From contig NZ_JAHQZU010000009.1 of NCBI RefSeq assembly GCF_019061185.1, positions 62,001 through 126,000 on the forward strand: DNA of 64,000 bases, read 5' to 3'. Below are positions 1 to 64,000 of the stretch, piece after piece. Numbering within the stretch: the stretch's first letter is position 1; the number at the start of each line of letters is the position of its first letter. The notes beneath the pieces were generated by a model. It did no database searches, was not told where the DNA came from, and saw only the letters and a list, made by a program, of their open reading frames with translations. Made by a program: the position numbers and the translations under genes. The stretch comes from Paracoccus sp. Z118 (GTDB lineage: Bacteria; Pseudomonadota; Alphaproteobacteria; Rhodobacterales; Rhodobacteraceae).

Positions 1-573
1 GCGGGCGGCACCACGCGGGCGCTGAGCGATCCGTTCATGGTGGTCGCCACCCAGAACTCCATCGAGCACGAGGGCACCTTCCCGCTGCCCGAGGCGCAGC
101 TCGACCGTTTCCTGCTGCATCTCGACCTCGGCCTGCCGGGAGCCGAGGCGGAACGGGCGATCCTCGATCTGGTCGAGGCCGAGGGGCAGGCCGGACCGGG
201 CGCCCCCACAACGGACAGGCTGGGCGGCGAGGCGATCCGCGCCGCCCGGCAAGCGGTGGCGGGCATTCATCTGGCCCCGGCGCTCAAGGATTTCATCGTG
301 CGGCTGGTGGTCGCCACGCGCGAGACGGCGGGCGGCCCGCTCGAAGGTTTCGTCGAACATGCCGTCTCGCCGCGCGGCAGCATCGCGCTGGCGGCAAGCG
401 CCCGCGCCCGCGCCGCGCTTCACGGCCGCGATCACGCGCTGCCCGAGGATGTCGAGGCGCTGGCGGGCGATGTCATGTCGCACCGGCTGATCCCCAGCTG
501 GCGGGCGACGTCGGAAGGGCTGTCCTCCCGCGATCTGGTCGGGCGGCTCGTGACTCATGTCCGGCCGTGGTGA
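1..573 (+). CDS. MoxR-family AAA+ ATPase, 5' end outside window
   Basis: The visible 190 residues are the C-terminal part of a MoxR ATPase. The frame is open from base 1, and the in-frame ATG at 37 lies inside the conserved strand [10 protein letters not shown], so it is not the start. The next stretch, [16 protein letters not shown], is the MoxR sensor-1/arginine-finger region, and the AAA lid domain follows (SPRGS near residue 124). MoxR proteins act as chaperone-like ATPases for VWA-domain partners. Here the DUF58 and two VWA genes follow directly, which fits that partnership. The stop overlaps the DUF58 start by 17 bases, so translation is probably coupled. Walker A and B motifs are outside the window. 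Confidence 0.9.
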
Positions 574-1420
574 TCCCGACCCCGCGAGCCTGAGCGCAGC
601 GGCGCTCATGGCGCTGGAGCCGCAGGCGGCGCGGGGCCCGCGCGAGCTGGCGAGCCTTGCCGAGCGGCCCGGCACCACCGCCACTCGCAAGCGCGGCCAG
701 GGACACGAGATCCGCGAGATCCGCCCCTATGTCGAAGGGGACGACCTGCGCCATCTGGACGCCGCCGCCACCGCCCGCAGCGGCACGCCGCAGATCAGGG
801 GCTTCCACGAGGACCGCGAGCGCAGCCTGATGCTGATCGCCGATTTCCGCCGCCCGATGCTGTGGGGCACCAAGGCGCGGCTGCGCTCGGTCGCGGCGGC
901 CGAGGCGCTGGTGATCGCCGGCTGGCGGGCGATCCTGTCGGGCGGCGCTGTCGGCGCGGTGGTGCTGTCGGATCACGGCCCCGAAGTGCAGGCGCCGCGC
1001 CCGCGCCATCGCGGCATGGCCGGCGTGGCGGGCCTTCTCGCCCGCGCGCATGGCGACGCGTTGCGGCGCGCGCGGGGCGGGCGGGATGGCCAGCGCGATC
1101 TGGCCCCCGATCTGGCCGCCGTCGCCCGGCATGTGCCGCGCGGCGCGGGGATGGTGCTGGCGACGGCGCTGGACCGGCCGGGGCGCGATCTCGATGCGGC
1201 GCTGGCCGCGCTTCGGGCGCGCGGTCCGCTGCGCGTCCTGCTGGTCGAGGACGCCTTCGAGACCGCGCCGCCGCCCACGGCCCTGCCGGTGCGGGATGGC
1301 GCGGGCGCGGGCTGGGCGGACTTCGCCGGGCTGGCGCCGGACCGCGACCGCCGCGCCGCTCGTCTGGCGATGCCGGGGCAGGAGGTGCGCCGCCTCGCCA
1401 CCCATCGGGGTCCGGCATGA
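557..1420 (+). CDS. DUF58 domain protein of the MoxR/Bat operon
   Basis: A 287-aa DUF58 protein. It has the typical basic segment [20 protein letters not shown] near residues 44-63, followed by the short strand MLIADFRR that resembles a degenerate VWA metal-binding strand. DUF58 proteins accompany MoxR ATPases and are thought to act in their assembly or stress function; the reaction is not known. No signal peptide or clear membrane segment is visible, so it is probably cytoplasmic. The start ATG lies inside the end of moxR and the stop overlaps the next ATG (ATGA), so the gene belongs to the same transcript. Confidence 0.85.
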
Positions 1421-1767
1421 CGCCCGAGATCGTCGGCGCCCTGCACGACCCGCGCCTGCCCGAAGCGTTCACCCGGCTCACGATCTGGGACCTGCTGCTG
1501 GCGCTCGGGCTGGGGCTGCTGCTCGCCGCGCTGGTCCTGACGCTCGCCGCGCCGCTGCTGTCGCGCCGCGTGCGCCGCCCGTCGCTTTCCGGGCGGCTCG
1601 GCCATGCCGCGTCCCTGCCCGAGGGGGAGCGGCTGCTCGCCCTTGCCCGGATCGCCCGCGAACGGGGCGTTGCGCTGCCCGACGAGGCAAGGGCCGCGCT
1701 TTACAGCGGGCAGTGCGCCGATCCCGCGTGGATCGAGGCGCTGATCCGCGCCGGGGCGCGCCGATGA
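1417..1767 (+). CDS. Small single-pass membrane protein, DUF4381-like
   Basis: A 116-aa protein with one strong hydrophobic segment near residues 26-48 (LLLALGLGLLLAALVLTLAA), followed by a basic stretch and a short helical cytoplasmic tail. Size, topology and position between DUF58 and the first VWA gene match the DUF4381-type proteins common in Bat operons. The family call rests on context more than on diagnostic residues. ATGA overlaps at both ends tie it to its neighbours. It probably anchors or organises the MoxR/VWA complex at the inner membrane; this is inference. Confidence 0.7.
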   Translation: MTPEIVGALHDPRLPEAFTRLTIWDLLLALGLGLLLAALVLTLAAPLLSRRVRRPSLSGRLGHAASLPEGERLLALARIARERGVALPDEARAALYSGQCADPAWIEALIRAGARR

Positions 1768-2705
1768 TCCAGCTTGCCGCGCCGCTCATGCTGCTCGCGC
1801 TGGCGCTGCCGCTTCTGGCGCGGCTGCTGCCGCCCCGGCCCGCGCCGGGGCTTGCCATGATCCTGCCCGACGGGGTCCGCGCGGCGGGCGTCCGCGGTCC
1901 CGGCCCGGACGGGCGGCGGGGGCTTGTCGCGCTGTGGCTCGTCTGGGTTCTTCTGGTGCTGGCCTCGGCCCAGCCGCAGCGGCTGGAACTGGCCCCGGAT
2001 CGCAGCGCCTCGGGCCGCGACATCCTGATCGCCCTCGACATGTCGGGCAGCATGGCGACGCCGGATTTCGCGCTGGACGGCGAGACGACCACCCGCCTTG
2101 CCGCCGTCAAGCGCGTCGCCCAAAGCTTCATCGAGGCGCGGCGCGGGGACCGGATGGGGCTGGTGGTCTTCGCCGACCGCGCCTATGTGGCCGCGCCGCT
2201 GACCCATGACCTGCCCGCCGTCACCCGCGCCCTGCACGAGGCCGAGATCGGCATTTCCGGGCGCTCGACCAACATCTCGGAAGGGCTGGGTCTGGCGCTG
2301 AAGCGCATTCTGGCAGGGGACGCGGAAAGCCGCGTGATCGTGCTGCTATCGGATGGCCGCGATACCGCCGAGCTGCTGGACGCGGCGCAGGTCGGCGGGC
2401 TGGCGGCCGAGCGCGGGGTGCGCATCCACAGCGTCGCGCTCGGCCCCGAGGATCTGGAGACCCGGCCCGCGGCCCGCGACGCGGTGGACGTGGCGACGCT
2501 GCGCGAGATCGCGAGCGCGTCGGGGGGCGAGACGTTCCGCGTCCGCTCCACCGGCGATCTGCAGGCGATGGCCGAGGCGCTGGACCGGCTGGAGCCGAAC
2601 CCCTCGACCCGTCCGCCCGTGGCGGTGGCGCGCGCGCTGTGGCCGTGGCCGGCGGGGGCGGCGCTTCTGCTGCTGGGCCTTGCGCTGTGGCGGCGGCTGG
2701 CATGA
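1764..2705 (+). CDS. VWA-domain membrane protein, BatA-like
   Basis: A 313-aa protein with an N-terminal hydrophobic hairpin (about residues 3-20 and 55-72), a von Willebrand A domain, and a C-terminal membrane helix (about 291-308). The MIDAS metal site is visible as ALDMSGSM with Asp92. Further VWA motifs follow, including the conserved Thr in GRSTNISEG and a late LLSDGRDT strand. This is the BatA/Aerotolerance arrangement: two N-terminal helices, an exposed VWA domain and a C-terminal anchor. The start ATG overlaps the previous stop. It probably works with the next VWA protein, MoxR and BatD; the role in envelope or stress tolerance is only known in general terms for the family. Confidence 0.87.
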   Translation: MIQLAAPLMLLALALPLLARLLPPRPAPGLAMILPDGVRAAGVRGPGPDGRRGLVALWLVWVLLVLASAQPQRLELAPDRSASGRDILIALDMSGSMATPDFALDGETTTRLAAVKRVAQSFIEARRGDRMGLVVFADRAYVAAPLTHDLPAVTRALHEAEIGISGRSTNISEGLGLALKRILAGDAESRVIVLLSDGRDTAELLDAAQVGGLAAERGVRIHSVALGPEDLETRPAARDAVDVATLREIASASGGETFRVRSTGDLQAMAEALDRLEPNPSTRPPVAVARALWPWPAGAALLLLGLALWRRLA

Positions 2706-3625
2706 CGGCTTTCGTCCTTCTGCGGCCGCTTTGGTTGCTGGCGCTGCTGCCGCTGGCCGCGCTGTTCCTCTGGCTGCGCCGCCGGGGTGCGGCGGGCGGG
2801 TGGGAGGCGCTGGTCGAGCCGTCGATGCTGAAGGCGCTGCGCGGGCTCGGCCTGCTGGTCGAGGGCGGCGGACGCCGCATGGCGCTGCTGCCCTGGCTCG
2901 CGGCCGGGGCGCTGGCGGTCGCGCTGTCCGGGCCTGCCGTGCTGCGGCCCGGCGCGACGGAATTCCGGGCGCTCGATCCGCTGATCCTGATGCTGGACCT
3001 GTCGCCCTCGGTCGTCGCCGACGAATCCGTGCTGAACGAGCTGCGATCCCGCGCGGCGGAGCTGCTGGCGGGGGCCGAAGGGCGGCCCGTGGGCGTGCTG
3101 CTCTATGCCGGCGACGCCTATCTTGCCTCGGCCCCGACGAGCGACGCGGCCAGCCTTCAGGGGCTGGTCGCGGTGCTGGACCGGGGCATCGTGCCGGTCG
3201 CGGGCAGCCGCCCCGACGTCGCGCTGTCGATGTCGCGCGACCTGTTCGCGGCCCCGGACGTGCAGGGCCTTGGCGGCGCCGATCTGGTGGTGCTGTCGGA
3301 TGGCGGCGGCATCACGCCCCGCGCGATCGAGGAGGCCGCGCGGATGAAGACCGACGGCGCCCGCGTCTGGACCCTCGCCCTGCCGCGCGCGGCCGAGGGC
3401 GCGCCGCCCGCCGATGGGGCGGCGCTGGAGCAGCTGGCAGCCGCCGGCGGCGGGGCCGCCTTCGCCAGTGCGGCGGTGCCCGACCTGATGGCGCGGATCG
3501 CGCGGGCCCGCACGGCGCGGCTGGCAGAGGAAAGCACGGCCGGGCAGGCGTTCCGCGACTTCGGGCCGCCGATCCTGCTGCTGGCGCTGCTGGCGCTCTG
3601 GCCGCTTTTTCGGAGGCAGCGATGA
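2702..3625 (+). CDS. Second VWA-domain membrane protein, BatB-like
   Basis: A 307-aa paralogue-like neighbour of the preceding VWA protein. It has N-terminal hydrophobic segments (about residues 7-22 and 63-80), a VWA domain with the MIDAS sequence LMLDLSPSVV (Asp99), a VVLSDGGG strand, and a C-terminal membrane helix (ILLLALLALWPLF). Compared with its neighbour the MIDAS has Pro in DLSPS but keeps the DxSxS metal ligands. Its ATG overlaps the upstream stop by four bases. In Bat operons the two VWA proteins are thought to form a membrane complex; a direct interaction here is inferred from order and family. Confidence 0.85.
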   Translation: MTAFVLLRPLWLLALLPLAALFLWLRRRGAAGGWEALVEPSMLKALRGLGLLVEGGGRRMALLPWLAAGALAVALSGPAVLRPGATEFRALDPLILMLDLSPSVVADESVLNELRSRAAELLAGAEGRPVGVLLYAGDAYLASAPTSDAASLQGLVAVLDRGIVPVAGSRPDVALSMSRDLFAAPDVQGLGGADLVVLSDGGGITPRAIEEAARMKTDGARVWTLALPRAAEGAPPADGAALEQLAAAGGGAAFASAAVPDLMARIARARTARLAEESTAGQAFRDFGPPILLLALLALWPLFRRQR

Positions 3626-4218
3626 TCCGGGGGCTGCTGGCCGGAACCGGCGCGGTCCTCGTCCTGCTCGCGGGGCGGGCGGCGATGGCGAAGCTGCTGC
3701 TCGTGCTGGGCCTGCCGGGCCTTGCCGCGCCGCTGCTGGATGACCCGGCGGTCGCGGGCGTCGCGCATTACCGGGCCGGGGACTATGCGGCGGCGGATGA
3801 CGCCTTCCGGCAGGCGGGGCGCGGCTCGACCTACAACCGGGGCCTGTCGCTCGCCGCGACCGGCGATCTGCCGCTGTCGCTGGCCTATTTCGACGCCGTG
3901 CTGTTCGGGAACCCGGCCGACAGCGAGGCGCGAGAGAACCGCAATGCAGTGAACGCCCTCATCCCGCCCCATCTGGGCGAGGCGAACGCCGCCGGACGGA
4001 TCGCGGCCGAGGCGATCGCGGAACCCGGCGGCTCGCCCCTGGACGAGATCAAGCGGCTCGGCCGCCCGCTCGATTCCGGGCGGCGCGTTGCCGATGCCGC
4101 CTGGCTGGAGGCGCTGAGCGATGATCCGGCCGAGTTCCTGCGCATGCGGCTGGAGGCCGAGCACAAACGGCGCATGTCGCTTGGCCTCGTCGCCGCGGAG
4201 GAGGGGGATCCGTGGTGA
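3622..4218 (+). CDS. Small TPR-like protein, BatC-like
   Basis: A 198-aa protein with an N-terminal hydrophobic stretch (residues 8-36) that acts as a signal or anchor. It is followed by one or two tetratricopeptide-like helical repeats (AHYRAGDYAAADDAFRQAG, then a STYNRGLSLAATGDLPLSLAYF segment). The position between the BatB-like gene and BatD matches BatC, but it is shorter than the multi-repeat BatC proteins and its C-terminal half shows no repeat that I recognise. ATG overlaps the upstream stop and the end overlaps batD by seven bases. A scaffolding role in the periplasm is an inference. Confidence 0.7.
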   Translation: MIRGLLAGTGAVLVLLAGRAAMAKLLLVLGLPGLAAPLLDDPAVAGVAHYRAGDYAAADDAFRQAGRGSTYNRGLSLAATGDLPLSLAYFDAVLFGNPADSEARENRNAVNALIPPHLGEANAAGRIAAEAIAEPGGSPLDEIKRLGRPLDSGRRVADAAWLEALSDDPAEFLRMRLEAEHKRRMSLGLVAAEEGDPW

Positions 4219-5318
4219 GAGCGTTCCTTCTGTCCCTGCTCCTGCTCATCGGGCCGCTCGCCGGGGCGCTGCGGGCCGAGGGGAACCTGTCGCTGACGCT
4301 GATGACCGAGGCGCGGAACCCGGTGGTGGGCGAGATGATCGAGGTCACGATCCGCGGGGTCTATGACCGCAAGATCGCGCTGGAGGATCTGGTGATCGCG
4401 CCCGGCGACGCCTTCGACTGGATCCAGACCCACCCCGACGACTGGCGCGAGGAGCGGATCGACGGCCTGCCCTGGATCGTGTTCGAGCGGCGGATCGCCA
4501 TCTGGCCGCGCCGCGCCGGGACGCTGCAGTTCGGCCCGGCCGAGCATCGTCTGACGATCATCGACCGGGCCAGCCAGCGGCAGCACGTGACCGTGAAGGC
4601 ACCGCCGCTGATGGTTTCGGTCGGGGAGTTCCCGACGCTGAAGGGCTGGCACATGACCGGCCGCGCGGTGGAGCTGACGGACGAGCTTTCGACCGATGCC
4701 GCCCGCCTCGCCGATGGCGAGCTTGTCACCCGCACGGTGCGGCTGAAGGTGCTGGGCGCCCTGCCGGAGCATCTGCCGCCCCGGCCGGTGGTGTCGGAGA
4801 ACTGGCTGATCACCTTCGCCGCCCCGGTCGAGCGGAACCTGACCCTCACCGCCGACGGCCCGGTCGCCGAGGCGGTCTGGACCTGGCAGTTCCGCCCGCA
4901 TACGGGCGAGCCGGGCATGCTGGAGCCGGTGACGATCCCCTGGTTCAATACGCGCGAGCATCGGTTGGACGCCGTCCAGATCCCGCCGCTCGCGATCGGT
5001 CTGGCGAGCTTCTACACGGGTGAGAGGCCGAAGGGCCGGATCGAGGCGGGGCAGATCGCGCTGCTGTCCGGCGTGACTCTGACCGGGCTGCTGGGCGGGA
5101 TGGGCGTCGCGCTGTGGCGGATGGCGCCGGATGTGACCCGCAGCGGCCTTGGCCGGCTTCGGGCCCGTTGGTCGCCGCTGCTGCGGCTGCGGCTGATGCA
5201 GGCGCGGCGGCGCGGCGATCTGCTGGCCCAGCGGCGGATCGTCGAGGAAATCGGCAGGCCGGAGGCGGAGCGGCACGCCCTTGACCGGCGCATCTACGGA
5301 CGGCCCGGACGCGGTTAG
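4212..5318 (+). CDS. BatD-like periplasmic/membrane protein
   Basis: A 368-aa protein that closes the operon. It starts with a clear signal peptide (about residues 1-22, LLLLIGPLAGALRA), continues with a long beta-rich periplasmic region typical of BatD (SLTLMTEARNPVVGEMIEVT near the N terminus), and has one membrane segment near residue 280 (IALLSGVTLTGLLGGMGVALW) with a basic cytoplasmic tail. BatD proteins are membrane-anchored partners of BatA/BatB. The start is the GTG at 4212, overlapping the previous gene. A 15-bp GC hairpin lies 50 bases after the stop. Confidence 0.8.
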   Translation: MVRAFLLSLLLLIGPLAGALRAEGNLSLTLMTEARNPVVGEMIEVTIRGVYDRKIALEDLVIAPGDAFDWIQTHPDDWREERIDGLPWIVFERRIAIWPRRAGTLQFGPAEHRLTIIDRASQRQHVTVKAPPLMVSVGEFPTLKGWHMTGRAVELTDELSTDAARLADGELVTRTVRLKVLGALPEHLPPRPVVSENWLITFAAPVERNLTLTADGPVAEAVWTWQFRPHTGEPGMLEPVTIPWFNTREHRLDAVQIPPLAIGLASFYTGERPKGRIEAGQIALLSGVTLTGLLGGMGVALWRMAPDVTRSGLGRLRARWSPLLRLRLMQARRRGDLLAQRRIVEEIGRPEAERHALDRRIYGRPGRG

Positions 5319-5367
5319 GAAGCCGGGGCGCGTCGTTTGCTTACGGCGCCAGCCGCGCGGGACTTGC

Positions 5368-5403
5368 GCCGGTCCGGGCGGACGGCAATCCGCCCGGACC
5401 GGC
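5368..5403 (+). terminator. Hairpin terminator closing the moxR-bat operon
   Basis: A perfect 15-bp stem (5368-5382 with 5389-5403) encloses a 6-base loop. It is very GC-rich and lies 50 bases after batD, followed by a pyrimidine-rich but not T-rich stretch. It is a convincing hairpin for stopping or stabilising the transcript; the lack of a run of T makes pure intrinsic termination less certain. Confidence 0.6.
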
Positions 5404-5473
5404 CGTTCCCCCGATTCTGGCCCTTTCGTCATCACCCTGTTACACGATCATATTTGTGGCACAGGAGATCGCC

Positions 5474-6178
5474 ATGATGCGCGCGTCGCTTTCGCAGCGC
5501 CTGGTCGCTTTCATCACCCTTCCCACGCTGCTCATGCTGGCGCTCGGGTGGTTCTGGCTGGACGACCCGGCGCTGTTCTTCAAGGAGGGGCGCACGGTCG
5601 AATTCTGCTCGGTCGTGCTGCTGTTTCAGGCCATCATCTGCTGGTTCGCCGTCCACGGCCGGGCGGGGTGGCGCGAATGGCAGATCCCCGCCCTGCTTCT
5701 GCTGTTCGCCATGCGCGAGATGGATTTCGACAAGCGCTTCACCGAGCACGGCCTTCTGAAGCTGCGGACCTATACGGGCGACGCGCCGATAGCGGTCAAG
5801 CTTCTGGGCAGTCTGGCGATTCTCTTTTCGCTGGTGGTGATCTGGCGGATCGTCACCCGCAATGCGCGGCCATGGTGGCAGGACCTGAAGCGGGTCGAGT
5901 TTCACGCCATCGCGGTCCTGCTTGCCGGGGTTCTCACGGTGGCCGCCAAGACGCTCGACGGGCTGGGGCGCAAGCTGCTGGATGTGGGAATCACCGTTTC
6001 CGCCCGCGTCAATACCCAGGCCGGACATATCGAGGAAAGCATCGAGCTCGTATCGTGGTGGCTGCTGGGCCTCGCCATCGCCCATCTGCCGGCGGCGCGG
6101 CGGGCGGCCGATCCGGCCTCGCGGGGCGCGATGGAAGGCTGGAACGCGACCGCGGCGGGGCAGGCGCCGCGGCACTGA
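5474..6178 (+). CDS. Integral membrane protein of unknown function
   Basis: A 234-aa protein with about five hydrophobic segments (near residues 12-27, 40-60, 68-80, 108-128 and 146-163, with another weak one near 200-215). I do not recognise a family. The C-terminal third contains a charged segment TVSARVNTQAGHIEESIELV. The ATG at 5474 is preferred because AGGAG lies six bases before it; an upstream in-frame GTG at 5456 has no such site. It stands alone between the bat terminator and petABC, in its own transcription unit as far as can be seen. No function is proposed. Confidence 0.7.
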   Translation: MMRASLSQRLVAFITLPTLLMLALGWFWLDDPALFFKEGRTVEFCSVVLLFQAIICWFAVHGRAGWREWQIPALLLLFAMREMDFDKRFTEHGLLKLRTYTGDAPIAVKLLGSLAILFSLVVIWRIVTRNARPWWQDLKRVEFHAIAVLLAGVLTVAAKTLDGLGRKLLDVGITVSARVNTQAGHIEESIELVSWWLLGLAIAHLPAARRAADPASRGAMEGWNATAAGQAPRH

Positions 6179-6208
6179 TCCGCGGCGATCATCCGCGCCC
6201 GCCGGGGT

Positions 6209-6232
6209 CCTGCGGCCCTGCGGCCCTGCGGC
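6209..6232 (+). repeat. Three tandem copies of an 8-base unit upstream of petABC
   Basis: The unit CCTGCGGC occurs three times head to tail with no mismatch, in the 227-base gap before the Rieske gene. A TTGACG element lies at 6305-6310 further downstream and could be a -35 box, but I see no matching -10. The repeat may be a simple slippage product. Confidence 0.5.
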
Positions 6233-6405
6233 CGCGTCACAAATCCCACACCTGCGGCCAAATGCATCACCGCGAAGGCGGCTCGCCGCTGGACGGGCGG
6301 AATGTTGACGGCTAGAACCGCGGCTGCGAGGGCTGTCTGGCGAGGGTGGCCCCATGATCGTATCGGCCCGGCCCTTCCGCGCTGGCCCCGAATTGGAGAA
6401 TGCCC

Positions 6406-6978
6406 GTGTCCCACGCAGATGATAACGCAGGAGATCACGGCGCAACCCGGAGGGACTTCCTCTACTACGCGACCGCCGGTGCCGGCGCCGTCGCGGCCGG
6501 GGCTGCCGCCTGGACCCTGATCAACCAGATGAACCCCTCGGCCGACGTGCAGGCGCTGTCCTCGATCCAGGTCGATATCAGCGGCGTCGCCGAAGGCACC
6601 CAGCTGACGGTCAAGTGGCTGGGCAAGCCCGTCTTCATCCGTCACCGCACACAGGACGAGATCGACCAGGCCCGCGCCGACGACGACGCGGCGCTGATCG
6701 ACAACAGTGCCGAGAACGCCAACAAGCCGGGCGAGCCCGCGCTGGATGAGAACCGCACGCTGGACGAGGAAGGCCGCTGGCTGGTCATGATCGGCGTCTG
6801 CACCCATCTGGGCTGCGTGCCGATCGGTGACGGCGCGGGCGATTTCGGCGGCTGGTTCTGCCCCTGCCACGGGTCGCACTACGACACGTCGGGCCGCATC
6901 CGCAGGGGCCCCGCGCCGACCAACCTGCCGGTTCCCGTCGCCGCCTTCATCGACGACACCACCATCCAGCTGGGCTGA
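6406..6978 (+). CDS. petA: Ubiquinol-cytochrome c reductase, Rieske iron-sulfur subunit
   Basis: The 190-aa Rieske subunit of cytochrome bc1 carries the 2Fe-2S cluster that takes the first electron from ubiquinol at the outer face of the inner membrane. Cluster ligands are visible: Cys132 and His134 (CTHLGC) and Cys152 and His155 (CPCHGSH). An N-terminal [14 protein letters not shown] stretch has the twin-arginine signal pattern followed by the single membrane anchor. The GTG at 6406 is chosen because GGAG lies seven bases before it and the product then begins MSHAD and is 190 aa like the P. denitrificans protein. The ATG at 6400 is too close to the ribosome site. First gene of petABC. Confidence 0.96.
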
Positions 6979-6992
6979 GGAGACGCGACACC

Positions 6993-8315
6993 ATGGCCGG
7001 TATCCCCACGGATCACTACGAACCAAAGACCAGGGCTGAGCGCTGGCTTCACCGCCGCCTGCCGATCGTCGAGCTGATCGTCGATTTCGTCACCCTGCCG
7101 ACTCCCAAGAACCTCAACTGGATGTGGATCTGGGGCATCGTGCTGACCTTCTGCCTCGTGCTGCAGATCGTCACCGGCATCGTGCTGGCGATGCATTACA
7201 CCCCGCATGTGAGCATGGCGTTCCGCTCGGTCGAGCACATCATGCGCGACGTGAACGGCGGCTACATGCTGCGCTATCTGCACATGAACGGCGCGTCGCT
7301 GTTCTTCTTCGCCGTCTACCTGCACATCTTCCGCAACTTCTATTACGGCAGCTACAAGCCCCCGCGCGAGATCACCTTCATCATCGGGATGCTGATCTAT
7401 ATCCTGATGATGGCGACGGCGTTCATGGGCTATGTGCTGCCGTGGGGCCAGATGTCCTTCTGGGGCGCCACCGTCATCACCGGCCTGTTCGGCGCGATCC
7501 CCGGCGTCGGCCCGGCGATCCAGACCTGGCTGCTCGGCGGCCCGGCGGTGGACAACGCGACGCTGAACCGCTTCTTCTCGCTGCACTACCTGCTGCCCTT
7601 CGTGATCGCCGCGCTGGTCGTCGTCCATTTCTGGGCGTTCCACACCACCGGCAACAACAACCCGACGGGCATCGAGGTGCGCCGCACCTCGCGCGAGGAA
7701 GCCGACCGCGACACCGTTCCGTTCTTCCCCTACTTCGTCATCAAGGACCTCGTGGCGCTGGCCCTGATCCTGGTGATCTTCTTCGCGGTTGTCGGCTTCA
7801 TGCCGAACTATCTCGGCCACCCCGACAACTATATCGAGGCGAACCCGCTGGTGACGCCCGCGCATATCGTGCCCGAATGGTATTTCCTGCCGTTCTACGC
7901 GATCCTGCGCGCCTTCACCGCCGATGTCTGGGTCGTGATGTTCGTCAACTGGATCACCTTCGGGATCGTGGACGCCAAGTTCTTCGGCGTGCTGGCGATG
8001 TTCGGGGCGATCATCGTGATGGCGCTGGCGCCGTGGCTGGACACCAGCCGCGTCCGCTCGGGCCGCTACCGGCCGCAGTTCAAGTGGTGGTTCTGGCTGC
8101 TGGCCATCGACTTCGTGGTCCTGACCTGGGCCGGGGCGATGCCGGCCGAAGGGATCTATCCCTACATCTCGCTCGCCGGCGCGGCCTACTGGTTCGCCTA
8201 CTTCCTGATCATCCTGCCGCTGCTGGGCCTGATCGAGAAGCCGAGCCCGATGCCTGCCACGATCGAGCAGCAATTCAACGAACACTACGGGCAGTCCGCC
8301 CATCCGGCCGAGTAA
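6993..8315 (+). CDS. petB: Cytochrome b subunit of the bc1 complex
   Basis: A 440-aa integral membrane protein with eight expected helices that binds both b-type haems and forms the ubiquinol oxidation and reduction sites. Conserved landmarks are present: the haem ligand helix around [19 protein letters not shown], a second pair in [21 protein letters not shown], and the Qo-site [14 protein letters not shown] segment near residue 290. Length is normal for alphaproteobacteria, where b is one polypeptide. A GAGGAG ribosome site precedes the ATG, 14 bases after the Rieske stop; cytochrome c1 follows 12 bases later, so all three form one operon. Confidence 0.97.
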
Positions 8316-8327
8316 GGAGACGTCGAG

Positions 8328-9968
8328 ATGACCTTCAGAACCGTTACGCTGACGGCGGTCGCGGCGCTCACGCTCGGCATGACCGCCCACGCGCAGGAGC
8401 AGCGCACGATCGCCGTGCCGCTGAACGAGCCCGGCGCCGCCGCCCCGGCGCTGACCGGCCCCGGCACCGTGGTGACGCGCGGCCCGGACGGGACGAGCAA
8501 CGTGGAAACCATCGGCGGCGTGCCCGCCGATGAGGCCGGCACCGCCGATTCGCAGGCGAACGTGGAGCCGACCGAGACCGGCGCGCCGGTCCCGGGTGCG
8601 ATCGCCGACGCGGACGAGAGCAGCGCCGACCTGCTGGCCGAGCCGACCGCCGCCATCACGGACGCGGACATCTCGGGTGAGAGCGCATCGAGCGCCGGGC
8701 CGGGCAACGTCGCGGCGGGCACCACTGGCACCGGCGATCCCGCCGCAACCCGCGCAACCGGCGTTCCGGCCGAGCAGCCGCTGCTGCCCATGACCGACCC
8801 GGATGCCGAGGCGGAGCCCACGCCGACGATCACGACCGAGCAGACCCCGCGGCCCACCGCCGAGGGCGAGACTCCGGCCCCGCAGGCCAACCCGGCCGAG
8901 GCGCAGACCCGCGCAGCGACGGGCACCGCCGCACCCGAGGGCGCCCCCGCCGAGCCGGTCCCGACCGTTACGGCAGGCGAACCGCCCGCCGCCCCGCAGG
9001 AAGGCCTGCCCGACTCCGCGACCCTCGACGCCGTGACGGCGCCGGTCGTCGTCGAAACCGACGCGCCGGCCGTTGAAGAGGCCCCGGCTGACGAAGCGGC
9101 TGTCGAGGAGGCCCCCGCCGGCGAAGAGGCTGTCGAAGAAGCTCCTGCCGAGGAAGCCCCGGCCGAAGAAGAGGCGGCCGCCGACGAGGTGCCGCCCGAG
9201 GAGGTCGTCGCCGAGGAAGCTGTCGCGGTCGCCCACGAGCAGCATATCGAGGATGTCAGCTTCTCGTTCGAGGGGCCGTTCGGCACCTACGACCAGCTCC
9301 AGCTTCAGCGCGGCCTGCAGATCTACACCGAGATCTGCTCGGCCTGCCACGGGCTGAAGCAGGTGGCCCTGCGCACGCTGGCCGACGAGAACGGGCCGGG
9401 CCTCCCCGAGGATCAGGTCCGCGCCTATGCCGCGCAGATGTCGATCATCGACCTTGAAACCGGCGAGGAACGGCCGCGCCTGCCGACCGACTTCTTCCCC
9501 GAAGTCACCGGCGAGGGCATGGGCCCGGACCTGTCGCTGATGGCGAAGGCGCGCGCCGGCTTCCACGGTCCCTACGGCACCGGCATCAGCCAGCTCGTCA
9601 GCGGGATGGGCGGCCCCGAGTATATCTACTCGCTGCTGACCGGCTATACCGAGGAGACCAACGAACAGGCCGGCACCTTCTACTACGAGAACCACACCTT
9701 CCCCGGTGGCTGGATCTCGATGGCGCCGCCGCTGATGGACGACATGGTGACCTACGAGGACGGCTCGCCCGCCGACCTGCACAACCTTGCAATGGACGTG
9801 TCGGCCTTCCTGATGTGGGCGGCGGAACCCAAGCTGATGGACCGCAAGCAGGTCGGGCTGGTCTCGGTGCTGTTCCTGATCCTGCTGACGGTGCTGCTGT
9901 ATCTCACCAACCAGCGCCTGTGGTGGCCGCTCAAGCACGGCAAGGACAAGCTGGGCGACGACCGCTGA
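8328..9968 (+). CDS. petC: Cytochrome c1 with very long acidic N-terminal segment
   Basis: A 546-aa cytochrome c1, the haem subunit that passes electrons from Rieske to periplasmic carriers. A signal peptide (about residues 1-22) is followed by some 280 residues rich in Ala, Glu, Pro and Thr, with runs such as [20 protein letters not shown]. Only then comes the folded domain: haem motif CSACH (Cys337, Cys340, His341), axial Met465 in SMAPPL, and the C-terminal membrane helix around [16 protein letters not shown]. Paracoccus c1 is known for an acidic insert here, giving about 450 aa in P. denitrificans; this one is roughly 100 residues longer. A hairpin terminator follows 25 bases after the stop. 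Confidence 0.95.
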
Positions 9969-9993
9969 GCGGATCGCCAGGCTGGATACACAG

Positions 9994-10025
9994 AACGCGT
10001 CCCATGGGGGCGCGTTCGTTCGTTT
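9994..10025 (+). terminator. Terminator of petABC
   Basis: A 10-bp stem with one wobble pair (9994-10003 with 10007-10016) has a three-base loop and is followed by a T-rich CGTTCGTTT. It is placed 25 bases after cytochrome c1 and ahead of an unrelated sugar kinase gene, as expected for the end of the operon. Confidence 0.75.
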
Positions 10026-10052
10026 CGGGGGTGGGCTTTTCGGAGGGGCGGC

Positions 10053-10928
10053 ATGGCCATCTTCAACTTCGGTTCGATCAACATCGATCATGTCTATCGG
10101 CTGCAGACGCTGCCCCGGCCCGGCGAGACGATCGCTTCGCGCAGCCTGACGCTGGGGCTGGGCGGCAAGGGCGCCAACCAGTCGATCGCGGCGGCGCTGG
10201 CAGGCCGCGAGGTCCGGCATATCGGCGCGATGGGCGAAGCGGACGGCTGGGCTCTGGATCGCCTGCGCGGGGCCGGCGTGGATGTGTCGCGGATCGCCCG
10301 CCTGCCGGATGAGCCGACCGGCCACGCCATCATCATGGTCGAGGACAGCGGCGAGAATGCCATCGTCGTCCATGCCGGCGCGAACCGCGCCATGGCCGAG
10401 CGGGCGGTTCTGGACGCGCTGTCCGAAATCGGACCCGCCGACACCCTGCTGTTGCAGAACGAAACCGCGCATCAACAGGCAGCCGCTGCACATGCCCGCG
10501 CGGCTGGCGCCCGCGTCATCTACTCCGCCGCGCCATTCGAGGTCGAGGCGGTGCGGGCGGTCATGCCCCATGTCGCGATCCTCGCCGTCAACGCGGGCGA
10601 GGCCGCGCATCTTGCCGCGGAACTCGGGGCCAACCTGCCATGCGAGGGGATGGTCGTGACGCTGGGCGCGCGCGGGGCGGAATACCGCGATCTCCGCTCG
10701 GGGGAGGTGACGTCACAGGGGGCATTTGCGGTGACGCCGGTGGACACGACGGGGGCAGGCGACTGCTTTACCGGCTGGTTCGCGGCGGGGCTGGATGCCG
10801 GGCAGACTGCCGCCGGGGCGCTGCGCCACGCCGCCGCCGCTGCCGCGATGCAGGTCACCCGCCCCGGCGCTGCGGACGCCATGCCGACCCTGGCCGAGGT
10901 CCGCGCCTTCATGTCGCGCCAGACCTGA
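10053..10928 (+). CDS. rbsK: PfkB-family sugar kinase, probably ribokinase
   Basis: A 291-aa carbohydrate kinase of the ribokinase/PfkB fold. The N-terminal signature GLGGKGANQ (residues 30-38) and the catalytic anion-hole motif DTTGAGDCF near residue 233 (Asp as general base) are intact. GGKGANQ is typical of ribokinase rather than fructokinase, so ribose is the most likely substrate. No transporter or ribose regulon genes are next to it, which leaves other pentoses or nucleosides possible. A GGAGGGG ribosome site precedes the ATG. It starts its own unit after the petABC terminator. Confidence 0.72.
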   Translation: MAIFNFGSINIDHVYRLQTLPRPGETIASRSLTLGLGGKGANQSIAAALAGREVRHIGAMGEADGWALDRLRGAGVDVSRIARLPDEPTGHAIIMVEDSGENAIVVHAGANRAMAERAVLDALSEIGPADTLLLQNETAHQQAAAAHARAAGARVIYSAAPFEVEAVRAVMPHVAILAVNAGEAAHLAAELGANLPCEGMVVTLGARGAEYRDLRSGEVTSQGAFAVTPVDTTGAGDCFTGWFAAGLDAGQTAAGALRHAAAAAAMQVTRPGAADAMPTLAEVRAFMSRQT

Positions 10929-10939
10929 CCCGCCGCGCT

Positions 10940-10956
10940 TGCGGGCGCAGCCCGCA
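10940..10956 (+). terminator. Weak hairpin after the sugar kinase
   Basis: A 7-bp perfect GC stem (TGCGGGC with GCCCGCA, loop GCA) lies 11 bases after the kinase stop and 17 bases before the S49 peptidase ATG. There is no T-run, so it may only be a partial terminator or may sit in the leader of the next gene. Confidence 0.3.
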
Positions 10957-10973
10957 GCGCATATCTGCCACCC

Positions 10974-11765
10974 ATGCGCCTTCCCTTCCTCAACCCCGCG
11001 CCTTCCGTGGCGGTGATCCGCCTGCACGGCACGATCGGCGCCGCCTCGCGCGGCGCGGGCCTGTCGGATGCAGCCCTGGGCCCCCTGCTGGAGCGCGCGT
11101 TCCGCAAGGGGCGGCCGCGCGCGGTGGCGCTGTCGGTCAACTCTCCGGGCGGCTCGCCGGTGCAGTCCTCGCTGATCGCCGCTCGCATCCGGCGGCTGGC
11201 CGCGCGCCACAGGCTGCCCGTCCATGCCTTCGTCGAGGACGTGGCGGCCTCGGGCGGCTACTGGCTCGCGAGCGCGGCCGACGATATCTGGGCCGACGAC
11301 AGCTCGCTTCTGGGATCGATCGGCGTCATCGCGGCCGGTTTTGGCTTTTCCGACCTGATCGCCCGTCACGGGATCGAGCGGCGGGTCCACACCGCCGGCC
11401 GCTCGAAGTCGATGCTGGACCCGTTCCGGCCCGAAAACCCCGAAGACGTTGCCCGGCTGGAGCGGCTGATGCGGCCGATGCACGACGCCTTCAAGGCGCA
11501 GGTGGTCGCGCGGCGGGGCGCGCGGCTGGCGCAGGAAACGGACCTCTTCACCGGCGACATCTGGACCGGCCCGCAGGCGGTCGAACTGGGCCTTGCCGAC
11601 GGCATCGCCCACATGGAACCGAAGCTGCGCGAGCTTTACGGCGACGACGTGCGCCTGCGCCGCTACGGGGTGCGCAAGCCGTTCCTTCGCCGGATGGGCA
11701 TGTCGGCGGACGATCTGGTGGATGCGCTGGCCGAGCGCAGCCGCTGGCCGGATCTGGGGGGCTGA
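10974..11765 (+). CDS. S49-family signal-peptide-peptidase-like serine protease
   Basis: A 263-aa protein of the SppA/S49 fold. The catalytic serine is in DVAASGGYW (about residue 89) and the general-base lysine in AGRSKSM (about residue 141). NSPGG near residue 60 is the oxyanion region. It is the short, single-domain form; I see no hydrophobic anchor, unlike long SppA. Such proteins cleave residual signal peptides or damaged membrane proteins. No Shine-Dalgarno sequence is evident before the ATG. It is followed after three bases by a tiny membrane peptide gene, so the two probably share a transcript. Confidence 0.82.
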   Translation: MRLPFLNPAPSVAVIRLHGTIGAASRGAGLSDAALGPLLERAFRKGRPRAVALSVNSPGGSPVQSSLIAARIRRLAARHRLPVHAFVEDVAASGGYWLASAADDIWADDSSLLGSIGVIAAGFGFSDLIARHGIERRVHTAGRSKSMLDPFRPENPEDVARLERLMRPMHDAFKAQVVARRGARLAQETDLFTGDIWTGPQAVELGLADGIAHMEPKLRELYGDDVRLRRYGVRKPFLRRMGMSADDLVDALAERSRWPDLGG

Positions 11766-11768
11766 GCC

Positions 11769-11882
11769 GTGATCAAGGGCGTCATCCTCTGCCTTCTGCT
11801 GCTGATCGCTGTCGCGCTGTTCACGGGACCGGCGTTCCGCCGGATGCTGCTGCGTGTCCTGGGGATCCGCCGTGGCCGTTGA
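11769..11882 (+). CDS. 37-aa single-pass membrane peptide
   Basis: A short frame from GTG 11769 to TGA 11880-11882 encodes 37 residues: a hydrophobic segment ILCLLLLIAVALF followed by a basic tail ending RRGR. The frame fits tightly between the S49 peptidase (stop three bases before its start) and the SDR gene, whose GTG at 11872 lies inside its end. Such spacing is what real coupled genes show. I do not recognise a family. It could be a membrane anchor or a regulator of the soluble peptidase upstream; that is speculation. Confidence 0.5.
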   Translation: MIKGVILCLLLLIAVALFTGPAFRRMLLRVLGIRRGR

Positions 11883-12657
11883 GGGCGCGGCGCTGATCAC
11901 CGGCGCGGGGCGGCGGCTGGGACGCGCCATGGCGCTGCAGCTTGCGCAGGCGGGCCATGACGTGGCCATCCACTACAACCATTCCGCCGACGAGGCCGAG
12001 CGCACGGCCGCCGAGGCCCGCGGCTTCGGAGTCCGCGCGGTCGCGCTTGGGGCGGACCTGCTGGACCTCGATCAGGTCGAGGCGCTGGTGCCCCGCGCGG
12101 TCGAGCAGCTGGGTTCGCTGGGCGTTCTGGTCAACAACGCCTCGATCTTCGAGTATGACAACATCGCCACGGCGACCCGCAACTCGTGGGACCGCCACAT
12201 CGGGTCCAACCTGCGCGCCCCGTTCGTGCTGTCGCAGCACTTCGCCGCCCAACTGCCCCCCGCATCGACCCCGGAGGGGCAGGAGCCCGAGGCGCACGGC
12301 CTGATCGTCAACATGGTCGATCAGCGCGTCCTGAAGCCGACGCCCGAGTTCATGACCTATTCGCTGGCCAAGGCCGCGCTCTGGTCGCTGACCAGAACGC
12401 TGGCGCAGGCGCTCGCCCCATACGTGCGGGTGAACGCCATCGGCCCCGGTCCGACCATGCGGGGAGAGCGGCAGACCGAAGCGCATTTCCGCCGCCAGCG
12501 GGCCGCGACGATCCTCGAACGCGGCGCCGATGCGGGCGATGTCACCGCCGCGCTGGACTATCTTCTGAAAGCCCGCGCCGTGACGGGCCAGTTGATCTGC
12601 GTGGATGGCGGGCAGCATCTGGCCTGGCGAACGCCGGATGTCATCGGCCCTGAATAG
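11872..12657 (+). CDS. Short-chain dehydrogenase/reductase (SDR)
   Basis: A 261-aa classical SDR. The nucleotide-binding motif TGAGRRLG (near residues 10-17), NNAS strand end and the catalytic YxxxK as YSLAK are all present. The TGAxRRLGxA start with an arginine pair resembles pteridine reductase/FolM-type SDRs that prefer NADPH, but the substrate cannot be fixed from sequence. GTG 11872 is chosen because GGGGA lies about seven bases upstream and the reading begins right before the first beta strand; an in-frame GTG at 11854 would add six residues. It overlaps the end of the 37-aa peptide gene. Confidence 0.8.
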   Translation: MAVEGAALITGAGRRLGRAMALQLAQAGHDVAIHYNHSADEAERTAAEARGFGVRAVALGADLLDLDQVEALVPRAVEQLGSLGVLVNNASIFEYDNIATATRNSWDRHIGSNLRAPFVLSQHFAAQLPPASTPEGQEPEAHGLIVNMVDQRVLKPTPEFMTYSLAKAALWSLTRTLAQALAPYVRVNAIGPGPTMRGERQTEAHFRRQRAATILERGADAGDVTAALDYLLKARAVTGQLICVDGGQHLAWRTPDVIGPE

Positions 12658-12954
12658 GGCGAGATTTCTGCACATGCGACAGGTTGTCCACCACGCACGA
12701 AAGCGCGTCCAGATTGTCGCGAAACCGTCAACTAAAACATGACCTTCCCGCGCCGATATAAAGTTCTGTTGGAAATCAATGGCCTGCAAGACTGCCCAGA
12801 AAACAGGCAAACTCCGTAAAGCCCTTCAAACGCTGGCATGGGGCGATTCAGTCCGGCGCTGCTCCACAGAGTTATCCACAGTTTCCGTGGACAGTAATCC
12901 TCTTGTCCTCCGGTCGCCCTTGCGGGGTGCTGCGGGAATCACTTTCTTGATGCG
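12658..12954 (+). other. AT-richer intergenic region with DnaA-box-like sites
   Basis: This 297-base gap before uvrC is visibly lower in GC than the rest of the window. I found no open frame of interest. It holds a perfect TTATCCACA at 12872-12880 and two weaker versions: TGCTCCACA at 12860-12868 and TTGTCCACC at 12684-12692, each 7 of 9. No clear terminator or promoter pair was recognised. Confidence 0.55.
12872..12880 (+). promoter_or_regulatory. Perfect consensus DnaA box
   Basis: TTATCCACA matches the strong DnaA box at all nine positions. It lies 74 bases before uvrC. A single box could serve transcriptional control by DnaA; with two relaxed boxes nearby it might also titrate DnaA. No dnaA, parAB or hemE-type origin neighbour is in view. 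Confidence 0.5.
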
Positions 12955-14844
12955 ATGAACGAACCCGACCCCCTCATCCCCCCGTCCGAGCCCCCGCCGG
13001 CACTGACCGGCCACAAGCTGATCGCGGACTACTGCCGCCGTCTGGACAGCAGCCCCGGCGTCTATCGCATGCTCGATTCGCAGGGCGCCGTGCTCTATGT
13101 CGGCAAGGCGCGCAACCTGAAGGCGAGGGTGTCGAACTACGCGCGGCCGTCCGGCCACTCTGCGCGAATCGCGCGGATGATCCGCGACACGGCCAGCATG
13201 ATGTTCCTGAGCACGCGCACCGAAACCGAGGCGCTGCTGCTGGAGCAGAACCTCATTAAGCAGCTGAAGCCCCGCTACAACGTGCTGCTGCGCGACGACA
13301 AGTCGTTCCCGAACATCCTCGTCGCGAAATCGCATCCCTTCGCGCAGATCAAGAAGCACCGCGGCGCGAAGTCGGAAAAAGGGGATTACTACGGCCCCTT
13401 CGCCAGCGCCGGTGCGGTGAACCGCACGCTGAACCAGTTGCAGCGGGTGTTCCTGCTGCGGTCCTGCACGGATGCGACGTTTTCCTCGCGCACCCGCCCG
13501 TGCCTTCTGCATCAGATCAAGCGGTGCAGCGCCCCTTGCGTGGGGCGGATCGAGCTGGCGGATTACCAGGCGCTGGTCGCGGATGCCGAACGGTTCCTGA
13601 AGGGCAAGTCCACCGCCGTGCAGGCCAATCTCGCCACCGAGATGGCGCAGGCGGCCGAGGCCATGGAATACGAGCGCGCCGCGGCGCTGCGCGACCGGAT
13701 CAAGGCGCTGACCGCCGTCCAGTCGGTGCAGGGGATCAACCCCAAGAGCGTGGCCGAGGCGGATGTGATCGCGCTGCACATCGAGGGCGGGCAGGCCTGC
13801 GTGCAGGTCTTCTTCATCCGCGGCAACCAGGGCTGGGGCAACCGCGACTTCTATCCCCGGCTCGGCGGCGTCGAATCCCCGGACGAGGTGATGGAGGCGT
13901 TCCTCGGCCAGTTCTACGACGGCAAGGTGCCGCCGCGCATGATCCTGCTGAGCCACGGGATCGAGGACATGGACCTGATGACCCAGCTTCTGTCCGACCG
14001 CGCGGGGCGCCGGGTCGTGCTGGGCGTCCCCCAGCGCGGCGAAAAGGCGGAGCTGGTCGAGAACGCGCTGCGCAACGCGCGCGAGAGTCTGTCGCGCCGG
14101 ATGGCCGAAAGCGCCGCCCAGCACAAGCTGCTGGAGGCGCTGGCCGATGTCTTCGACCTGCCCACCGTGCCGCGCCGGATCGAGATCTATGACAACAGCC
14201 ACATCCAGGGCTCGGCCCCGGTCGGCGGCATGGTTGTGTCCGGGCCCGAGGGCTGGATGAAGAACCAGTATCGGAAGTTCAACATCAAGGGGACGGAGAT
14301 CACGCCGGGCGATGACTTCGGCATGATGCGCGAGGTGCTGACGCGGCGCTTCTCGCGCCTGCTCAAGGACGACCCGGACCGCGCGTCCGAGGCGTGGCCC
14401 GATCTTCTGCTGATCGACGGCGGGGCGGGGCAGGTGTCGGCGGTGCAGGGGATCCTGGCCGATCTGGGCGTGGACGACATTCCGATCATCGGCGTGGCGA
14501 AGGGCCAGGACCGCGACCACGGCAAGGAGGAGTTCCACCGCCCCGGCAAGCGGCCCTACGCCCTGCCGATGAACCATCCGGTGCTGTATTTCATCCAGCG
14601 CCTGCGGGACGAGGCGCATCGCTGGGCGATCGGCACCCACCGCGCCCGGCGCACGAAGCTGGCGATGGCGAACCCGCTGGACGAGATCGCGGGCGTCGGC
14701 ACGGCGCGCAAACGGGCGCTGCTGTCGCATTTCGGCAGCGCCAAGGCGGTCGCGCGGGCGGGCCTCGCGGATCTTCAGGCGGTGGAGGGCATTTCGGACA
14801 CCATGGCGCGCGCGATCCACGATCATTTCCACGGGCAGGGTTGA
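12955..14844 (+). CDS. uvrC: Excinuclease ABC subunit C
   Basis: A 629-aa UvrC, the dual-incision nuclease of nucleotide excision repair. Domains in order: GIY-YIG nuclease (about residues 30-110, GVYRML then [14 protein letters not shown]), a Cys-rich linker ([13 protein letters not shown] near 182), the UVR motif for UvrB contact (about 222-255, [21 protein letters not shown]), the RNase H-like second nuclease ([17 protein letters not shown] and LLIDGGAGQ), and helix-hairpin-helix DNA binding at the end ([19 protein letters not shown]). Length is normal. It is preceded by a DnaA-box-containing gap and meets radC tail to tail three bases later. Confidence 0.96.
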
Positions 14845-14847
14845 CCC

Positions 14848-15624
14848 CTACAGCAGCCCGGAGGCGCGGAAGCTCAGCTCGCGGTCCTTGCCGATGATGA
14901 GGTGGTCGTGGACGGTGATGCTCATCGTCTCGGCCGCCTGCACGATGCGCCGGGTCATGTCGATATCGGGCTGGCTGGGGGTCGGATCGCCCGAGGGGTG
15001 ATTATGGACGAGGATCATCGCGCTGGCGTTCAGCTCCAGCGCGCGGCGCACGATCTCGCGAGGGTAAACTGGGACATGATCGACGGTGCCTTTCGCTTGC
15101 TCCTCGTCCGCGATCAGCACGTTCTTGCGGTCGAGATACAGCACCCGGAACTGCTCGATCTCGCCATGCGCCATGGCGGTGTGGCAGTAATCCAGCAGCG
15201 CGGCCCAGCTTGTCAGCACCGGGCGCTGGATGACGCGCGAACGGGCCAGACGCTGGGCGGCGGCGGCCACGATCTTCAGTTCGGTGATGATGGCGGGGCC
15301 GACGCCTTCCACATCCGCGAGCCGGGCAGGTTCGGCTGACAGCACGCGGTTGAAGTCGCCGAAACGGTCCAGCAGCCGCCGGGCGACCGGCTTCATGTCC
15401 TGCCGGGGGACTGCGCGGAACAGCACCAGTTCCAGCAGCTCATAATCCGGCATCGCCGCTGCGCCGCCCTGCATGAAGCGGTCGCGCAGGCGGGCGCGGT
15501 GATCCTTGATGTAGCTGGGCTCGCTCGCCCCCCTTGCGGGAAGGTCAACCGGCTGCACGTCGTCGGCCGCCGGATCGAACCGGAACAGCGACGGTGAGGC
15601 TTCCTGAAAGTGATTCCCGGACAT
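14848..15624 (-). CDS. radC: RadC-like JAB/MPN-domain protein
   Basis: A 258-aa RadC/DUF2466 protein. An N-terminal helix-hairpin-helix region (LADVEGVGPAIITELK near residue 105) is followed by the JAMM metal motif HNHPSGDPTPSQPD near residue 203, with both His and the Asp of the zinc site and an upstream Glu in GEIEQF. The old DNA-repair name is not supported by later genetics; the biochemical role is open. It ends three bases from uvrC on the opposite strand. Upstream, 59 bases separate it from the end of dnaJ on the same strand. Confidence 0.9.
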   Translation of the reverse strand: MSGNHFQEASPSLFRFDPAADDVQPVDLPARGASEPSYIKDHRARLRDRFMQGGAAAMPDYELLELVLFRAVPRQDMKPVARRLLDRFGDFNRVLSAEPARLADVEGVGPAIITELKIVAAAAQRLARSRVIQRPVLTSWAALLDYCHTAMAHGEIEQFRVLYLDRKNVLIADEEQAKGTVDHVPVYPREIVRRALELNASAMILVHNHPSGDPTPSQPDIDMTRRIVQAAETMSITVHDHLIIGKDRELSFRASGLL

Positions 15625-15683
15625 GCCGCCATGCTAGACGGCAAGCCGTTAACGCGAGGTTAAGCGCCGACCCGGAAAGCAGC

Positions 15684-16847
15684 TCAGGCCCCCAGACCTT
15701 CCCAGAAAGTCTTGATCTTGCCGAAGAAGTTGGACGTCTGGGGGTGGTTGTCCGCGCCGATCCCGTCGAACTCGCGCAGCAGTTCCTTTTGCCGCGCGGT
15801 CAGGTTCACCGGGGTTTCCACCGACAGCTCCACCAGCATGTCGCCGAAATCGCCCTGCATGCCGGGGCCGTGGCGCAAGGGCGGCATGCCCTTGCCGCGC
15901 AGGCGCATCTGCTGGCCGGTCTGGCTGCCGGGCGCCACCTTGATGCGCGAGCGGCCGCCGTCGATCGTCGGCACCTCGACCTCGCCGCCAAGCGCGGCGG
16001 TCGTCATGCTGACGGGGACGTGGCAGGCGAGCATCCGCCCGTCGCGCATGAAGATCGGGTGCTCCCTGACCTCGACGAAGATGTAAAGATCGCCCGGCGG
16101 GCCGCCGCGCAGCCCTGCCTCGCCCTCGCCGGCAAGGCGGATGCGGGTGCCGGTTTCCACCCCGGCGGGGATGTTGACCGACAGCGCGCGCTGCTTTTCG
16201 ACGCGCCCCGCGCCGCCGCAGGCGGTGCAGGGATTCTTCACGATCTGGCCCTGGCCGTTGCAGGTCGGGCAGGTGCGCTCGACGGTGAAGAAACCCTGGC
16301 TGGCGCGGACCTTGCCCATGCCGGCGCAGGTGGGGCAGGTGGCGGGCTCGACCGCGCCCTCGGCCCCGGTGCCGTCGCATTCGCCGCAGGCGACCGAGCC
16401 GGGAACGCTGATCGTCTTCTGCAGGCCCGCGAACGCCTCTTCCAGAGAAACCTGAAGGTTGTAGCGCAGATCCTGCCCGCGGCTGGCGCGGCTGCGGCTC
16501 GCGCCCGCGCGCCCGCCCATCATCTCGCCGAAGAGATCCTCGAACACGTCCGCGAAGGCGGCGCCGAAATCGCCGTTACCGCCGCGCCCGCCGCCGTAGC
16601 CGTTGAACCCGCCCCCGCCGCCCTCGAAGGCGGCATGGCCGAAGCGGTCATAGGCCGCCTTGCGCTGCGGGTCCTTGAGGCAGTCATAAGCCTCGTTCAC
16701 TTCCTTGAAGCGGCCCTCGGACTTGTCGCAGTCGGGATTGCGGTCGGGATGCAGTTCCTTGGCCTTGGCGCGGTAGGCCTTCTTGATCTCGTCGGCCGAC
16801 GCGCCGCGCGCCACCCCAAGAACGTCATAGAAATCGCGCTTTGCCAT
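15684..16847 (-). CDS. dnaJ: Chaperone protein DnaJ
   Basis: A 387-aa full-length type I DnaJ (Hsp40). The J domain has the HPD motif at residues 33-35, followed by a Gly/Phe linker ([15 protein letters not shown]), four CxxCxGxG zinc repeats ([32 protein letters not shown]) and the C-terminal client-binding domains. It stimulates DnaK ATPase and delivers unfolded clients. It lies 77 bases after dnaK on the same strand, with a terminator-like hairpin between, so its level is probably lower than that of DnaK. Confidence 0.96.
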
Positions 16848-16869
16848 GATTTTCCGGTGTCAGGTCTGT

Positions 16870-16908
16870 CTAAAGAAAAGCCGGCCCGCGGGTAAACACG
16901 GGCCGGCC
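16870..16908 (-). terminator. Rho-independent terminator/attenuator between dnaK and dnaJ
   Basis: Read on the minus strand, a perfect 9-bp GC stem (16907-16899 with 16888-16880) has a 10-base loop and is followed directly by TTTTCTTT. This is a standard intrinsic terminator placed in the 77-base gap after dnaK. Partial read-through would make dnaJ a minor product of the dnaK transcript. Confidence 0.8.
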
Positions 16909-16924
16909 AAGCGGTGCGGAACTC

Positions 16925-18841
<1,917 letters not shown>

Positions 18842-18951
18842 GCGTTTACCTTTCTTGCGGCGATGGTGCGGGTCGCGGGTCCGATATGCGGCCCCCGGAA
18901 CCCTATCCCGTTGGGGTTGATGGCCGGTTACCCGGCCGGCTTCGAAGGGGT

Positions 18952-18980
18952 ATATAGGAAGGGCATTTTGGCCCTGCAAG
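18952..18980 (-). promoter_or_regulatory. Sigma-32 heat-shock promoter of dnaK
   Basis: On the minus strand CTTG (18980-18977) is followed after 18 bases by CCTATAT (18958-18952). This fits the alphaproteobacterial RpoH consensus CTTG-N17/18-CYTATNT. The predicted transcript has a leader of about 100 bases before dnaK that includes a GGCCGG-GTTA-type hairpin near 18922-18940. Confidence 0.75.
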
Positions 18981-18997
18981 CGTCTCGGAACCGCCGC

Positions 18998-19636
18998 GTG
19001 AACGACATCGGACAGCCATTTTCCGGGACCTTGCGTCCGACTCGGGTGTTTCGCGGCATCCCGCTGTTCCAAGGGTGTCTGGACGACGCGGCGCAGGCGG
19101 AGCTGATGGGGGACGTGCAGGCGATCTGGGACGCCGCGCCGCCGGTCAGGCCGGTGACCCGCTGGGGCAAGCCGATGTCGGTGGCGATGACCTCGGCCGG
19201 CGCGCTCGGCTGGACGACCGACCGGCGCGGCTACCGCTATGAGCCGCGCCAGCCGGACGGGCGCGACTGGCCGCCCATTCCTCCGCGTCTGCTGGCGCTG
19301 TGGGACAGCGTCACCGGAGGCGCAGGGCGGCCCGACAGCTGCCTCGTCAATCTCTATCGCGGCAGCGCCCGGATGGGGCTGCATCAGGACAAGGACGAGG
19401 CGGACCTCTCGTGCCCGGTCGTCTCGGTCAGCCTCGGCGACCGGGCGCTTTTCCGGGCGGGCGGGACCGAGCGGGGAGGGCGCACCGATAGCGTCTGGCT
19501 GGACTCGGGTGACGTGATGGTGCTGCGCGGGGAATCGCGGCTGATCTTCCACGGCATCGACCGGATCGAGCCGGGCAGCTCCGCCCTCGTGCCCGGCGGC
19601 GGACGCGTCAATCTGACCTTGCGCGTCGCGGGCTGA
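18998..19636 (+). CDS. alkB: AlkB-family 2-oxoglutarate/Fe(II) dioxygenase
   Basis: A 212-aa AlkB-like oxygenase that would repair alkylated bases by oxidative demethylation. The iron site is visible as HQD in MGLHQDKDE (HxD) with the distal His in LIFHGIDR, and the 2-oxoglutarate arginine is in VNLTLR at the C terminus. Substrate-lid residues YRYEPRQP are also typical. The start is uncertain: GTG 18998 gives a normal family length; TTG 19031 or GTG 19046 are alternatives and the frame is open upstream to ATG 18920. The gene is divergent from dnaK, and the dnaK -35 box lies only 17 bases before this start. Confidence 0.85.
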
Positions 19637-19648
19637 CGCCCCTCGCGA

Positions 19649-20470
19649 TCAGGACCGCGCCGACCAGCTGAGCGATTCCGAGTTGCGGGTGACGAACTCG
19701 ATCATCAGCCCGACCATCAGGCAGCCGAGCGTGACGTAGATCGGATAGGTGATCGAGGAGTTGTGCGGCGTGTAGTTGATGAAGGCGAAGCCCCGCGCCT
19801 GATCGATGACGTGGAACAGCGGGTTCCAGTCGAACAGGTTCAGCATCATCGGCGGCAGCACGTTGGCGACGAACATCTTGCCCGAGGCGATCATGTTGAT
19901 GCGCTGATAGAAGCTGCTGATGATGCCGATCCCCGACGGCCACCACGGCTTCGCCGCAAGAAAGATCAGCCCGATCGCGCAGCCGGAGCCCCACGCCAGC
20001 AGGAACATGGCGGCGACGCCCACCCAGTTTTCCAGCTCCACCGGCGTAAACAGCACATGATAGAAGAACAGGATCACGAGGCAGGCCAGTATCTGCTGAT
20101 ACAGCACCGCGAGCCCGGCAGCAGTGATCATGACCGCCGTGCTCAGCGGCTCGTGCTTCATCATCTGCGAAACGGACGACCCCGCTCCCGAGACGCTCCC
20201 GATTGCCTTGGTGTGGGTCATGAACAGGAAGATACCCGTCATGATGAAGATCATGAAATCGCCGCGAAGCGGCGCACTCCTGATCCCAAGCACGACGAAC
20301 ATCACCAGGAAGCCTGCAACCATGATCAGCGACTGCACCACCTGCATCACCAATCCGATAACCGCGTTGCTGTGCGTCCTCCGCAGGTTGTAGACCGTCT
20401 GGTGATAGATCAGCGACAGCGTGGTGAACGCGGCCTCGGCCATGTTGCGGTTGCGGCGTTGAACGAACAT
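19649..20470 (-). CDS. ABC-2 type permease for polysaccharide export (KpsM-like)
   Basis: A 273-aa membrane protein with about six helices, beginning near residue 36 (AVIGLVMQVVQSLIMVAGFLVMFVVLG). Size, topology and the periplasmic loop near the C terminus match ABC-2 permeases of the KpsM/Wzm type that export capsule or O-antigen across the inner membrane. The ATG at 20470 (MFVQRR) is preferred; an internal ATG at 20443 would remove nine residues. The partner ATPase is not adjacent: alkB lies downstream on the other strand and cysQ is divergent. The ATPase must be encoded elsewhere or the pump is incomplete. Confidence 0.8.
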   Translation of the reverse strand: MFVQRRNRNMAEAAFTTLSLIYHQTVYNLRRTHSNAVIGLVMQVVQSLIMVAGFLVMFVVLGIRSAPLRGDFMIFIMTGIFLFMTHTKAIGSVSGAGSSVSQMMKHEPLSTAVMITAAGLAVLYQQILACLVILFFYHVLFTPVELENWVGVAAMFLLAWGSGCAIGLIFLAAKPWWPSGIGIISSFYQRINMIASGKMFVANVLPPMMLNLFDWNPLFHVIDQARGFAFINYTPHNSSITYPIYVTLGCLMVGLMIEFVTRNSESLSWSARS

Positions 20471-20671
20471 CCGTGCGGCATTCCGTCTGTCGGGCTGCCG
20501 CTGTGCCCGAATGGGGGACAGGGCAGGCATGTGGCGAGGCCCGGACGGGGCGTCGGACACGCCCCGCTTGCCCGGAATGGTTGCCGCGATCATAAGGGGC
20601 GTGGCCCTGCGATTCAACGCCGGGCCGGGTATCCGCGCGGGCCGATCCGCACCGAATGAAAGGAAAAGCGC

Positions 20672-21472
20672 ATGCAATTCGATGAATTGACCGCCGTGAT
20701 GCGGCAACTCGCGCTGCAAGCCGGGGCGCGGATCATGGAAATCTACGATGGCCCCGATTTCGAGGTGCGCAGCAAGCAGGACGATTCGCCCGTGACCGAG
20801 GCGGACGAGGCGGCGGATGCGCTGATCTCGGCCGGGCTGCGCGCGGCCTTCCCGGATATCCCGCTGGTGACCGAGGAGCAGGCGGACACCCATGGCCAGA
20901 CGCTCTCGACCTTCCTGATCGTCGATCCGCTGGACGGCACGAAGGAGTTCGTGCAGCGCCGCGGCGACTTCACGGTCAACATCGCCCTCGTGCGGGATGG
21001 CGTGCCGGTGCGGGGCGTCGTCTATGCGCCCGCCAAGCGCCGGCTTTTCTATACGCTGCCGGACGGCCGCTCGGTCGAGGAGACGGGTCCGTTCGGGGAA
21101 AAGCCGGGCGAAGTTCGCGCCATCGGCGTCAACCCCACGCCGGACAACCGGGCACTGATGGTGGTGGCGTCCAAGTCGCATCGCGATCAGGCGACCGACG
21201 ACTACATTGCCCGCTACGGCGTCCGCGACATGACGAGCGCGGGATCGTCGCTGAAGTTCTGCCTCGTCGCGACCGGCGAGGCGGATCTTTACCCCCGCGT
21301 CGGCCGCACGATGGAATGGGATACGGCGGCAGGCGATGCCGTGCTGCGCGGGGCAGGGGGCGAGGTCGTGCGTTTCGACGATCACACACCCCTGACCTAT
21401 GGCAAGACGGGGTTCGAGAACCCGTTCTTCATCGCCTACGCCCCCGGCGTGCTGCTGCAACCGCAGGCCTGA
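20672..21472 (+). CDS. cysQ: 3'(2'),5'-bisphosphate nucleotidase CysQ
   Basis: A 266-aa inositol-monophosphatase-fold enzyme. The metal site is intact: EE near residue 69 (VTEEQ), DPLDGTKEF (residues 88-96) and the C-terminal WDTAAGDAV. It hydrolyses PAP (3'-phosphoadenosine 5'-phosphate) to AMP. PAP is left over when PAPS is used for sulfate reduction or by sulfotransferases. A sulfotransferase gene lies about 8 kb downstream in the same polysaccharide region. kdsB starts four bases after the stop, so the two are probably co-transcribed. Confidence 0.92.
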   Translation: MQFDELTAVMRQLALQAGARIMEIYDGPDFEVRSKQDDSPVTEADEAADALISAGLRAAFPDIPLVTEEQADTHGQTLSTFLIVDPLDGTKEFVQRRGDFTVNIALVRDGVPVRGVVYAPAKRRLFYTLPDGRSVEETGPFGEKPGEVRAIGVNPTPDNRALMVVASKSHRDQATDDYIARYGVRDMTSAGSSLKFCLVATGEADLYPRVGRTMEWDTAAGDAVLRGAGGEVVRFDDHTPLTYGKTGFENPFFIAYAPGVLLQPQA

Positions 21473-21476
21473 CACC

Positions 21477-22277
21477 ATGTCCGTCGTCATCGTCATCCCG
21501 GCCCGTCACGCCTCCACCCGCTATCCGGGCAAGCCGCTGGTCGGGCTTGCGGGCGCGTCGGGGGAAAGCCGCTCGCTGATCCGGCGCAGCTGGGACGCGG
21601 CCATGCAGGTCCGCGGCATCGACCGGGTGATCGTCGCCACCGACGACGAGCGGATCGCGGATCACGCGCGGGATTTCGGCGCCGAGGTCGCGATGACCAG
21701 CAGCGCCTGCCGCAATGGGACCGAGCGTTGCGCCGAAGCCGTCGCCGCGCTGGGGATCACGCCCGAGATCGTCGTCAATCTGCAGGGCGACGCCCCGCTG
21801 ACGCCCGCGTGGTTCGTCGAGGAACTGGTCGCGGGCCTGCGCGAACACCCTCACGCGCAGGTCGCCACGCCGGTCCTCAACTGCACCGGGGCGATGCGGG
21901 CCGATCTGCTGGAGGACCGCGCCCATGGCCGCGTCGGCGGCACCACGGCGGTCTTTGGCGCGGACCGGATGGGGATGTATTTCTCGAAGGAGGTCATTCC
22001 CTTCGTCCCGCATGACGTCGCCCCCGGCGCCCCCAGCCCGGTGTTCCACCATGTCGGCGTCTATGCCTATCGTTTCGCGCCGCTCGCCGCCTATGCCACC
22101 TGGCCCGAAGGCCGGCTGGAGCGGCTGGAGGGGCTGGAGCAGCTGCGCTTCCTGGAGCAGGGCTGCCCGGTGCTCTGCGTCGAGGTCGAGGCGCGGGGCC
22201 GCGAGTTCTGGGAGCTGAACAACCCCGAGGACGTGCCGCGGATCGAGGCGATGATGCGGCGCATGGGGCTGGATTGA
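21477..22277 (+). CDS. kdsB: 3-deoxy-manno-octulosonate cytidylyltransferase
   Basis: A 266-aa CMP-KDO synthetase that activates KDO with CTP. The N-terminal nucleotide-binding signature IPARHASTRYPGKPL is complete, with a VATDDERI segment and the VVNLQGDAPL motif in which Asp binds metal. Product CMP-KDO feeds lipid A core or KDO-linked capsule. Next to a KpsM-like permease it could be a capsule-type KpsU, although sequence alone does not separate the two. The stop overlaps the TTG of the next glycosyltransferase by three bases. Confidence 0.88.
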   Translation: MSVVIVIPARHASTRYPGKPLVGLAGASGESRSLIRRSWDAAMQVRGIDRVIVATDDERIADHARDFGAEVAMTSSACRNGTERCAEAVAALGITPEIVVNLQGDAPLTPAWFVEELVAGLREHPHAQVATPVLNCTGAMRADLLEDRAHGRVGGTTAVFGADRMGMYFSKEVIPFVPHDVAPGAPSPVFHHVGVYAYRFAPLAAYATWPEGRLERLEGLEQLRFLEQGCPVLCVEVEARGREFWELNNPEDVPRIEAMMRRMGLD

Positions 22278-23503
22278 CCCGAGGCGGCGCGGGGGGCGTG
22301 GGCCGTCCCCCGGTCAGCGTGATCGTGGTGTCGCGCCACCGTCCGGCCGCGCTTAGCGTCTGCCTTCAGGCGCTGACGTTGCAGGATCATCCGGCGTTTC
22401 AACTGGTGCTGGTCGCCGACCCGGAGTCGGTGAACCTGCGCCCCGACCTGCCGATCCGGCGGGTGAGCTTCGACGAGCCCAACATCTCGGCGGCGCGGAA
22501 TGCGGGGATCGCGGCGGCCTCGGGCGAGATCGTGGCCTTCATCGACGACGATGCGGTGGCCGAGCCGACCTGGCTCACCCGGTTGACCGAGCCCTTCACC
22601 GATCCTGCGGTTCTGGCGGCGACCGGCGTCACGCGCGGACGCGACGGCCTGGGCTGGCAGGTCCGGGCCGAGCGGATGACCCGCGACGGCCTCGCCCGAA
22701 CCATTCCGCCGGGGCAGGACATGCAGCTTCTGCGCCCTGAGCAGGGCGAGCCGGTCAGCACGCTCGGCACGAACTGCGCCTTTCGGCGGCCCACGCTGCT
22801 GGAACTCGGCGGGTTCGATCCGGCCTTCGCCTATCATCTGGACGAGAGCGATCTGAACATGCGGATGGCGGCCCGCTGGCCGGAGGCCCTGACAGCCATC
22901 GTGCCGGGGGCCGAGGTCGTGCATGGCTGGGCGGGCGATCTGCGCCGGACGGGCGCCGGAGTGCCGACCGACCTGCGGGCGATCGGGCGCTCCACTGCAA
23001 TCTTCTGCGCCCGCCATGGGGGCGATCCGGCGCGCGCGGCCGAACGGCAGTGGCGGCGGCTGCTGCGGCTGATGGTGGCGGGGCGGCTCGATCCGCCACA
23101 ACTGGGGCCGCTGCTGCGGGGCTTTCACGCGGGCGCGACCGGGATTGCCGTCCCGCCGCCTGCGCCGGTCAGCATGACGGGAACAGCGCCCGAGGCCACT
23201 CATCTGCCCGGCACCGGCCCCCGCCCCGCGCGGCTGATTGCCGGCTGGCACCGGCAGGCGGGCCGGTTGCGGGCGCAGGCCACCCGCGCCGCCGGGGAGG
23301 GGCAGATCGTCACGCTGCTGCTGCTCACGCCCACGATGCTGCCGCATCGCGCCCGCTTTGTTTCCGCCGGGTATTGGGAACAGGTCGGCGGGCTGTGGGG
23401 GCCGTCGGAGCCGGGCGATTCGTCGGTCGCCTTCTGGCGTCTGCCTGCCCGCATTACCCGCGAATCGGCGCGGATCGGGCGCACCCGCGGATGGCCCGAT
23501 TGA
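22274..23503 (+). CDS. Family 2 glycosyltransferase
   Basis: A 409-aa GT-A fold enzyme. The N-terminal domain has PVSVIVVSRHRP, the nucleotide-binding NISAARNAGIAAA, and the metal-binding FIDDDA (DxD equivalent, about residues 92-97), plus the acceptor region ELGGFDPAF and DESDLNMR that marks the catalytic base. The C-terminal 170 residues have no domain I recognise and are Ala/Arg-rich. The TTG at 22274 overlaps the kdsB stop; a GTG at 22298 with a GGGGGG stretch before it is also credible and gives 401 aa. Donor and acceptor sugars are unknown. Confidence 0.85.
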   Translation: MTRGGAGGVGRPPVSVIVVSRHRPAALSVCLQALTLQDHPAFQLVLVADPESVNLRPDLPIRRVSFDEPNISAARNAGIAAASGEIVAFIDDDAVAEPTWLTRLTEPFTDPAVLAATGVTRGRDGLGWQVRAERMTRDGLARTIPPGQDMQLLRPEQGEPVSTLGTNCAFRRPTLLELGGFDPAFAYHLDESDLNMRMAARWPEALTAIVPGAEVVHGWAGDLRRTGAGVPTDLRAIGRSTAIFCARHGGDPARAAERQWRRLLRLMVAGRLDPPQLGPLLRGFHAGATGIAVPPPAPVSMTGTAPEATHLPGTGPRPARLIAGWHRQAGRLRAQATRAAGEGQIVTLLLLTPTMLPHRARFVSAGYWEQVGGLWGPSEPGDSSVAFWRLPARITRESARIGRTRGWPD

Positions 23504-23563
23504 CACGAACCGGCGGGATTCGTCCGTCCACGCCGGTGGACTGCTTGCGGCAGGTCCCGCCAC

Positions 23564-23574
23564 TGGCTAAGCCA
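23564..23574. promoter_or_regulatory. Palindrome upstream of galU
   Basis: TGGCTAAGCCA is a perfect interrupted palindrome (5-bp arms, one central base) located 55 bases before the galU start. It may be an operator; no regulator gene is adjacent and only one copy is seen. Confidence 0.25.
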
Positions 23575-23628
23575 AAGGTGACATAACAGGGCCGTCCCAC
23601 GGCGCATCCCGAACGGAGCTGGATTCCA

Positions 23629-24522
23629 ATGATTCGCAAGGTCACCAAAGCCGTTTTCCCTGTCGCCGGCCTCGGCACCCGCTTCCTTCCCGCCACGAAG
23701 TCGATCCCGAAAGAGATCATGACCCTCGTGGACCGGCCCCTCATTCAATACGCGATCGACGAAGCCCGCGCTGCCGGCATCGAGGAGTTCATCTTCGTCA
23801 CCTCGCGCGGCAAGGGCGCGCTGGAAGATTACTTCGACCACTCGCACGAGCTTGAAAACCACCTGAAGAAATCCGGCAAGGACGAGCTTCTGGACCTGCT
23901 GCGCCAGACCAACATGGAATCGGGCGCCATCGCCTATGTCCGTCAGCACAAGGCGATGGGCCTCGGCCATGCCGTCTGGTGCGCGCGCCGCCTCATCAAC
24001 GACGACGAGGCTTTCGCCGTGGTCCTGACCGACGACGTCGTGATGGGCGATCCGCCCTGCCTTCAGCAGATGATCGAGGCCCACGCCGAGACCGGCGGCA
24101 GCATGGTCGCCACGATGGAAGTGCCGCAGGAAAAGACGAAATCCTACGGCATCCTGGATGTCGAGGAGGACATGGGCGCCATCGTCAAGGTGCGCGGCAT
24201 GGTCGAAAAGCCCAAGGAAAGCCCGCCCTCGAACCTCGCGGTGATCGGGCGCTACATCCTTGCGCCCACGGTGCTGGGGAACCTCAACAAGCTCAAGCAG
24301 GGCGCGGGCGGCGAGATCCAGTTGACCGACGCCATCGCCGACGAGATCGAGGCGGGGCGCGACGTCTTCGGCCTGCGCTTCCGCGGCCAGCGCTACGACT
24401 GCGGGTCCAAGGCGGGCTTCCTGCAGGCGACGGTCGCCTTCGGGCTGGAGCGCGAGGAGCTGCGGGACGAGTTCGTGGAGTATCTTCACGACGTGCTGGC
24501 GATGCGCAAGGCGGCCGAGTAA
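23629..24522 (+). CDS. galU: UTP-glucose-1-phosphate uridylyltransferase
   Basis: A 297-aa GalU that makes UDP-glucose from UTP and glucose-1-phosphate. The N-terminal nucleotide loop AVFPVAGLGTRFLPATK, the catalytic-site strand VVLTDDVV, and the sugar-binding VEKPKE and FDCGSK-like (YDCGSKAGF) motifs are present; length is normal. It supplies the galactose epimerase next to it and the surface glycan glycosyltransferases. galE starts five bases after its stop. A 125-base gap with a small palindrome lies upstream, so a promoter there is likely. Confidence 0.95.
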   Translation: MIRKVTKAVFPVAGLGTRFLPATKSIPKEIMTLVDRPLIQYAIDEARAAGIEEFIFVTSRGKGALEDYFDHSHELENHLKKSGKDELLDLLRQTNMESGAIAYVRQHKAMGLGHAVWCARRLINDDEAFAVVLTDDVVMGDPPCLQQMIEAHAETGGSMVATMEVPQEKTKSYGILDVEEDMGAIVKVRGMVEKPKESPPSNLAVIGRYILAPTVLGNLNKLKQGAGGEIQLTDAIADEIEAGRDVFGLRFRGQRYDCGSKAGFLQATVAFGLEREELRDEFVEYLHDVLAMRKAAE

Positions 24523-24527
24523 GCCGT

Positions 24528-25544
24528 ATGCCCGACAAGGTTCTGGTCACCGGCGGCGCCGGTTATATCGGCTCGCACGCATGCAAGGCGCTGGCCGCTG
24601 CGGGCTACGTGCCCGTCACCTACGACAATCTCTGCACCGGCTGGCGCGAGGCGGTGAAGTTCGGCCCGTTCGAGCAGGGCGACCTGATGGACCGCGCCCG
24701 GCTGGATCAGGTGTTCGCCGAACACGAGCCCATCGCCGTGATGCACTTCGCCGCGCTGAGCCAGGTGGGCGAGGCGATGGCCGAGCCGGGGAAATACTGG
24801 CGCGGCAATGTCTGCGCCTCGCTGAACCTGATCGAGGCGGCGGTCGCGGCGGGTTGCCTCGATTTCGTCTTCAGCTCGACCTGCGCGACCTATGGCGACC
24901 ATGACGGCGTGGTGCTGGACGAAAACACCCCGCAGACGCCGCTGAACTCCTACGGCGCCAGCAAGCGCGCGATCGAGGACATGCTGAAGGATTTCGGCGC
25001 GGCGCATGGTCTGCGCAGCGTGATCTTCCGCTATTTCAACGTGGCGGGGGCCGATCCCGAAGCCGAGGTGGGCGAGTTCCACCAGCCGGAAACGCACCTG
25101 ATCCCGCTGATCCTCGACGCCGTGGACGGCAAGCGGCCGGCGCTGACGATCAACGGCAGCGACTATCCGACGCGCGACGGCACCTGCGTGCGCGATTATG
25201 TGCATGTGATGGATCTGGTGGACGCGCATGTGCTGGGGCTGGAATGGCTGAAGGACGGCCGCAAGCGCACGGGCGAGGCGCGGATGGCGGGCGGGGCGGA
25301 CGTGTTCTGCCTCGGCACCGGCTCGGGCTTTTCGGTGCGCGAGGTGATCGACCAGGCGAAGCTGGCGACCAACCGCGCCGTGCCCGTGACCGAAGGGCCG
25401 CGCCGCGACGGCGATGCGGTGGCGCTGGTGTCCGGCAGCGGCCGCGCGGGGGCCGAGCTTGGCTGGAAGGCCGAACGCTCCACCCTGCCGCAGATGATCG
25501 GCGATGCGTGGCGCTGGCACCAGACCGGCGGTTATGGCGGATGA
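24528..25544 (+). CDS. galE: UDP-glucose 4-epimerase
   Basis: A 338-aa extended SDR that interconverts UDP-glucose and UDP-galactose with bound NAD. The glycine-rich motif VTGGAGYIGSHA opens the protein; the catalytic triad is visible as Ser in FSSTCATYG and Tyr/Lys in YGASK; RYFNVAGAD and DGTCVRDYVHV are typical GalE regions. It directly follows galU, so the pair provides UDP-Glc and UDP-Gal. The start of the next glycosyltransferase overlaps its last 11 bases. Confidence 0.95.
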   Translation: MPDKVLVTGGAGYIGSHACKALAAAGYVPVTYDNLCTGWREAVKFGPFEQGDLMDRARLDQVFAEHEPIAVMHFAALSQVGEAMAEPGKYWRGNVCASLNLIEAAVAAGCLDFVFSSTCATYGDHDGVVLDENTPQTPLNSYGASKRAIEDMLKDFGAAHGLRSVIFRYFNVAGADPEAEVGEFHQPETHLIPLILDAVDGKRPALTINGSDYPTRDGTCVRDYVHVMDLVDAHVLGLEWLKDGRKRTGEARMAGGADVFCLGTGSGFSVREVIDQAKLATNRAVPVTEGPRRDGDAVALVSGSGRAGAELGWKAERSTLPQMIGDAWRWHQTGGYGG

Positions 25545-26763
25545 TCCGGCCTTCCTGCTGGACGTCACCCGGCTGATCTCTCGCCTTGGCCAGGGGCCGC
25601 TGACCGGCATCGACCGGGTCGAGGCGGCGTGGCTGTCCCATCTTCAGGGCCGCCCGCATCTGCTGGTGGCACGGCTCGGCCCCGCGCAGATGCTGCTGCC
25701 GGTGGAGGCCGGGGCCGATCTGCTGGCGTGGGCGAACGGCGATCTGTCCCGCCTGCCCAGGGTTTCGCTGCTGGAACGATTGCTGCGGCAATCCGCCCTG
25801 CGGCCCCGCGCCAAGCGGGTGCTGGCGCGGCGGGCGCTGCGGCGTATGCCGCAGAGCGGACGGGGCCTGGAACGCGGCGTTTCCCGCCGCCTGCCCGGCG
25901 CGGTGGCCTATCTGAATGTCGGCCATACGAACCTGACCGAGCCGTGGCTGTCGGGGCTGGGCTGGACCACCCGCGCGGTGCTGATCCACGACACCATCCC
26001 GCTGGACCACCCCGAACTGACCCGTGCCGGGCAGTCGGACGTGTTCCGGGCGCGGCTGGTATCGGTGCTGCGCCATGCCGACGTGATCGCCACGATCAGC
26101 GCGGCCACCCGCGACGACATGCTGCGCTGGCGGGACCGGCTGGGGATAGCCGCTCGGGCGCCGGTCGTGGTCGCCCCCATCGGCACCACGCTGGCGGCTC
26201 CGGTCCCCGCGGACCTGCCGGCCGATCTGGACCTGTCGCGGCCCTTCTTCGTCGCGCTGGGGACCATCGAGCCGCGCAAGAACCATGCGCTGCTGCTGGG
26301 CGCATGGGAGATGCTGGCGCGGGACCTGCCCGCGGCCGACATGCCGCAGCTGCTCATCGTCGGCCGTCGCGGCTGGGAGAACGCGGCGACCTTCGCCCGG
26401 CTGGATGCGCTGCCGCCGGGCGGCCCGGTCCGCGAGTTCAACGACCTTTCCGACGGCGCCGTGGCCGCGCTGCTGAAACGTGCCCATGCCCTGCTGATGC
26501 CCAGCCGCAGCGAGGGGTTCGGCCTGCCGCTGACCGAGGCGGCGGCGCGGGGGACACGGGTTCTCAGCGCCCCGCTGGCGCCGGCCCGCGCCCTGTTGGG
26601 CGACAGCGCGATCTGGCTTTCCCCCGACGATCCGGCCCCGTGGGCTGCGGAGATCGCGCGGATCGCTCGCCTCCCGCGCGAAACTTTGACGGGAATTCCC
26701 GTTCCGGGGTGGCCAGACCATTTCAGAACCGTCACCGATGCTGTAATCAGCGCGGCAAAGTGA
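25534..26763 (+). CDS. Family 4-like (GT1 superfamily) glycosyltransferase
   Basis: A 409-aa GT-B fold glycosyltransferase. The C-terminal domain shows the donor-binding pattern VALGTIEPRKNHALLL near residue 240 and the diagnostic MPSRSEGFGLPLTEAAARG near residue 323, where the first Glu is the retaining-GT4 E-x7-E motif. Such enzymes build capsule or exopolysaccharide repeat units. The ATG at 25534 is inside the end of galE, so translation is probably coupled. Sugar specificity is unknown. It is followed 16 bases later by another glycosyltransferase. Confidence 0.88.
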   Translation: MADDPAFLLDVTRLISRLGQGPLTGIDRVEAAWLSHLQGRPHLLVARLGPAQMLLPVEAGADLLAWANGDLSRLPRVSLLERLLRQSALRPRAKRVLARRALRRMPQSGRGLERGVSRRLPGAVAYLNVGHTNLTEPWLSGLGWTTRAVLIHDTIPLDHPELTRAGQSDVFRARLVSVLRHADVIATISAATRDDMLRWRDRLGIAARAPVVVAPIGTTLAAPVPADLPADLDLSRPFFVALGTIEPRKNHALLLGAWEMLARDLPAADMPQLLIVGRRGWENAATFARLDALPPGGPVREFNDLSDGAVAALLKRAHALLMPSRSEGFGLPLTEAAARGTRVLSAPLAPARALLGDSAIWLSPDDPAPWAAEIARIARLPRETLTGIPVPGWPDHFRTVTDAVISAAK

Positions 26764-26779
26764 CCTGACGGGGGCCTCT

Positions 26780-27805
26780 GTGCCTAAGTGGTGGACCAGA
26801 TACCGGCGGCGGATCAAGCTGCGGGCCAAGCGGCAGTATCTGCTCGCCCGCGCGATCCGGCGTCGGCGGGTGCTCACGCCGGTGATGGACCGCACCTCGG
26901 GGATTGCCCCCGACGCGATCCTCGGCTTCGTCGTCCAGCGCAACGAGGCGGTGCGCCTGCCGTGGTTCCTCGATTATTACCGCAAGCTGGGCGTCGATCA
27001 TTTCCTGTTCGTGGACAATGACAGCGACGACGGCAGCCGCGAGTTCCTCACCCGCCAGCCCGACGTGTCGCTGTGGACCACCTCGGCCAGCTACAAGGAC
27101 GCGCGGTTCGGGCTGGACTGGCTGAACTGGCTGCTGCTGCGCCACGGCGCCGGTCATTGGTGCCTGACCGTCGATCCCGACGAGATCCTCGTCTATCCCC
27201 ACAGCGACGTGCGCCCGCTGCGCGCGCTGACCGACTGGCTGGACAGCTCGGCCATCCGGTCGTTCCCGGCGATGCTGCTGGACATGTATCCGCGGGGCGC
27301 CGTCACCGACCAGCCCTATTCGCCCGGCCAGAACCCGCTGGAGATCGCGTCGTGGTTCGACCCGGCGAACTACATGATCCGCAAGAACGGCGAGTTCGGC
27401 AATCTGTGGATTCAGGGCGGCCCGCGCGCCCGCGCCTTCTTCGCCGACGAGCCCGAGAAGTCTCCGGCGCTGAACAAGATCCCGCTGGTGCGCTGGTCGC
27501 GCCATTACGCGTATGTCAGCTCGACCCACATGCTGCTGCCCCGCTCGCTGAACCTCGTCTATGACGAGAGCGGGGGCGAGCGGGCGTCGGGCATCCTGCT
27601 GCATACCAAGTTCCTGTCCACCTTCGTGGAGAAATCGGCCGAGGAGCTGGACCGCGGCCAGCACTACGCCGACAGCCGCGAATACAGGGCCTATCACGCC
27701 GCCCTTCAGGACCAGCCCGATTTCTGGTGCCCCGAATCCGCGCGCTACGAGGGCTGGCGGCAGCTGGAGCATCTGGGGCTGATCTCGCGCGGGAACTGGG
27801 CATGA
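26780..27805 (+). CDS. Glycosyltransferase family 2-type protein (Glyco_tranf_2_4)
   Basis: A 341-aa protein starting at GTG with a very basic N terminus (RRRIKLRAKRQ). The core has FVVQRNEAVRLPWFLDYYRKLGVDHF and FVDNDSDDGS, then the DPDEI metal site near residue 134, which identify the family-2-like group with a DxD/DEIL motif. The pattern is shared by proteins in bacterial polysaccharide loci; donor and acceptor are not known. No membrane segment is evident. The stop overlaps the ATG of the next gene, a GT14-like enzyme, and the run continues into a sulfotransferase. Confidence 0.82.
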   Translation: MPKWWTRYRRRIKLRAKRQYLLARAIRRRRVLTPVMDRTSGIAPDAILGFVVQRNEAVRLPWFLDYYRKLGVDHFLFVDNDSDDGSREFLTRQPDVSLWTTSASYKDARFGLDWLNWLLLRHGAGHWCLTVDPDEILVYPHSDVRPLRALTDWLDSSAIRSFPAMLLDMYPRGAVTDQPYSPGQNPLEIASWFDPANYMIRKNGEFGNLWIQGGPRARAFFADEPEKSPALNKIPLVRWSRHYAYVSSTHMLLPRSLNLVYDESGGERASGILLHTKFLSTFVEKSAEELDRGQHYADSREYRAYHAALQDQPDFWCPESARYEGWRQLEHLGLISRGNWA

Positions 27806-29508
27806 CGCGGGCCGCCCATCTGAGCCCGGTCCCGCCCGGACCAATCCCCGGCCCCGTGCGGCTGGGGGTCGTGATGCTGTGCCACGAGAACCTGCCGCTC
27901 GCCGCGCGGATGGCGCGGATCTGGCAGCAGGGCGGGGCGACGGTCGCCATCCACGTCGATGCCAGCGTGCCCGAGGCGGACATGGCCGAGATGCGCCGCG
28001 CGCTGGAGGGTTGCGACGGCATCCTGTTCGCCCCGCGCCGGCGCTGCGAATGGGGGCATTTCTCGCTGGTGGCCGCAACGCAGGATGCGGCCGAGCTGCT
28101 GCTCGCCTCGGCGTCCGACACCACCCATGTCCTGACCGCGTCCGGGGCCTGCCTGCCGCTGCGTCCGGTGCATGAGCTGGCCGCCTATCTCGCCCGCCAT
28201 CCCGGCCGCGACTTCATCGAAAGCGTCAACGCGCTGGATGTCGGCTGGGCGGTCGGCGGGCTGGACATGGAACGGTTCACGCTGCGCTTCCCGTTCTCGT
28301 TCCGCCGCCAGCGCCAGCTGTTCGACCGCTATGTGAAGCTTCAGCGCAGGCTGAAGATAAAGCGCAAGGTTCCGCAGGGGATCACGCCGCATCTCGGCTC
28401 GCAATGGTGGTGCCTGACGGCGCGGACGCTGGCGGCGATCCTGACCGATCCGCGCCGGGCCGAGTTCGACCGCTTCTTCCACCGCGTCTGGATACCCGAC
28501 GAGAGCTATTTCCAGACGCTCGCCCGGCGGCACACGCTGGGGATCGAAAGCCGGTCGCTGACGCTGTCCAAGTTCGACGCGCAGGGCAAACCCTATGTCT
28601 TCTACGACGATCACCGCGACATGCTGATGCAGTCGGGCTGTTTCGTCGCCCGCAAGATCTGGCCGCGGGCCGAGGGGCTTTACGCCGCCTTCCCCGCGCA
28701 GAGCCGGACCGAGGAGCCCGACAGCTACCTGATCGACCAGCTGATCGACAGCGCCGTCGCCCGCCGCAATCTGGGACGGCCGGGGCTGTATATGCAGAGC
28801 CGCTTTCCCAGAAAGGACGCCGAGAACGGCAAGACCGCCGCGCCCTACACCGTGCTCTACGGCCTTGCCGAGGCTTACCCCGGCCTGCCGGACTGGCTGC
28901 CGGGCAAGGTGGATGCCGATGTCCACGGCCATCTTTTCGCCGAACACGAGGTCGAGTTCAGCGCCGGCCGGCGGATCGGCCCCGGCGGGTTGGCGGGCAG
29001 CCCGGCGGTGCGCGATCTGGACCCGCAGGGATTCCTGACCTCGCTGATCCGGGTGACGAAACGGCCGCAGATGTTCCAGTTCAGCCCGCGCGACCGGCAG
29101 AGCCTCAACTGGTTCATGGCGACCGATCCCAACATGCGGCTGCTCGTGATCACAGGCGCTTGGGCGGTGCCGTTGCTGCATTCGGGGATGCCGTTCGACG
29201 ATGTGCGCCGCGCCGCCGCGATCTTCCAGCGGCGCGAACTGGCATTCCTGGAGATCCTCGATTCGGTCTGGGTCAAGGCAGACGTGCATCGCTGGAATCT
29301 GGCGCAGGTCGGCACCGACCCTAAGGCGCCGCTGGCCGCGCTGCTGGGGGCCGATCTGCCAAAGGATCACCCGCAGGTCGCGGATCTTTCCGGGATGCGC
29401 CCCTTCCTCGACCGGCTGCGCAATGCCGGCCTGCGCCCGCGAAAGCTGGGCGATTTCCGCCATCCGCAGCGCACGGCCCGCGCGCCCCTGCTCAAGGACG
29501 CCTCATGA
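27802..29508 (+). CDS. GT14-like branching glycosyltransferase with unassigned C-terminal domain
   Basis: A 568-aa protein. Residues about 20-320 match the Core-2/I-branching (GT14) beta-1,6-N-acetylglucosaminyltransferase family: IHVDAS near residue 51, TASGACLPLR, GSQWWCLT near residue 199 and WIPDESYFQTL near 231, where Glu is the expected catalytic base. Residues about 330-568 form a separate region (LINWFMATDP-like and WNLAQVGTDP) that I cannot name. Branching by a GlcNAc-type transferase is the likely reaction by family; the acceptor is unknown. It overlaps both neighbours by four bases. Confidence 0.8.
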   Translation: MTRAAHLSPVPPGPIPGPVRLGVVMLCHENLPLAARMARIWQQGGATVAIHVDASVPEADMAEMRRALEGCDGILFAPRRRCEWGHFSLVAATQDAAELLLASASDTTHVLTASGACLPLRPVHELAAYLARHPGRDFIESVNALDVGWAVGGLDMERFTLRFPFSFRRQRQLFDRYVKLQRRLKIKRKVPQGITPHLGSQWWCLTARTLAAILTDPRRAEFDRFFHRVWIPDESYFQTLARRHTLGIESRSLTLSKFDAQGKPYVFYDDHRDMLMQSGCFVARKIWPRAEGLYAAFPAQSRTEEPDSYLIDQLIDSAVARRNLGRPGLYMQSRFPRKDAENGKTAAPYTVLYGLAEAYPGLPDWLPGKVDADVHGHLFAEHEVEFSAGRRIGPGGLAGSPAVRDLDPQGFLTSLIRVTKRPQMFQFSPRDRQSLNWFMATDPNMRLLVITGAWAVPLLHSGMPFDDVRRAAAIFQRRELAFLEILDSVWVKADVHRWNLAQVGTDPKAPLAALLGADLPKDHPQVADLSGMRPFLDRLRNAGLRPRKLGDFRHPQRTARAPLLKDAS

Positions 29509-30881
29509 CCCAGCCCTTCCGCAGCTTCGTCATCTTCGCCGAGATGCGCACCGGGTCGAACCTGCTGGAGGCGACGCTGAACGCCATCAAGCGCGTCACC
29601 TGCTACGGCGAGGCGTTCAACCCCTACATGATGGGCTGGCCCGACAAGGACGAGCTGCGCGGCGTGACGATGGCCGAGCGCGACGCCGACCCGATGGTCC
29701 TGTTCGAGGCGATCCGCTCGCACCCGAACCTGACGGGCTTCCGCTATTTCCACGACCACGACCCGCGCATCCTGGACGCGATCATGGACGATCACAGCTG
29801 CGCCAAGGTCGTGCTGGCCCGCAACCCGCTGGACAGCTACGTGTCCACCCGCCTCGCCTATGCCACGAACCAGTGGAAGCTGAACGAGACGGAAACCCCG
29901 ATCCCCGCCCGCATCCAGTTCGACGCGGCCGAGTTCGGGCGCACGATGTCGGACATCGAGCAGTTCCAGTTGCAGATCCTGCACCGGCTTCAGGTCAGCG
30001 GACAGTCGGCCTTCTGGCTCGGCTACGAGGATCTGCGCGACACCGGCGTGATGACCGGCCTCATGCACTGGCTCGGCCGCACCGATCTGGATCGGGTGGA
30101 AGCCGCCAGCGACCAGGTGCCCCAGAACCCGCGCGAGCTGGCCGACAAGGTGGAAAACTTCGACGAGATGCAGGCCGCGCTGGCGGCGATGGACCCGTTC
30201 CAGTCCCGCCGCCTGCCCAGCTTCGAGCCGCGCCGGGGACCGGCGGTGCCGTCCTTCATGGGCTCGAGCGCAGGGAAGGGGCTGGTCTTCATGCCGGTGA
30301 AGGGCGGGCCGTCCGATGTGGTGGGCGGCTGGCTTCGCGGCCTCGGCGGCGTCACCGACGATTTCAACCAGAACTCCCTGCGCCAGTGGAAGCGCCAGCG
30401 CCCCGGCCATCGCGGCTTCACGGTCGTGCGCCATCCGCTGCTCCGCGCCTGGGCGGCCTTTGCGGCGCTCGCGGGTGGCGGCAACGTGGAACTGCGCGAG
30501 CTGCTGCGGTCCACCCACCGCGTCCCGCTGCCCGAAGGCGGGCTGCGCGCGGTGAAGGATCAGCCCCGCGTCTTCGCCGCCTTTCTCGACTTCCTGCGCC
30601 GCAACCTGAACGGCCAGACGACGCTCGCGACCCATCCCGGCTGGGCCACCCAGTCCGAGGTCATCTCGGGTTTTTCCCGCTTCGGCGCGCCCGACCTGAT
30701 CGCGCGCGAGGACCGGCTGGCTGACGATCTCGCCTTCCTGACCCGCGCCGCCGGGATCGACGCGGCTCCGCCGAAGGCCGAGGCGGGTCCCGCGCTGCTG
30801 GATGATCCGGCGCTGCGCAAGGCGGCCAAGGCGGCCTATCTGCGCGATTACGTCGCCTTCGGCTTCTCCGACCGGCCCTGA
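29505..30881 (+). CDS. Sulfotransferase-like protein with two halves
   Basis: A 458-aa protein with PAPS-binding signatures of sulfotransferases in its first half: EMRTGSNLLEA near residue 13 (5'-phosphosulfate loop) and VVLARNPLDSYVS near residue 102 (3'-phosphate loop), close to Stf0/NodH types. The second half starts near residue 255 and contains VVRHPLLRAW near residue 306, which resembles the 3'-phosphate loop of carbohydrate sulfotransferases but lacks an obvious matching first loop. It would sulfate the surface glycan built by the upstream transferases; substrate is inferred. CysQ in the same region would clear PAP. Confidence 0.8.
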   Translation: MTQPFRSFVIFAEMRTGSNLLEATLNAIKRVTCYGEAFNPYMMGWPDKDELRGVTMAERDADPMVLFEAIRSHPNLTGFRYFHDHDPRILDAIMDDHSCAKVVLARNPLDSYVSTRLAYATNQWKLNETETPIPARIQFDAAEFGRTMSDIEQFQLQILHRLQVSGQSAFWLGYEDLRDTGVMTGLMHWLGRTDLDRVEAASDQVPQNPRELADKVENFDEMQAALAAMDPFQSRRLPSFEPRRGPAVPSFMGSSAGKGLVFMPVKGGPSDVVGGWLRGLGGVTDDFNQNSLRQWKRQRPGHRGFTVVRHPLLRAWAAFAALAGGGNVELRELLRSTHRVPLPEGGLRAVKDQPRVFAAFLDFLRRNLNGQTTLATHPGWATQSEVISGFSRFGAPDLIAREDRLADDLAFLTRAAGIDAAPPKAEAGPALLDDPALRKAAKAAYLRDYVAFGFSDRP

Positions 30882-30885
30882 GCCG

Positions 30886-31830
30886 TCACCCCTGCGGTGT
30901 CATCACCTTGCGCGCCCGCGCCCGCTCCAGGCCCAGCTGGCGCTCGCGCCAGATGATCGTGATTCCCGCCGCGATGATGACCCCCGCGCCCAGCAGCATC
31001 GTCGCCGTCGCCGCCTCGCCGAACACGAACCAGCCGATCCCGAGCGCGAGGATCATCGAGGCATAGTCGAACGGCGCCACCACCGAGGCATCCGCATAGC
31101 GATAGGCCGAGGTCACGAGGATCTGCGCAAGCCCGCCCATCAACCCCGCCGCGACCAGCAGCGCGCCGGTTTCCAGACCGGGCAGCACCCAGTCGAAGGG
31201 CAGCGTGACCAGCGACAGAACCGAAGACGTCACCGAGAACCAGAACACGATGGCCGAGGTCCGTTCCTGCGCGACCATCTTGCGGATGAAGATATGCGCC
31301 ATCGCCGCAAAGGCCGCGCCTGACAGCGTCAGCACCGCGCCCAGCTTTTCGGCGGTGGAGACGCCGTCCCCCGTGCCGCGAAGCTGCGGCGACAGCACGA
31401 TCAGCACCCCGATCAGCCCCAGCCCCACCATGCTAAGCCGGAAGAGGCCGACGCGCTCGTTCAGGAACATGCCGGCGAAGATCACCGTCAGCAGCGGCAT
31501 GGCGTAACCGAGGGCGGTGGCCTCGGGGAAGGGCAGCAGGCCGAGCCCGCTGAAGATGCAGACCATGGACACTGTTCCGGCGATGCCGCGATAGAAATGG
31601 CTCATCGGCCGGGCGGTCCGCAGCCCGACGCCAAGCTCGCCGTTCAGCGCCAGCCAGAACAGGATCACCGGAATGGCGAAGAACGAGCGGAAGAACACCT
31701 GCTCGCCCACCGGCACGTCATCGGCGGTGGCCTTCAGGATCGCGCCCATGATGGTGAACACCGTCACGCTGCCGAGCTTCAGCAGGATGCCGCGCAGAGG
31801 ACTGGGGGCGGGCAGTCCGTGGGGCGTCAT
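30886..31830 (-). CDS. EamA/DMT-superfamily transporter
   Basis: A 314-aa inner-membrane protein with about ten hydrophobic segments in two EamA repeats (first around residues 15-145, second around 160-295), including the short proline/glycine pattern at the end of each repeat. This group exports or exchanges amino acids, nucleosides and other small metabolites; the substrate cannot be read from sequence. The ATG overlaps the queG stop (ATGA), so it is the last gene of a GST-queG-eamA unit. It ends four bases from the convergent sulfotransferase. Confidence 0.85.
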
Positions 31831-32825
31831 GCAAGCCGCCGGGCGGCCCAGCGGGCGGCATCGGCCACCGCCGGATCGGGATCGCCGGTCAGCCCTTCGG
31901 CGATGGGCCGCAACTCGCGCAGGCCGCTGTTGCCGATCGCGTAAAGCACGTTCCGCACCATCCGGTCGCGCCCGATCCGCTTGATCGGACTGCCGGAAAA
32001 CCGCGCCCGGAAGCCCGCATCATCCAACGCCGCAAGCTCCGCCAACGGCGGCGCGCGATGCGGCCCGTGATAGCGCATCTCGCTCGCCTGAACGGCGAAC
32101 TTGTTCCACGGGCAGGCGGCAAGACAATCGTCGCAGCCATAGATCCGGTTGCCCAGCATGGGCCGCAGTTCCGGGTCCACCGGCCCCTTGTGCTCGATCG
32201 TCAGGTAGGAAATGCAGCGCCGCGCATCCAGCTGGAACGGCGCGGGAAACGCGCCGGTCGGGCAGGCGTCCAGACAGGCCCGGCAACTGCCGCAATGCTC
32301 CGCCTCCGGCGCGTCGGGCGGCAGTTCCAGCGTGGTGAAGATCGCGCCCAGAAAGAACCAGTTGCCCAGATCGCGCGACAGCAGATTGGTGTGCTTGCCC
32401 TGCCAGCCGAGGCCCGCCGCCTGCGCCAGCGGCTTTTCCATCACCGGGGCCGTATCCACGAAAACCTTGATCTCGCCGCCGAACTGCTCGATCAGCCAGC
32501 GCCCGACGCGCTTCAGCCGCGCCTTGACGATGTCGTGGTAATCCTTGCCCTGCGCATAGACGCTGACCGCGCCCCGCTCCCGCCACTCCAGATCCTCGCG
32601 CGGATCATGCGGCGGGGTATAGGCCTCGGCCAGCATCACCACCGATCGCGCCTGCGGCCACAGCGCTGCCGGATCGCCGCGCCAGCCCATGCGCTCGGCC
32701 ATCCACCCCATCTGCCCGTGCCGCCCCTTCGCGACATACTCCGCCAGCCGCCCCGCCGCCTGCGGGATCGCGTCCGGCGTCGTCACGCGCGCGGCGGTGA
32801 ACCCCTCGGCCAGCGCCTGCGCCAC
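31827..32825 (-). CDS. queG: Epoxyqueuosine reductase QueG
   Basis: The last enzyme of queuosine synthesis, reducing epoxyqueuosine in tRNA with a cobalamin cofactor and two 4Fe-4S clusters. Cluster motifs [16 protein letters not shown] and [11 protein letters not shown] are complete, as is the central [14 protein letters not shown] segment with the catalytic Asp. The start is uncertain. The frame stays open to ATG 32918, but that start lies inside the end of the GST gene and would translate a GC palindrome with no ribosome site. I use GTG 32825 (332 aa), which keeps the first helix of the family; an ATT slightly upstream is another option. Confidence 0.9.
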
Positions 32826-32855
32826 CAGCGCATTCTTCTTCGCCCAAATATCCTG

Positions 32856-32893
32856 GGGGGAGCCGGCATCGCCGGCGGGGGGCAACGCCCCCC
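32856..32893. repeat. GC palindromic element between GST and queG
   Basis: Two adjoining hairpins: GCCGGC-ATC-GCCGGC (32862-32876) flanked by G/C runs, and GGGGGGC-AAC-GCCCCCC (32877-32893). On the minus strand the element ends in CCAGGATATTTGG. From memory this composition resembles an intergenic, terminator-like motif common in Rhodobacterales genomes. No second copy was found in this window. Confidence 0.55.
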
Positions 32894-32898
32894 CTTTC

Positions 32899-33600
32899 TC
32901 AGAAATCGAGCTGCGCATAATGCGGCGCGGGCGTCACGCCCGGCACCTGATCGGCCAGCACGCTGCGGAAGGCGGGGCGCGACTTCACCGTCGCATACCA
33001 GTCGCGCAGCGTGGCCGAGCGGTCCCAGTCCACGTCCGAGATGTAGTCGAGGCAGGACAGATGCGCGGCGGCGGTGAAATCGGCAAGGCTCAGCGCGTTC
33101 CCGGCCAGCCATTTGCGCTGCTCCAGCAGGACCGTCATGTAGTCCATGTGATCCTTGACCGCGCGCAGGCCGCTCTTGACCAGCCTGCTGTCGGGATAGC
33201 CGGCCTTCATCACCTTCTTCCAGACCCGCTCGGACAGGATCGGCTTGGTGACTTCGTCGTTGAACTTGTCGTCGAACCAGGTGCAGAGGCGCCGCACCTC
33301 ATAGCGGTCCAGCGCCCCGGTCGGCATCAGCGGCGGGCTCGGGACCGTCTCGTCGAGATATTCGCAGATCGCCTGGCTTTCGGCCATCAGCCGCCCGTCC
33401 AGCCGCAGCACCGGGATCTTGCCCGCCGGGTTGCGCTTGAAGATCTCGGACCCGGCCTCCCAATAGCGTTCCTCGACCAGCTCGACCTCGATCCGCTTCT
33501 CGGCCAGCACCAGCCGCACCTTGCGGCAGAAGGGGGACAGCGTGATGTGGTAAAGGCGCGGGGTCGCGGGTGCGGAAACGGGGGAAGCGGACATGGACAT
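32899..33600 (-). CDS. Glutathione S-transferase family protein
   Basis: A 233-aa GST. The thioredoxin-like N-terminal domain begins [21 protein letters not shown] (Ser/Cys active-site region SPFC near residue 22), with the cis-proline and glutathione-contact [23 protein letters not shown]. The all-helical C-terminal domain contains [17 protein letters not shown]. Class and substrate are not clear; the Cys in SPFCRK suggests a beta/omega-like thiol enzyme. It is the first gene of a minus-strand unit with queG and the EamA transporter, with a palindromic element after its stop. Confidence 0.87.
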
Positions 33601-33678
33601 GCAACGGGCTTTCAGCGGGACTGGCCGGTGATACGCGCCGGACGCCCGCGTTTCAACCGCAGGGCGCGGAGGCGGCGA

Positions 33679-34419
33679 TCAATCGCGCTGGAAACAGGCG
33701 GCGCGGCCATCTGCGTTGATCGTCGCCGCGCCGTCCGCGATCGCGCGGGCGCGGGCCGAGCCGGTCTTCGGCGCGCGGGTCTTGGGCGCGGGCAGGACGG
33801 CGGCCAGCGCGGCGGCCTGCCGCGCCGACAGCTTGTCCGGCGTGGTCCCGAAATGCGCGCGCGCGGCGGCGTCGATGCCGAAGATGCCGGGGCCGAACTC
33901 GGCCACGTTCAGATACACCTCAAGGACCCGCCGCTTGGACCAGACCGCCTCGATCATCGGGGTGTAGGCGGTCTCCAGCAGCTTGCGGACCCAGCTTCGC
34001 CCTTGCCACAGATAGACGTTCTTGGCCGTCTGCTGGGTGATGGTGGACGCGCCGCGCGATGATCCCGCGGCGATGACGTGCCGGATCTCGGTCATGTCGA
34101 AGCCCCAGTGGAGACAGAAATTCGCGTCTTCGGCAGCCACGACCGAGCGGGCGACCACGGGGGCGATGTCGTCCATCCGCACCCATTCGCGCGGCGCGGT
34201 CTCGCCCGCCGAGACGATGGTCCAGGTGGTCGGCGGGTTGATGAGCCAGTAGAGCACCACCAGCCCCGCCATCAGCGCCAGCACCCGCAGCCCGAACCAG
34301 CGGACGGGACGCCAGACGCGGGTCAGCAGGGCACGGCCAAGCCTGCGCCGCCGGGCCGGTGGCGCAGGCCGATCGTCGGCCCCGCCGATCGGCGGGGCAG
34401 GGGGGATGACGTGCCGCAT
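33679..34419 (-). CDS. mtgA: Monofunctional peptidoglycan glycosyltransferase MtgA
   Basis: A 246-aa GT51 enzyme that polymerises lipid II into glycan strands at the outer face of the inner membrane. A cytoplasmic Pro/Arg-rich tail is followed by one membrane anchor (about residues 43-62, VLALMAGLVVLYWLI). GT51 motifs are in order: EDANF with the catalytic Glu near residue 96, RGASTITQQ, KNVYLW and a KLLE segment, then EVYLNVAEFGPGIFGI. No transpeptidase domain follows, which makes it monofunctional. It appears as a single gene between GST and the DUF1269 protein. Confidence 0.93.
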   Translation of the reverse strand: MRHVIPPAPPIGGADDRPAPPARRRRLGRALLTRVWRPVRWFGLRVLALMAGLVVLYWLINPPTTWTIVSAGETAPREWVRMDDIAPVVARSVVAAEDANFCLHWGFDMTEIRHVIAAGSSRGASTITQQTAKNVYLWQGRSWVRKLLETAYTPMIEAVWSKRRVLEVYLNVAEFGPGIFGIDAAARAHFGTTPDKLSARQAAALAAVLPAPKTRAPKTGSARARAIADGAATINADGRAACFQRD

Positions 34420-34504
34420 GGGGCCGTCCTGTCACGCCCCCGCGCGGGGCGTCAAGTTCCGCGCCGCCCTGCGCGCGCGCCGGCGCCTTGTCGCGGCGGC
34501 CGGG

Positions 34505-35068
34505 TCACAGCCGGGGCGGGGCCGTGGGTTCGGCGGGGGTGTCCTCGGCCTCGACCGCGGGAACGCCGCCTGCTCCATGATGGCGGGTCGTCGCGCTGCG
34601 CAGCCGCGCCTCGTCGTGGTTGCTCAGCGAGGTCTGGATCACGTGCGAGCGGCTGCCGTAACGCTCCAGCCGGGGCAGCAGCTTGTCGAGGTTGAACTTG
34701 CGCGACAGGATGAACACCGCCCCGCTGCCGACGGGAACGGTCTTGCCGATCTCGCGGATGAAGTCGTCGTCGATCCCGTAATCGGTGGCGCTGCCCGCCA
34801 GCGCGCCAGCGCCCGCGCCGACCGCCGCGCCCAGCAGCGGGTTCAGGAACAGAAGCCCGATCAGCCCGCCCCAGAAGGTGCCGCCGATCGCCCCGGCGGC
34901 GGTCAGGTTGTTGGCCTGATGAAGCTGGTATTCGCCTTCGGTCGGACGGGTGACGACGACGGCGTCTTCCAGATCGACGAGGTATTCGGACTGCGCCTTG
35001 ATCATGTCCTGGCGCAGCGCGAAGGCGTCATCCTCGTCGTCGAAGGCGATTACGATCAGGTCGGACAT
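34505..35068 (-). CDS. DUF1269 membrane protein
   Basis: A 187-aa protein. The N-terminal ferredoxin-like part starts MSDLIVIAFDDEDDA, followed by a glycine-zipper hydrophobic pair of segments around residues 66-100 (GGTFWGGLIGLLFLNPLLGAAVGAGAGALAG) and a soluble region ending in an acidic/proline tail. This is the DUF1269 pattern; function unknown, possibly stress-related. The ATG at 35068 is preceded on its strand by GGAAG. It is transcribed away from the KTSC gene 132 bases away. Confidence 0.8.
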   Translation of the reverse strand: MSDLIVIAFDDEDDAFALRQDMIKAQSEYLVDLEDAVVVTRPTEGEYQLHQANNLTAAGAIGGTFWGGLIGLLFLNPLLGAAVGAGAGALAGSATDYGIDDDFIREIGKTVPVGSGAVFILSRKFNLDKLLPRLERYGSRSHVIQTSLSNHDEARLRSATTRHHGAGGVPAVEAEDTPAEPTAPPRL

Positions 35069-35200
35069 GAGGCTTCCTTCCGAAAGATGGAGTTGCCGAC
35101 CAACCCCCCGGCCTGCCAGCCGGTTCCGCGGGACGGCGGCCGGGAACCGCCGGCATCCGGGCGCGTCCTGTCCTTGGGAAGCACGGGAGGGAGCGGGAGG

Positions 35201-35407
35201 ATGCCCTACGTCGAATCGTCCGCGATCCGGCGAATCGAATGGAGCGGGGATGTCCTTTCGGTCTGGTTCCGCTCGGGCGACCGCTACGACTATGATGGCG
35301 TCCCCGAACGCGTCTATCGCGGTTTTCTCGCTGCCGGCTCGCATGGCGCGTTCTTCAGCCACTACGTCCGGGATCGCTACCCGATCCTCAGGAAATTGCA
35401 GCACTGA
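35201..35407 (+). CDS. KTSC-domain small protein
   Basis: A 68-aa protein that is almost entirely a KTSC domain: SSAIRRIEWSGDVLSVWFRSG, then YDYDGVPERVYRGFLAAGSHGAFFSHYVRDRYP. KTSC proteins are small beta-rich proteins of unknown role, sometimes fused to RNA-binding proteins such as lysyl-tRNA synthetase. Purine-rich GGGAGGGAGCGGGAGG lies before the ATG; the closest GGAGG abuts the start, so the earlier one is probably used. A bidirectional terminator follows six bases after the stop, between this gene and gltB. Confidence 0.8.
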   Translation: MPYVESSAIRRIEWSGDVLSVWFRSGDRYDYDGVPERVYRGFLAAGSHGAFFSHYVRDRYPILRKLQH

Positions 35408-35412
35408 CCCGG

Positions 35413-35437
35413 AAAGGGGGCATCGCTGCCCCCTTTT
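35413..35437. terminator. Bidirectional terminator between KTSC gene and gltB
   Basis: A perfect 10-bp stem AAAGGGGGCA / TGCCCCCTTT with loop TCGC lies in the 35 bases between two convergent genes. It is flanked by T on the plus strand and by a further run of pyrimidine on the minus strand, so it can end both transcripts. Confidence 0.85.
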
Positions 35438-35442
35438 GCCGT

Positions 35443-39968
<4,526 letters not shown>

Positions 39969-39972
<4 letters not shown>

Positions 39973-40391
39973 GCGTCCCTTTTCACGTGGGGATGTTCCT
40001 GTTCGTATTCGGCCCGCGTGATGCGCGGATGATCGCCCTCGAAGGCGGCGAAGCGGTGCGCCTGATCGGCATAGACCTCGCGCACCAGCGGGAAGGCGGC
40101 GGCCCCGTCGAAAAGGCCGGGCGAAAGCTCGTAGTCGCCGCCATTGTCGCGCATCCACAGGCCGGACCCGCAGCGGGGGCAGAAGGCGCGTTCGGCGAAG
40201 TCGGACGAGGCGTAGCGGGCGACCTCGCCCGTCACGGTCACGGCGTCGGCGGGGGCGACGAATCCCGCCATGATCCCGCCGCCCCAGCGGCGGCACATGG
40301 CGCAGTGGCAGGCGCTGACCTCTCCGTTCCAGCGGGCGGCGGTGATCGTCACGGCCCCGCACAGGCAGGCTCCGTTCAGCGGCTCAGCCAT
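39969..40391 (-). CDS. GFA-domain zinc protein (CENP-V/Gfa-like)
   Basis: A 140-aa protein of the Gfa family named after glutathione-dependent formaldehyde activation. Zinc-binding cysteines are present: GACLCGAV near residue 8, CHCAMCRRWGG near residue 28, and the FCPRCGSGL near residue 70. The actual substrate of most members is unproven. It sits between the hypothetical secreted protein and gltB, overlapping both, so it rides on the gltD-gltB transcript without an obvious metabolic link. Confidence 0.83.
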
Positions 40392-41088
40392 GGATGCGGC
40401 CCGCTCGCGTCATCAGCACCTCGCAGTCGTATTCCGGCGTGATCGAGCCGAAGCCCGGATCGCCGGGGAAGCTGAAGCGCACCGGCGAGTCGTTGGTTTC
40501 CTGCACCTCGCCGGTCCAGTCGGTCGCCGTCTCGATCCCGCCATGGAAGCGGCGGTTCTCCTCGTTGACGAATTGCTGCCCGGCGCGCTGGATCAGCAGG
40601 TTGCCGTCGGCGTCGAAGGTCCGCAGCCGGAAGCGAGTCACGCGCAGCGGCACCCCGCCGATATCCACCGTCTCGCCGGTCAGGTCGTCGCGGCCGATAT
40701 GGCGCAGCCGCTGGCCGTCATCCGCGTTGGTCCAGAAATCGAAATCGTCCCGCCCGGTGGCGAGAAGCTCGGTCAGGCTCGCCGGATCCGTCTCGCCGTC
40801 CAGCCGGTCGGTGATGCCGTTCACGAGGTCACTGCTTTCCATCCACCGGGTCTCGGCATCGATGCGCGAGCGGTAGGTGGCCCCCTCGCGCGAGAAATAC
40901 TCGGCCCACTGATCGCCCGGTGCGTCGCCATCGCAGCGGTAGTGCTGCGAGACGGTGCAGCTTCGGTTCTGGACCGTCATCTCCAGCCGGCAGCCGGCGG
41001 GCGGGGTGAAGGTCGCCGCCGCGGCCGGCTGGACGGCGCCGAGGCCGAGGCCGAGGCAGGCGAGCGCGAATGCTGTCGGATATGCCAT
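40384..41088 (-). CDS. Secreted periplasmic protein of unknown function
   Basis: A 234-aa protein with a clear signal peptide (about residues 1-24, ALACLGLGLGAVQPAAAA), then a beta-rich mature part with several Cys (CRLEM, RSCTVSQHYRC, YDCEVL) that could form disulfides. I do not recognise a domain family. It begins ten bases after gltD and overlaps the GFA gene by eight bases. The gltD-hyp-gltB order suggests it is a conserved passenger of the GOGAT operon; function is unknown. Confidence 0.7.
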   Translation of the reverse strand: MAYPTAFALACLGLGLGAVQPAAAATFTPPAGCRLEMTVQNRSCTVSQHYRCDGDAPGDQWAEYFSREGATYRSRIDAETRWMESSDLVNGITDRLDGETDPASLTELLATGRDDFDFWTNADDGQRLRHIGRDDLTGETVDIGGVPLRVTRFRLRTFDADGNLLIQRAGQQFVNEENRRFHGGIETATDWTGEVQETNDSPVRFSFPGDPGFGSITPEYDCEVLMTRAGRIHG

Positions 41089-41098
41089 GATCGTTCCC

Positions 41099-42670
41099 CT
41101 ATTCCGCCGCGATGCGGCTATCGGACCGGCCCAGCCAGTCCGCGATGGAATCGGCCGCCTCGCGCCCGTCACGGATCGCCCAGACGACGAGGCTCGCGCC
41201 GCGCACGATGTCGCCCACGGCATAGACGCCGGGCAGGCTGGTGCGGTGGGTCCGGTGATCGGCGCGAATGGTGCTCCAGCGCGTGACCTCCAGCCCCTCC
41301 ACCCCCCACAGGCGGGGCAGATCCTCAGGCTCGAAACCCAGCGCCTTGATGACCAGTTCCGCGGGTTCGTCGTGAATCGCGCCCTCGATGATCTCGGGAG
41401 TCTGGCGGCCGGACACGTCCGGCGCGCCCAGCCGCATCCGCTGGACCTTCAGGCCGATAACGGGCCCGGTCGAGCGGTCGGTTTCGGTCGTGACCCATGC
41501 AGGCGAGAGCTTGGGGTTGTCGCCCACCCCGTCGCCGTCGATGTCGCCGCCCGCGTTGGCGACCTTGCCTTCGTCCCGCTGGGCGGCCTCGCCCACGACA
41601 TGGCCCGAGAAGGCGGCGGGGGCGGAGAGCCAGACGAATTCCACGCCCTCCTCCTCGGCATTCTGCACCTCGCGTTGTGATCCCGGCATGTTGGCGCGGT
41701 CGCGGCGGTAGAGGCACTTCACCGAGGTCGCGCCCTGCCGGATCGCGGTGCGCACGCAGTCCATCGCCGTATCGCCGCCGCCGATCACCACGACGCGTTT
41801 GCCCGCCGCGTTCAGTTCCCCATCCGCGAAGTCGGGCACCTCGTCGCCCAGATCGACACGGTTGCTGGCGGTCAGATAGTCCAGCGCCGCGACCACGCCG
41901 CGTTCGGGCGGGTTGTCGATGTCCAGATCGCGGGCCTTGTAGACGCCGGTGGCGATCAGCACCGCGTCATGCCGGTCGCGGATCGCGTCGAAGCTGACCG
42001 AGCCGCCCACGTCGGCGTTCAGCACGAACTCGACCCCGCCATCCGCCAGCAGGCGGCTGCGGCGCTCGACCACATGCTTTTCCAGCTTGAAGCCGGGAAT
42101 GCCATAGATCATCAGCCCGCCCGCCCGGTCGTGGCGGTCATAGACCGTGACCTGGAACCCCATCCGCCGCAGCCGATCGGCGGCGGCGAGCCCCGCAGGC
42201 CCCGCGCCGATGATGCCGATGCTTTCGGTGCGTTCGGCCACGGGCCGGATCGGCTCGACCCAGCCTTCCTCCCAGGCGGTGTCGGTGATGTATTTCTCGA
42301 TCGCGCCGATGGTCACGGTGCCGTGGCCTGACTGCTCGATGACGCAGTTGCCCTCGCAGAGGCGATCCTGCGGACAGATGCGGCCGCAGATTTCCGGAAA
42401 GGTATTGGTTTCCTGGCTGCGCAGATACGCCTCTTGCAGCCGCCCCTCGGCGGTCAGGCGCAGCCAGTCGGGGATGTTGTTGTGCAGCGGGCAGTGCGAC
42501 TGGCAGTAGGGCACGCCGCATTGCGAGCAGCGGCTGGCCTGTTCGGCGGCCTTGGCGTCGGCATATTCGCGGTAGATCTCGTGGAAGTCGCCGGCGCGTT
42601 CGCCTGCGCCGCGCTTCTCGGGCATCTCGCGACCCAGCGTCACGAACTTGAGCATCTTCTGCGTGGCCAT
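41099..42670 (-). CDS. gltD: Glutamate synthase (NADPH) small subunit
   Basis: A 523-aa FAD/NADPH subunit of GOGAT that feeds electrons to GltB. N-terminal cysteines for two 4Fe-4S clusters are visible (SRCSQCGVPYCQSHCP and CGRICPQDRLCEGNC), followed by the FAD site GIIGAGPAGLAAADRL and the NADPH site VVVIGGGDTAMDCVR. It is somewhat longer than the usual 470-490 aa because of an acidic insert around residue 400. The ATG at 42670 is used (MATQKML). It starts the minus-strand operon that ends with gltB; the divergent, AT-richer 229-base gap upstream should hold its promoter. Confidence 0.95.
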   Translation of the reverse strand: MATQKMLKFVTLGREMPEKRGAGERAGDFHEIYREYADAKAAEQASRCSQCGVPYCQSHCPLHNNIPDWLRLTAEGRLQEAYLRSQETNTFPEICGRICPQDRLCEGNCVIEQSGHGTVTIGAIEKYITDTAWEEGWVEPIRPVAERTESIGIIGAGPAGLAAADRLRRMGFQVTVYDRHDRAGGLMIYGIPGFKLEKHVVERRSRLLADGGVEFVLNADVGGSVSFDAIRDRHDAVLIATGVYKARDLDIDNPPERGVVAALDYLTASNRVDLGDEVPDFADGELNAAGKRVVVIGGGDTAMDCVRTAIRQGATSVKCLYRRDRANMPGSQREVQNAEEEGVEFVWLSAPAAFSGHVVGEAAQRDEGKVANAGGDIDGDGVGDNPKLSPAWVTTETDRSTGPVIGLKVQRMRLGAPDVSGRQTPEIIEGAIHDEPAELVIKALGFEPEDLPRLWGVEGLEVTRWSTIRADHRTHRTSLPGVYAVGDIVRGASLVVWAIRDGREAADSIADWLGRSDSRIAAE

Positions 42671-42899
42671 CGGCTGCGTCCTTCGCTGCGTCTCTGGGAT
42701 TCGTTGTAAATCAGCGACTTCAGCAGGAAAAGTAAGCAGTACTGACGTATATTCCAATTTCCTTCCGGCGCCGAGTAAGCCTTTGCAAAGGCCGCGAATT
42801 ATTTAGGTCGCACAGCGGTCCCATTAGGTGGGCTATGGGCTGTTGTCCCTCCGCACCGAACTCCTGTAGATCGTTCCTGCTTTGTCCAGGGGGATTCGC

Positions 42900-43763
42900 A
42901 TGAAGGACCTCGCCGCGCTCCATCACACCGGCTTCGGCACCGAGGACGGCACGCCGCCGATCCTCGCCGGGTTCGAATGCGGGCGGCTGCACTGGAACGG
43001 GCATGACCTGCTGCATTCGACCGACCACCTGCCGCATGGCCAGATGGCCCACCACTACGCCACCGCGCTGGAGCAGGGGGTGGCGGGCGCCCGCGACGGA
43101 CTGTCCTGGCGGCACGACATCGTGGCGCGGGTGCAGGCCGCGCCCGAGGGGCTGCCGGTGATCTGGGACTTCTGCCATTTCGACCTGCCGCCGAAACCGG
43201 CCGCCCACGCGATCGCCTGCGCGACGGCGCTGCCGCCGGGGTCGTGGGCCATCGCGGTGAACGAGCCGTCCGTCGGGCGGCGGGTGTCGGGGATCACGCC
43301 GTCGAAGGCGATCGCCGCGGCCAAGCGGATGATGACCAGCGTGGACATGCTGCCGAACGCCCCGCGCTTCGCCACCTGCGACCCGTTTCACCACCTCGCG
43401 CCCTCGGTGTTCAAGGCAACGGACGAACTGGTCGCGACCGGCCTGATCCGCATGGTTGGGATCAACTACTACCCCCACCACGCCATCGAGCCGCTGCATG
43501 TCGTGCTGCGAACCGTGGCGGACCGCTATCGCCTGCCGGTGATGATTACCGAGACCGGCTGGCATGACGGCCTGCCCGCCGCGCATCGCCGCTTTCCGCA
43601 TGTCCATGACCGCTGGGGCTGGCTGAGCCATGTGCGGGACGAGATCGCCCTGTCGGGTGTGAACGTCGCGGGGATTTGCTGGTATCCGTGGCTCGACATG
43701 CCGGACTGGGACCACCCGCATCGGGGAAGCTGGCCATGCGGCTGGCCGGGGCGGCAACGGTAA
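42900..43763 (+). CDS. Compact glycoside hydrolase family 1-like protein
   Basis: A 287-aa protein with the two signature pieces of GH1 enzymes: the acid/base motif in AIAVNEPSVG (NEP, near residue 119) and the nucleophile-type VMITETGWHDG near residue 216, plus NYYPHH between them. GH1 beta-glycosidases are usually about 450 aa, so this is a shortened barrel and the ETG differs from the common TENG. Activity is therefore uncertain. ATG 42900 has AGGGGG six bases before it; an in-frame TTG at 42882 is less likely. It is divergent from gltD and followed by an alpha/beta hydrolase. Confidence 0.65.
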   Translation: MKDLAALHHTGFGTEDGTPPILAGFECGRLHWNGHDLLHSTDHLPHGQMAHHYATALEQGVAGARDGLSWRHDIVARVQAAPEGLPVIWDFCHFDLPPKPAAHAIACATALPPGSWAIAVNEPSVGRRVSGITPSKAIAAAKRMMTSVDMLPNAPRFATCDPFHHLAPSVFKATDELVATGLIRMVGINYYPHHAIEPLHVVLRTVADRYRLPVMITETGWHDGLPAAHRRFPHVHDRWGWLSHVRDEIALSGVNVAGICWYPWLDMPDWDHPHRGSWPCGWPGRQR

Positions 43764-43819
43764 ACGGGTCCGAATCGGACCTTCGTGCGTTGGCGTGCCA
43801 GCAGCAGGAAAGGCCAAAC

Positions 43820-44761
43820 ATGCCCCGCAGGACTTCGACTCTCGCCAGGACGGTTTCCGTCCTCGCCGCCTCGGCCCTGATCTCGCGCGGATTGCAGGCG
43901 GCGATCGAGCGCGCCGTGCCCCGCGACGGCCGGCTGATCGAGGTGGACGGCACCCGCCTGCATGTCGCCGAAGAGGGGAGCGGCCGGCCCGTCCTGATGA
44001 TTCACGGCCTCGGCGGGCAGGTCCGCAACTTTACCATGCGGCTGAGCCGCCGCATGTCCGGCCATCACATGCATATCGTGGACCGGCCCGGCTCGGGCTA
44101 TTCGGACGACCTGCCGGGCGACACTGGGACGCTGAAGGCGCAGGCGGCGCTGATGGCGGGGCTGATCCGCAGGCTGGGTCTGGACCGGCCGCTGGTCGTG
44201 GGCCACTCGCTTGGCGGCAGCATCGCGTTGCAGATGGCGCTGGATTTCCCCGGCCTGATCCGCGGCGCGGCGCTGATCGGGCCGGCGACCCACCGGCTGC
44301 GTTCGCCCGGAACCTCGGCCCTGCTGCGGGCGCTGCTGGCGCCGCCGCTGCTGCAACCCTTCGCGCAGACGCTCGCCACGCCGGTCTCGCTGGCGCTGTC
44401 GCCGGTGGTGGCGGAGATCATCTTCGCGCCGGAGGAATGGGAGTGGTCGGTCGGCTGGGAGGGCGGCGGGCTGATGCCGGCCCGCCCCGGCAACTACGCG
44501 GTCGTGGGGCGCGACCTGCGGATGGCGCTGGCCGAACTGCCGCGCCTGTCGCGCCGCTATGGCGAGCTGTCGGTGCCGGTCCATGTCCTGCAGGGCGAGC
44601 AGGACAACCTCGTCGATCCCCGCGAGCACGCGATCCGGCTGGCCGGTGAAAGCGACCGGGTGCGGCTGACGCTGGTGCCCGGCGGGCACATGCTGCCGAT
44701 CACCCAGCCGGGGCTGGTCGCGGCGTGGCTGCGCGATGCCTCGGAGGAGGTGTTCGGCTGA
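43820..44761 (+). CDS. Alpha/beta hydrolase
   Basis: A 313-aa protein with a possible N-terminal hydrophobic stretch (SVLAASALISRGLQAAIE) and an alpha/beta hydrolase core. The oxyanion HGLGG near residue 82, nucleophile elbow GHSLGGS near residue 134, acid GEQDNLVD and His in PGGHMLPI are all in order. It could be an esterase, lipase or haloperoxidase-like enzyme; substrate unknown. AGGAAAGG precedes the ATG. It begins 56 bases after the GH1-like gene and meets the convergent thiolase after 91 bases. Confidence 0.83.
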   Translation: MPRRTSTLARTVSVLAASALISRGLQAAIERAVPRDGRLIEVDGTRLHVAEEGSGRPVLMIHGLGGQVRNFTMRLSRRMSGHHMHIVDRPGSGYSDDLPGDTGTLKAQAALMAGLIRRLGLDRPLVVGHSLGGSIALQMALDFPGLIRGAALIGPATHRLRSPGTSALLRALLAPPLLQPFAQTLATPVSLALSPVVAEIIFAPEEWEWSVGWEGGGLMPARPGNYAVVGRDLRMALAELPRLSRRYGELSVPVHVLQGEQDNLVDPREHAIRLAGESDRVRLTLVPGGHMLPITQPGLVAAWLRDASEEVFG

Positions 44762-44852
44762 GGTGCCCCCTCGGTGAGTGGGCGCGGCGCGGTAATCCGC
44801 CGGGTAGCCCCGGTCGGGTTGACCCCGCCGGACCCGCCCGCGCGGCCGATCC

Positions 44853-46022
44853 CTACTTCACCCGCTCCATGATCGAGACGTAGTTCGCCACCGCCGCGCC
44901 GCCCATGTTGAACACCCCGGCGAGCTTCGCGCCCGGAATCTGCATCCCCTCGGCCTCGCCCGCCAGCTGCATCGCCGCCATGACGTGCATCGACACGCCG
45001 GTCGCGCCGATCGGGTGACCCTTGGACTTCAGCCCGCCCGAGGGGTTCACCGGCAGGCGGCCGTCCTTCTGGGTGATCCCTTCGCGGATGACGCGGTGGC
45101 CTTGACCGGGCTCGGCCAGCCCCATCGCCTCGTATTCGATCAGCTCGGCGATGGTGAAGCAGTCGTGGCTTTCGACCAGCGACAGATCGTCCAGCGTCAG
45201 GCCCGACTGCTCCAGCGCCTTCGCCCACGCCATCCGCGCGCCCCGGAACTCCAGCACGTCGCGGCGGGACATCGCCATGATGTCGTTCGCCTGCGCGCGG
45301 GCGCGGAAGCCGATGGCGCGGGTCATGTCCGCCGCCGTCTCCTCGTCGGCCAGCACCAGCACCGCCGCCCCGTCCGACACCAGCGAGCAGTCGGTGCGCC
45401 GCAGCGGCCCGGCGACGCGCGGGTTCCTGTCGCTGACGGTGTTGCAGAAGGCGGTGTCGAAGTCCTTGCGCATATGGGCGTAGGGATTTTCCAGACCGTT
45501 GCGGTGGTTCTTGGACGCGATCATCGCCAGCTCTTCCGAACGGTCGCCGTGGCGCTGGAAATACTTGTCGGCGATCTGCCCGAAAAGGCCCGCGAAGCCG
45601 CCCTCGACGTCCGCTTCCTCCTTCCGGTAGGACGCGCCCAGCAGGATGTCGCCCACCTCGACGTTGGGCGTCGCCGTCATCTTCTCGGCCCCGACCACCA
45701 GCGCGATCCTGCCGCGCCCCGATTCGATGAAGTCCATCGCCCCGTGCAGCGCCGCCGTGCCGGTCGCGCAGGCGTTCTCGTATCGCGTGGCGGGCGTGTG
45801 CGCGAAACGCTCGTCGCCCATCGCCACCAGCGCGCCCTGAAAATCCTGGCGGGAAAAGCCGTTGTTGAAGACCCCGACGAAGATCCCGTCCACATCCTCG
45901 GGCGCGATGCCGGCGTGGTCGAGCGCCTTCGGCACGACCCCTGCCATCAGGGCTTCGGTATCGGGCGCCTCGACCTTGCCGAAGTTGGAATGCGCCCAGC
46001 CGACGATCTGTGCCTTGCTCAT
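44853..46022 (-). CDS. Thiolase-family protein (SCP2/acetyl-CoA acetyltransferase-like)
   Basis: A 389-aa thiolase superfamily member. The acylated cysteine is in ENACATGTAALHGA near residue 84; VESHDCFTIAEL and GGLKSKGHPIGATG hold the two catalytic histidines. The Cys-to-C-terminal arrangement and the ESHDCF motif resemble SCP2/lipid-transfer thiolases rather than the classical PhaA/FadA with a second Cys near the end. It would act in beta-oxidation or the reverse condensation of acyl-CoA. AGGAGGAG precedes the ATG. It is a single-gene unit, divergent from the alpha-CTD-like gene. Confidence 0.85.
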   Translation of the reverse strand: MSKAQIVGWAHSNFGKVEAPDTEALMAGVVPKALDHAGIAPEDVDGIFVGVFNNGFSRQDFQGALVAMGDERFAHTPATRYENACATGTAALHGAMDFIESGRGRIALVVGAEKMTATPNVEVGDILLGASYRKEEADVEGGFAGLFGQIADKYFQRHGDRSEELAMIASKNHRNGLENPYAHMRKDFDTAFCNTVSDRNPRVAGPLRRTDCSLVSDGAAVLVLADEETAADMTRAIGFRARAQANDIMAMSRRDVLEFRGARMAWAKALEQSGLTLDDLSLVESHDCFTIAELIEYEAMGLAEPGQGHRVIREGITQKDGRLPVNPSGGLKSKGHPIGATGVSMHVMAAMQLAGEAEGMQIPGAKLAGVFNMGGAAVANYVSIMERVK

Positions 46023-46144
46023 CTTCTCCTCCTGCGATGCGCGAGCGGAGCATGGCAGGTTCGGGGCGGGGCTGGCAAGCGCCGGCCGGGATTGTTCGGA
46101 GCCGGGGCTGTTCGGCGCGGGGCGGCGGATGTAGCATGGCGGGC

Positions 46145-46435
46145 ATGAGCGAGTCCGATCCCCATGATCCCATCCGCGCCGACGGCGACCGCCTGCGCTC
46201 GGACACGATGGCACGGATGATGCAGGCGTTCGTCGAAGCGGGCGAGCTGCACCGCGTCGCCGTGAAGCATCTGGTGCTGAGCCATCAGGCCCGCGAGGGG
46301 CTGAGCCGCGTGGGGATCGAGAACCTGCGGCAGCTGGTGGACGCCAGCGACGCCGATCTGGCCCGCACCCGCTATCTGGACGCGGAAACGATCGCGGAGA
46401 TCCGGGCCGAGCAGCGGCGGATGCTGGGGGCGTAG
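46145..46435 (+). CDS. Small protein with an RNA polymerase alpha C-terminal-like helix-hairpin-helix
   Basis: A 96-aa protein. Its last 50 residues (LVLSHQAREGLSRVGIENL, then RQLVDASDADLARTRYLDAETIAEI) follow the pattern of the RNA polymerase alpha C-terminal domain: a first helix of type LSxRAxxxLxxxGI, a V-x-x-L-V helix, and a DLxxxRxLxxxxxxEI helix-hairpin-helix. The N-terminal half is acidic and has no domain I recognise. Alpha-CTD contacts UP-element DNA and activators; a stand-alone version could bind DNA or compete with it. Start ATG 46145 is chosen, with ATG 46136 as alternative. No obvious operon partner. Confidence 0.6.
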   Translation: MSESDPHDPIRADGDRLRSDTMARMMQAFVEAGELHRVAVKHLVLSHQAREGLSRVGIENLRQLVDASDADLARTRYLDAETIAEIRAEQRRMLGA

Positions 46436-46711
46436 GCCGCGGCGGTCAGCCGCCCGGTTCAGTCGGCGTCGGCGAAGCGGCCCCGCGGCAATGGCGCAGC
46501 ACGCCCGCGTGGGATGCGCTCGCCCCGCCAACCCATGCGCCCGCAGCCTGTCGTCCCCATGCTCTCGCTCATGCCGATGGAACCCTGCCCCTGAGCCGCT
46601 TGTTGTCCTGCGTTCCCAAGTGGCCATTTGGGGGCCGTTGCGCCAGAGCGTGGCACAAGGCCGCAGACGGCTCGCCTGACGGCGAAACCCGGCAGGAAGG
46701 AAGACCGAGAC

Positions 46712-47935
46712 TTGCCCACCGACGACATGAACAGGCCTGCCCCTGCGGTGAAACCAGACTGGGCCAAGACCCCGCGCGACTTGCGGCGCGAGGCGCGCGG
46801 AACCCGGCGCAGCCGCTGGCCCTGGGCGGTGGTCGCGCTGCTGGCCGCCGCGCTTGCCGCCGCGATGCTGTGGCAGAGCCGGCAGGACGCCGCGCCGCCG
46901 ACCATCGCCTCGACGGGCGTCGCGGCCGCCGCGGGGGAAATCCTCGTGCATCCGCTGGACGTGACCGATGTCGAGCGCGGCACCTTGCGCGATACGCTGC
47001 GGATCAGCGGCACGCTTCAGCCGCGCACGCAGGTGCAGATCAACAGCAAGCTGTCGGGCACCATCGCCGAGCTGAACGCCCGTCTCGGCGACCGGGTGAG
47101 CCAGGGCGACCTGCTGGCGCAGATCGACGCCGAGGCGCTGCGGGCGCAGCTTGCCCAGCAGGTCGCCGCGCTGGAAGCGACGCGGGCGCAGTTCGCGCTG
47201 GCGGAGACAGAGGCGCGGCGGGCCGAGGAACTGGCTGGGCGGGGCGTTTCCGCCTCGGCCGCGCTTGAGGCGGCGCGCAGCAACCTCGCCGTGCAGCAGG
47301 CCAACATGAACGTGCAGGAAGCCGCCGTCGCGAGCGCCGAGATCACCCTGAACGACGCGGCCATCCGCGCGCCCATCGACGGGATCATCGCGGAGCGTTC
47401 GGTCGAGCCGGGGCAGACGGTCACGGCCGGGGCCGCACTGTTCCAGCTGGCGGACCTGTCGGTGATGACGCTGGAGGTGCTGGTGCCGGTCGCGCGGACC
47501 GTGCAGCTTGAGACCGGACAGGCGGTGGCCTTCACCGTCGAGGGGCTGGCGGGCCGCAGCTTCGAGGGGCGGATCGAGGGGATCAGCCCGACCTCTGCCT
47601 CGGGCAGCCGCAACGCGCCGGTGTCGATCGTGGTCGAGAACCCCGACGGAATCCTGCGCGGCGGCATGTACGCGACCGGCGAGATCCTGCTGCGGACCCA
47701 GCCGGAGGCGGTCGCCGTCCCGCGCAGCAGCGTGCGCGAGGATGACGCCGGCCAGTTCGTCTTGAAGATCGTCGAGGGCGCGCTGGTCCGCCAGCCGGTG
47801 GAAACCGGGCGGTTGTGGCAGGGCGACACGATGGTCGGGATACCGGCAGGGCTGGAGGCGGGCGAGCGGATCGTGTCCGGGCGTCTGCCCGACCTCACCG
47901 CCGGCATGGCCGTCCGCGTGACCGAGGCGATGTAA
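46712..47935 (+). CDS. RND efflux periplasmic adaptor (membrane fusion protein)
   Basis: A 407-aa adaptor that bridges an RND pump to an outer-membrane channel. A basic cytoplasmic tail, one membrane anchor (about residues 38-55), then the barrel-sandwich (lipoyl-like) halves around GTIAELNARLGDRVSQGDLLAQID and IRAPIDGIIAERSVEPGQTV, with a coiled-coil hairpin between them. The start is uncertain: TTG 46712 has GGAAG eight bases before it, ATG 46727 is five codons later. The stop overlaps the pump ATG by one base. No outer-membrane factor gene is near, so a shared TolC is expected. Confidence 0.87.
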   Translation: MPTDDMNRPAPAVKPDWAKTPRDLRREARGTRRSRWPWAVVALLAAALAAAMLWQSRQDAAPPTIASTGVAAAAGEILVHPLDVTDVERGTLRDTLRISGTLQPRTQVQINSKLSGTIAELNARLGDRVSQGDLLAQIDAEALRAQLAQQVAALEATRAQFALAETEARRAEELAGRGVSASAALEAARSNLAVQQANMNVQEAAVASAEITLNDAAIRAPIDGIIAERSVEPGQTVTAGAALFQLADLSVMTLEVLVPVARTVQLETGQAVAFTVEGLAGRSFEGRIEGISPTSASGSRNAPVSIVVENPDGILRGGMYATGEILLRTQPEAVAVPRSSVREDDAGQFVLKIVEGALVRQPVETGRLWQGDTMVGIPAGLEAGERIVSGRLPDLTAGMAVRVTEAM

Positions 47936-50900
47936 TGTTCCTGACCCGCATCAGCGTCGGCCACCCCGTCTTCGCCACCATGATGATGGTGGCCATCGTG
48001 ATCCTCGGCCTGTTCTCGTGGCAGCGCCTGCCGGTCGAGCAGTTGCCGAACGTGGATATTCCCGTGGTCGCGGTCGTCGTCGCCTATGACGGCGCCTCGC
48101 CCGAGGCGGTCGAGAACGACATCATCCAGCCCATCGAGGATTCGATGGCGACGATCAGCGGCATCGACACGATCCAGTCCACCGCGCAGGCGGGGCAGGC
48201 GATGGTGCTGTTGCAGTTCGACCTGGACGTGACCTCGGCCGAGGCGATGGACAACGTGCGCGACAAGCTGTCGGGCGTGCAGGCGGCGCTGCCCGACCGG
48301 GCCGATGCGCCGACGATCCTGCGCTTCGACCCCTCGGCCATGCCGATCATCTCGATCGCGGTCAGCTCGCAGGTGCGGTCGATCCCGGAACTGACCACGC
48401 TGACCGAGGACATGATCGTCAACCCGCTGCGCAACGTCAGCGGCGTCGGCAGCGTCTCGGTCGTCGGCGGCCTGCCCGCGCAGGTGGACGTGACCATCGA
48501 CCCCGAACGGCTGGCGGCGCAGGGGATTCCGGTGACGGACGTGATGGCGGCGATCAACGACAACGCCTCGGACCTGCCGGCGGGCGAGATCAACGAGGGC
48601 GCGACCGAGCAGTCGATCCAGATCCGCGGCAGCCTCGATACGGTCGAGGATTTCCGCCGGATCATCGTCGGCCGGCAGGGCGGGCAGGCGGTCTATCTGG
48701 CCGATGTCGCCAATGTCAGCATCGGCCCGGCCGAGGCGACCAGCCTCGCCTTTCTCAACGGCGAGCAGGCGCTGGCCGTGGACGTGATGAAGGTGCAGGG
48801 CGCCAATACCGTGCAGGTCGCCCGCGACATCGTCGCCGCCGCCGAACGGCTGAGCGCCGATGTCCTGCCGGGCGACGTGCGGGTGCAGGTGATCGCCAGC
48901 GACGCGACCGCCATCGAGGATTCGGTCGAGGCGGTCCAGAACATGCTGATCGAGGGCGCGATCCTGTCGGTGGTGATCGTGTTCCTGTTCCTGAACTCGT
49001 GGCGCTCGACCATCATCACCGGGCTGACGCTGCCGATTTCCATCATCGGCACCATGTTCGCGCTGTATCTGCTGGGCTTCTCGCTGAACATCATGACGCT
49101 GATGGCGCTGTCGCTGTCGGTCGGCATCCTGATCGACGACGCCATCGTCGTGCGCGAGAACATCATGCGCCACCTGCACATGGGCAAGGGCCATCGGGAT
49201 GCGGCGCTGGAAGGGACGCGCGAGATCGGCCTTGCCGTGATGGCGACCACCCTGTCCATCGTCGCCGTGTTCCTGCCCGTCGCGTTCATGGAAGGCATCA
49301 TGGGCCGGTTCTTCCTGCAATTCGGGGTGACGGTCTCGGTCGCGGTGATGATCTCGCTGTTCGTGGCCTTCACGCTGGACCCGATGCTGTCGAGCGTCTG
49401 GTATGACCCCGACGCCGAGCCGGACGCGAAGCGCGGCCCCATCGGCCGGGCGGTGGCCGCGTTCAACCGCTGGTTCGACGCCATGACGCTGCGCTATGTC
49501 GGCGTGCTGCGCTGGGCGCTGCGCCACCGGCTGACCGTCTTGGCGGTGGCCTTCGGGCTGTTCATCGGCAGCTTCCCCCTCATCCCGCTGGTCGGGACCG
49601 AGTTCCTGCCCTCTCAGGACAACGGCAAGGTGACGGTCACGCTCGAGACGCTGCCGGGATCGTCGCTGGAATACACCGGCGCGCGCGCCGCGCAGATCGA
49701 CGCGATGCTGCGCGCGGACCCGGCGGTCGCCTCGACCTACAGTTCCATCGCGGGGGCGGTGGTCGGCTCGGGCACCGCCAATGCGGGGACGATCACCGTG
49801 ACGATGGTCCCCCATGACGAGCGCGCGATCACCGCGCAGGAATTCGCCGCCCGCACGCGCGAGACGCTGCAATGGCTGCCCGGCCTCGAGACCGTGGTCA
49901 GCGCCGAGGACAGTTTCGGCCCCGGCTCCAAGCCCGTCGAGATCATCGTCTATGGCGACGACACCGAAACGCTGGCCCGGATCGGCGAGCAGATCGCCGC
50001 GCGGCTGGCGCAGATCGACGGGCTGGCGGATATCGATTCGTCGATGAACGCCGCCCAGCCGCAGATCGCGATCCAGGTGGACAACCTGCTGGCAAGCGAA
50101 CTGGGCATCTCGCTGCAACAGATCAGCGGCGCGCTGACCCCGATGATGAGCGGGACGAACGTCGCCGAATGGACCGCGCCGGACGGCGAAAGCTACGACG
50201 TGGTCGTGCGGCTGGACGAGGCGGCGCGCAGCGAGATCGCCGCGCTCGGCAACCTGCCCATCGGGGCGAACGCCCAGACGGGAGAGATCGCGCGGCTGGA
50301 TCAGGTCGCGGCGATCACCCGGACGGTGGGGCAGGCCGAGATCCTGCGTCAGGATCTGGACCGGCGCGTCACCATCGACGCCAACATCGCCCCCGCCGCG
50401 CCCCCCGACGTGCTGGCGCAGGTCGGCGCGATCACGCAGGAAATGGTGCTGCCCGACGGCTACCGCTTCGGCCTTGGCGGCGATGCCGAGGCGCTGGCGG
50501 AATCGGGGGCATCCGCCGGGTCGGCGCTGCTGCTGGCGGTGATCTTCATCTATCTGGTGCTGGCCTCGCAGTTCGGCAGCTTCCTGCAACCCGTCGCCAT
50601 CATGTTCTCGCTGCCGCTGTCGCTGATCGGGGTGGTGCTGGGGCTGCTGGTGGGCGGCTCGACGCTGAACATGATGTCGATGATCGGCTTCATCATGCTG
50701 ATGGGTCTGGTGGTGAAGAACGCGATCCTGCTGGTGGACAACGCCAACCAGCAGGTGCGCGAGGGCGGCGCGAACCTCTACGATGCGCTGGTGTCCGCGG
50801 GGCGGGTGCGGTTCCGGCCGATCATCATGACGACGCTGGCGATGATCCTGGGGATGACGCCGCTGGCGCTGAACCTGCATCAGGGCAGCAGCCAGAACGC

Positions 50901-51087
50901 GCCCATGGCCCATGCGGTGATCGGCGGGCTGATCTCGTCCACGCTGCTGACGCTGGTCGTGGTGCCGGTGATGCTGACCTATCTGGACAGCTTCGGCCGC
51001 TTCGCCGGACGTTTCCTGCCGCGCGCGCCGCGGGATGACGAATCGGGCCATGCCGCCCGGCCGCAACCCGGTCCGGCGGCCGAGTGA
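47935..51087 (+). CDS. RND-family efflux pump
   Basis: A 1050-aa HAE-type RND transporter, proton-driven, with twelve helices and two large periplasmic loops. Expected landmarks are present: N-terminal helix followed by VEQLPNVDIPVV, the proton-relay pair in TM4 (VGILIDDAIVV), AMEGIMGRFF-like end of the first half, and GLVVKNAILLVDNANQ in the second half. This class exports drugs, dyes or lipids; the substrate cannot be predicted. It follows its adaptor with a one-base overlap and ends 138 bases before the pseudoazurin gene. Confidence 0.93.
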   Translation: MFLTRISVGHPVFATMMMVAIVILGLFSWQRLPVEQLPNVDIPVVAVVVAYDGASPEAVENDIIQPIEDSMATISGIDTIQSTAQAGQAMVLLQFDLDVTSAEAMDNVRDKLSGVQAALPDRADAPTILRFDPSAMPIISIAVSSQVRSIPELTTLTEDMIVNPLRNVSGVGSVSVVGGLPAQVDVTIDPERLAAQGIPVTDVMAAINDNASDLPAGEINEGATEQSIQIRGSLDTVEDFRRIIVGRQGGQAVYLADVANVSIGPAEATSLAFLNGEQALAVDVMKVQGANTVQVARDIVAAAERLSADVLPGDVRVQVIASDATAIEDSVEAVQNMLIEGAILSVVIVFLFLNSWRSTIITGLTLPISIIGTMFALYLLGFSLNIMTLMALSLSVGILIDDAIVVRENIMRHLHMGKGHRDAALEGTREIGLAVMATTLSIVAVFLPVAFMEGIMGRFFLQFGVTVSVAVMISLFVAFTLDPMLSSVWYDPDAEPDAKRGPIGRAVAAFNRWFDAMTLRYVGVLRWALRHRLTVLAVAFGLFIGSFPLIPLVGTEFLPSQDNGKVTVTLETLPGSSLEYTGARAAQIDAMLRADPAVASTYSSIAGAVVGSGTANAGTITVTMVPHDERAITAQEFAARTRETLQWLPGLETVVSAEDSFGPGSKPVEIIVYGDDTETLARIGEQIAARLAQIDGLADIDSSMNAAQPQIAIQVDNLLASELGISLQQISGALTPMMSGTNVAEWTAPDGESYDVVVRLDEAARSEIAALGNLPIGANAQTGEIARLDQVAAITRTVGQAEILRQDLDRRVTIDANIAPAAPPDVLAQVGAITQEMVLPDGYRFGLGGDAEALAESGASAGSALLLAVIFIYLVLASQFGSFLQPVAIMFSLPLSLIGVVLGLLVGGSTLNMMSMIGFIMLMGLVVKNAILLVDNANQQVREGGANLYDALVSAGRVRFRPIIMTTLAMILGMTPLALNLHQGSSQNAPMAHAVIGGLISSTLLTLVVVPVMLTYLDSFGRFAGRFLPRAPRDDESGHAARPQPGPAAE

Positions 51088-51225
51088 CGCCGCGTCATTC
51101 GGGCCGCCGGCCTCTCTTCTGACCGATTTGGTCGGAATGGTTGTGCCAGCGCAAAGAGCGGTCGGTCTGCGCCCCGTATGAGTCGTTTCGGACAAGAAGA
51201 CGATTTCTTGAAGGAGACGAACGAG

Positions 51226-51690
51226 ATGAAACGCCACATCACCCTTGCAGCCGTTCTGGCCTGTCTTGCGGTCCCGGCCATGGCCGCGAACCACGAGGTC
51301 AAGATGCTCAACAAGGGCGAGTCCGGCATGATGGTGTTCGAGCCCACCTTCGTCGCGGCGCAGCCCGGCGACACCATCACCTTCCTGCCCACCGACAAGA
51401 GCCACAACGTCGAATCGATCGACGGGATGCTGCCCGAGGGCGTCGAGAAATTCGCCTCGAAGATCAACGAGGAATACGTCCTCACCGTGGATCAGCCCGG
51501 CCTTTACGGCGTGAAGTGCAAGCCGCATCTGGGCATGGGCATGGTCGGCCTGATCCAGGTCGGCGATGACGCCTCGAACCTCGCCGCCCTGGCGGAGGGC
51601 AAGCTGCCCAAGAAGGCGCGCGAGCGCATCGACGCCGCACTGGCGCAGGCCGCGCCCGCCAATGCCGAGCTGGCCAGCGCCGCGCAGTAA
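51226..51690 (+). CDS. pazS: Pseudoazurin
   Basis: A 154-aa periplasmic type 1 copper protein. A 20-residue signal peptide (ends AMA-ANHE) precedes the mature chain. The four copper ligands fit the family exactly: His60, Cys98, His101 and Met106, corresponding to His40/Cys78/His81/Met86 of mature pseudoazurin. In Paracoccus it carries electrons from bc1 to nitrite and nitrous oxide reductases and to cytochrome c peroxidase, whose gene is convergent here. ATG 51226 is used with AAGGAG 10 bases before it; the frame extends upstream to 51178 but that would precede the signal peptide. A terminator follows. Confidence 0.95.
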
Positions 51691-51712
51691 TCTTCGAAAC
51701 ACCGCGGAACTC

Positions 51713-51743
51713 GCCCGCTGCCCGTCAGGGTGGCGGGCTTTTT
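51713..51743 (+). terminator. Terminator of the pseudoazurin gene
   Basis: An 11-bp stem with two wobble pairs (51713-51723 with 51728-51738), loop GTCA, is followed by five T. It lies 22 bases after the stop and is a textbook intrinsic terminator. Confidence 0.85.
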
Positions 51744-51862
51744 CATGTCGCAACGGACCGGGCGCACGACCACGGGCGATCCCCCGCACGGTTCGTCTCG
51801 TCATTGCCTGTCTTCCACGCGAACGGGGCCGGCCGCCGCCGACACCGCGTTCTCCAACGACA

Positions 51863-51888
51863 GAGGCCAGCCCCCAAGGGCTGGCCTC
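51863..51888. terminator. Hairpin downstream of the peroxidase gene
   Basis: A perfect 11-bp stem GAGGCCAGCCC / GGGCTGGCCTC with a four-base loop lies 42 bases after the ccp stop. It has no T-run on either side, so it may protect the transcript end or act with the pseudoazurin terminator nearby. Confidence 0.5.
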
Positions 51889-51930
51889 GTCCATTGCAGA
51901 GCGGGCGCGCGGGATGCGCGCGCCGCCGGA

Positions 51931-53274
51931 TCAGTTCGCCGCCGGGGTCGCCGGGTCCACGGCTTCCGCCGCATCCGCGCCCGAGGGGGCGGTCGTGCCC
52001 TGATCCTGCAGGCTCACCGGCTGCGGCCGCGGGGTGTCGATGTTGCGGACCGGCAGGATCGGATGGACGATCTGCGGCTGCTCGCCGGTCAGTGTGCCGA
52101 GGAACGCGGTGATGTCCTCGGCCTCGGCGTCGGCCAGTTCCGTGCCGAGCTGCGAGGTGGACATGATCCGCACCGCCTCCTCCAGATCCCAGACCTTGCC
52201 CGAGTGGAAATAGGGCGCCGTCAGGGCGACGTTGCGCAGCGGCGAGGCGCGGAAGACATACTGGTCGTCCTCGGTCTCGGTCACGGTAAAGCGGCCCGTG
52301 TCGCCTTCGGGGCGCACCTCGTCATCGGGCGCCTCGACCAGACCGAAGGGATAATACCCCTCGCCGCCGAAGTTCACGCCGGCATGGCAGGCCGAGCAGC
52401 CGTTATCTAGGAACGCCTGCAACCCGCGTTTCTCCTGTTCGTCCATCGCGCCGTCCGCGCCGAGCAGCCACTGGTCGAAGCGCGAGTTCGGGGTGATGAG
52501 CGTCGCCTCGAACACCTCGACGGCATGAGCGAAGCTGTCGAAGGTGATCGGGTCCTCGACGCCGGGGAAAGCGGCGTCGAAGGCGCTGACATAGCCCGGC
52601 ATGGATTTCAGCGTCTGGATCAGGTTCTCGGGGGTGTTGTTCATTTCCACCCCGGCCTGCACCGGCCCCTTGGCCTGTTCGGCCAGATCCTCGGCCCGCC
52701 CGTCCCAGAACTGGGCTATGTTGAAAATCGCGTTCAGCATGGTCGGCGAGTTGCGCGGCCCCTGCTGCCAGCCATGGCCGATCGAGGCTTCAAGCTGGTC
52801 GGTCCCGCCCAGGCCGAGATTGTGGCACGAATGGCACGAAAACACGCCCGACAGCGACATGCGCGGATCGAAGAACAGCATCGCGCCGAGGTCGATCTTC
52901 TCGCGCGTCATCGGCGCGCCGCTGGGCAGTTCGGCCATGCGCGGGATCGGCTCGAAGAACGATGCCGCGTAGTCGCGCAACTCGGCGTCGGCGGACCCCT
53001 CGCCGGCCATTTCGGGCGCCCGCGTCATGGCCGCGCCCTGTGGCGAGACCCGCGTTTCCGCCGCGACATCCGCCGCGCTGCGACCTGCGGGGGCCTGCGT
53101 TCCGTCCGCCATCGCGGCGTCGGCGGGATCGGGCGCGCCCGCGACTTCGGGGGTGTCGATCGCCTGCGCCTCGGCGGCCTGTTCTGCCTGCGCGGCTGCC
53201 GGGTCGGACTGGCCGAGGGCCGGCGTAGCGACGAGCAGGGCGGATGTCAGGAGAAGAAGGCTTCTGGCTTGCAT
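51931..53274 (-). CDS. ccpA: Dihaem cytochrome c peroxidase
   Basis: A 447-aa periplasmic enzyme that reduces hydrogen peroxide with electrons from cytochrome c or pseudoazurin. A signal peptide (about residues 1-22, LLLLTSALLVATPALG) is followed by about 85 acidic, Ala-rich residues. The two c-type haem sites are CHSCH (Cys147, Cys150, His151) and CSACH (Cys293, Cys296, His297). The spacing of 146 residues matches the CcpA/MauG fold. The N-terminal acidic stretch and the extended C terminus make it longer than typical CcpA of about 340 aa. ATG 53274 is used; an FNR-type box lies 57 bases upstream. Confidence 0.92.
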   Translation of the reverse strand: MQARSLLLLTSALLVATPALGQSDPAAAQAEQAAEAQAIDTPEVAGAPDPADAAMADGTQAPAGRSAADVAAETRVSPQGAAMTRAPEMAGEGSADAELRDYAASFFEPIPRMAELPSGAPMTREKIDLGAMLFFDPRMSLSGVFSCHSCHNLGLGGTDQLEASIGHGWQQGPRNSPTMLNAIFNIAQFWDGRAEDLAEQAKGPVQAGVEMNNTPENLIQTLKSMPGYVSAFDAAFPGVEDPITFDSFAHAVEVFEATLITPNSRFDQWLLGADGAMDEQEKRGLQAFLDNGCSACHAGVNFGGEGYYPFGLVEAPDDEVRPEGDTGRFTVTETEDDQYVFRASPLRNVALTAPYFHSGKVWDLEEAVRIMSTSQLGTELADAEAEDITAFLGTLTGEQPQIVHPILPVRNIDTPRPQPVSLQDQGTTAPSGADAAEAVDPATPAAN

Positions 53275-53331
53275 GGCGATGCTCCGTTTCTTTGGTTTGG
53301 TGCAGGCTGCACAAACTGGGGCGGCCGCGCT

Positions 53332-53345
53332 TTGACACAGATCAG
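53332..53345 (-). promoter_or_regulatory. FNR/FnrP-type box upstream of ccpA
   Basis: On the minus strand CTGAT-CTGT-GTCAA differs from TTGAY-N4-RTCAA only at the first base. Its centre lies about 64 bases before the ccpA ATG, where a -41.5 activator position would leave a leader of about 23 bases. FnrP is known to control ccpA in P. denitrificans. Confidence 0.6.
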
Positions 53346-53461
53346 ATCGCGTCACGGGCGAACCTGACGCGCCAACATGTCTCTCTGACGACAGGTTCCC
53401 CGCGAAAGGCCGCTTCCCCGGCCCGTGGTGGAGGGCGCCCGGCCGTCAGCCCGCCGGATCG

Positions 53462-54217
53462 TCAGCTCTGACTTCTCAGCCGCACCGCCTCCCGCAGATG
53501 CCCCGGCAGGATCGCCGCGCCCTTCACATAGCGCGGCCCCAGCCGGCGCGGGCTGGAGAGCGCGCGCCACAGCCATTCCATCTTCGCCCCCCGCACCGCC
53601 GCCGGCGCGCGCCGTTGCAGGCCGGCGACGAAGTCCAGCCCCGCCCCGACCGAGGCAAAGCCCACCTCGGGCAGTTGGCGGGCGGCGAAGGCGGCAAAAC
53701 GCTCCTGCCGGGGGGCGCCGACGCCCAGCAGGCACAGCCGCGCACCGCTGCCCCGGATGGCGTGGGCGAGATCCGCCGCCTCGGCCCCCTCGGGGTCGAA
53801 GGGGAAGCCGGGCGCGGTGCGCAGAACGACCTTCAGCCCCGGCGCGACCCGCTGAAGATGCGCGGCGGCGCCGTCGGCAGCCGCGGCGCTGCCGGCGATC
53901 AGCGCGACGGGCGCCCCGGCGCGGGCGGCGGCCTGCGCCAGCGGCTCGACCAGTTCCGAGCCGGGGACCAGCGCCACCGGCCGCCGCGCCACGCGCGACA
54001 GCCACACGATCGGGTTGCCATCGGCCACCACCAGATCATGGGCGGCGTAGGCTGCGCGGAACCCCGCGTCGCGGCGCAGCTTTTCCAGATGATCGACGTT
54101 CAGCGTGGCCAGGGTGAAGCCGCGCCCGCCATCCAGCCGCCGCCGCACCTCGGCCAGCAGCGCGGCGCGGTCGCGGCAGGTGATCGCGATGGTGGTGTCG
54201 CCGAAGCTGAATTCCAT
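53462..54217 (-). CDS. WecG/TagA/CpsF-family (GT26) glycosyltransferase
   Basis: A 251-aa GT26 enzyme that adds a ManNAc-type or related sugar to a lipid-linked acceptor. Typical pieces are present: TLNVDHLEKLRRD near residue 39, the ADGNPIVWLSR acceptor region with catalytic Asp near residue 65, and LLGVGAPRQERFAA near residue 163. The C terminus is basic and probably peripheral to the membrane. ATG 54217 is chosen (GGGAAGG before it). It is divergent from the PKS gene, and the shared 206-base gap should hold both promoters, which suggests joint control. Confidence 0.85.
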   Translation of the reverse strand: MEFSFGDTTIAITCRDRAALLAEVRRRLDGGRGFTLATLNVDHLEKLRRDAGFRAAYAAHDLVVADGNPIVWLSRVARRPVALVPGSELVEPLAQAAARAGAPVALIAGSAAAADGAAAHLQRVAPGLKVVLRTAPGFPFDPEGAEAADLAHAIRGSGARLCLLGVGAPRQERFAAFAARQLPEVGFASVGAGLDFVAGLQRRAPAAVRGAKMEWLWRALSSPRRLGPRYVKGAAILPGHLREAVRLRSQS

Positions 54218-54423
54218 TCGCCTTCCCCGCGTGTCTGCCGCCCGCCGCCCGCCGCATCGAATCGCCATGCGGGGGCGGGAGCGGCCTTTCCTTTACGCTT
54301 GTTTCCCGAAAAACCGGTTAACTCGATAGTTGTCTAAATGTAGGCCTTGGCGGGTGTGCCCCGACGAGGCTACGGTAAGCGCGTAGGCTGATTTCCGCCT
54401 ATCATTTTTACCTGGTATGTTGC
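54218..54423. other. Divergent promoter region, GT26 / PKS
   Basis: This 206-base gap is lower in GC than either gene, mainly near the PKS side. It contains overlapping palindromes AACCGGTT (54312-54319) and GTTAAC (54317-54322). No clear -35/-10 pair was found. No open frame of interest. Confidence 0.4.
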
Positions 54424-57400
54424 GTGACCTCTGTTGATTCTCTCTCCGATCACCCTGAACTCCACAACTCCGTAGGGGATATCTGCATCGTCGGGATGGC
54501 GTTGCAGGTGCCGGGTGCGCTCAACCCTGCGGATTTCTGGGACAACCTGCGCGGCGGGGTCGAATCGATCTCCCGCCCGTCGCCCGAGCAGTTGCGCGAG
54601 CGCGGCGAATCGGCGGCGCGGATGGCCGACCCGCGCTATGTCCCCGCCGCCGCCATGCTGGAAGGCTTCGACGGTTTCGACGCCGAGTTCTTCGGGCTCA
54701 GCCCCAAGGACGCCGCGATCATGGACCCGCAGCACCGCAAGTTCCTGGAGTGCTGCTGGCAGGCGATCGAGGATGCGGGCCACACGCCGGAAAGCCTTGG
54801 CGCGACCGGCGTCTTCGGCGGCTGCGGGATGGGCAGCTATTTCTATTTCAACGTGATGTCGAACCGCGATCTGGTGGACGGGACCGGCGCGTTCCTGCTG
54901 CGCCATACCGGCAACGACAAGGATTTCCTGTCCACCCGCGTCAGCCATGTCTTCGACCTGCGCGGACCGTCGGTCAACGTGCAGACGGCGTGTTCGACCT
55001 CGCTGGTGGCGGTGCATCAGGCCTGCCAGTCGCTGCTGAACGGCGAATGCGACGCGGCGCTGGCCGGGGGCGTCACCATCGAGCTGCCGCACGGGCGCGG
55101 CTATGTCTATCATCCGAACGAGATCCTGTCCCCCGACGGCCATTGCCACGCCTTCGACCACCGCGCGCAGGGCACTGTCTTCGGCAGCGGCGCGGCGGTC
55201 GTGCTGCTGCGGCGGCTGGAGGATGCGGTGCGCGACCGCGACCATATCTGGGCGGTCATCAAGGGCACGGCGGTCAACAACGACGGGGCCGACAAGGCCG
55301 GCTATCTCGCCCCCAGCGTCGGCGGGCAGGCGCAGGCCATCGTCGAGGCGCATCACGCGGCAGGGATCGGCGGCGACGGCATCGACTATGTCGAATGCCA
55401 CGGCACCGGCACGGCCTTGGGCGATCCGATCGAGGTCGCGGCGCTGACCGACGCCTTCGCCCGCACCGCGCGGGGCGAGGCTCAGGCGCGGATCGGCTCG
55501 GTCAAGACCAATATCGGCCATCTGGACACGGCGGCGGGGGGCGTCAGCCTCATCAAGGTCGCGCTGTCGCTGCATCACGGGGAAATGCCGCCGAGCCTCG
55601 GCTACGAGGCGCCGAATCCCGTCATCGACTTCGAGAACTCGCCCTTCGCGGTCAACGACCGCCTGACGCCGTTTCCCGCCCGCAGCAGGCCACGGCGGGC
55701 CGGGGTGAACTCGCTGGGGGTGGGCGGCACCAACGCCCATGCGGTGATCGAGGCCGCGCCGCCTGCGCCTGAAAGCGGGGACTCCGATTGGCCGTTCCAG
55801 CTGCTGGTCCTGTCGGGCCGCAGCCGCGCGGCGCTGGATGGGAACGGCGGCGCGCTCGCCGCATGGCTGCGCGCCAACCCGGACGCGAACCTTGCCGACG
55901 TCGCATGGACGCTGAAGGAAGGCCGCCGCCATTTCGACAAGCGCCGGGTGCTGGTCGCCCGCGACGCGGCCGAGGCGGCGGAACTGCTGGAATCCGCGGA
56001 CAGCCGCCGCGTCCTCAACCACGACGCCGTGCCGGGGGGGCCTTCGGTCGCCTTTCTCTTCCCCGGCGGCGGGGCGCAATATGCCGGCATGGCCCGCGAT
56101 CTATACGCCACCGAGCCCGAGTTCCGCGACTGGATGGACAAGGGGCTGGAGATTCTGGCCGGGCTGACCGGCGACGATCCCCGCGAGCTGTGGCTGCCCG
56201 AGCCGGGCGAGGAGGCCGCGGCCGATGCCGCCCTGACCAGGCCGTCCGCCCAGTTGCCGCTGCTGTTCATCACCGAATACGCGCTGGCACGGCTGTTCAT
56301 GTCATGGGGCGTCCAGCCTTCGGCCCTTGGCGGGCATTCGATGGGGGAAAACACCGCCGCCTGTCTCGCGGGCGTGTTCTCGTTCGAGGATGCGATCCGG
56401 CTGGTGCTGCTGCGCGGGCAGCTGTTCGACCGGGTGCCGGCGGGCGGCATGCTCAGCGTCTCGCTGCCCGCCGCCGAGGCGATGGCCGAGGCGGGCGATG
56501 GGCTGGACCTTGCCGCGATCAACGGGCCGTCGCTCAGCGTCGTGTCGGGGCCCAAGGACCGGCTGGACGCGCTGCAAGCCTCGCTCACGGGGCGCGGGAT
56601 CGAGTGCCAGCGCATCGCCATCGACATCGCCGCCCATTCCCGGATGCTGGAGCCCATTCTGGACGAATGGCGCGGATTCCTGCGGTCGATCCGGCTTTCG
56701 CCGCCGTCGATCCCGGTCGTTTCGAACCGCACGGGGACGTGGCTGACGGCCGAGCAGGCGACGGACCCGGAATACTGGCTCGCCCATCTGCGCGGCACCG
56801 TCGATTTCGCCGCCTGCGCCGCCACGCTGAAGGACGATCCGACGCGCGTGATCGTGGAAATGGGACCGGGCCGCGCGATGAGCGCGCTGTCACAGGCCAA
56901 CGGCATCGCCGCGAACCGGGTCGTCAGCGCCCTGCGCCACCGCGACCATGCGATTGCCGACGACGAATGGTTCGTGACCGCGCTCGGGCGGCTCTGGGCC
57001 ACCGGCGTTCCGGTGGACTGGGCACCGCTGTGGGGCGAGGCGGCGCGGAACCGCCTGCCGCTGCCGACCTACGCCTTCCAGCAGCGCTGCTATTTCATCG
57101 AGCCTGCCGCCCCGCGCGTCGAGGATGTTGCCGAGCCGCCGATGCGGCGCGAGGATCTGGCCGACTGGGGCTGGCGTCCCGCCTGGCGGCAGAGCGCCCC
57201 GGACGTGGAGATCGGCCCGGATGGCCGCCCGGTCGCGCCGCAGCGCGCAAGCTGGCTGGTGTTCTTGGATGACAGCGGCCTTGGCGATGCGGTCGTGGCC
57301 CGGCTGCGGGCGCTGGATCAGGACGTGATCGAGGTCGTCGCGGGCGACGGCTACGCCGAACTGGGCGCGGATCGCTTCCAGATCTCGCCCGAGCTTGGGC

Positions 57401-60400
57401 GGCGCGACGTGGACATGCTGGTCGCCGCGCTGATGCTGCAGAACCGCCTGCCGGACAGGGTCGCGCATCTGTGGCTGGCCGATCCGCAGCGCGTGGCGCG
57501 GGCCGGGTCGAGCCTGTTCCACCGGCACTTGGAGCAGGGATTCTACAGCTTGCTCTATCTGCTGCAGGCGCTGGCGGATGCGGGGGCCGAGCAGGCGATG
57601 CGGCTCGTCACCGTCACCACCGGCGCGCTGGGGGTGGCTGACGAGGCGGTGCCGTTCCCGGAGAACGCCCTCGCGCTCGGCCCAGTCGGGGTCGGGCCGC
57701 GCGAGATGGAATGGCTGTCGGCGCGTCTGGTGGATGTCGAACTGCCCGCGGGGCTGCGGACGGGAATCGAGGATCGCGCCGACCGGCTGGTCGAGGATCT
57801 GCTGGCCGGTGAAGGCCCGCGCGTCGCCGCCTGGCGCGGCGGCCGCCGCTTCGCCCGCTCGTGGGTTCCCGCGCCGCTGGAGGGTGGCGCGGCGGGCGAC
57901 GTGCCCGAGGGCGCGGTGGTGCTGATCACCGGCGGTCTTGGCGGGATCGGTCTGACTCTCGGGGCGGACCTTGCCCGCCGCCGGGGCGCGAGGCTGGCGC
58001 TGCTCGCCCGCTCGCCCCTGCCGCCGGAAGCGGAGTGGGAGGGGCTGATCGCCGCTGCGCCTGCCTCGGCCCGCTCCGCCCGGCTGAAGGCGGTGAAGGC
58101 GCTGCGCGAGGCGGGGGCCGAGGTCGTGACGGTTGCGGGCGACGTTGCCGACCGCGAATCGCTCGCCGCCGCCGTCGCCGAGGTCGAGCGCCGCCTTGGC
58201 CCGGTGCAAGTGCTGCTGCACGCCGCCGGGCAGGTCGACGACGGGCCGCTGCTGACCAAGACCGAACGCAGCGTCGAGGAGGTGTTCGCCGCCAAGCTGC
58301 ACGGCACCCGCGCGCTGCTGGACGTCTTTGCCGCTCGGCCGCTGGGGCTGACGGTGCTGTTCTCCTCGACCAGCGCGGCGATCGCGCCGGCGGGGCAGGT
58401 CGATTACGTCGCCGCGAATGAATACCTGAACGCCGTCGCCGCCGCGCAGCCGGCCGCTTTCGGCCGGACCGTCGCGGTGGACTGGGGCATCTGGGCCGAT
58501 ACCGGCATGGCGGCCGCCGCGCTTGCCGGATCGGGCGAGGGCGCGCGCAGCGAGGTCGCGGGCGCGCCGCTGCTGCGCAGCCGCTGCGAGGCGGCGGGCG
58601 CGGCCAGCTTCGACGGCGCGCTGTCCACCGATGACTGGGTGATCGACGAACACCGCCTGCGTGGCGGCGGGGCGCTGCTGCCGGGGACCGGTGTGCTGGA
58701 AATCGCCGCGCAAGCCGTCGCGGCGGGTGGCGGGCGGATGCCCTATGCGCTGGAGGATGTGACCTTCCTCAGCCCCTTCTCGGTCGCGGGCGGGCAATCG
58801 CGGGGGCTGCGGGCCACGCTGACGCCGGAGGCCGGGGGGCGGCGCTTCGACATCCTCGCCGCGACGGGCGAGGACGGGGTGCGGCTGCGGACCGCCACGG
58901 GCCGGATCACCGGCGCGGATGCGGGGGCGCAAGCGCGGCTCGATCCGGCGGCGCTGGCCGCGCGGATGCCGCGCGAGGTCGCCGACCGGGGCCACCCGAT
59001 CCGCTCCGCTCAGGAAGAGGTGCTGGACTTCGGCCCCCGCTGGCGGGTCCTGCGCAGCTATCGCTTCGGCGATGGCGAGGGGCTGGCCCGGCTGGTGCTG
59101 CCCGATGCCGCGCGCGGCGATCTGGACGACGGATGGCTGCTGCATCCGGCGCTGATGGACATCGCCACCGGCTGGGCGATGGAACTGATCGACGGCTGGT
59201 CTCCGCAGACCGTCTGGGTGCCGGTCTCCTATGGCCGCGTGACCGTGCGCGCGCCGCTGCCGGCCGAGGTCGTCAGCTGGGTCCGCAACGCCGACCGTAA
59301 CCGCGCCGATGACGGCTTTGCCCGCTTCGACATCACCATCGCCGCCCCGGATGGCGAGGTGCTGGTCGAGGCCGAGGGGCTGACCCTGCGCCGCCTGGAG
59401 CATGGCTTTGAGGCGGCAGGCGCGGGCCAGCTTGTCCGCGACCCCGCGCTGGAGGCGGAAAGCGATCCGGGGCGGCGGCGTCTTGCCCGCGCGCTGTCGC
59501 AGGGCATCCCGCGCGCGCAGGGCCCCGAGGCGCTGCGCCGGGCGCTGGCTTCCGGGCGGCTGGTCGTCGGCGTCTCCAGCATGGATCTGGGCGCGCTGAT
59601 CGCCGAAGCGGACGCGGCGGCGAGTGCCCGCACGGCGGAAGGCGCGGCGTTCGAGCGGCCCGATCTCGACACGGAGATGGTCGAGCCGAGGAACGATCTG
59701 GAACGCGCCATCGCCGGTTACTGGCGCGAGCTTCTGGGTGTGCAGGCGGTTGGGGTCGAGGACAGCTTCTTCGACCTCGGCGGCCATTCGCTGCTGGCGG
59801 TGCGGCTGTTCGCCATGATCCGCCGCAACTATGGCGCCGACCTGCCGATCTCGACTCTGTTCGAGGCGCCGACCATCGCCAGGCTCGCGGAACGGATCGT
59901 CGCGGAAACGGGCATCGACCCGGCGGCGGGCGGGAACGAGGCGCCCTCCGGCCCGCGCCTGGTTTCGGCCGCGCCAACCTCGCGCTTCACCCATCTGGTG
60001 CCGATGAACGCGGGGCCGCCCGGCGGCGGGCTGCCGTTCTTCATCGTCGCGGGGATGTTCGGGAACGTCCTGAACCTGCGCTCGCTGGCGCAGCGCCTCT
60101 CGGCGGATCGCCCGGTCTACGGCCTTCAGGCGCGCGGGCTTTATGGCCAGGACGCACCGCATGACAGTTTCGCCGAGGCCGCCGCCAGCTGCATCGCCGA
60201 GATGCGGCAGGTGCAGCCGCAGGGACCGTGGCTGGTCGGTGGCTTTTCCGGCGGCGGGCTGACCGCGCTGGAGATCGCGCTGCAACTGGAGGCGGCGGGC
60301 GAGCAGGTGGGGCAACTCGTCCTGCTGGACACGCCGCTGCCCATGCGCCCGGCGCTCGGCCGCCGCGACCGGCTGCTGATCCGCCTGGGCGAGATGCGCG

Positions 60401-60831
60401 AACAGAAGGGTGCCTTCGTCGGCGAATACCTGCGCAAGCGCCGCGAATGGCAGCGCGAGCTGCGGCGGCGGGCGAACGCCCCGTCGCAGGTCGGCAACCA
60501 GAGCTTCCACAACGACGCGATCCATGCGGCCTTCCTCGCCTCGCTGCCGGGGTTCGATCTGCGGCAATGGGACGGGCCGGTGACGCTGTATCGCCCGCGG
60601 CTCGACCGGCGCTGGAAGGTGTCGGGCGGGCAATGGGTCAGCACGGCGCGGGAATATGTGTTCGAGGACAACCAGTGGTCGCCGTGGCTGCCGCAGTTGC
60701 AGGTGTCGGAAGTGCCGGGAGATCACGACTCGATGGTGCTGGAGCCGTCGGTCCGCATCCTCGCCGCGCGGATCGCGCAGCAGCTTGCGGCGGTGGATGC
60801 GGATGCCGAGCCGCTGAGGGGGGCCGCCTGA
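54424..60831 (+). CDS. Type I polyketide synthase, KS-AT-KR-DH-ACP-TE
   Basis: A 2135-aa single-module PKS. The ketosynthase (about 15-440) has its triad: Cys190 (TACSTS), His326 (ECHGTGT) and His366 (NIGHLD). The acyltransferase (about 540-830) has Ser639 (GHSMGE) and His738 in IAAHSRM, not the usual malonyl or methylmalonyl motif. A KR structural region and a ketoreductase follow (TGGLGGIG near 1168, Tyr1328). The dehydratase comes after it (His1410, Asp1579), reversed from the usual order. ACP Ser1789 (GGHSLLA) and thioesterase Ser1942 (GFSGGG) with His2101 end it. The GTG has no good ribosome site. A released beta-hydroxy or enoyl product is likely. Confidence 0.9.
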   Translation: MTSVDSLSDHPELHNSVGDICIVGMALQVPGALNPADFWDNLRGGVESISRPSPEQLRERGESAARMADPRYVPAAAMLEGFDGFDAEFFGLSPKDAAIMDPQHRKFLECCWQAIEDAGHTPESLGATGVFGGCGMGSYFYFNVMSNRDLVDGTGAFLLRHTGNDKDFLSTRVSHVFDLRGPSVNVQTACSTSLVAVHQACQSLLNGECDAALAGGVTIELPHGRGYVYHPNEILSPDGHCHAFDHRAQGTVFGSGAAVVLLRRLEDAVRDRDHIWAVIKGTAVNNDGADKAGYLAPSVGGQAQAIVEAHHAAGIGGDGIDYVECHGTGTALGDPIEVAALTDAFARTARGEAQARIGSVKTNIGHLDTAAGGVSLIKVALSLHHGEMPPSLGYEAPNPVIDFENSPFAVNDRLTPFPARSRPRRAGVNSLGVGGTNAHAVIEAAPPAPESGDSDWPFQLLVLSGRSRAALDGNGGALAAWLRANPDANLADVAWTLKEGRRHFDKRRVLVARDAAEAAELLESADSRRVLNHDAVPGGPSVAFLFPGGGAQYAGMARDLYATEPEFRDWMDKGLEILAGLTGDDPRELWLPEPGEEAAADAALTRPSAQLPLLFITEYALARLFMSWGVQPSALGGHSMGENTAACLAGVFSFEDAIRLVLLRGQLFDRVPAGGMLSVSLPAAEAMAEAGDGLDLAAINGPSLSVVSGPKDRLDALQASLTGRGIECQRIAIDIAAHSRMLEPILDEWRGFLRSIRLSPPSIPVVSNRTGTWLTAEQATDPEYWLAHLRGTVDFAACAATLKDDPTRVIVEMGPGRAMSALSQANGIAANRVVSALRHRDHAIADDEWFVTALGRLWATGVPVDWAPLWGEAARNRLPLPTYAFQQRCYFIEPAAPRVEDVAEPPMRREDLADWGWRPAWRQSAPDVEIGPDGRPVAPQRASWLVFLDDSGLGDAVVARLRALDQDVIEVVAGDGYAELGADRFQISPELGRRDVDMLVAALMLQNRLPDRVAHLWLADPQRVARAGSSLFHRHLEQGFYSLLYLLQALADAGAEQAMRLVTVTTGALGVADEAVPFPENALALGPVGVGPREMEWLSARLVDVELPAGLRTGIEDRADRLVEDLLAGEGPRVAAWRGGRRFARSWVPAPLEGGAAGDVPEGAVVLITGGLGGIGLTLGADLARRRGARLALLARSPLPPEAEWEGLIAAAPASARSARLKAVKALREAGAEVVTVAGDVADRESLAAAVAEVERRLGPVQVLLHAAGQVDDGPLLTKTERSVEEVFAAKLHGTRALLDVFAARPLGLTVLFSSTSAAIAPAGQVDYVAANEYLNAVAAAQPAAFGRTVAVDWGIWADTGMAAAALAGSGEGARSEVAGAPLLRSRCEAAGAASFDGALSTDDWVIDEHRLRGGGALLPGTGVLEIAAQAVAAGGGRMPYALEDVTFLSPFSVAGGQSRGLRATLTPEAGGRRFDILAATGEDGVRLRTATGRITGADAGAQARLDPAALAARMPREVADRGHPIRSAQEEVLDFGPRWRVLRSYRFGDGEGLARLVLPDAARGDLDDGWLLHPALMDIATGWAMELIDGWSPQTVWVPVSYGRVTVRAPLPAEVVSWVRNADRNRADDGFARFDITIAAPDGEVLVEAEGLTLRRLEHGFEAAGAGQLVRDPALEAESDPGRRRLARALSQGIPRAQGPEALRRALASGRLVVGVSSMDLGALIAEADAAASARTAEGAAFERPDLDTEMVEPRNDLERAIAGYWRELLGVQAVGVEDSFFDLGGHSLLAVRLFAMIRRNYGADLPISTLFEAPTIARLAERIVAETGIDPAAGGNEAPSGPRLVSAAPTSRFTHLVPMNAGPPGGGLPFFIVAGMFGNVLNLRSLAQRLSADRPVYGLQARGLYGQDAPHDSFAEAAASCIAEMRQVQPQGPWLVGGFSGGGLTALEIALQLEAAGEQVGQLVLLDTPLPMRPALGRRDRLLIRLGEMREQKGAFVGEYLRKRREWQRELRRRANAPSQVGNQSFHNDAIHAAFLASLPGFDLRQWDGPVTLYRPRLDRRWKVSGGQWVSTAREYVFEDNQWSPWLPQLQVSEVPGDHDSMVLEPSVRILAARIAQQLAAVDADAEPLRGAA

Positions 60832-60832
60832 G

Positions 60833-61774
60833 ATGGCCGGAACGGTTCACACCATCATCCTGAACTGGCGCACGGCCGACATGACGATGCGCTCGCTGGA
60901 CCACGCCCTTGCCGCGATGGCGGGCGTGGACGGCATGATAACCGTCGTGGACAACGACTCGGGCGACGGCAGTTTCGAGCGGTTGAGCGAATACGCGGCG
61001 CCGCTGGACCGCGTGAAGGTCGCCCAGTCGGGCCGCAATGGCGGCTTCGGCGCGGGCAACAACTTCGCCATGTTCGACGCGCTGCCGGACGGGCGGGTGC
61101 CGGATTACGTCTATCTGCTCAACTCCGACGCCTTCCCCGAGCCGGATGCGATCAGACTGCTGCGCGATCATCTCGACACCAACGCCAAGGTCGGGCTGGC
61201 AGGCAGCCGGATCGTCGGCACCGACGGGGTGCTGCACGAAACCGCGTTCCGCTTTCCATCGGTCGCAAGCGAGTTCGAGGGGGCGAGCAAGACCGGGCCG
61301 GTCAGCAAGCTGTTGCGGCGCTGGATCGTCGCGGGCCCGACGCCGGATGTCGCGGGGCCGGTGGACTGGACCTGCGGCGCCAGCCTGATGATGCGCCGCG
61401 CGATGCTGGACCGGATCGGCGGCTTCGACGAGACGTTCTTTCTGTATTTCGAGGAAACGGACCTCTGCCGCCGCGCCGCGAAAGCGGGCTGGCCCACCCA
61501 TTACGTCCCGGCAAGCGTGGTGGCGCATGTCGCCTCGGGCAGCACCGGCCTCAAGGACATGGCCCGGCCGCCCGATTACTGGTTCGACTCGCGCCAGCAT
61601 TACCTCCGCAAGAGCCTTGGCCCGGTCTGGGCCACCGCCGCCAATCTCGCCCATATCGCGGGCGCGGCGCTGTTCCGTCTGCGCTGCCGGATCGAGCGGC
61701 GGCAGGACGGCCCCGCAACCGGCCACATGCGTGCCATCGCCCGGCACGGCTTCGCCCGCCCCCGCAAGAGGTAG
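60833..61774 (+). CDS. Family 2 glycosyltransferase in the PKS/NRPS cluster
   Basis: A 313-aa GT2 enzyme similar to rhamnosyl-type transferases. It has HTIILNWRTAD, the nucleotide-binding VDNDSGDGS near residue 39, NGGFGAGNN, the DxD-equivalent NSDAFPEP near residue 97 and the acceptor/catalytic region GGFDETFFLYFEETDLCRR near residue 200. It starts two bases after the PKS stop and ends seven bases before the NRPS start, so it is very likely part of their transcript. It may glycosylate the polyketide/peptide product; the sugar is unknown. Confidence 0.85.
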   Translation: MAGTVHTIILNWRTADMTMRSLDHALAAMAGVDGMITVVDNDSGDGSFERLSEYAAPLDRVKVAQSGRNGGFGAGNNFAMFDALPDGRVPDYVYLLNSDAFPEPDAIRLLRDHLDTNAKVGLAGSRIVGTDGVLHETAFRFPSVASEFEGASKTGPVSKLLRRWIVAGPTPDVAGPVDWTCGASLMMRRAMLDRIGGFDETFFLYFEETDLCRRAAKAGWPTHYVPASVVAHVASGSTGLKDMARPPDYWFDSRQHYLRKSLGPVWATAANLAHIAGAALFRLRCRIERRQDGPATGHMRAIARHGFARPRKR

Positions 61775-61781
61775 CCTTCCC

Positions 61782-64000
61782 ATGTCCCTCGACCTGCTGT
61801 TGATCGGCAACGAATCCCTGACCCGCGAATGCGGCGCGCTGGCGCTCGCCCGCGGCCACCGCATCGCCGCCGTCGTGACCCGACATCCCGGCACCGCCGC
61901 CTGGGCGCGCGAGGCGGGGATACCCCTCCACGCCCCTTCCGCGCTGCGGAATGGCGGGCTGTCCGGGGCGGCGGTGGACTGGGTGCTCAGCATCGCCAAC
62001 CTGAATGTGGTGCCGGATGCGGTGCTGGCGCTGGCCCGCAAGGGCGCGGTGAACTTCCACGATGGCCCGCTGCCGCGCTATGCAGGGCTGAACGCCCCCG
62101 CCTGGGCGCGGATGGCGGGCGAGACCACGCACGGCATCAGCTGGCACCGGATCGAGGGGGGCATCGACGAGGGCCGGGTGCTGGCGCGGCGCGACTTCGC
62201 CATCGACCCCGAGGACACCGCCCTGACCCTGAACGCCAAGGCGTGGGAGGCGGGGCTGGACAGTTTCGGTGAACTGCTGGAGCTGCTGGAAGCGGGCGCG
62301 CCGGGCACCGCGCAGGATCTGTCGCAGCGAACCCTGTTCGAGCGGGCAAAGCGCCCGCAGGCGGCGGGACGGCTGGACTTCACCCGTCCGGCGGATGAGC
62401 TGATCGCGCTGGTGCGCGGGCTGGATCACGGCCTTTATGCCAACCCGCTGCTGACGTCCAAGATCGCGCTGGACGGGCGCGTCATGGCCGTCGGGGCGAT
62501 CGAGGCGGCGGAGGGGCAGGGCGCCCCCGGCACGATCCTCGCCCGCGACGGCGACGGGGTGATCGTCGCCTGCGGGGGCGGCGCGGTCCGGCTGGATGCG
62601 CTGTCGCCCGCGGACGGGCGCGAGGGCGCGCCGTCGCTCTCGCCCGGCCGGCACCTGCCGCCGCTGACGGAAGACGAGGCGCAGGCGCTCAATGCTGCTG
62701 TAGCGGAGGCCGCGCCGCGCGAGGGGTTCTGGCGCCAGCGCCTGATCGCCATGACCCCTGCGGTGCTGGAACTACTGCCTTCCGATGGCCCGGCCCACGC
62801 GCAGGAAACCCATGTGGCGCTGCCCCGGCCGGTGTCGCCCGACGCGGCGGTGGCGCTGTTCGCCGCCGCTTTGGGCCGCGCCGCCGATCTTCAGGCGCAT
62901 GACCTCGCCTTGGCGGTCCCGGTTCCGGCGGAGGCTGCGGGCTATGTGGCCGACTGGGTGCCGCTGCACGCCGATCTGGAGGATGCCGGGCTGACGCTGG
63001 ACGGCCTGTCCGCGCAGATCGCGGCGGCGCGGGCTGATCTGGACGGGGCGGGATGGCTCGCCGACCTGCCGCTGCGGGCGCCGGAGCTTGCGGGGATGCA
63101 GCGCCCGCTCGCGTCCGTCGCAAGTCACGACGCGGCCGAGGGACCGCGCGGGCTGACGCTGCGCCTGCCCGAGGGCGCCACGGACCGGCTGACGCTGGCC
63201 TTCGACGCGGCTCGCCTGCCGGCGCGCACGGTCGCCGGGATCGCCCGGCTGATGGCGCGGCTGTCGGCGGCGCCCTCGGATGCGCCGCTGCGGGCCGCCG
63301 AGCTTGTGACCGACGAGGACCGCGCCCGCATCCTCGGCCCGTGGAACGACACGGCGCGGCCATTCGACGACATCACCATGCACGCGGCCTTCGCGGCGCA
63401 GGCGGCGAAGACGCCGGACGCGACGGCCCTGATCTTCGAGGATCGGCGGCTCAGCTACGCCGAACTCGACGCCCGCGCCAACCGGATCGCCCATGCGCTG
63501 ATGGCGCTGGGCGTCGGGCCGGATCGGCCGGTGGGCCTTTTTGCGCAGCGCGGGCCGGACATGGTCGCCGGGGCGCTCGGCATCCTCAAGGCGGGAGGGG
63601 CCTATGTGCCGCTGGACCCGGCCTATCCGGCGGACCGGATCGCGCATTACATCTCGGATTCCGGGGCGGCGGTGATCCTGTCCGATGCGGCGCTGGCGGA
63701 TGCGCTTCCCGCCCAAGCCGGGCGGGTGCTGACGTTGGACGATCCGTCGATCGCGGCACAGCCCGCAACCGCCCCGCAGGACTGGGCGAGCGGCGAGGAT
63801 CTCGCCTATCTCATCTACACCTCCGGCTCTACCGGGACCCCCAAGGGGGTGATGATCGAACACCGCAACGTCGCCAACTTCTTCGCGGGCATGGACGAGC
63901 GCATCCCCCATGCCCAAGGCGATGTCTGGCTGGCGGTCACAAGCCTGTCCTTCGACATCTCGGTGCTGGAAATCTTCTGGACCCTCTCGCGCGGCCTGAC
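61782..64000 (+). CDS. NRPS with N-terminal formyltransferase and truncated condensation domain, 3' end outside window
   Basis: The frame is open from ATG 61782 to the window end, at least 739 codons. Residues about 1-180 form a formyltransferase fold with the catalytic Asn91, His93 (NFHDGPLPRYAG) and Asp129 (GGIDEG), followed by an Fmt-type C-terminal domain (about 200-300). Residues about 316-515 begin FWRQRL and resemble only the C-terminal half of a condensation domain; the HHxxxDG motif is missing. An adenylation domain follows (from about 520; SYAELDARAN, YLIYTSGSTGTPKGV near 675). Formylation of an amino-acid or hydroxylated starter before loading is the likely role. Carrier and later domains are not visible. 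Confidence 0.87.
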   Translation, partial: MSLDLLLIGNESLTRECGALALARGHRIAAVVTRHPGTAAWAREAGIPLHAPSALRNGGLSGAAVDWVLSIANLNVVPDAVLALARKGAVNFHDGPLPRYAGLNAPAWARMAGETTHGISWHRIEGGIDEGRVLARRDFAIDPEDTALTLNAKAWEAGLDSFGELLELLEAGAPGTAQDLSQRTLFERAKRPQAAGRLDFTRPADELIALVRGLDHGLYANPLLTSKIALDGRVMAVGAIEAAEGQGAPGTILARDGDGVIVACGGGAVRLDALSPADGREGAPSLSPGRHLPPLTEDEAQALNAAVAEAAPREGFWRQRLIAMTPAVLELLPSDGPAHAQETHVALPRPVSPDAAVALFAAALGRAADLQAHDLALAVPVPAEAAGYVADWVPLHADLEDAGLTLDGLSAQIAAARADLDGAGWLADLPLRAPELAGMQRPLASVASHDAAEGPRGLTLRLPEGATDRLTLAFDAARLPARTVAGIARLMARLSAAPSDAPLRAAELVTDEDRARILGPWNDTARPFDDITMHAAFAAQAAKTPDATALIFEDRRLSYAELDARANRIAHALMALGVGPDRPVGLFAQRGPDMVAGALGILKAGGAYVPLDPAYPADRIAHYISDSGAAVILSDAALADALPAQAGRVLTLDDPSIAAQPATAPQDWASGEDLAYLIYTSGSTGTPKGVMIEHRNVANFFAGMDERIPHAQGDVWLAVTSLSFDISVLEIFWTLSRGL

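Follow-up and report, generated by a model that had tools for sequence, protein, structure and literature searches.

Near the right-hand end of the window (the whole stretch of DNA that was analysed, 64,000 nucleotides long, G000:C161:62001-126000), an NRPS gene begins with a formyltransferase (FT), which is followed by about 200 residues of another kind and then by an adenylation domain. This arrangement raises the question of what the intervening segment is, how it came to lie there, and what a module built in this way might do. In the original prediction, the segment was taken to be the C-terminal half of a condensation domain whose N-terminal lobe had given way to the FT, and a flavin monooxygenase was proposed to complete the protein downstream.

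Domain layout and catalytic residues

The gene starts at 61782 on the + strand, and its reading frame is open through base 64000, the end of the window. The contig extends past this point, and the sequence to the right of base 64000 was obtained from the same contig (C161) of the same genome, the gene being read across the window end in L006:3782-8425. The gene runs on to a stop codon at window-equivalent position 66425 and encodes a protein of 1547 aa, in which the FT is followed by a condensation C-lobe, an adenylation domain into which a luciferase-like flavin monooxygenase (LLM) is inserted, a carrier and a basic tail:

61782 to 62645, + strand: formyltransferase domain, residues 1-288, of the Fmt/ArnA type, with N-terminal catalytic and C-terminal subdomains (Pfam, fold match)
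62052-62054, 62058-62060 and 62166-62168, + strand: catalytic codons of Asn91, His93 and Asp129, respectively
62646 to 63365, + strand: condensation C-terminal lobe, residues 289-528, without the N-lobe and HHxxxDG (hhalign, profile, AF2 and fold, alignment, motif scan)
63366 to 63998, + strand: N-terminal part of the adenylation domain, residues 529-739 (Pfam/NCBIfam)
beyond the window, + strand, continuing to 66425: LLM insert (residues 763-1113), rest of the adenylation domain (to 1387), carrier (1433-1497) and basic tail (to 1547)

Pfam and NCBIfam searches of the 1547-aa protein placed Formyl_trans_N at residues 62-156, Formyl_trans_C at 194-280, AMP-binding at 537-745, TIGR04020 at 763-1113, AMP-binding_C at 1314-1387 and the carrier at 1433-1497, with the adenylation domain resuming at about 1105. 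At E <=1e-100, relatives were found in 31 of the 101 genomes in the relatives search, all of the genus of the window (Paracoccus), and 29 of the 30 loci taken from this search were full length or nearly so. A sequencing error that joined two genes, a frameshift, an assembly join or contamination has next to no probability as an explanation, as the single open frame recurs in many genomes. Nothing in the window itself speaks for such an artefact; the copies in G001 and G030, which are cut or broken, show that single assemblies can be defective.

A scan of named genomes with a 535-aa query found at least 567 stretches encoding some relative, and the best 80 of these were kept. The 80-row set used below comprised the window and 79 of these 80 loci, L043 being left out because it is cut by a contig end. 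Asn91, His93 and Asp129 of the FT were unchanged in 80 of 80 rows, in line with the prediction of an intact catalytic set. In a sequence search, the closest solved sequences to the FT were methionyl-tRNA formyltransferases and ArnA (E 3.4e-22 to about 3e-17), and the F domain of LgrA was a far weaker match (best E 1.5e-5). A structural model of residues 1-535 (28 sequences) had a pLDDT of 91.5 and a pTM of 0.87, and was matched by VIA-align to ArnA/Fmt with Z 28-30 across about residues 1-293. This pTM hints at a defined interface between the FT and the lobe in the model. In one relative outside Rhodobacteraceae (L149), the catalytic His of the FT is replaced by Phe, which suggests that formylation is dispensable in some relatives.

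The specificity positions of the adenylation domain read DILQMGMIWK in the window and DILQ[M/L/F/Y]GMIWK in 79 of the 80 rows from the best 80 of at least 567 loci, the last letter being gapped in the other one. Seven relatives outside Rhodobacteraceae had the same code, except that the eighth letter is Val, not Ile, in L149 and L173. These readings are close to DILQLGLIWK, which we take to be the glycine code, with the corresponding mapping of positions applied by eye; on this basis, the domain would load glycine.

The proposed flavin monooxygenase is present as the LLM, which scored 461.4 bits against TIGR04020 (cut-off 244.45), but it lies inside the adenylation domain and not downstream of it. 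The insert sits between the segments FDIS (725) and YGPTE (about 1195), presumably the A4-type and A5-type motifs, and is flanked by the adenylation-code positions 725-729 and 1194-1203. The adenylation domain and the carrier are in the same chain as the FT. Among the 80 rows (best 80 of at least 567 loci), the phosphopantetheine serine of the carrier, Ser1460, was found in 79, with a gap in one, and the pattern of a conserved basic C-terminal tail in 68.

The half condensation domain and its origin

Pfam found no family over about residues 281-530 of the window protein, and none (0 families) with the lobe alone. Among 57 relatives, the Condensation family of Pfam matched two, weakly (best E 0.046), which is no better than a chance-like single match such as RHH_5 (E 8.5e-4, one member). 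As the lobe is too diverged for Pfam, profile-profile and fold comparisons were used. When the lobe was aligned by hhalign with a profile of eight complete condensation domains from our own loci (97.4%, E 9e-12), its columns 19-235 fell on positions 194-464 of the condensation profile, which is the second half. A profile of the remnant built from the 57 relatives matched the C-terminal ends of the solved condensation domains of McyB (2.7e-8), Txo2 (5.7e-6) and Txo1 (2.1e-5), and more weakly those of TycB (0.0022) and PvdL (0.005), with only the last ~60 positions of the profile being used in these matches.

Fold searches with the model of residues 1-535 returned FT folds only among the 50 matches listed, because the FT fills the list, and a separate model was then made of the lobe. 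For residues 290-528 by themselves, AF2 gave a confident, compact fold (pLDDT 92.5, pTM 0.89), so that the remnant is predicted to form one self-contained lobe. This model was matched by VIA-align to EntF 175-441 (Z 16.5, 216 aligned, rmsd 3.3), SrfA-C 181-459 (Z 15.4) and LgrA 942-1218 (Z 14.9), stretches that make up the second half of the condensation domain. Condensation-type entries topped the lists of both Foldseek and VIA-align, and the titles of the 50 Foldseek matches listed were those of condensation, cyclisation, epimerisation or X domains or of NRPS chains, except for CmnI, HtmB2-CT and SgcC5, whose titles are uninformative as to domain type.

In the multiple alignment, the start of the lobe lies close to 'YWR', a segment between the two lobes, and nothing fills the columns of the N-lobe; the residues that precede it are those of the FT, with no N-lobe by Pfam and fold match. 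HHxxxD[GA] occurred within the first 560 aa in none of the 80 rows (best 80 of at least 567 loci), and HHxxxDG was absent from the three forward frames of 61782-64000, as had been predicted. The chain holds no complete condensation domain. Residues 289-528, approximately, are confirmed as the C-terminal lobe of a condensation domain. A C7-motif match seen by eye in the lobe was not supported by the alignment and was dropped, which weakens only a detail of one of the alternative explanations.

The lobe was present in 80 of 80 rows (best 80 of at least 567 loci), with a length of 197-244 residues and a median of 234. Of the named domains it showed the lowest conservation; a lower value was seen only for the short linker that precedes the carrier. 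Its mean identity over 600 sampled pairs of these rows was 0.33, compared with 0.53 for the FT, 0.64 and 0.63 for the adenylation domain, 0.76 for the LLM and 0.61 for the carrier. The median dN/dS of the lobe was 0.23 (FT 0.14, adenylation 0.11 and 0.10, LLM 0.06, carrier 0.09), with a dS that is rough, being based on NG86, high G+C and 19 hand-picked close pairs. The lobe is under constraint, but of a weaker kind than the catalytic parts of the protein, as would fit a structural element. The lowest identity and the highest dN/dS of the named domains, and internal deletions relative to complete condensation domains, might also indicate a decaying relic without function. This explanation is judged highly improbable, as the lobe is kept in all the rows as well as in five of five FT-type relatives outside Rhodobacteraceae, its dN/dS is well below 1, and its predicted fold is compact.

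Five residues of the lobe (W103, P105, D139, R143 and P153 in the numbering of alignment A3) were invariant in 57 rows. W103 and P105 fall in the stretch aligned with GxFxNTxPxR of complete condensation domains, and at the position of R143 the two complete condensation domains of that alignment also have an Arg. Their invariance despite drift, together with purifying selection, might indicate that the lobe is a working carrier-docking or gating surface, in which half of an acceptor site guides the carrier between the adenylation domain, the LLM and the FT. Such a role is conceivable but rather unlikely, as the N-lobe half of the acceptor site has been lost and the invariant residues may be merely structural. 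In C-A structures, it is the C-lobe of the condensation domain that lies packed on the adenylation core, and by this analogy the lobe here is likely to be a non-catalytic structural adaptor.

Comparison across Rhodobacteraceae revealed the FT with the lobe (E <=1e-60) in 106 of the 295 genomes sampled and 105 of 294 genera, a few of these being partial matches. The titles of the best 80 of at least 567 named loci belonged to Rhodobacteraceae in the older, wide sense, with the exception of one MAG titled Curvibacter; the corresponding rows of the LLM tree were split by taxonomy into Paracoccaceae and Roseobacteraceae. Matches to the TIGR04020 profile were mostly ordinary LLMs, and the cut-off was exceeded by 11 genomes among the 385 searched at class level and by 19 among the 398 at phylum level. 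Fourteen genomes over the cut-off were from outside Rhodobacteraceae, and the surroundings were read in 13 of these (G844 was left out). Five of the 13 (L148, L149, L169, L170 and L172) had the FT, the lobe, an adenylation domain with the LLM insert, A(LLM), and a carrier, the lobe match in L169 being E 3.2e-15 in a one-sequence search with the HMMER filters off. A complete condensation domain lay ahead of A(LLM) in two, L168 (E 1.1e-67, without HHxxxDG) and L173 (E 2.2e-99, retaining HHIAADG). Neither an FT-lobe nor a complete condensation domain was found in the other six (L128, at a contig end, L150, L151, L152, L171 and L174).

In a tree of the LLM domain with 27 rows, 17 of them from the window and Rhodobacteraceae, the 22 FT-type rows fell on one side of a branch with a support of 94/94, which is just below the firm-branch mark of the tool. 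From this tree, in which only two rows are C-type, the FT-type modules may share one origin. As L168 and L173 have a complete condensation domain before A(LLM), the simplest history would be the replacement of the N-lobe by the FT in a C-A(LLM) module. The FT occupies the place of the N-lobe, and the replacement proposed earlier is favoured by this comparison and the small LLM tree.

Partner genes and a putative starter module

The genes upstream of the NRPS include its presumed partner and two glycosyltransferases:

54424 to 60831, + strand: type I PKS, KS-AT-KR-DH-ACP-TE (Pfam), presumed partner of the NRPS
60833 to 61774, + strand: GT2 family glycosyltransferase (Pfam), between the PKS and the NRPS
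53462 to 54268, - strand: WecG/TagA-type glycosyltransferase (Pfam E 9.9e-41), part of the polysaccharide surroundings

The PKS was matched in all of the best 80 of at least 567 loci, some being cut by contig ends, and the GT2 gene in 79 of them. Twelve catalytic positions of the PKS were checked, and eleven were kept in 73 of 73 rows; the other, a KR serine, was Ser in 50 rows and Ala in 23. A PKS with KS, AT, KR, DH and ACP also adjoins the NRPS in all five FT-lobe loci from outside Rhodobacteraceae, in the order NRPS then PKS in L148, L149 and L169, and as divergent genes in L170 and L172. In L169, the PKS chain continues into a condensation domain and has no TE in the available stretch, as expected if a formylated starter enters a longer line.

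The domain content of the NRPS, its kept catalytic residues, the missing condensation active site and the conserved pairing with the PKS are established. The locus probably encodes a formylating starter module, delivering formylglycine that is probably alpha-oxidised to the neighbouring one-module PKS, with the C-lobe as an adaptor. This reading is preferred because of the kept catalytic residues of the FT, the glycine-type code, the place of the LLM insertion and the PKS pairing. We infer the order of formylation and oxidation, the hand-over to the PKS and the role of the lobe as follows. The adenylation domain would load glycine onto the carrier, and the FT would formylate the glycyl thioester with formyl-tetrahydrofolate as donor. 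The LLM within the adenylation domain would then oxidise the alpha carbon on the carrier, and the KS of the PKS would receive the starter from this carrier. The PKS would add one unit, reduce and dehydrate it, and the TE would release the product. The C-lobe would be non-catalytic and kept as an adaptor, with the FT sitting on the old C-A platform in the place of the lost N-lobe.

Some observations stand against the starter-module reading. The gene order in the window (PKS, GT2, NRPS) is opposed to the proposed order of action, and the NRPS and PKS genes are divergent in L170 and L172. The Phe of L149 and the Ala at the KR serine in 23 of 73 PKS rows are also to be set against it, and docking is hinted at only by the conserved basic C-terminal tail. 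The lobe could also serve another role, e.g. carrier docking.

Of the best 80 of at least 567 loci, 77 have 3.5 kb or more of downstream sequence, and neighbour clusters were counted in these. A phosphopantetheinyl transferase cluster was present in 44, with a median offset of zero from the NRPS stop, a Wzz-like chain-length protein in 30, and a CbiA/ParA-type ATPase, capsule-kinase-like by eye, in 16 (each named by Pfam on one representative); a sugar transferase, named by eye, was present in 19. Another downstream sequence cluster was shared by 28 of the 77 loci. Around the window locus, Pfam identified the WecG/TagA protein, a group-1 glycosyltransferase, a sugar transferase and the GT2 gene. 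The setting looks like an exopolysaccharide locus, and the product may be joined to the polymer. It could be that glycine becomes a glyoxylyl (or N-formyl-hydroxyglycyl) starter, which is extended by the PKS and attached to a sugar polymer by the GT2 and exopolysaccharide genes, the formyl group being discarded; the FT/C-lobe chimera would then be the means by which a C-A(LLM) module switched from chain elongation to starter use. This is considered distinctly unlikely. If true, exopolysaccharide in Rhodobacteraceae would widely carry a non-carbohydrate decoration that has gone unrecognised.

On the starter-module reading, a defined, predicted enzymology would be available for an orphan PKS/NRPS pair that is present in approximately one third of the sampled genera (105 of 294). 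The FT, the glycine code, the LLM and the single PKS module together predict a very small product, which could be searched for.

Comparison with known systems

To our knowledge, LgrA of linear gramicidin has no condensation lobe between its F and A domains and no LLM. Like the protein described here, LgrA has an N-terminal FT, an adenylation domain and a carrier in one chain, with a starter role. The order of its initiation module is given as F-A-T in the available text of PMC8150014, where the carrier is also described as moving among A, F and the C domain that follows. Unlike in an LgrA-type module, the FT here is not joined directly to the adenylation domain, as the C-lobe intervenes; it is nearer to Fmt/ArnA (E 3e-22 to 3e-17) than to the F domain of LgrA (1.5e-5), and it has an Fmt-type C-terminal subdomain.

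MtaG and MelG are the terminal modules of the myxothiazol and melithiazol pathways. A flavin monooxygenase between a4 and a5 of the glycine adenylation domain is described for these pathways, which hydroxylates the glycyl residue, leading to cleavage that leaves a glyoxyl thioester (available text of PMC10204066 and PMC11342130). Compared by description, the insertion is the same as here, but the substrate of MtaG and MelG is a peptide, whose chain they terminate, whereas here the FT takes the place of the N-lobe in what is probably a starter module. The same insertion point and the glycine-type code might indicate LLM-led cleavage at this locus as well: formylglycyl-carrier would be hydroxylated, the carbinolamide would collapse, formamide would depart and the glyoxylyl thioester would start the PKS, formylation serving to make the leaving group. 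This seems unlikely; solanimycin is described as retaining alpha-hydroxyglycine (PMC10204066, available text), so cleavage is not automatic. The embedded LLM belongs to NCBIfam TIGR04020, the MupA/Atu3671 family LLM. MupA alpha-hydroxylates an ACP-bound substrate in vitro and, as described in the available text of PMC10953402, acts in trans in a polyketide pathway, in contrast to the LLM embedded in the adenylation domain here.

In the formylglycine loading modules CongA (conglobatin) and OzmO (oxazolomycin), an FT and a glycine adenylation domain likewise form a starter that feeds a PKS. CongA is presented in PMC4504003 as the formylglycine loading module of the conglobatin PKS, on a model by analogy with oxazolomycin, and the same source cites linear gramicidin as requiring prior formylation for extension. 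The available text of PMC4504003 describes neither an LLM nor a condensation lobe for CongA/OzmO, and both are present here.

Orphan NRPS-like/T1PKS clusters have been reported in Rhodobacteraceae (PMC10584327, PMC4062626 and PMC11225332, from the text available). In P. inhibens T5, the PKS Inhi_1972 and the NRPS Inhi_1974 are one gene apart by number (PMC4062626), and hybrid NRPS-like/T1PKS clusters occurred in 18 of 37 species (PMC10584327). Matched by description, the pair studied here probably corresponds to this known orphan cluster. The available text of PMC4062626 and PMC10584327 does not describe the FT, the LLM or the lobe, all three of which are present here.

A fusion of an FT to half of a condensation domain was not found in a literature search of mostly open-access papers, which makes this a weak absence. 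Each of the pieces is known, namely formylating starters, LLM-interrupted glycine domains, non-catalytic condensation folds and orphan NRPS-like/T1PKS clusters. What appears to be new, on that weak negative, is an FT fused to exactly one condensation lobe and widely kept in a family. It would represent a natural, widespread swap of one condensation lobe for another enzyme, with the remaining lobe kept beside the adenylation domain, and it would offer an evolution-proved fusion point of direct use for building starter modules.

The NRPS C-terminus and the genes that follow it

The NRPS ends in a conserved basic tail, located on L006, the stretch that carries the continuation of the gene beyond the window:

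L006:8288-8422, basic tail at the NRPS C-terminus (residues 1503-1547)

In the alignment of the window and the named loci, the tail approximates to the consensus DAMARRRxMRARR, and this pattern was observed in 68 of the 80 rows. It may act as a docking motif toward the PKS. The NRPS was adjoined by a phosphopantetheinyl transferase gene in 44 of the 77 loci with at least 3.5 kb of downstream DNA, as at locus L117, where this gene lies directly 3' of the NRPS stop. At the equivalent site, the window genome harbours a group-1 glycosyltransferase, on the opposite strand, instead.

Variation in locus composition and copy number

The locus is adjoined in the window by the following gene:

window 51931-53355, minus strand, di-haem cytochrome c peroxidase (CCP_MauG)

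The GT2 gene was located upstream of the PKS, and not between the PKS and the NRPS, in L052, a MAG titled Curvibacter that may be mis-binned. For L107, GT2 was not found within the available DNA of the locus. The FT-lobe alignment matched twice in each of three sampled genomes; both matches were near full length in G567 and G573, and the second was partial in G685.

Relatives outside the Rhodobacteraceae and PKS domain order

L168:6006-11618 encodes a C-A(LLM)-carrier protein in which the adenylation domain also holds a methyltransferase, inserted late, and this domain is thus doubly interrupted. In L149:6499-11007, an FT-lobe-A(LLM) relative, the catalytic His of the formyltransferase is replaced by Phe; formylation may have been lost in this relative. 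The PKS adjoining the FT-lobe NRPS in L169:1-6747 extends into a condensation domain, so the starter there seems to feed a longer assembly line. In the window PKS (54424-60831), Pfam placed the KR (1164-1359) before the DH parts (1382-1660). This order is unusual for a PKS, and was also present in the PKSs of the FT-lobe relatives L148, L149, L169, L170 and L172.
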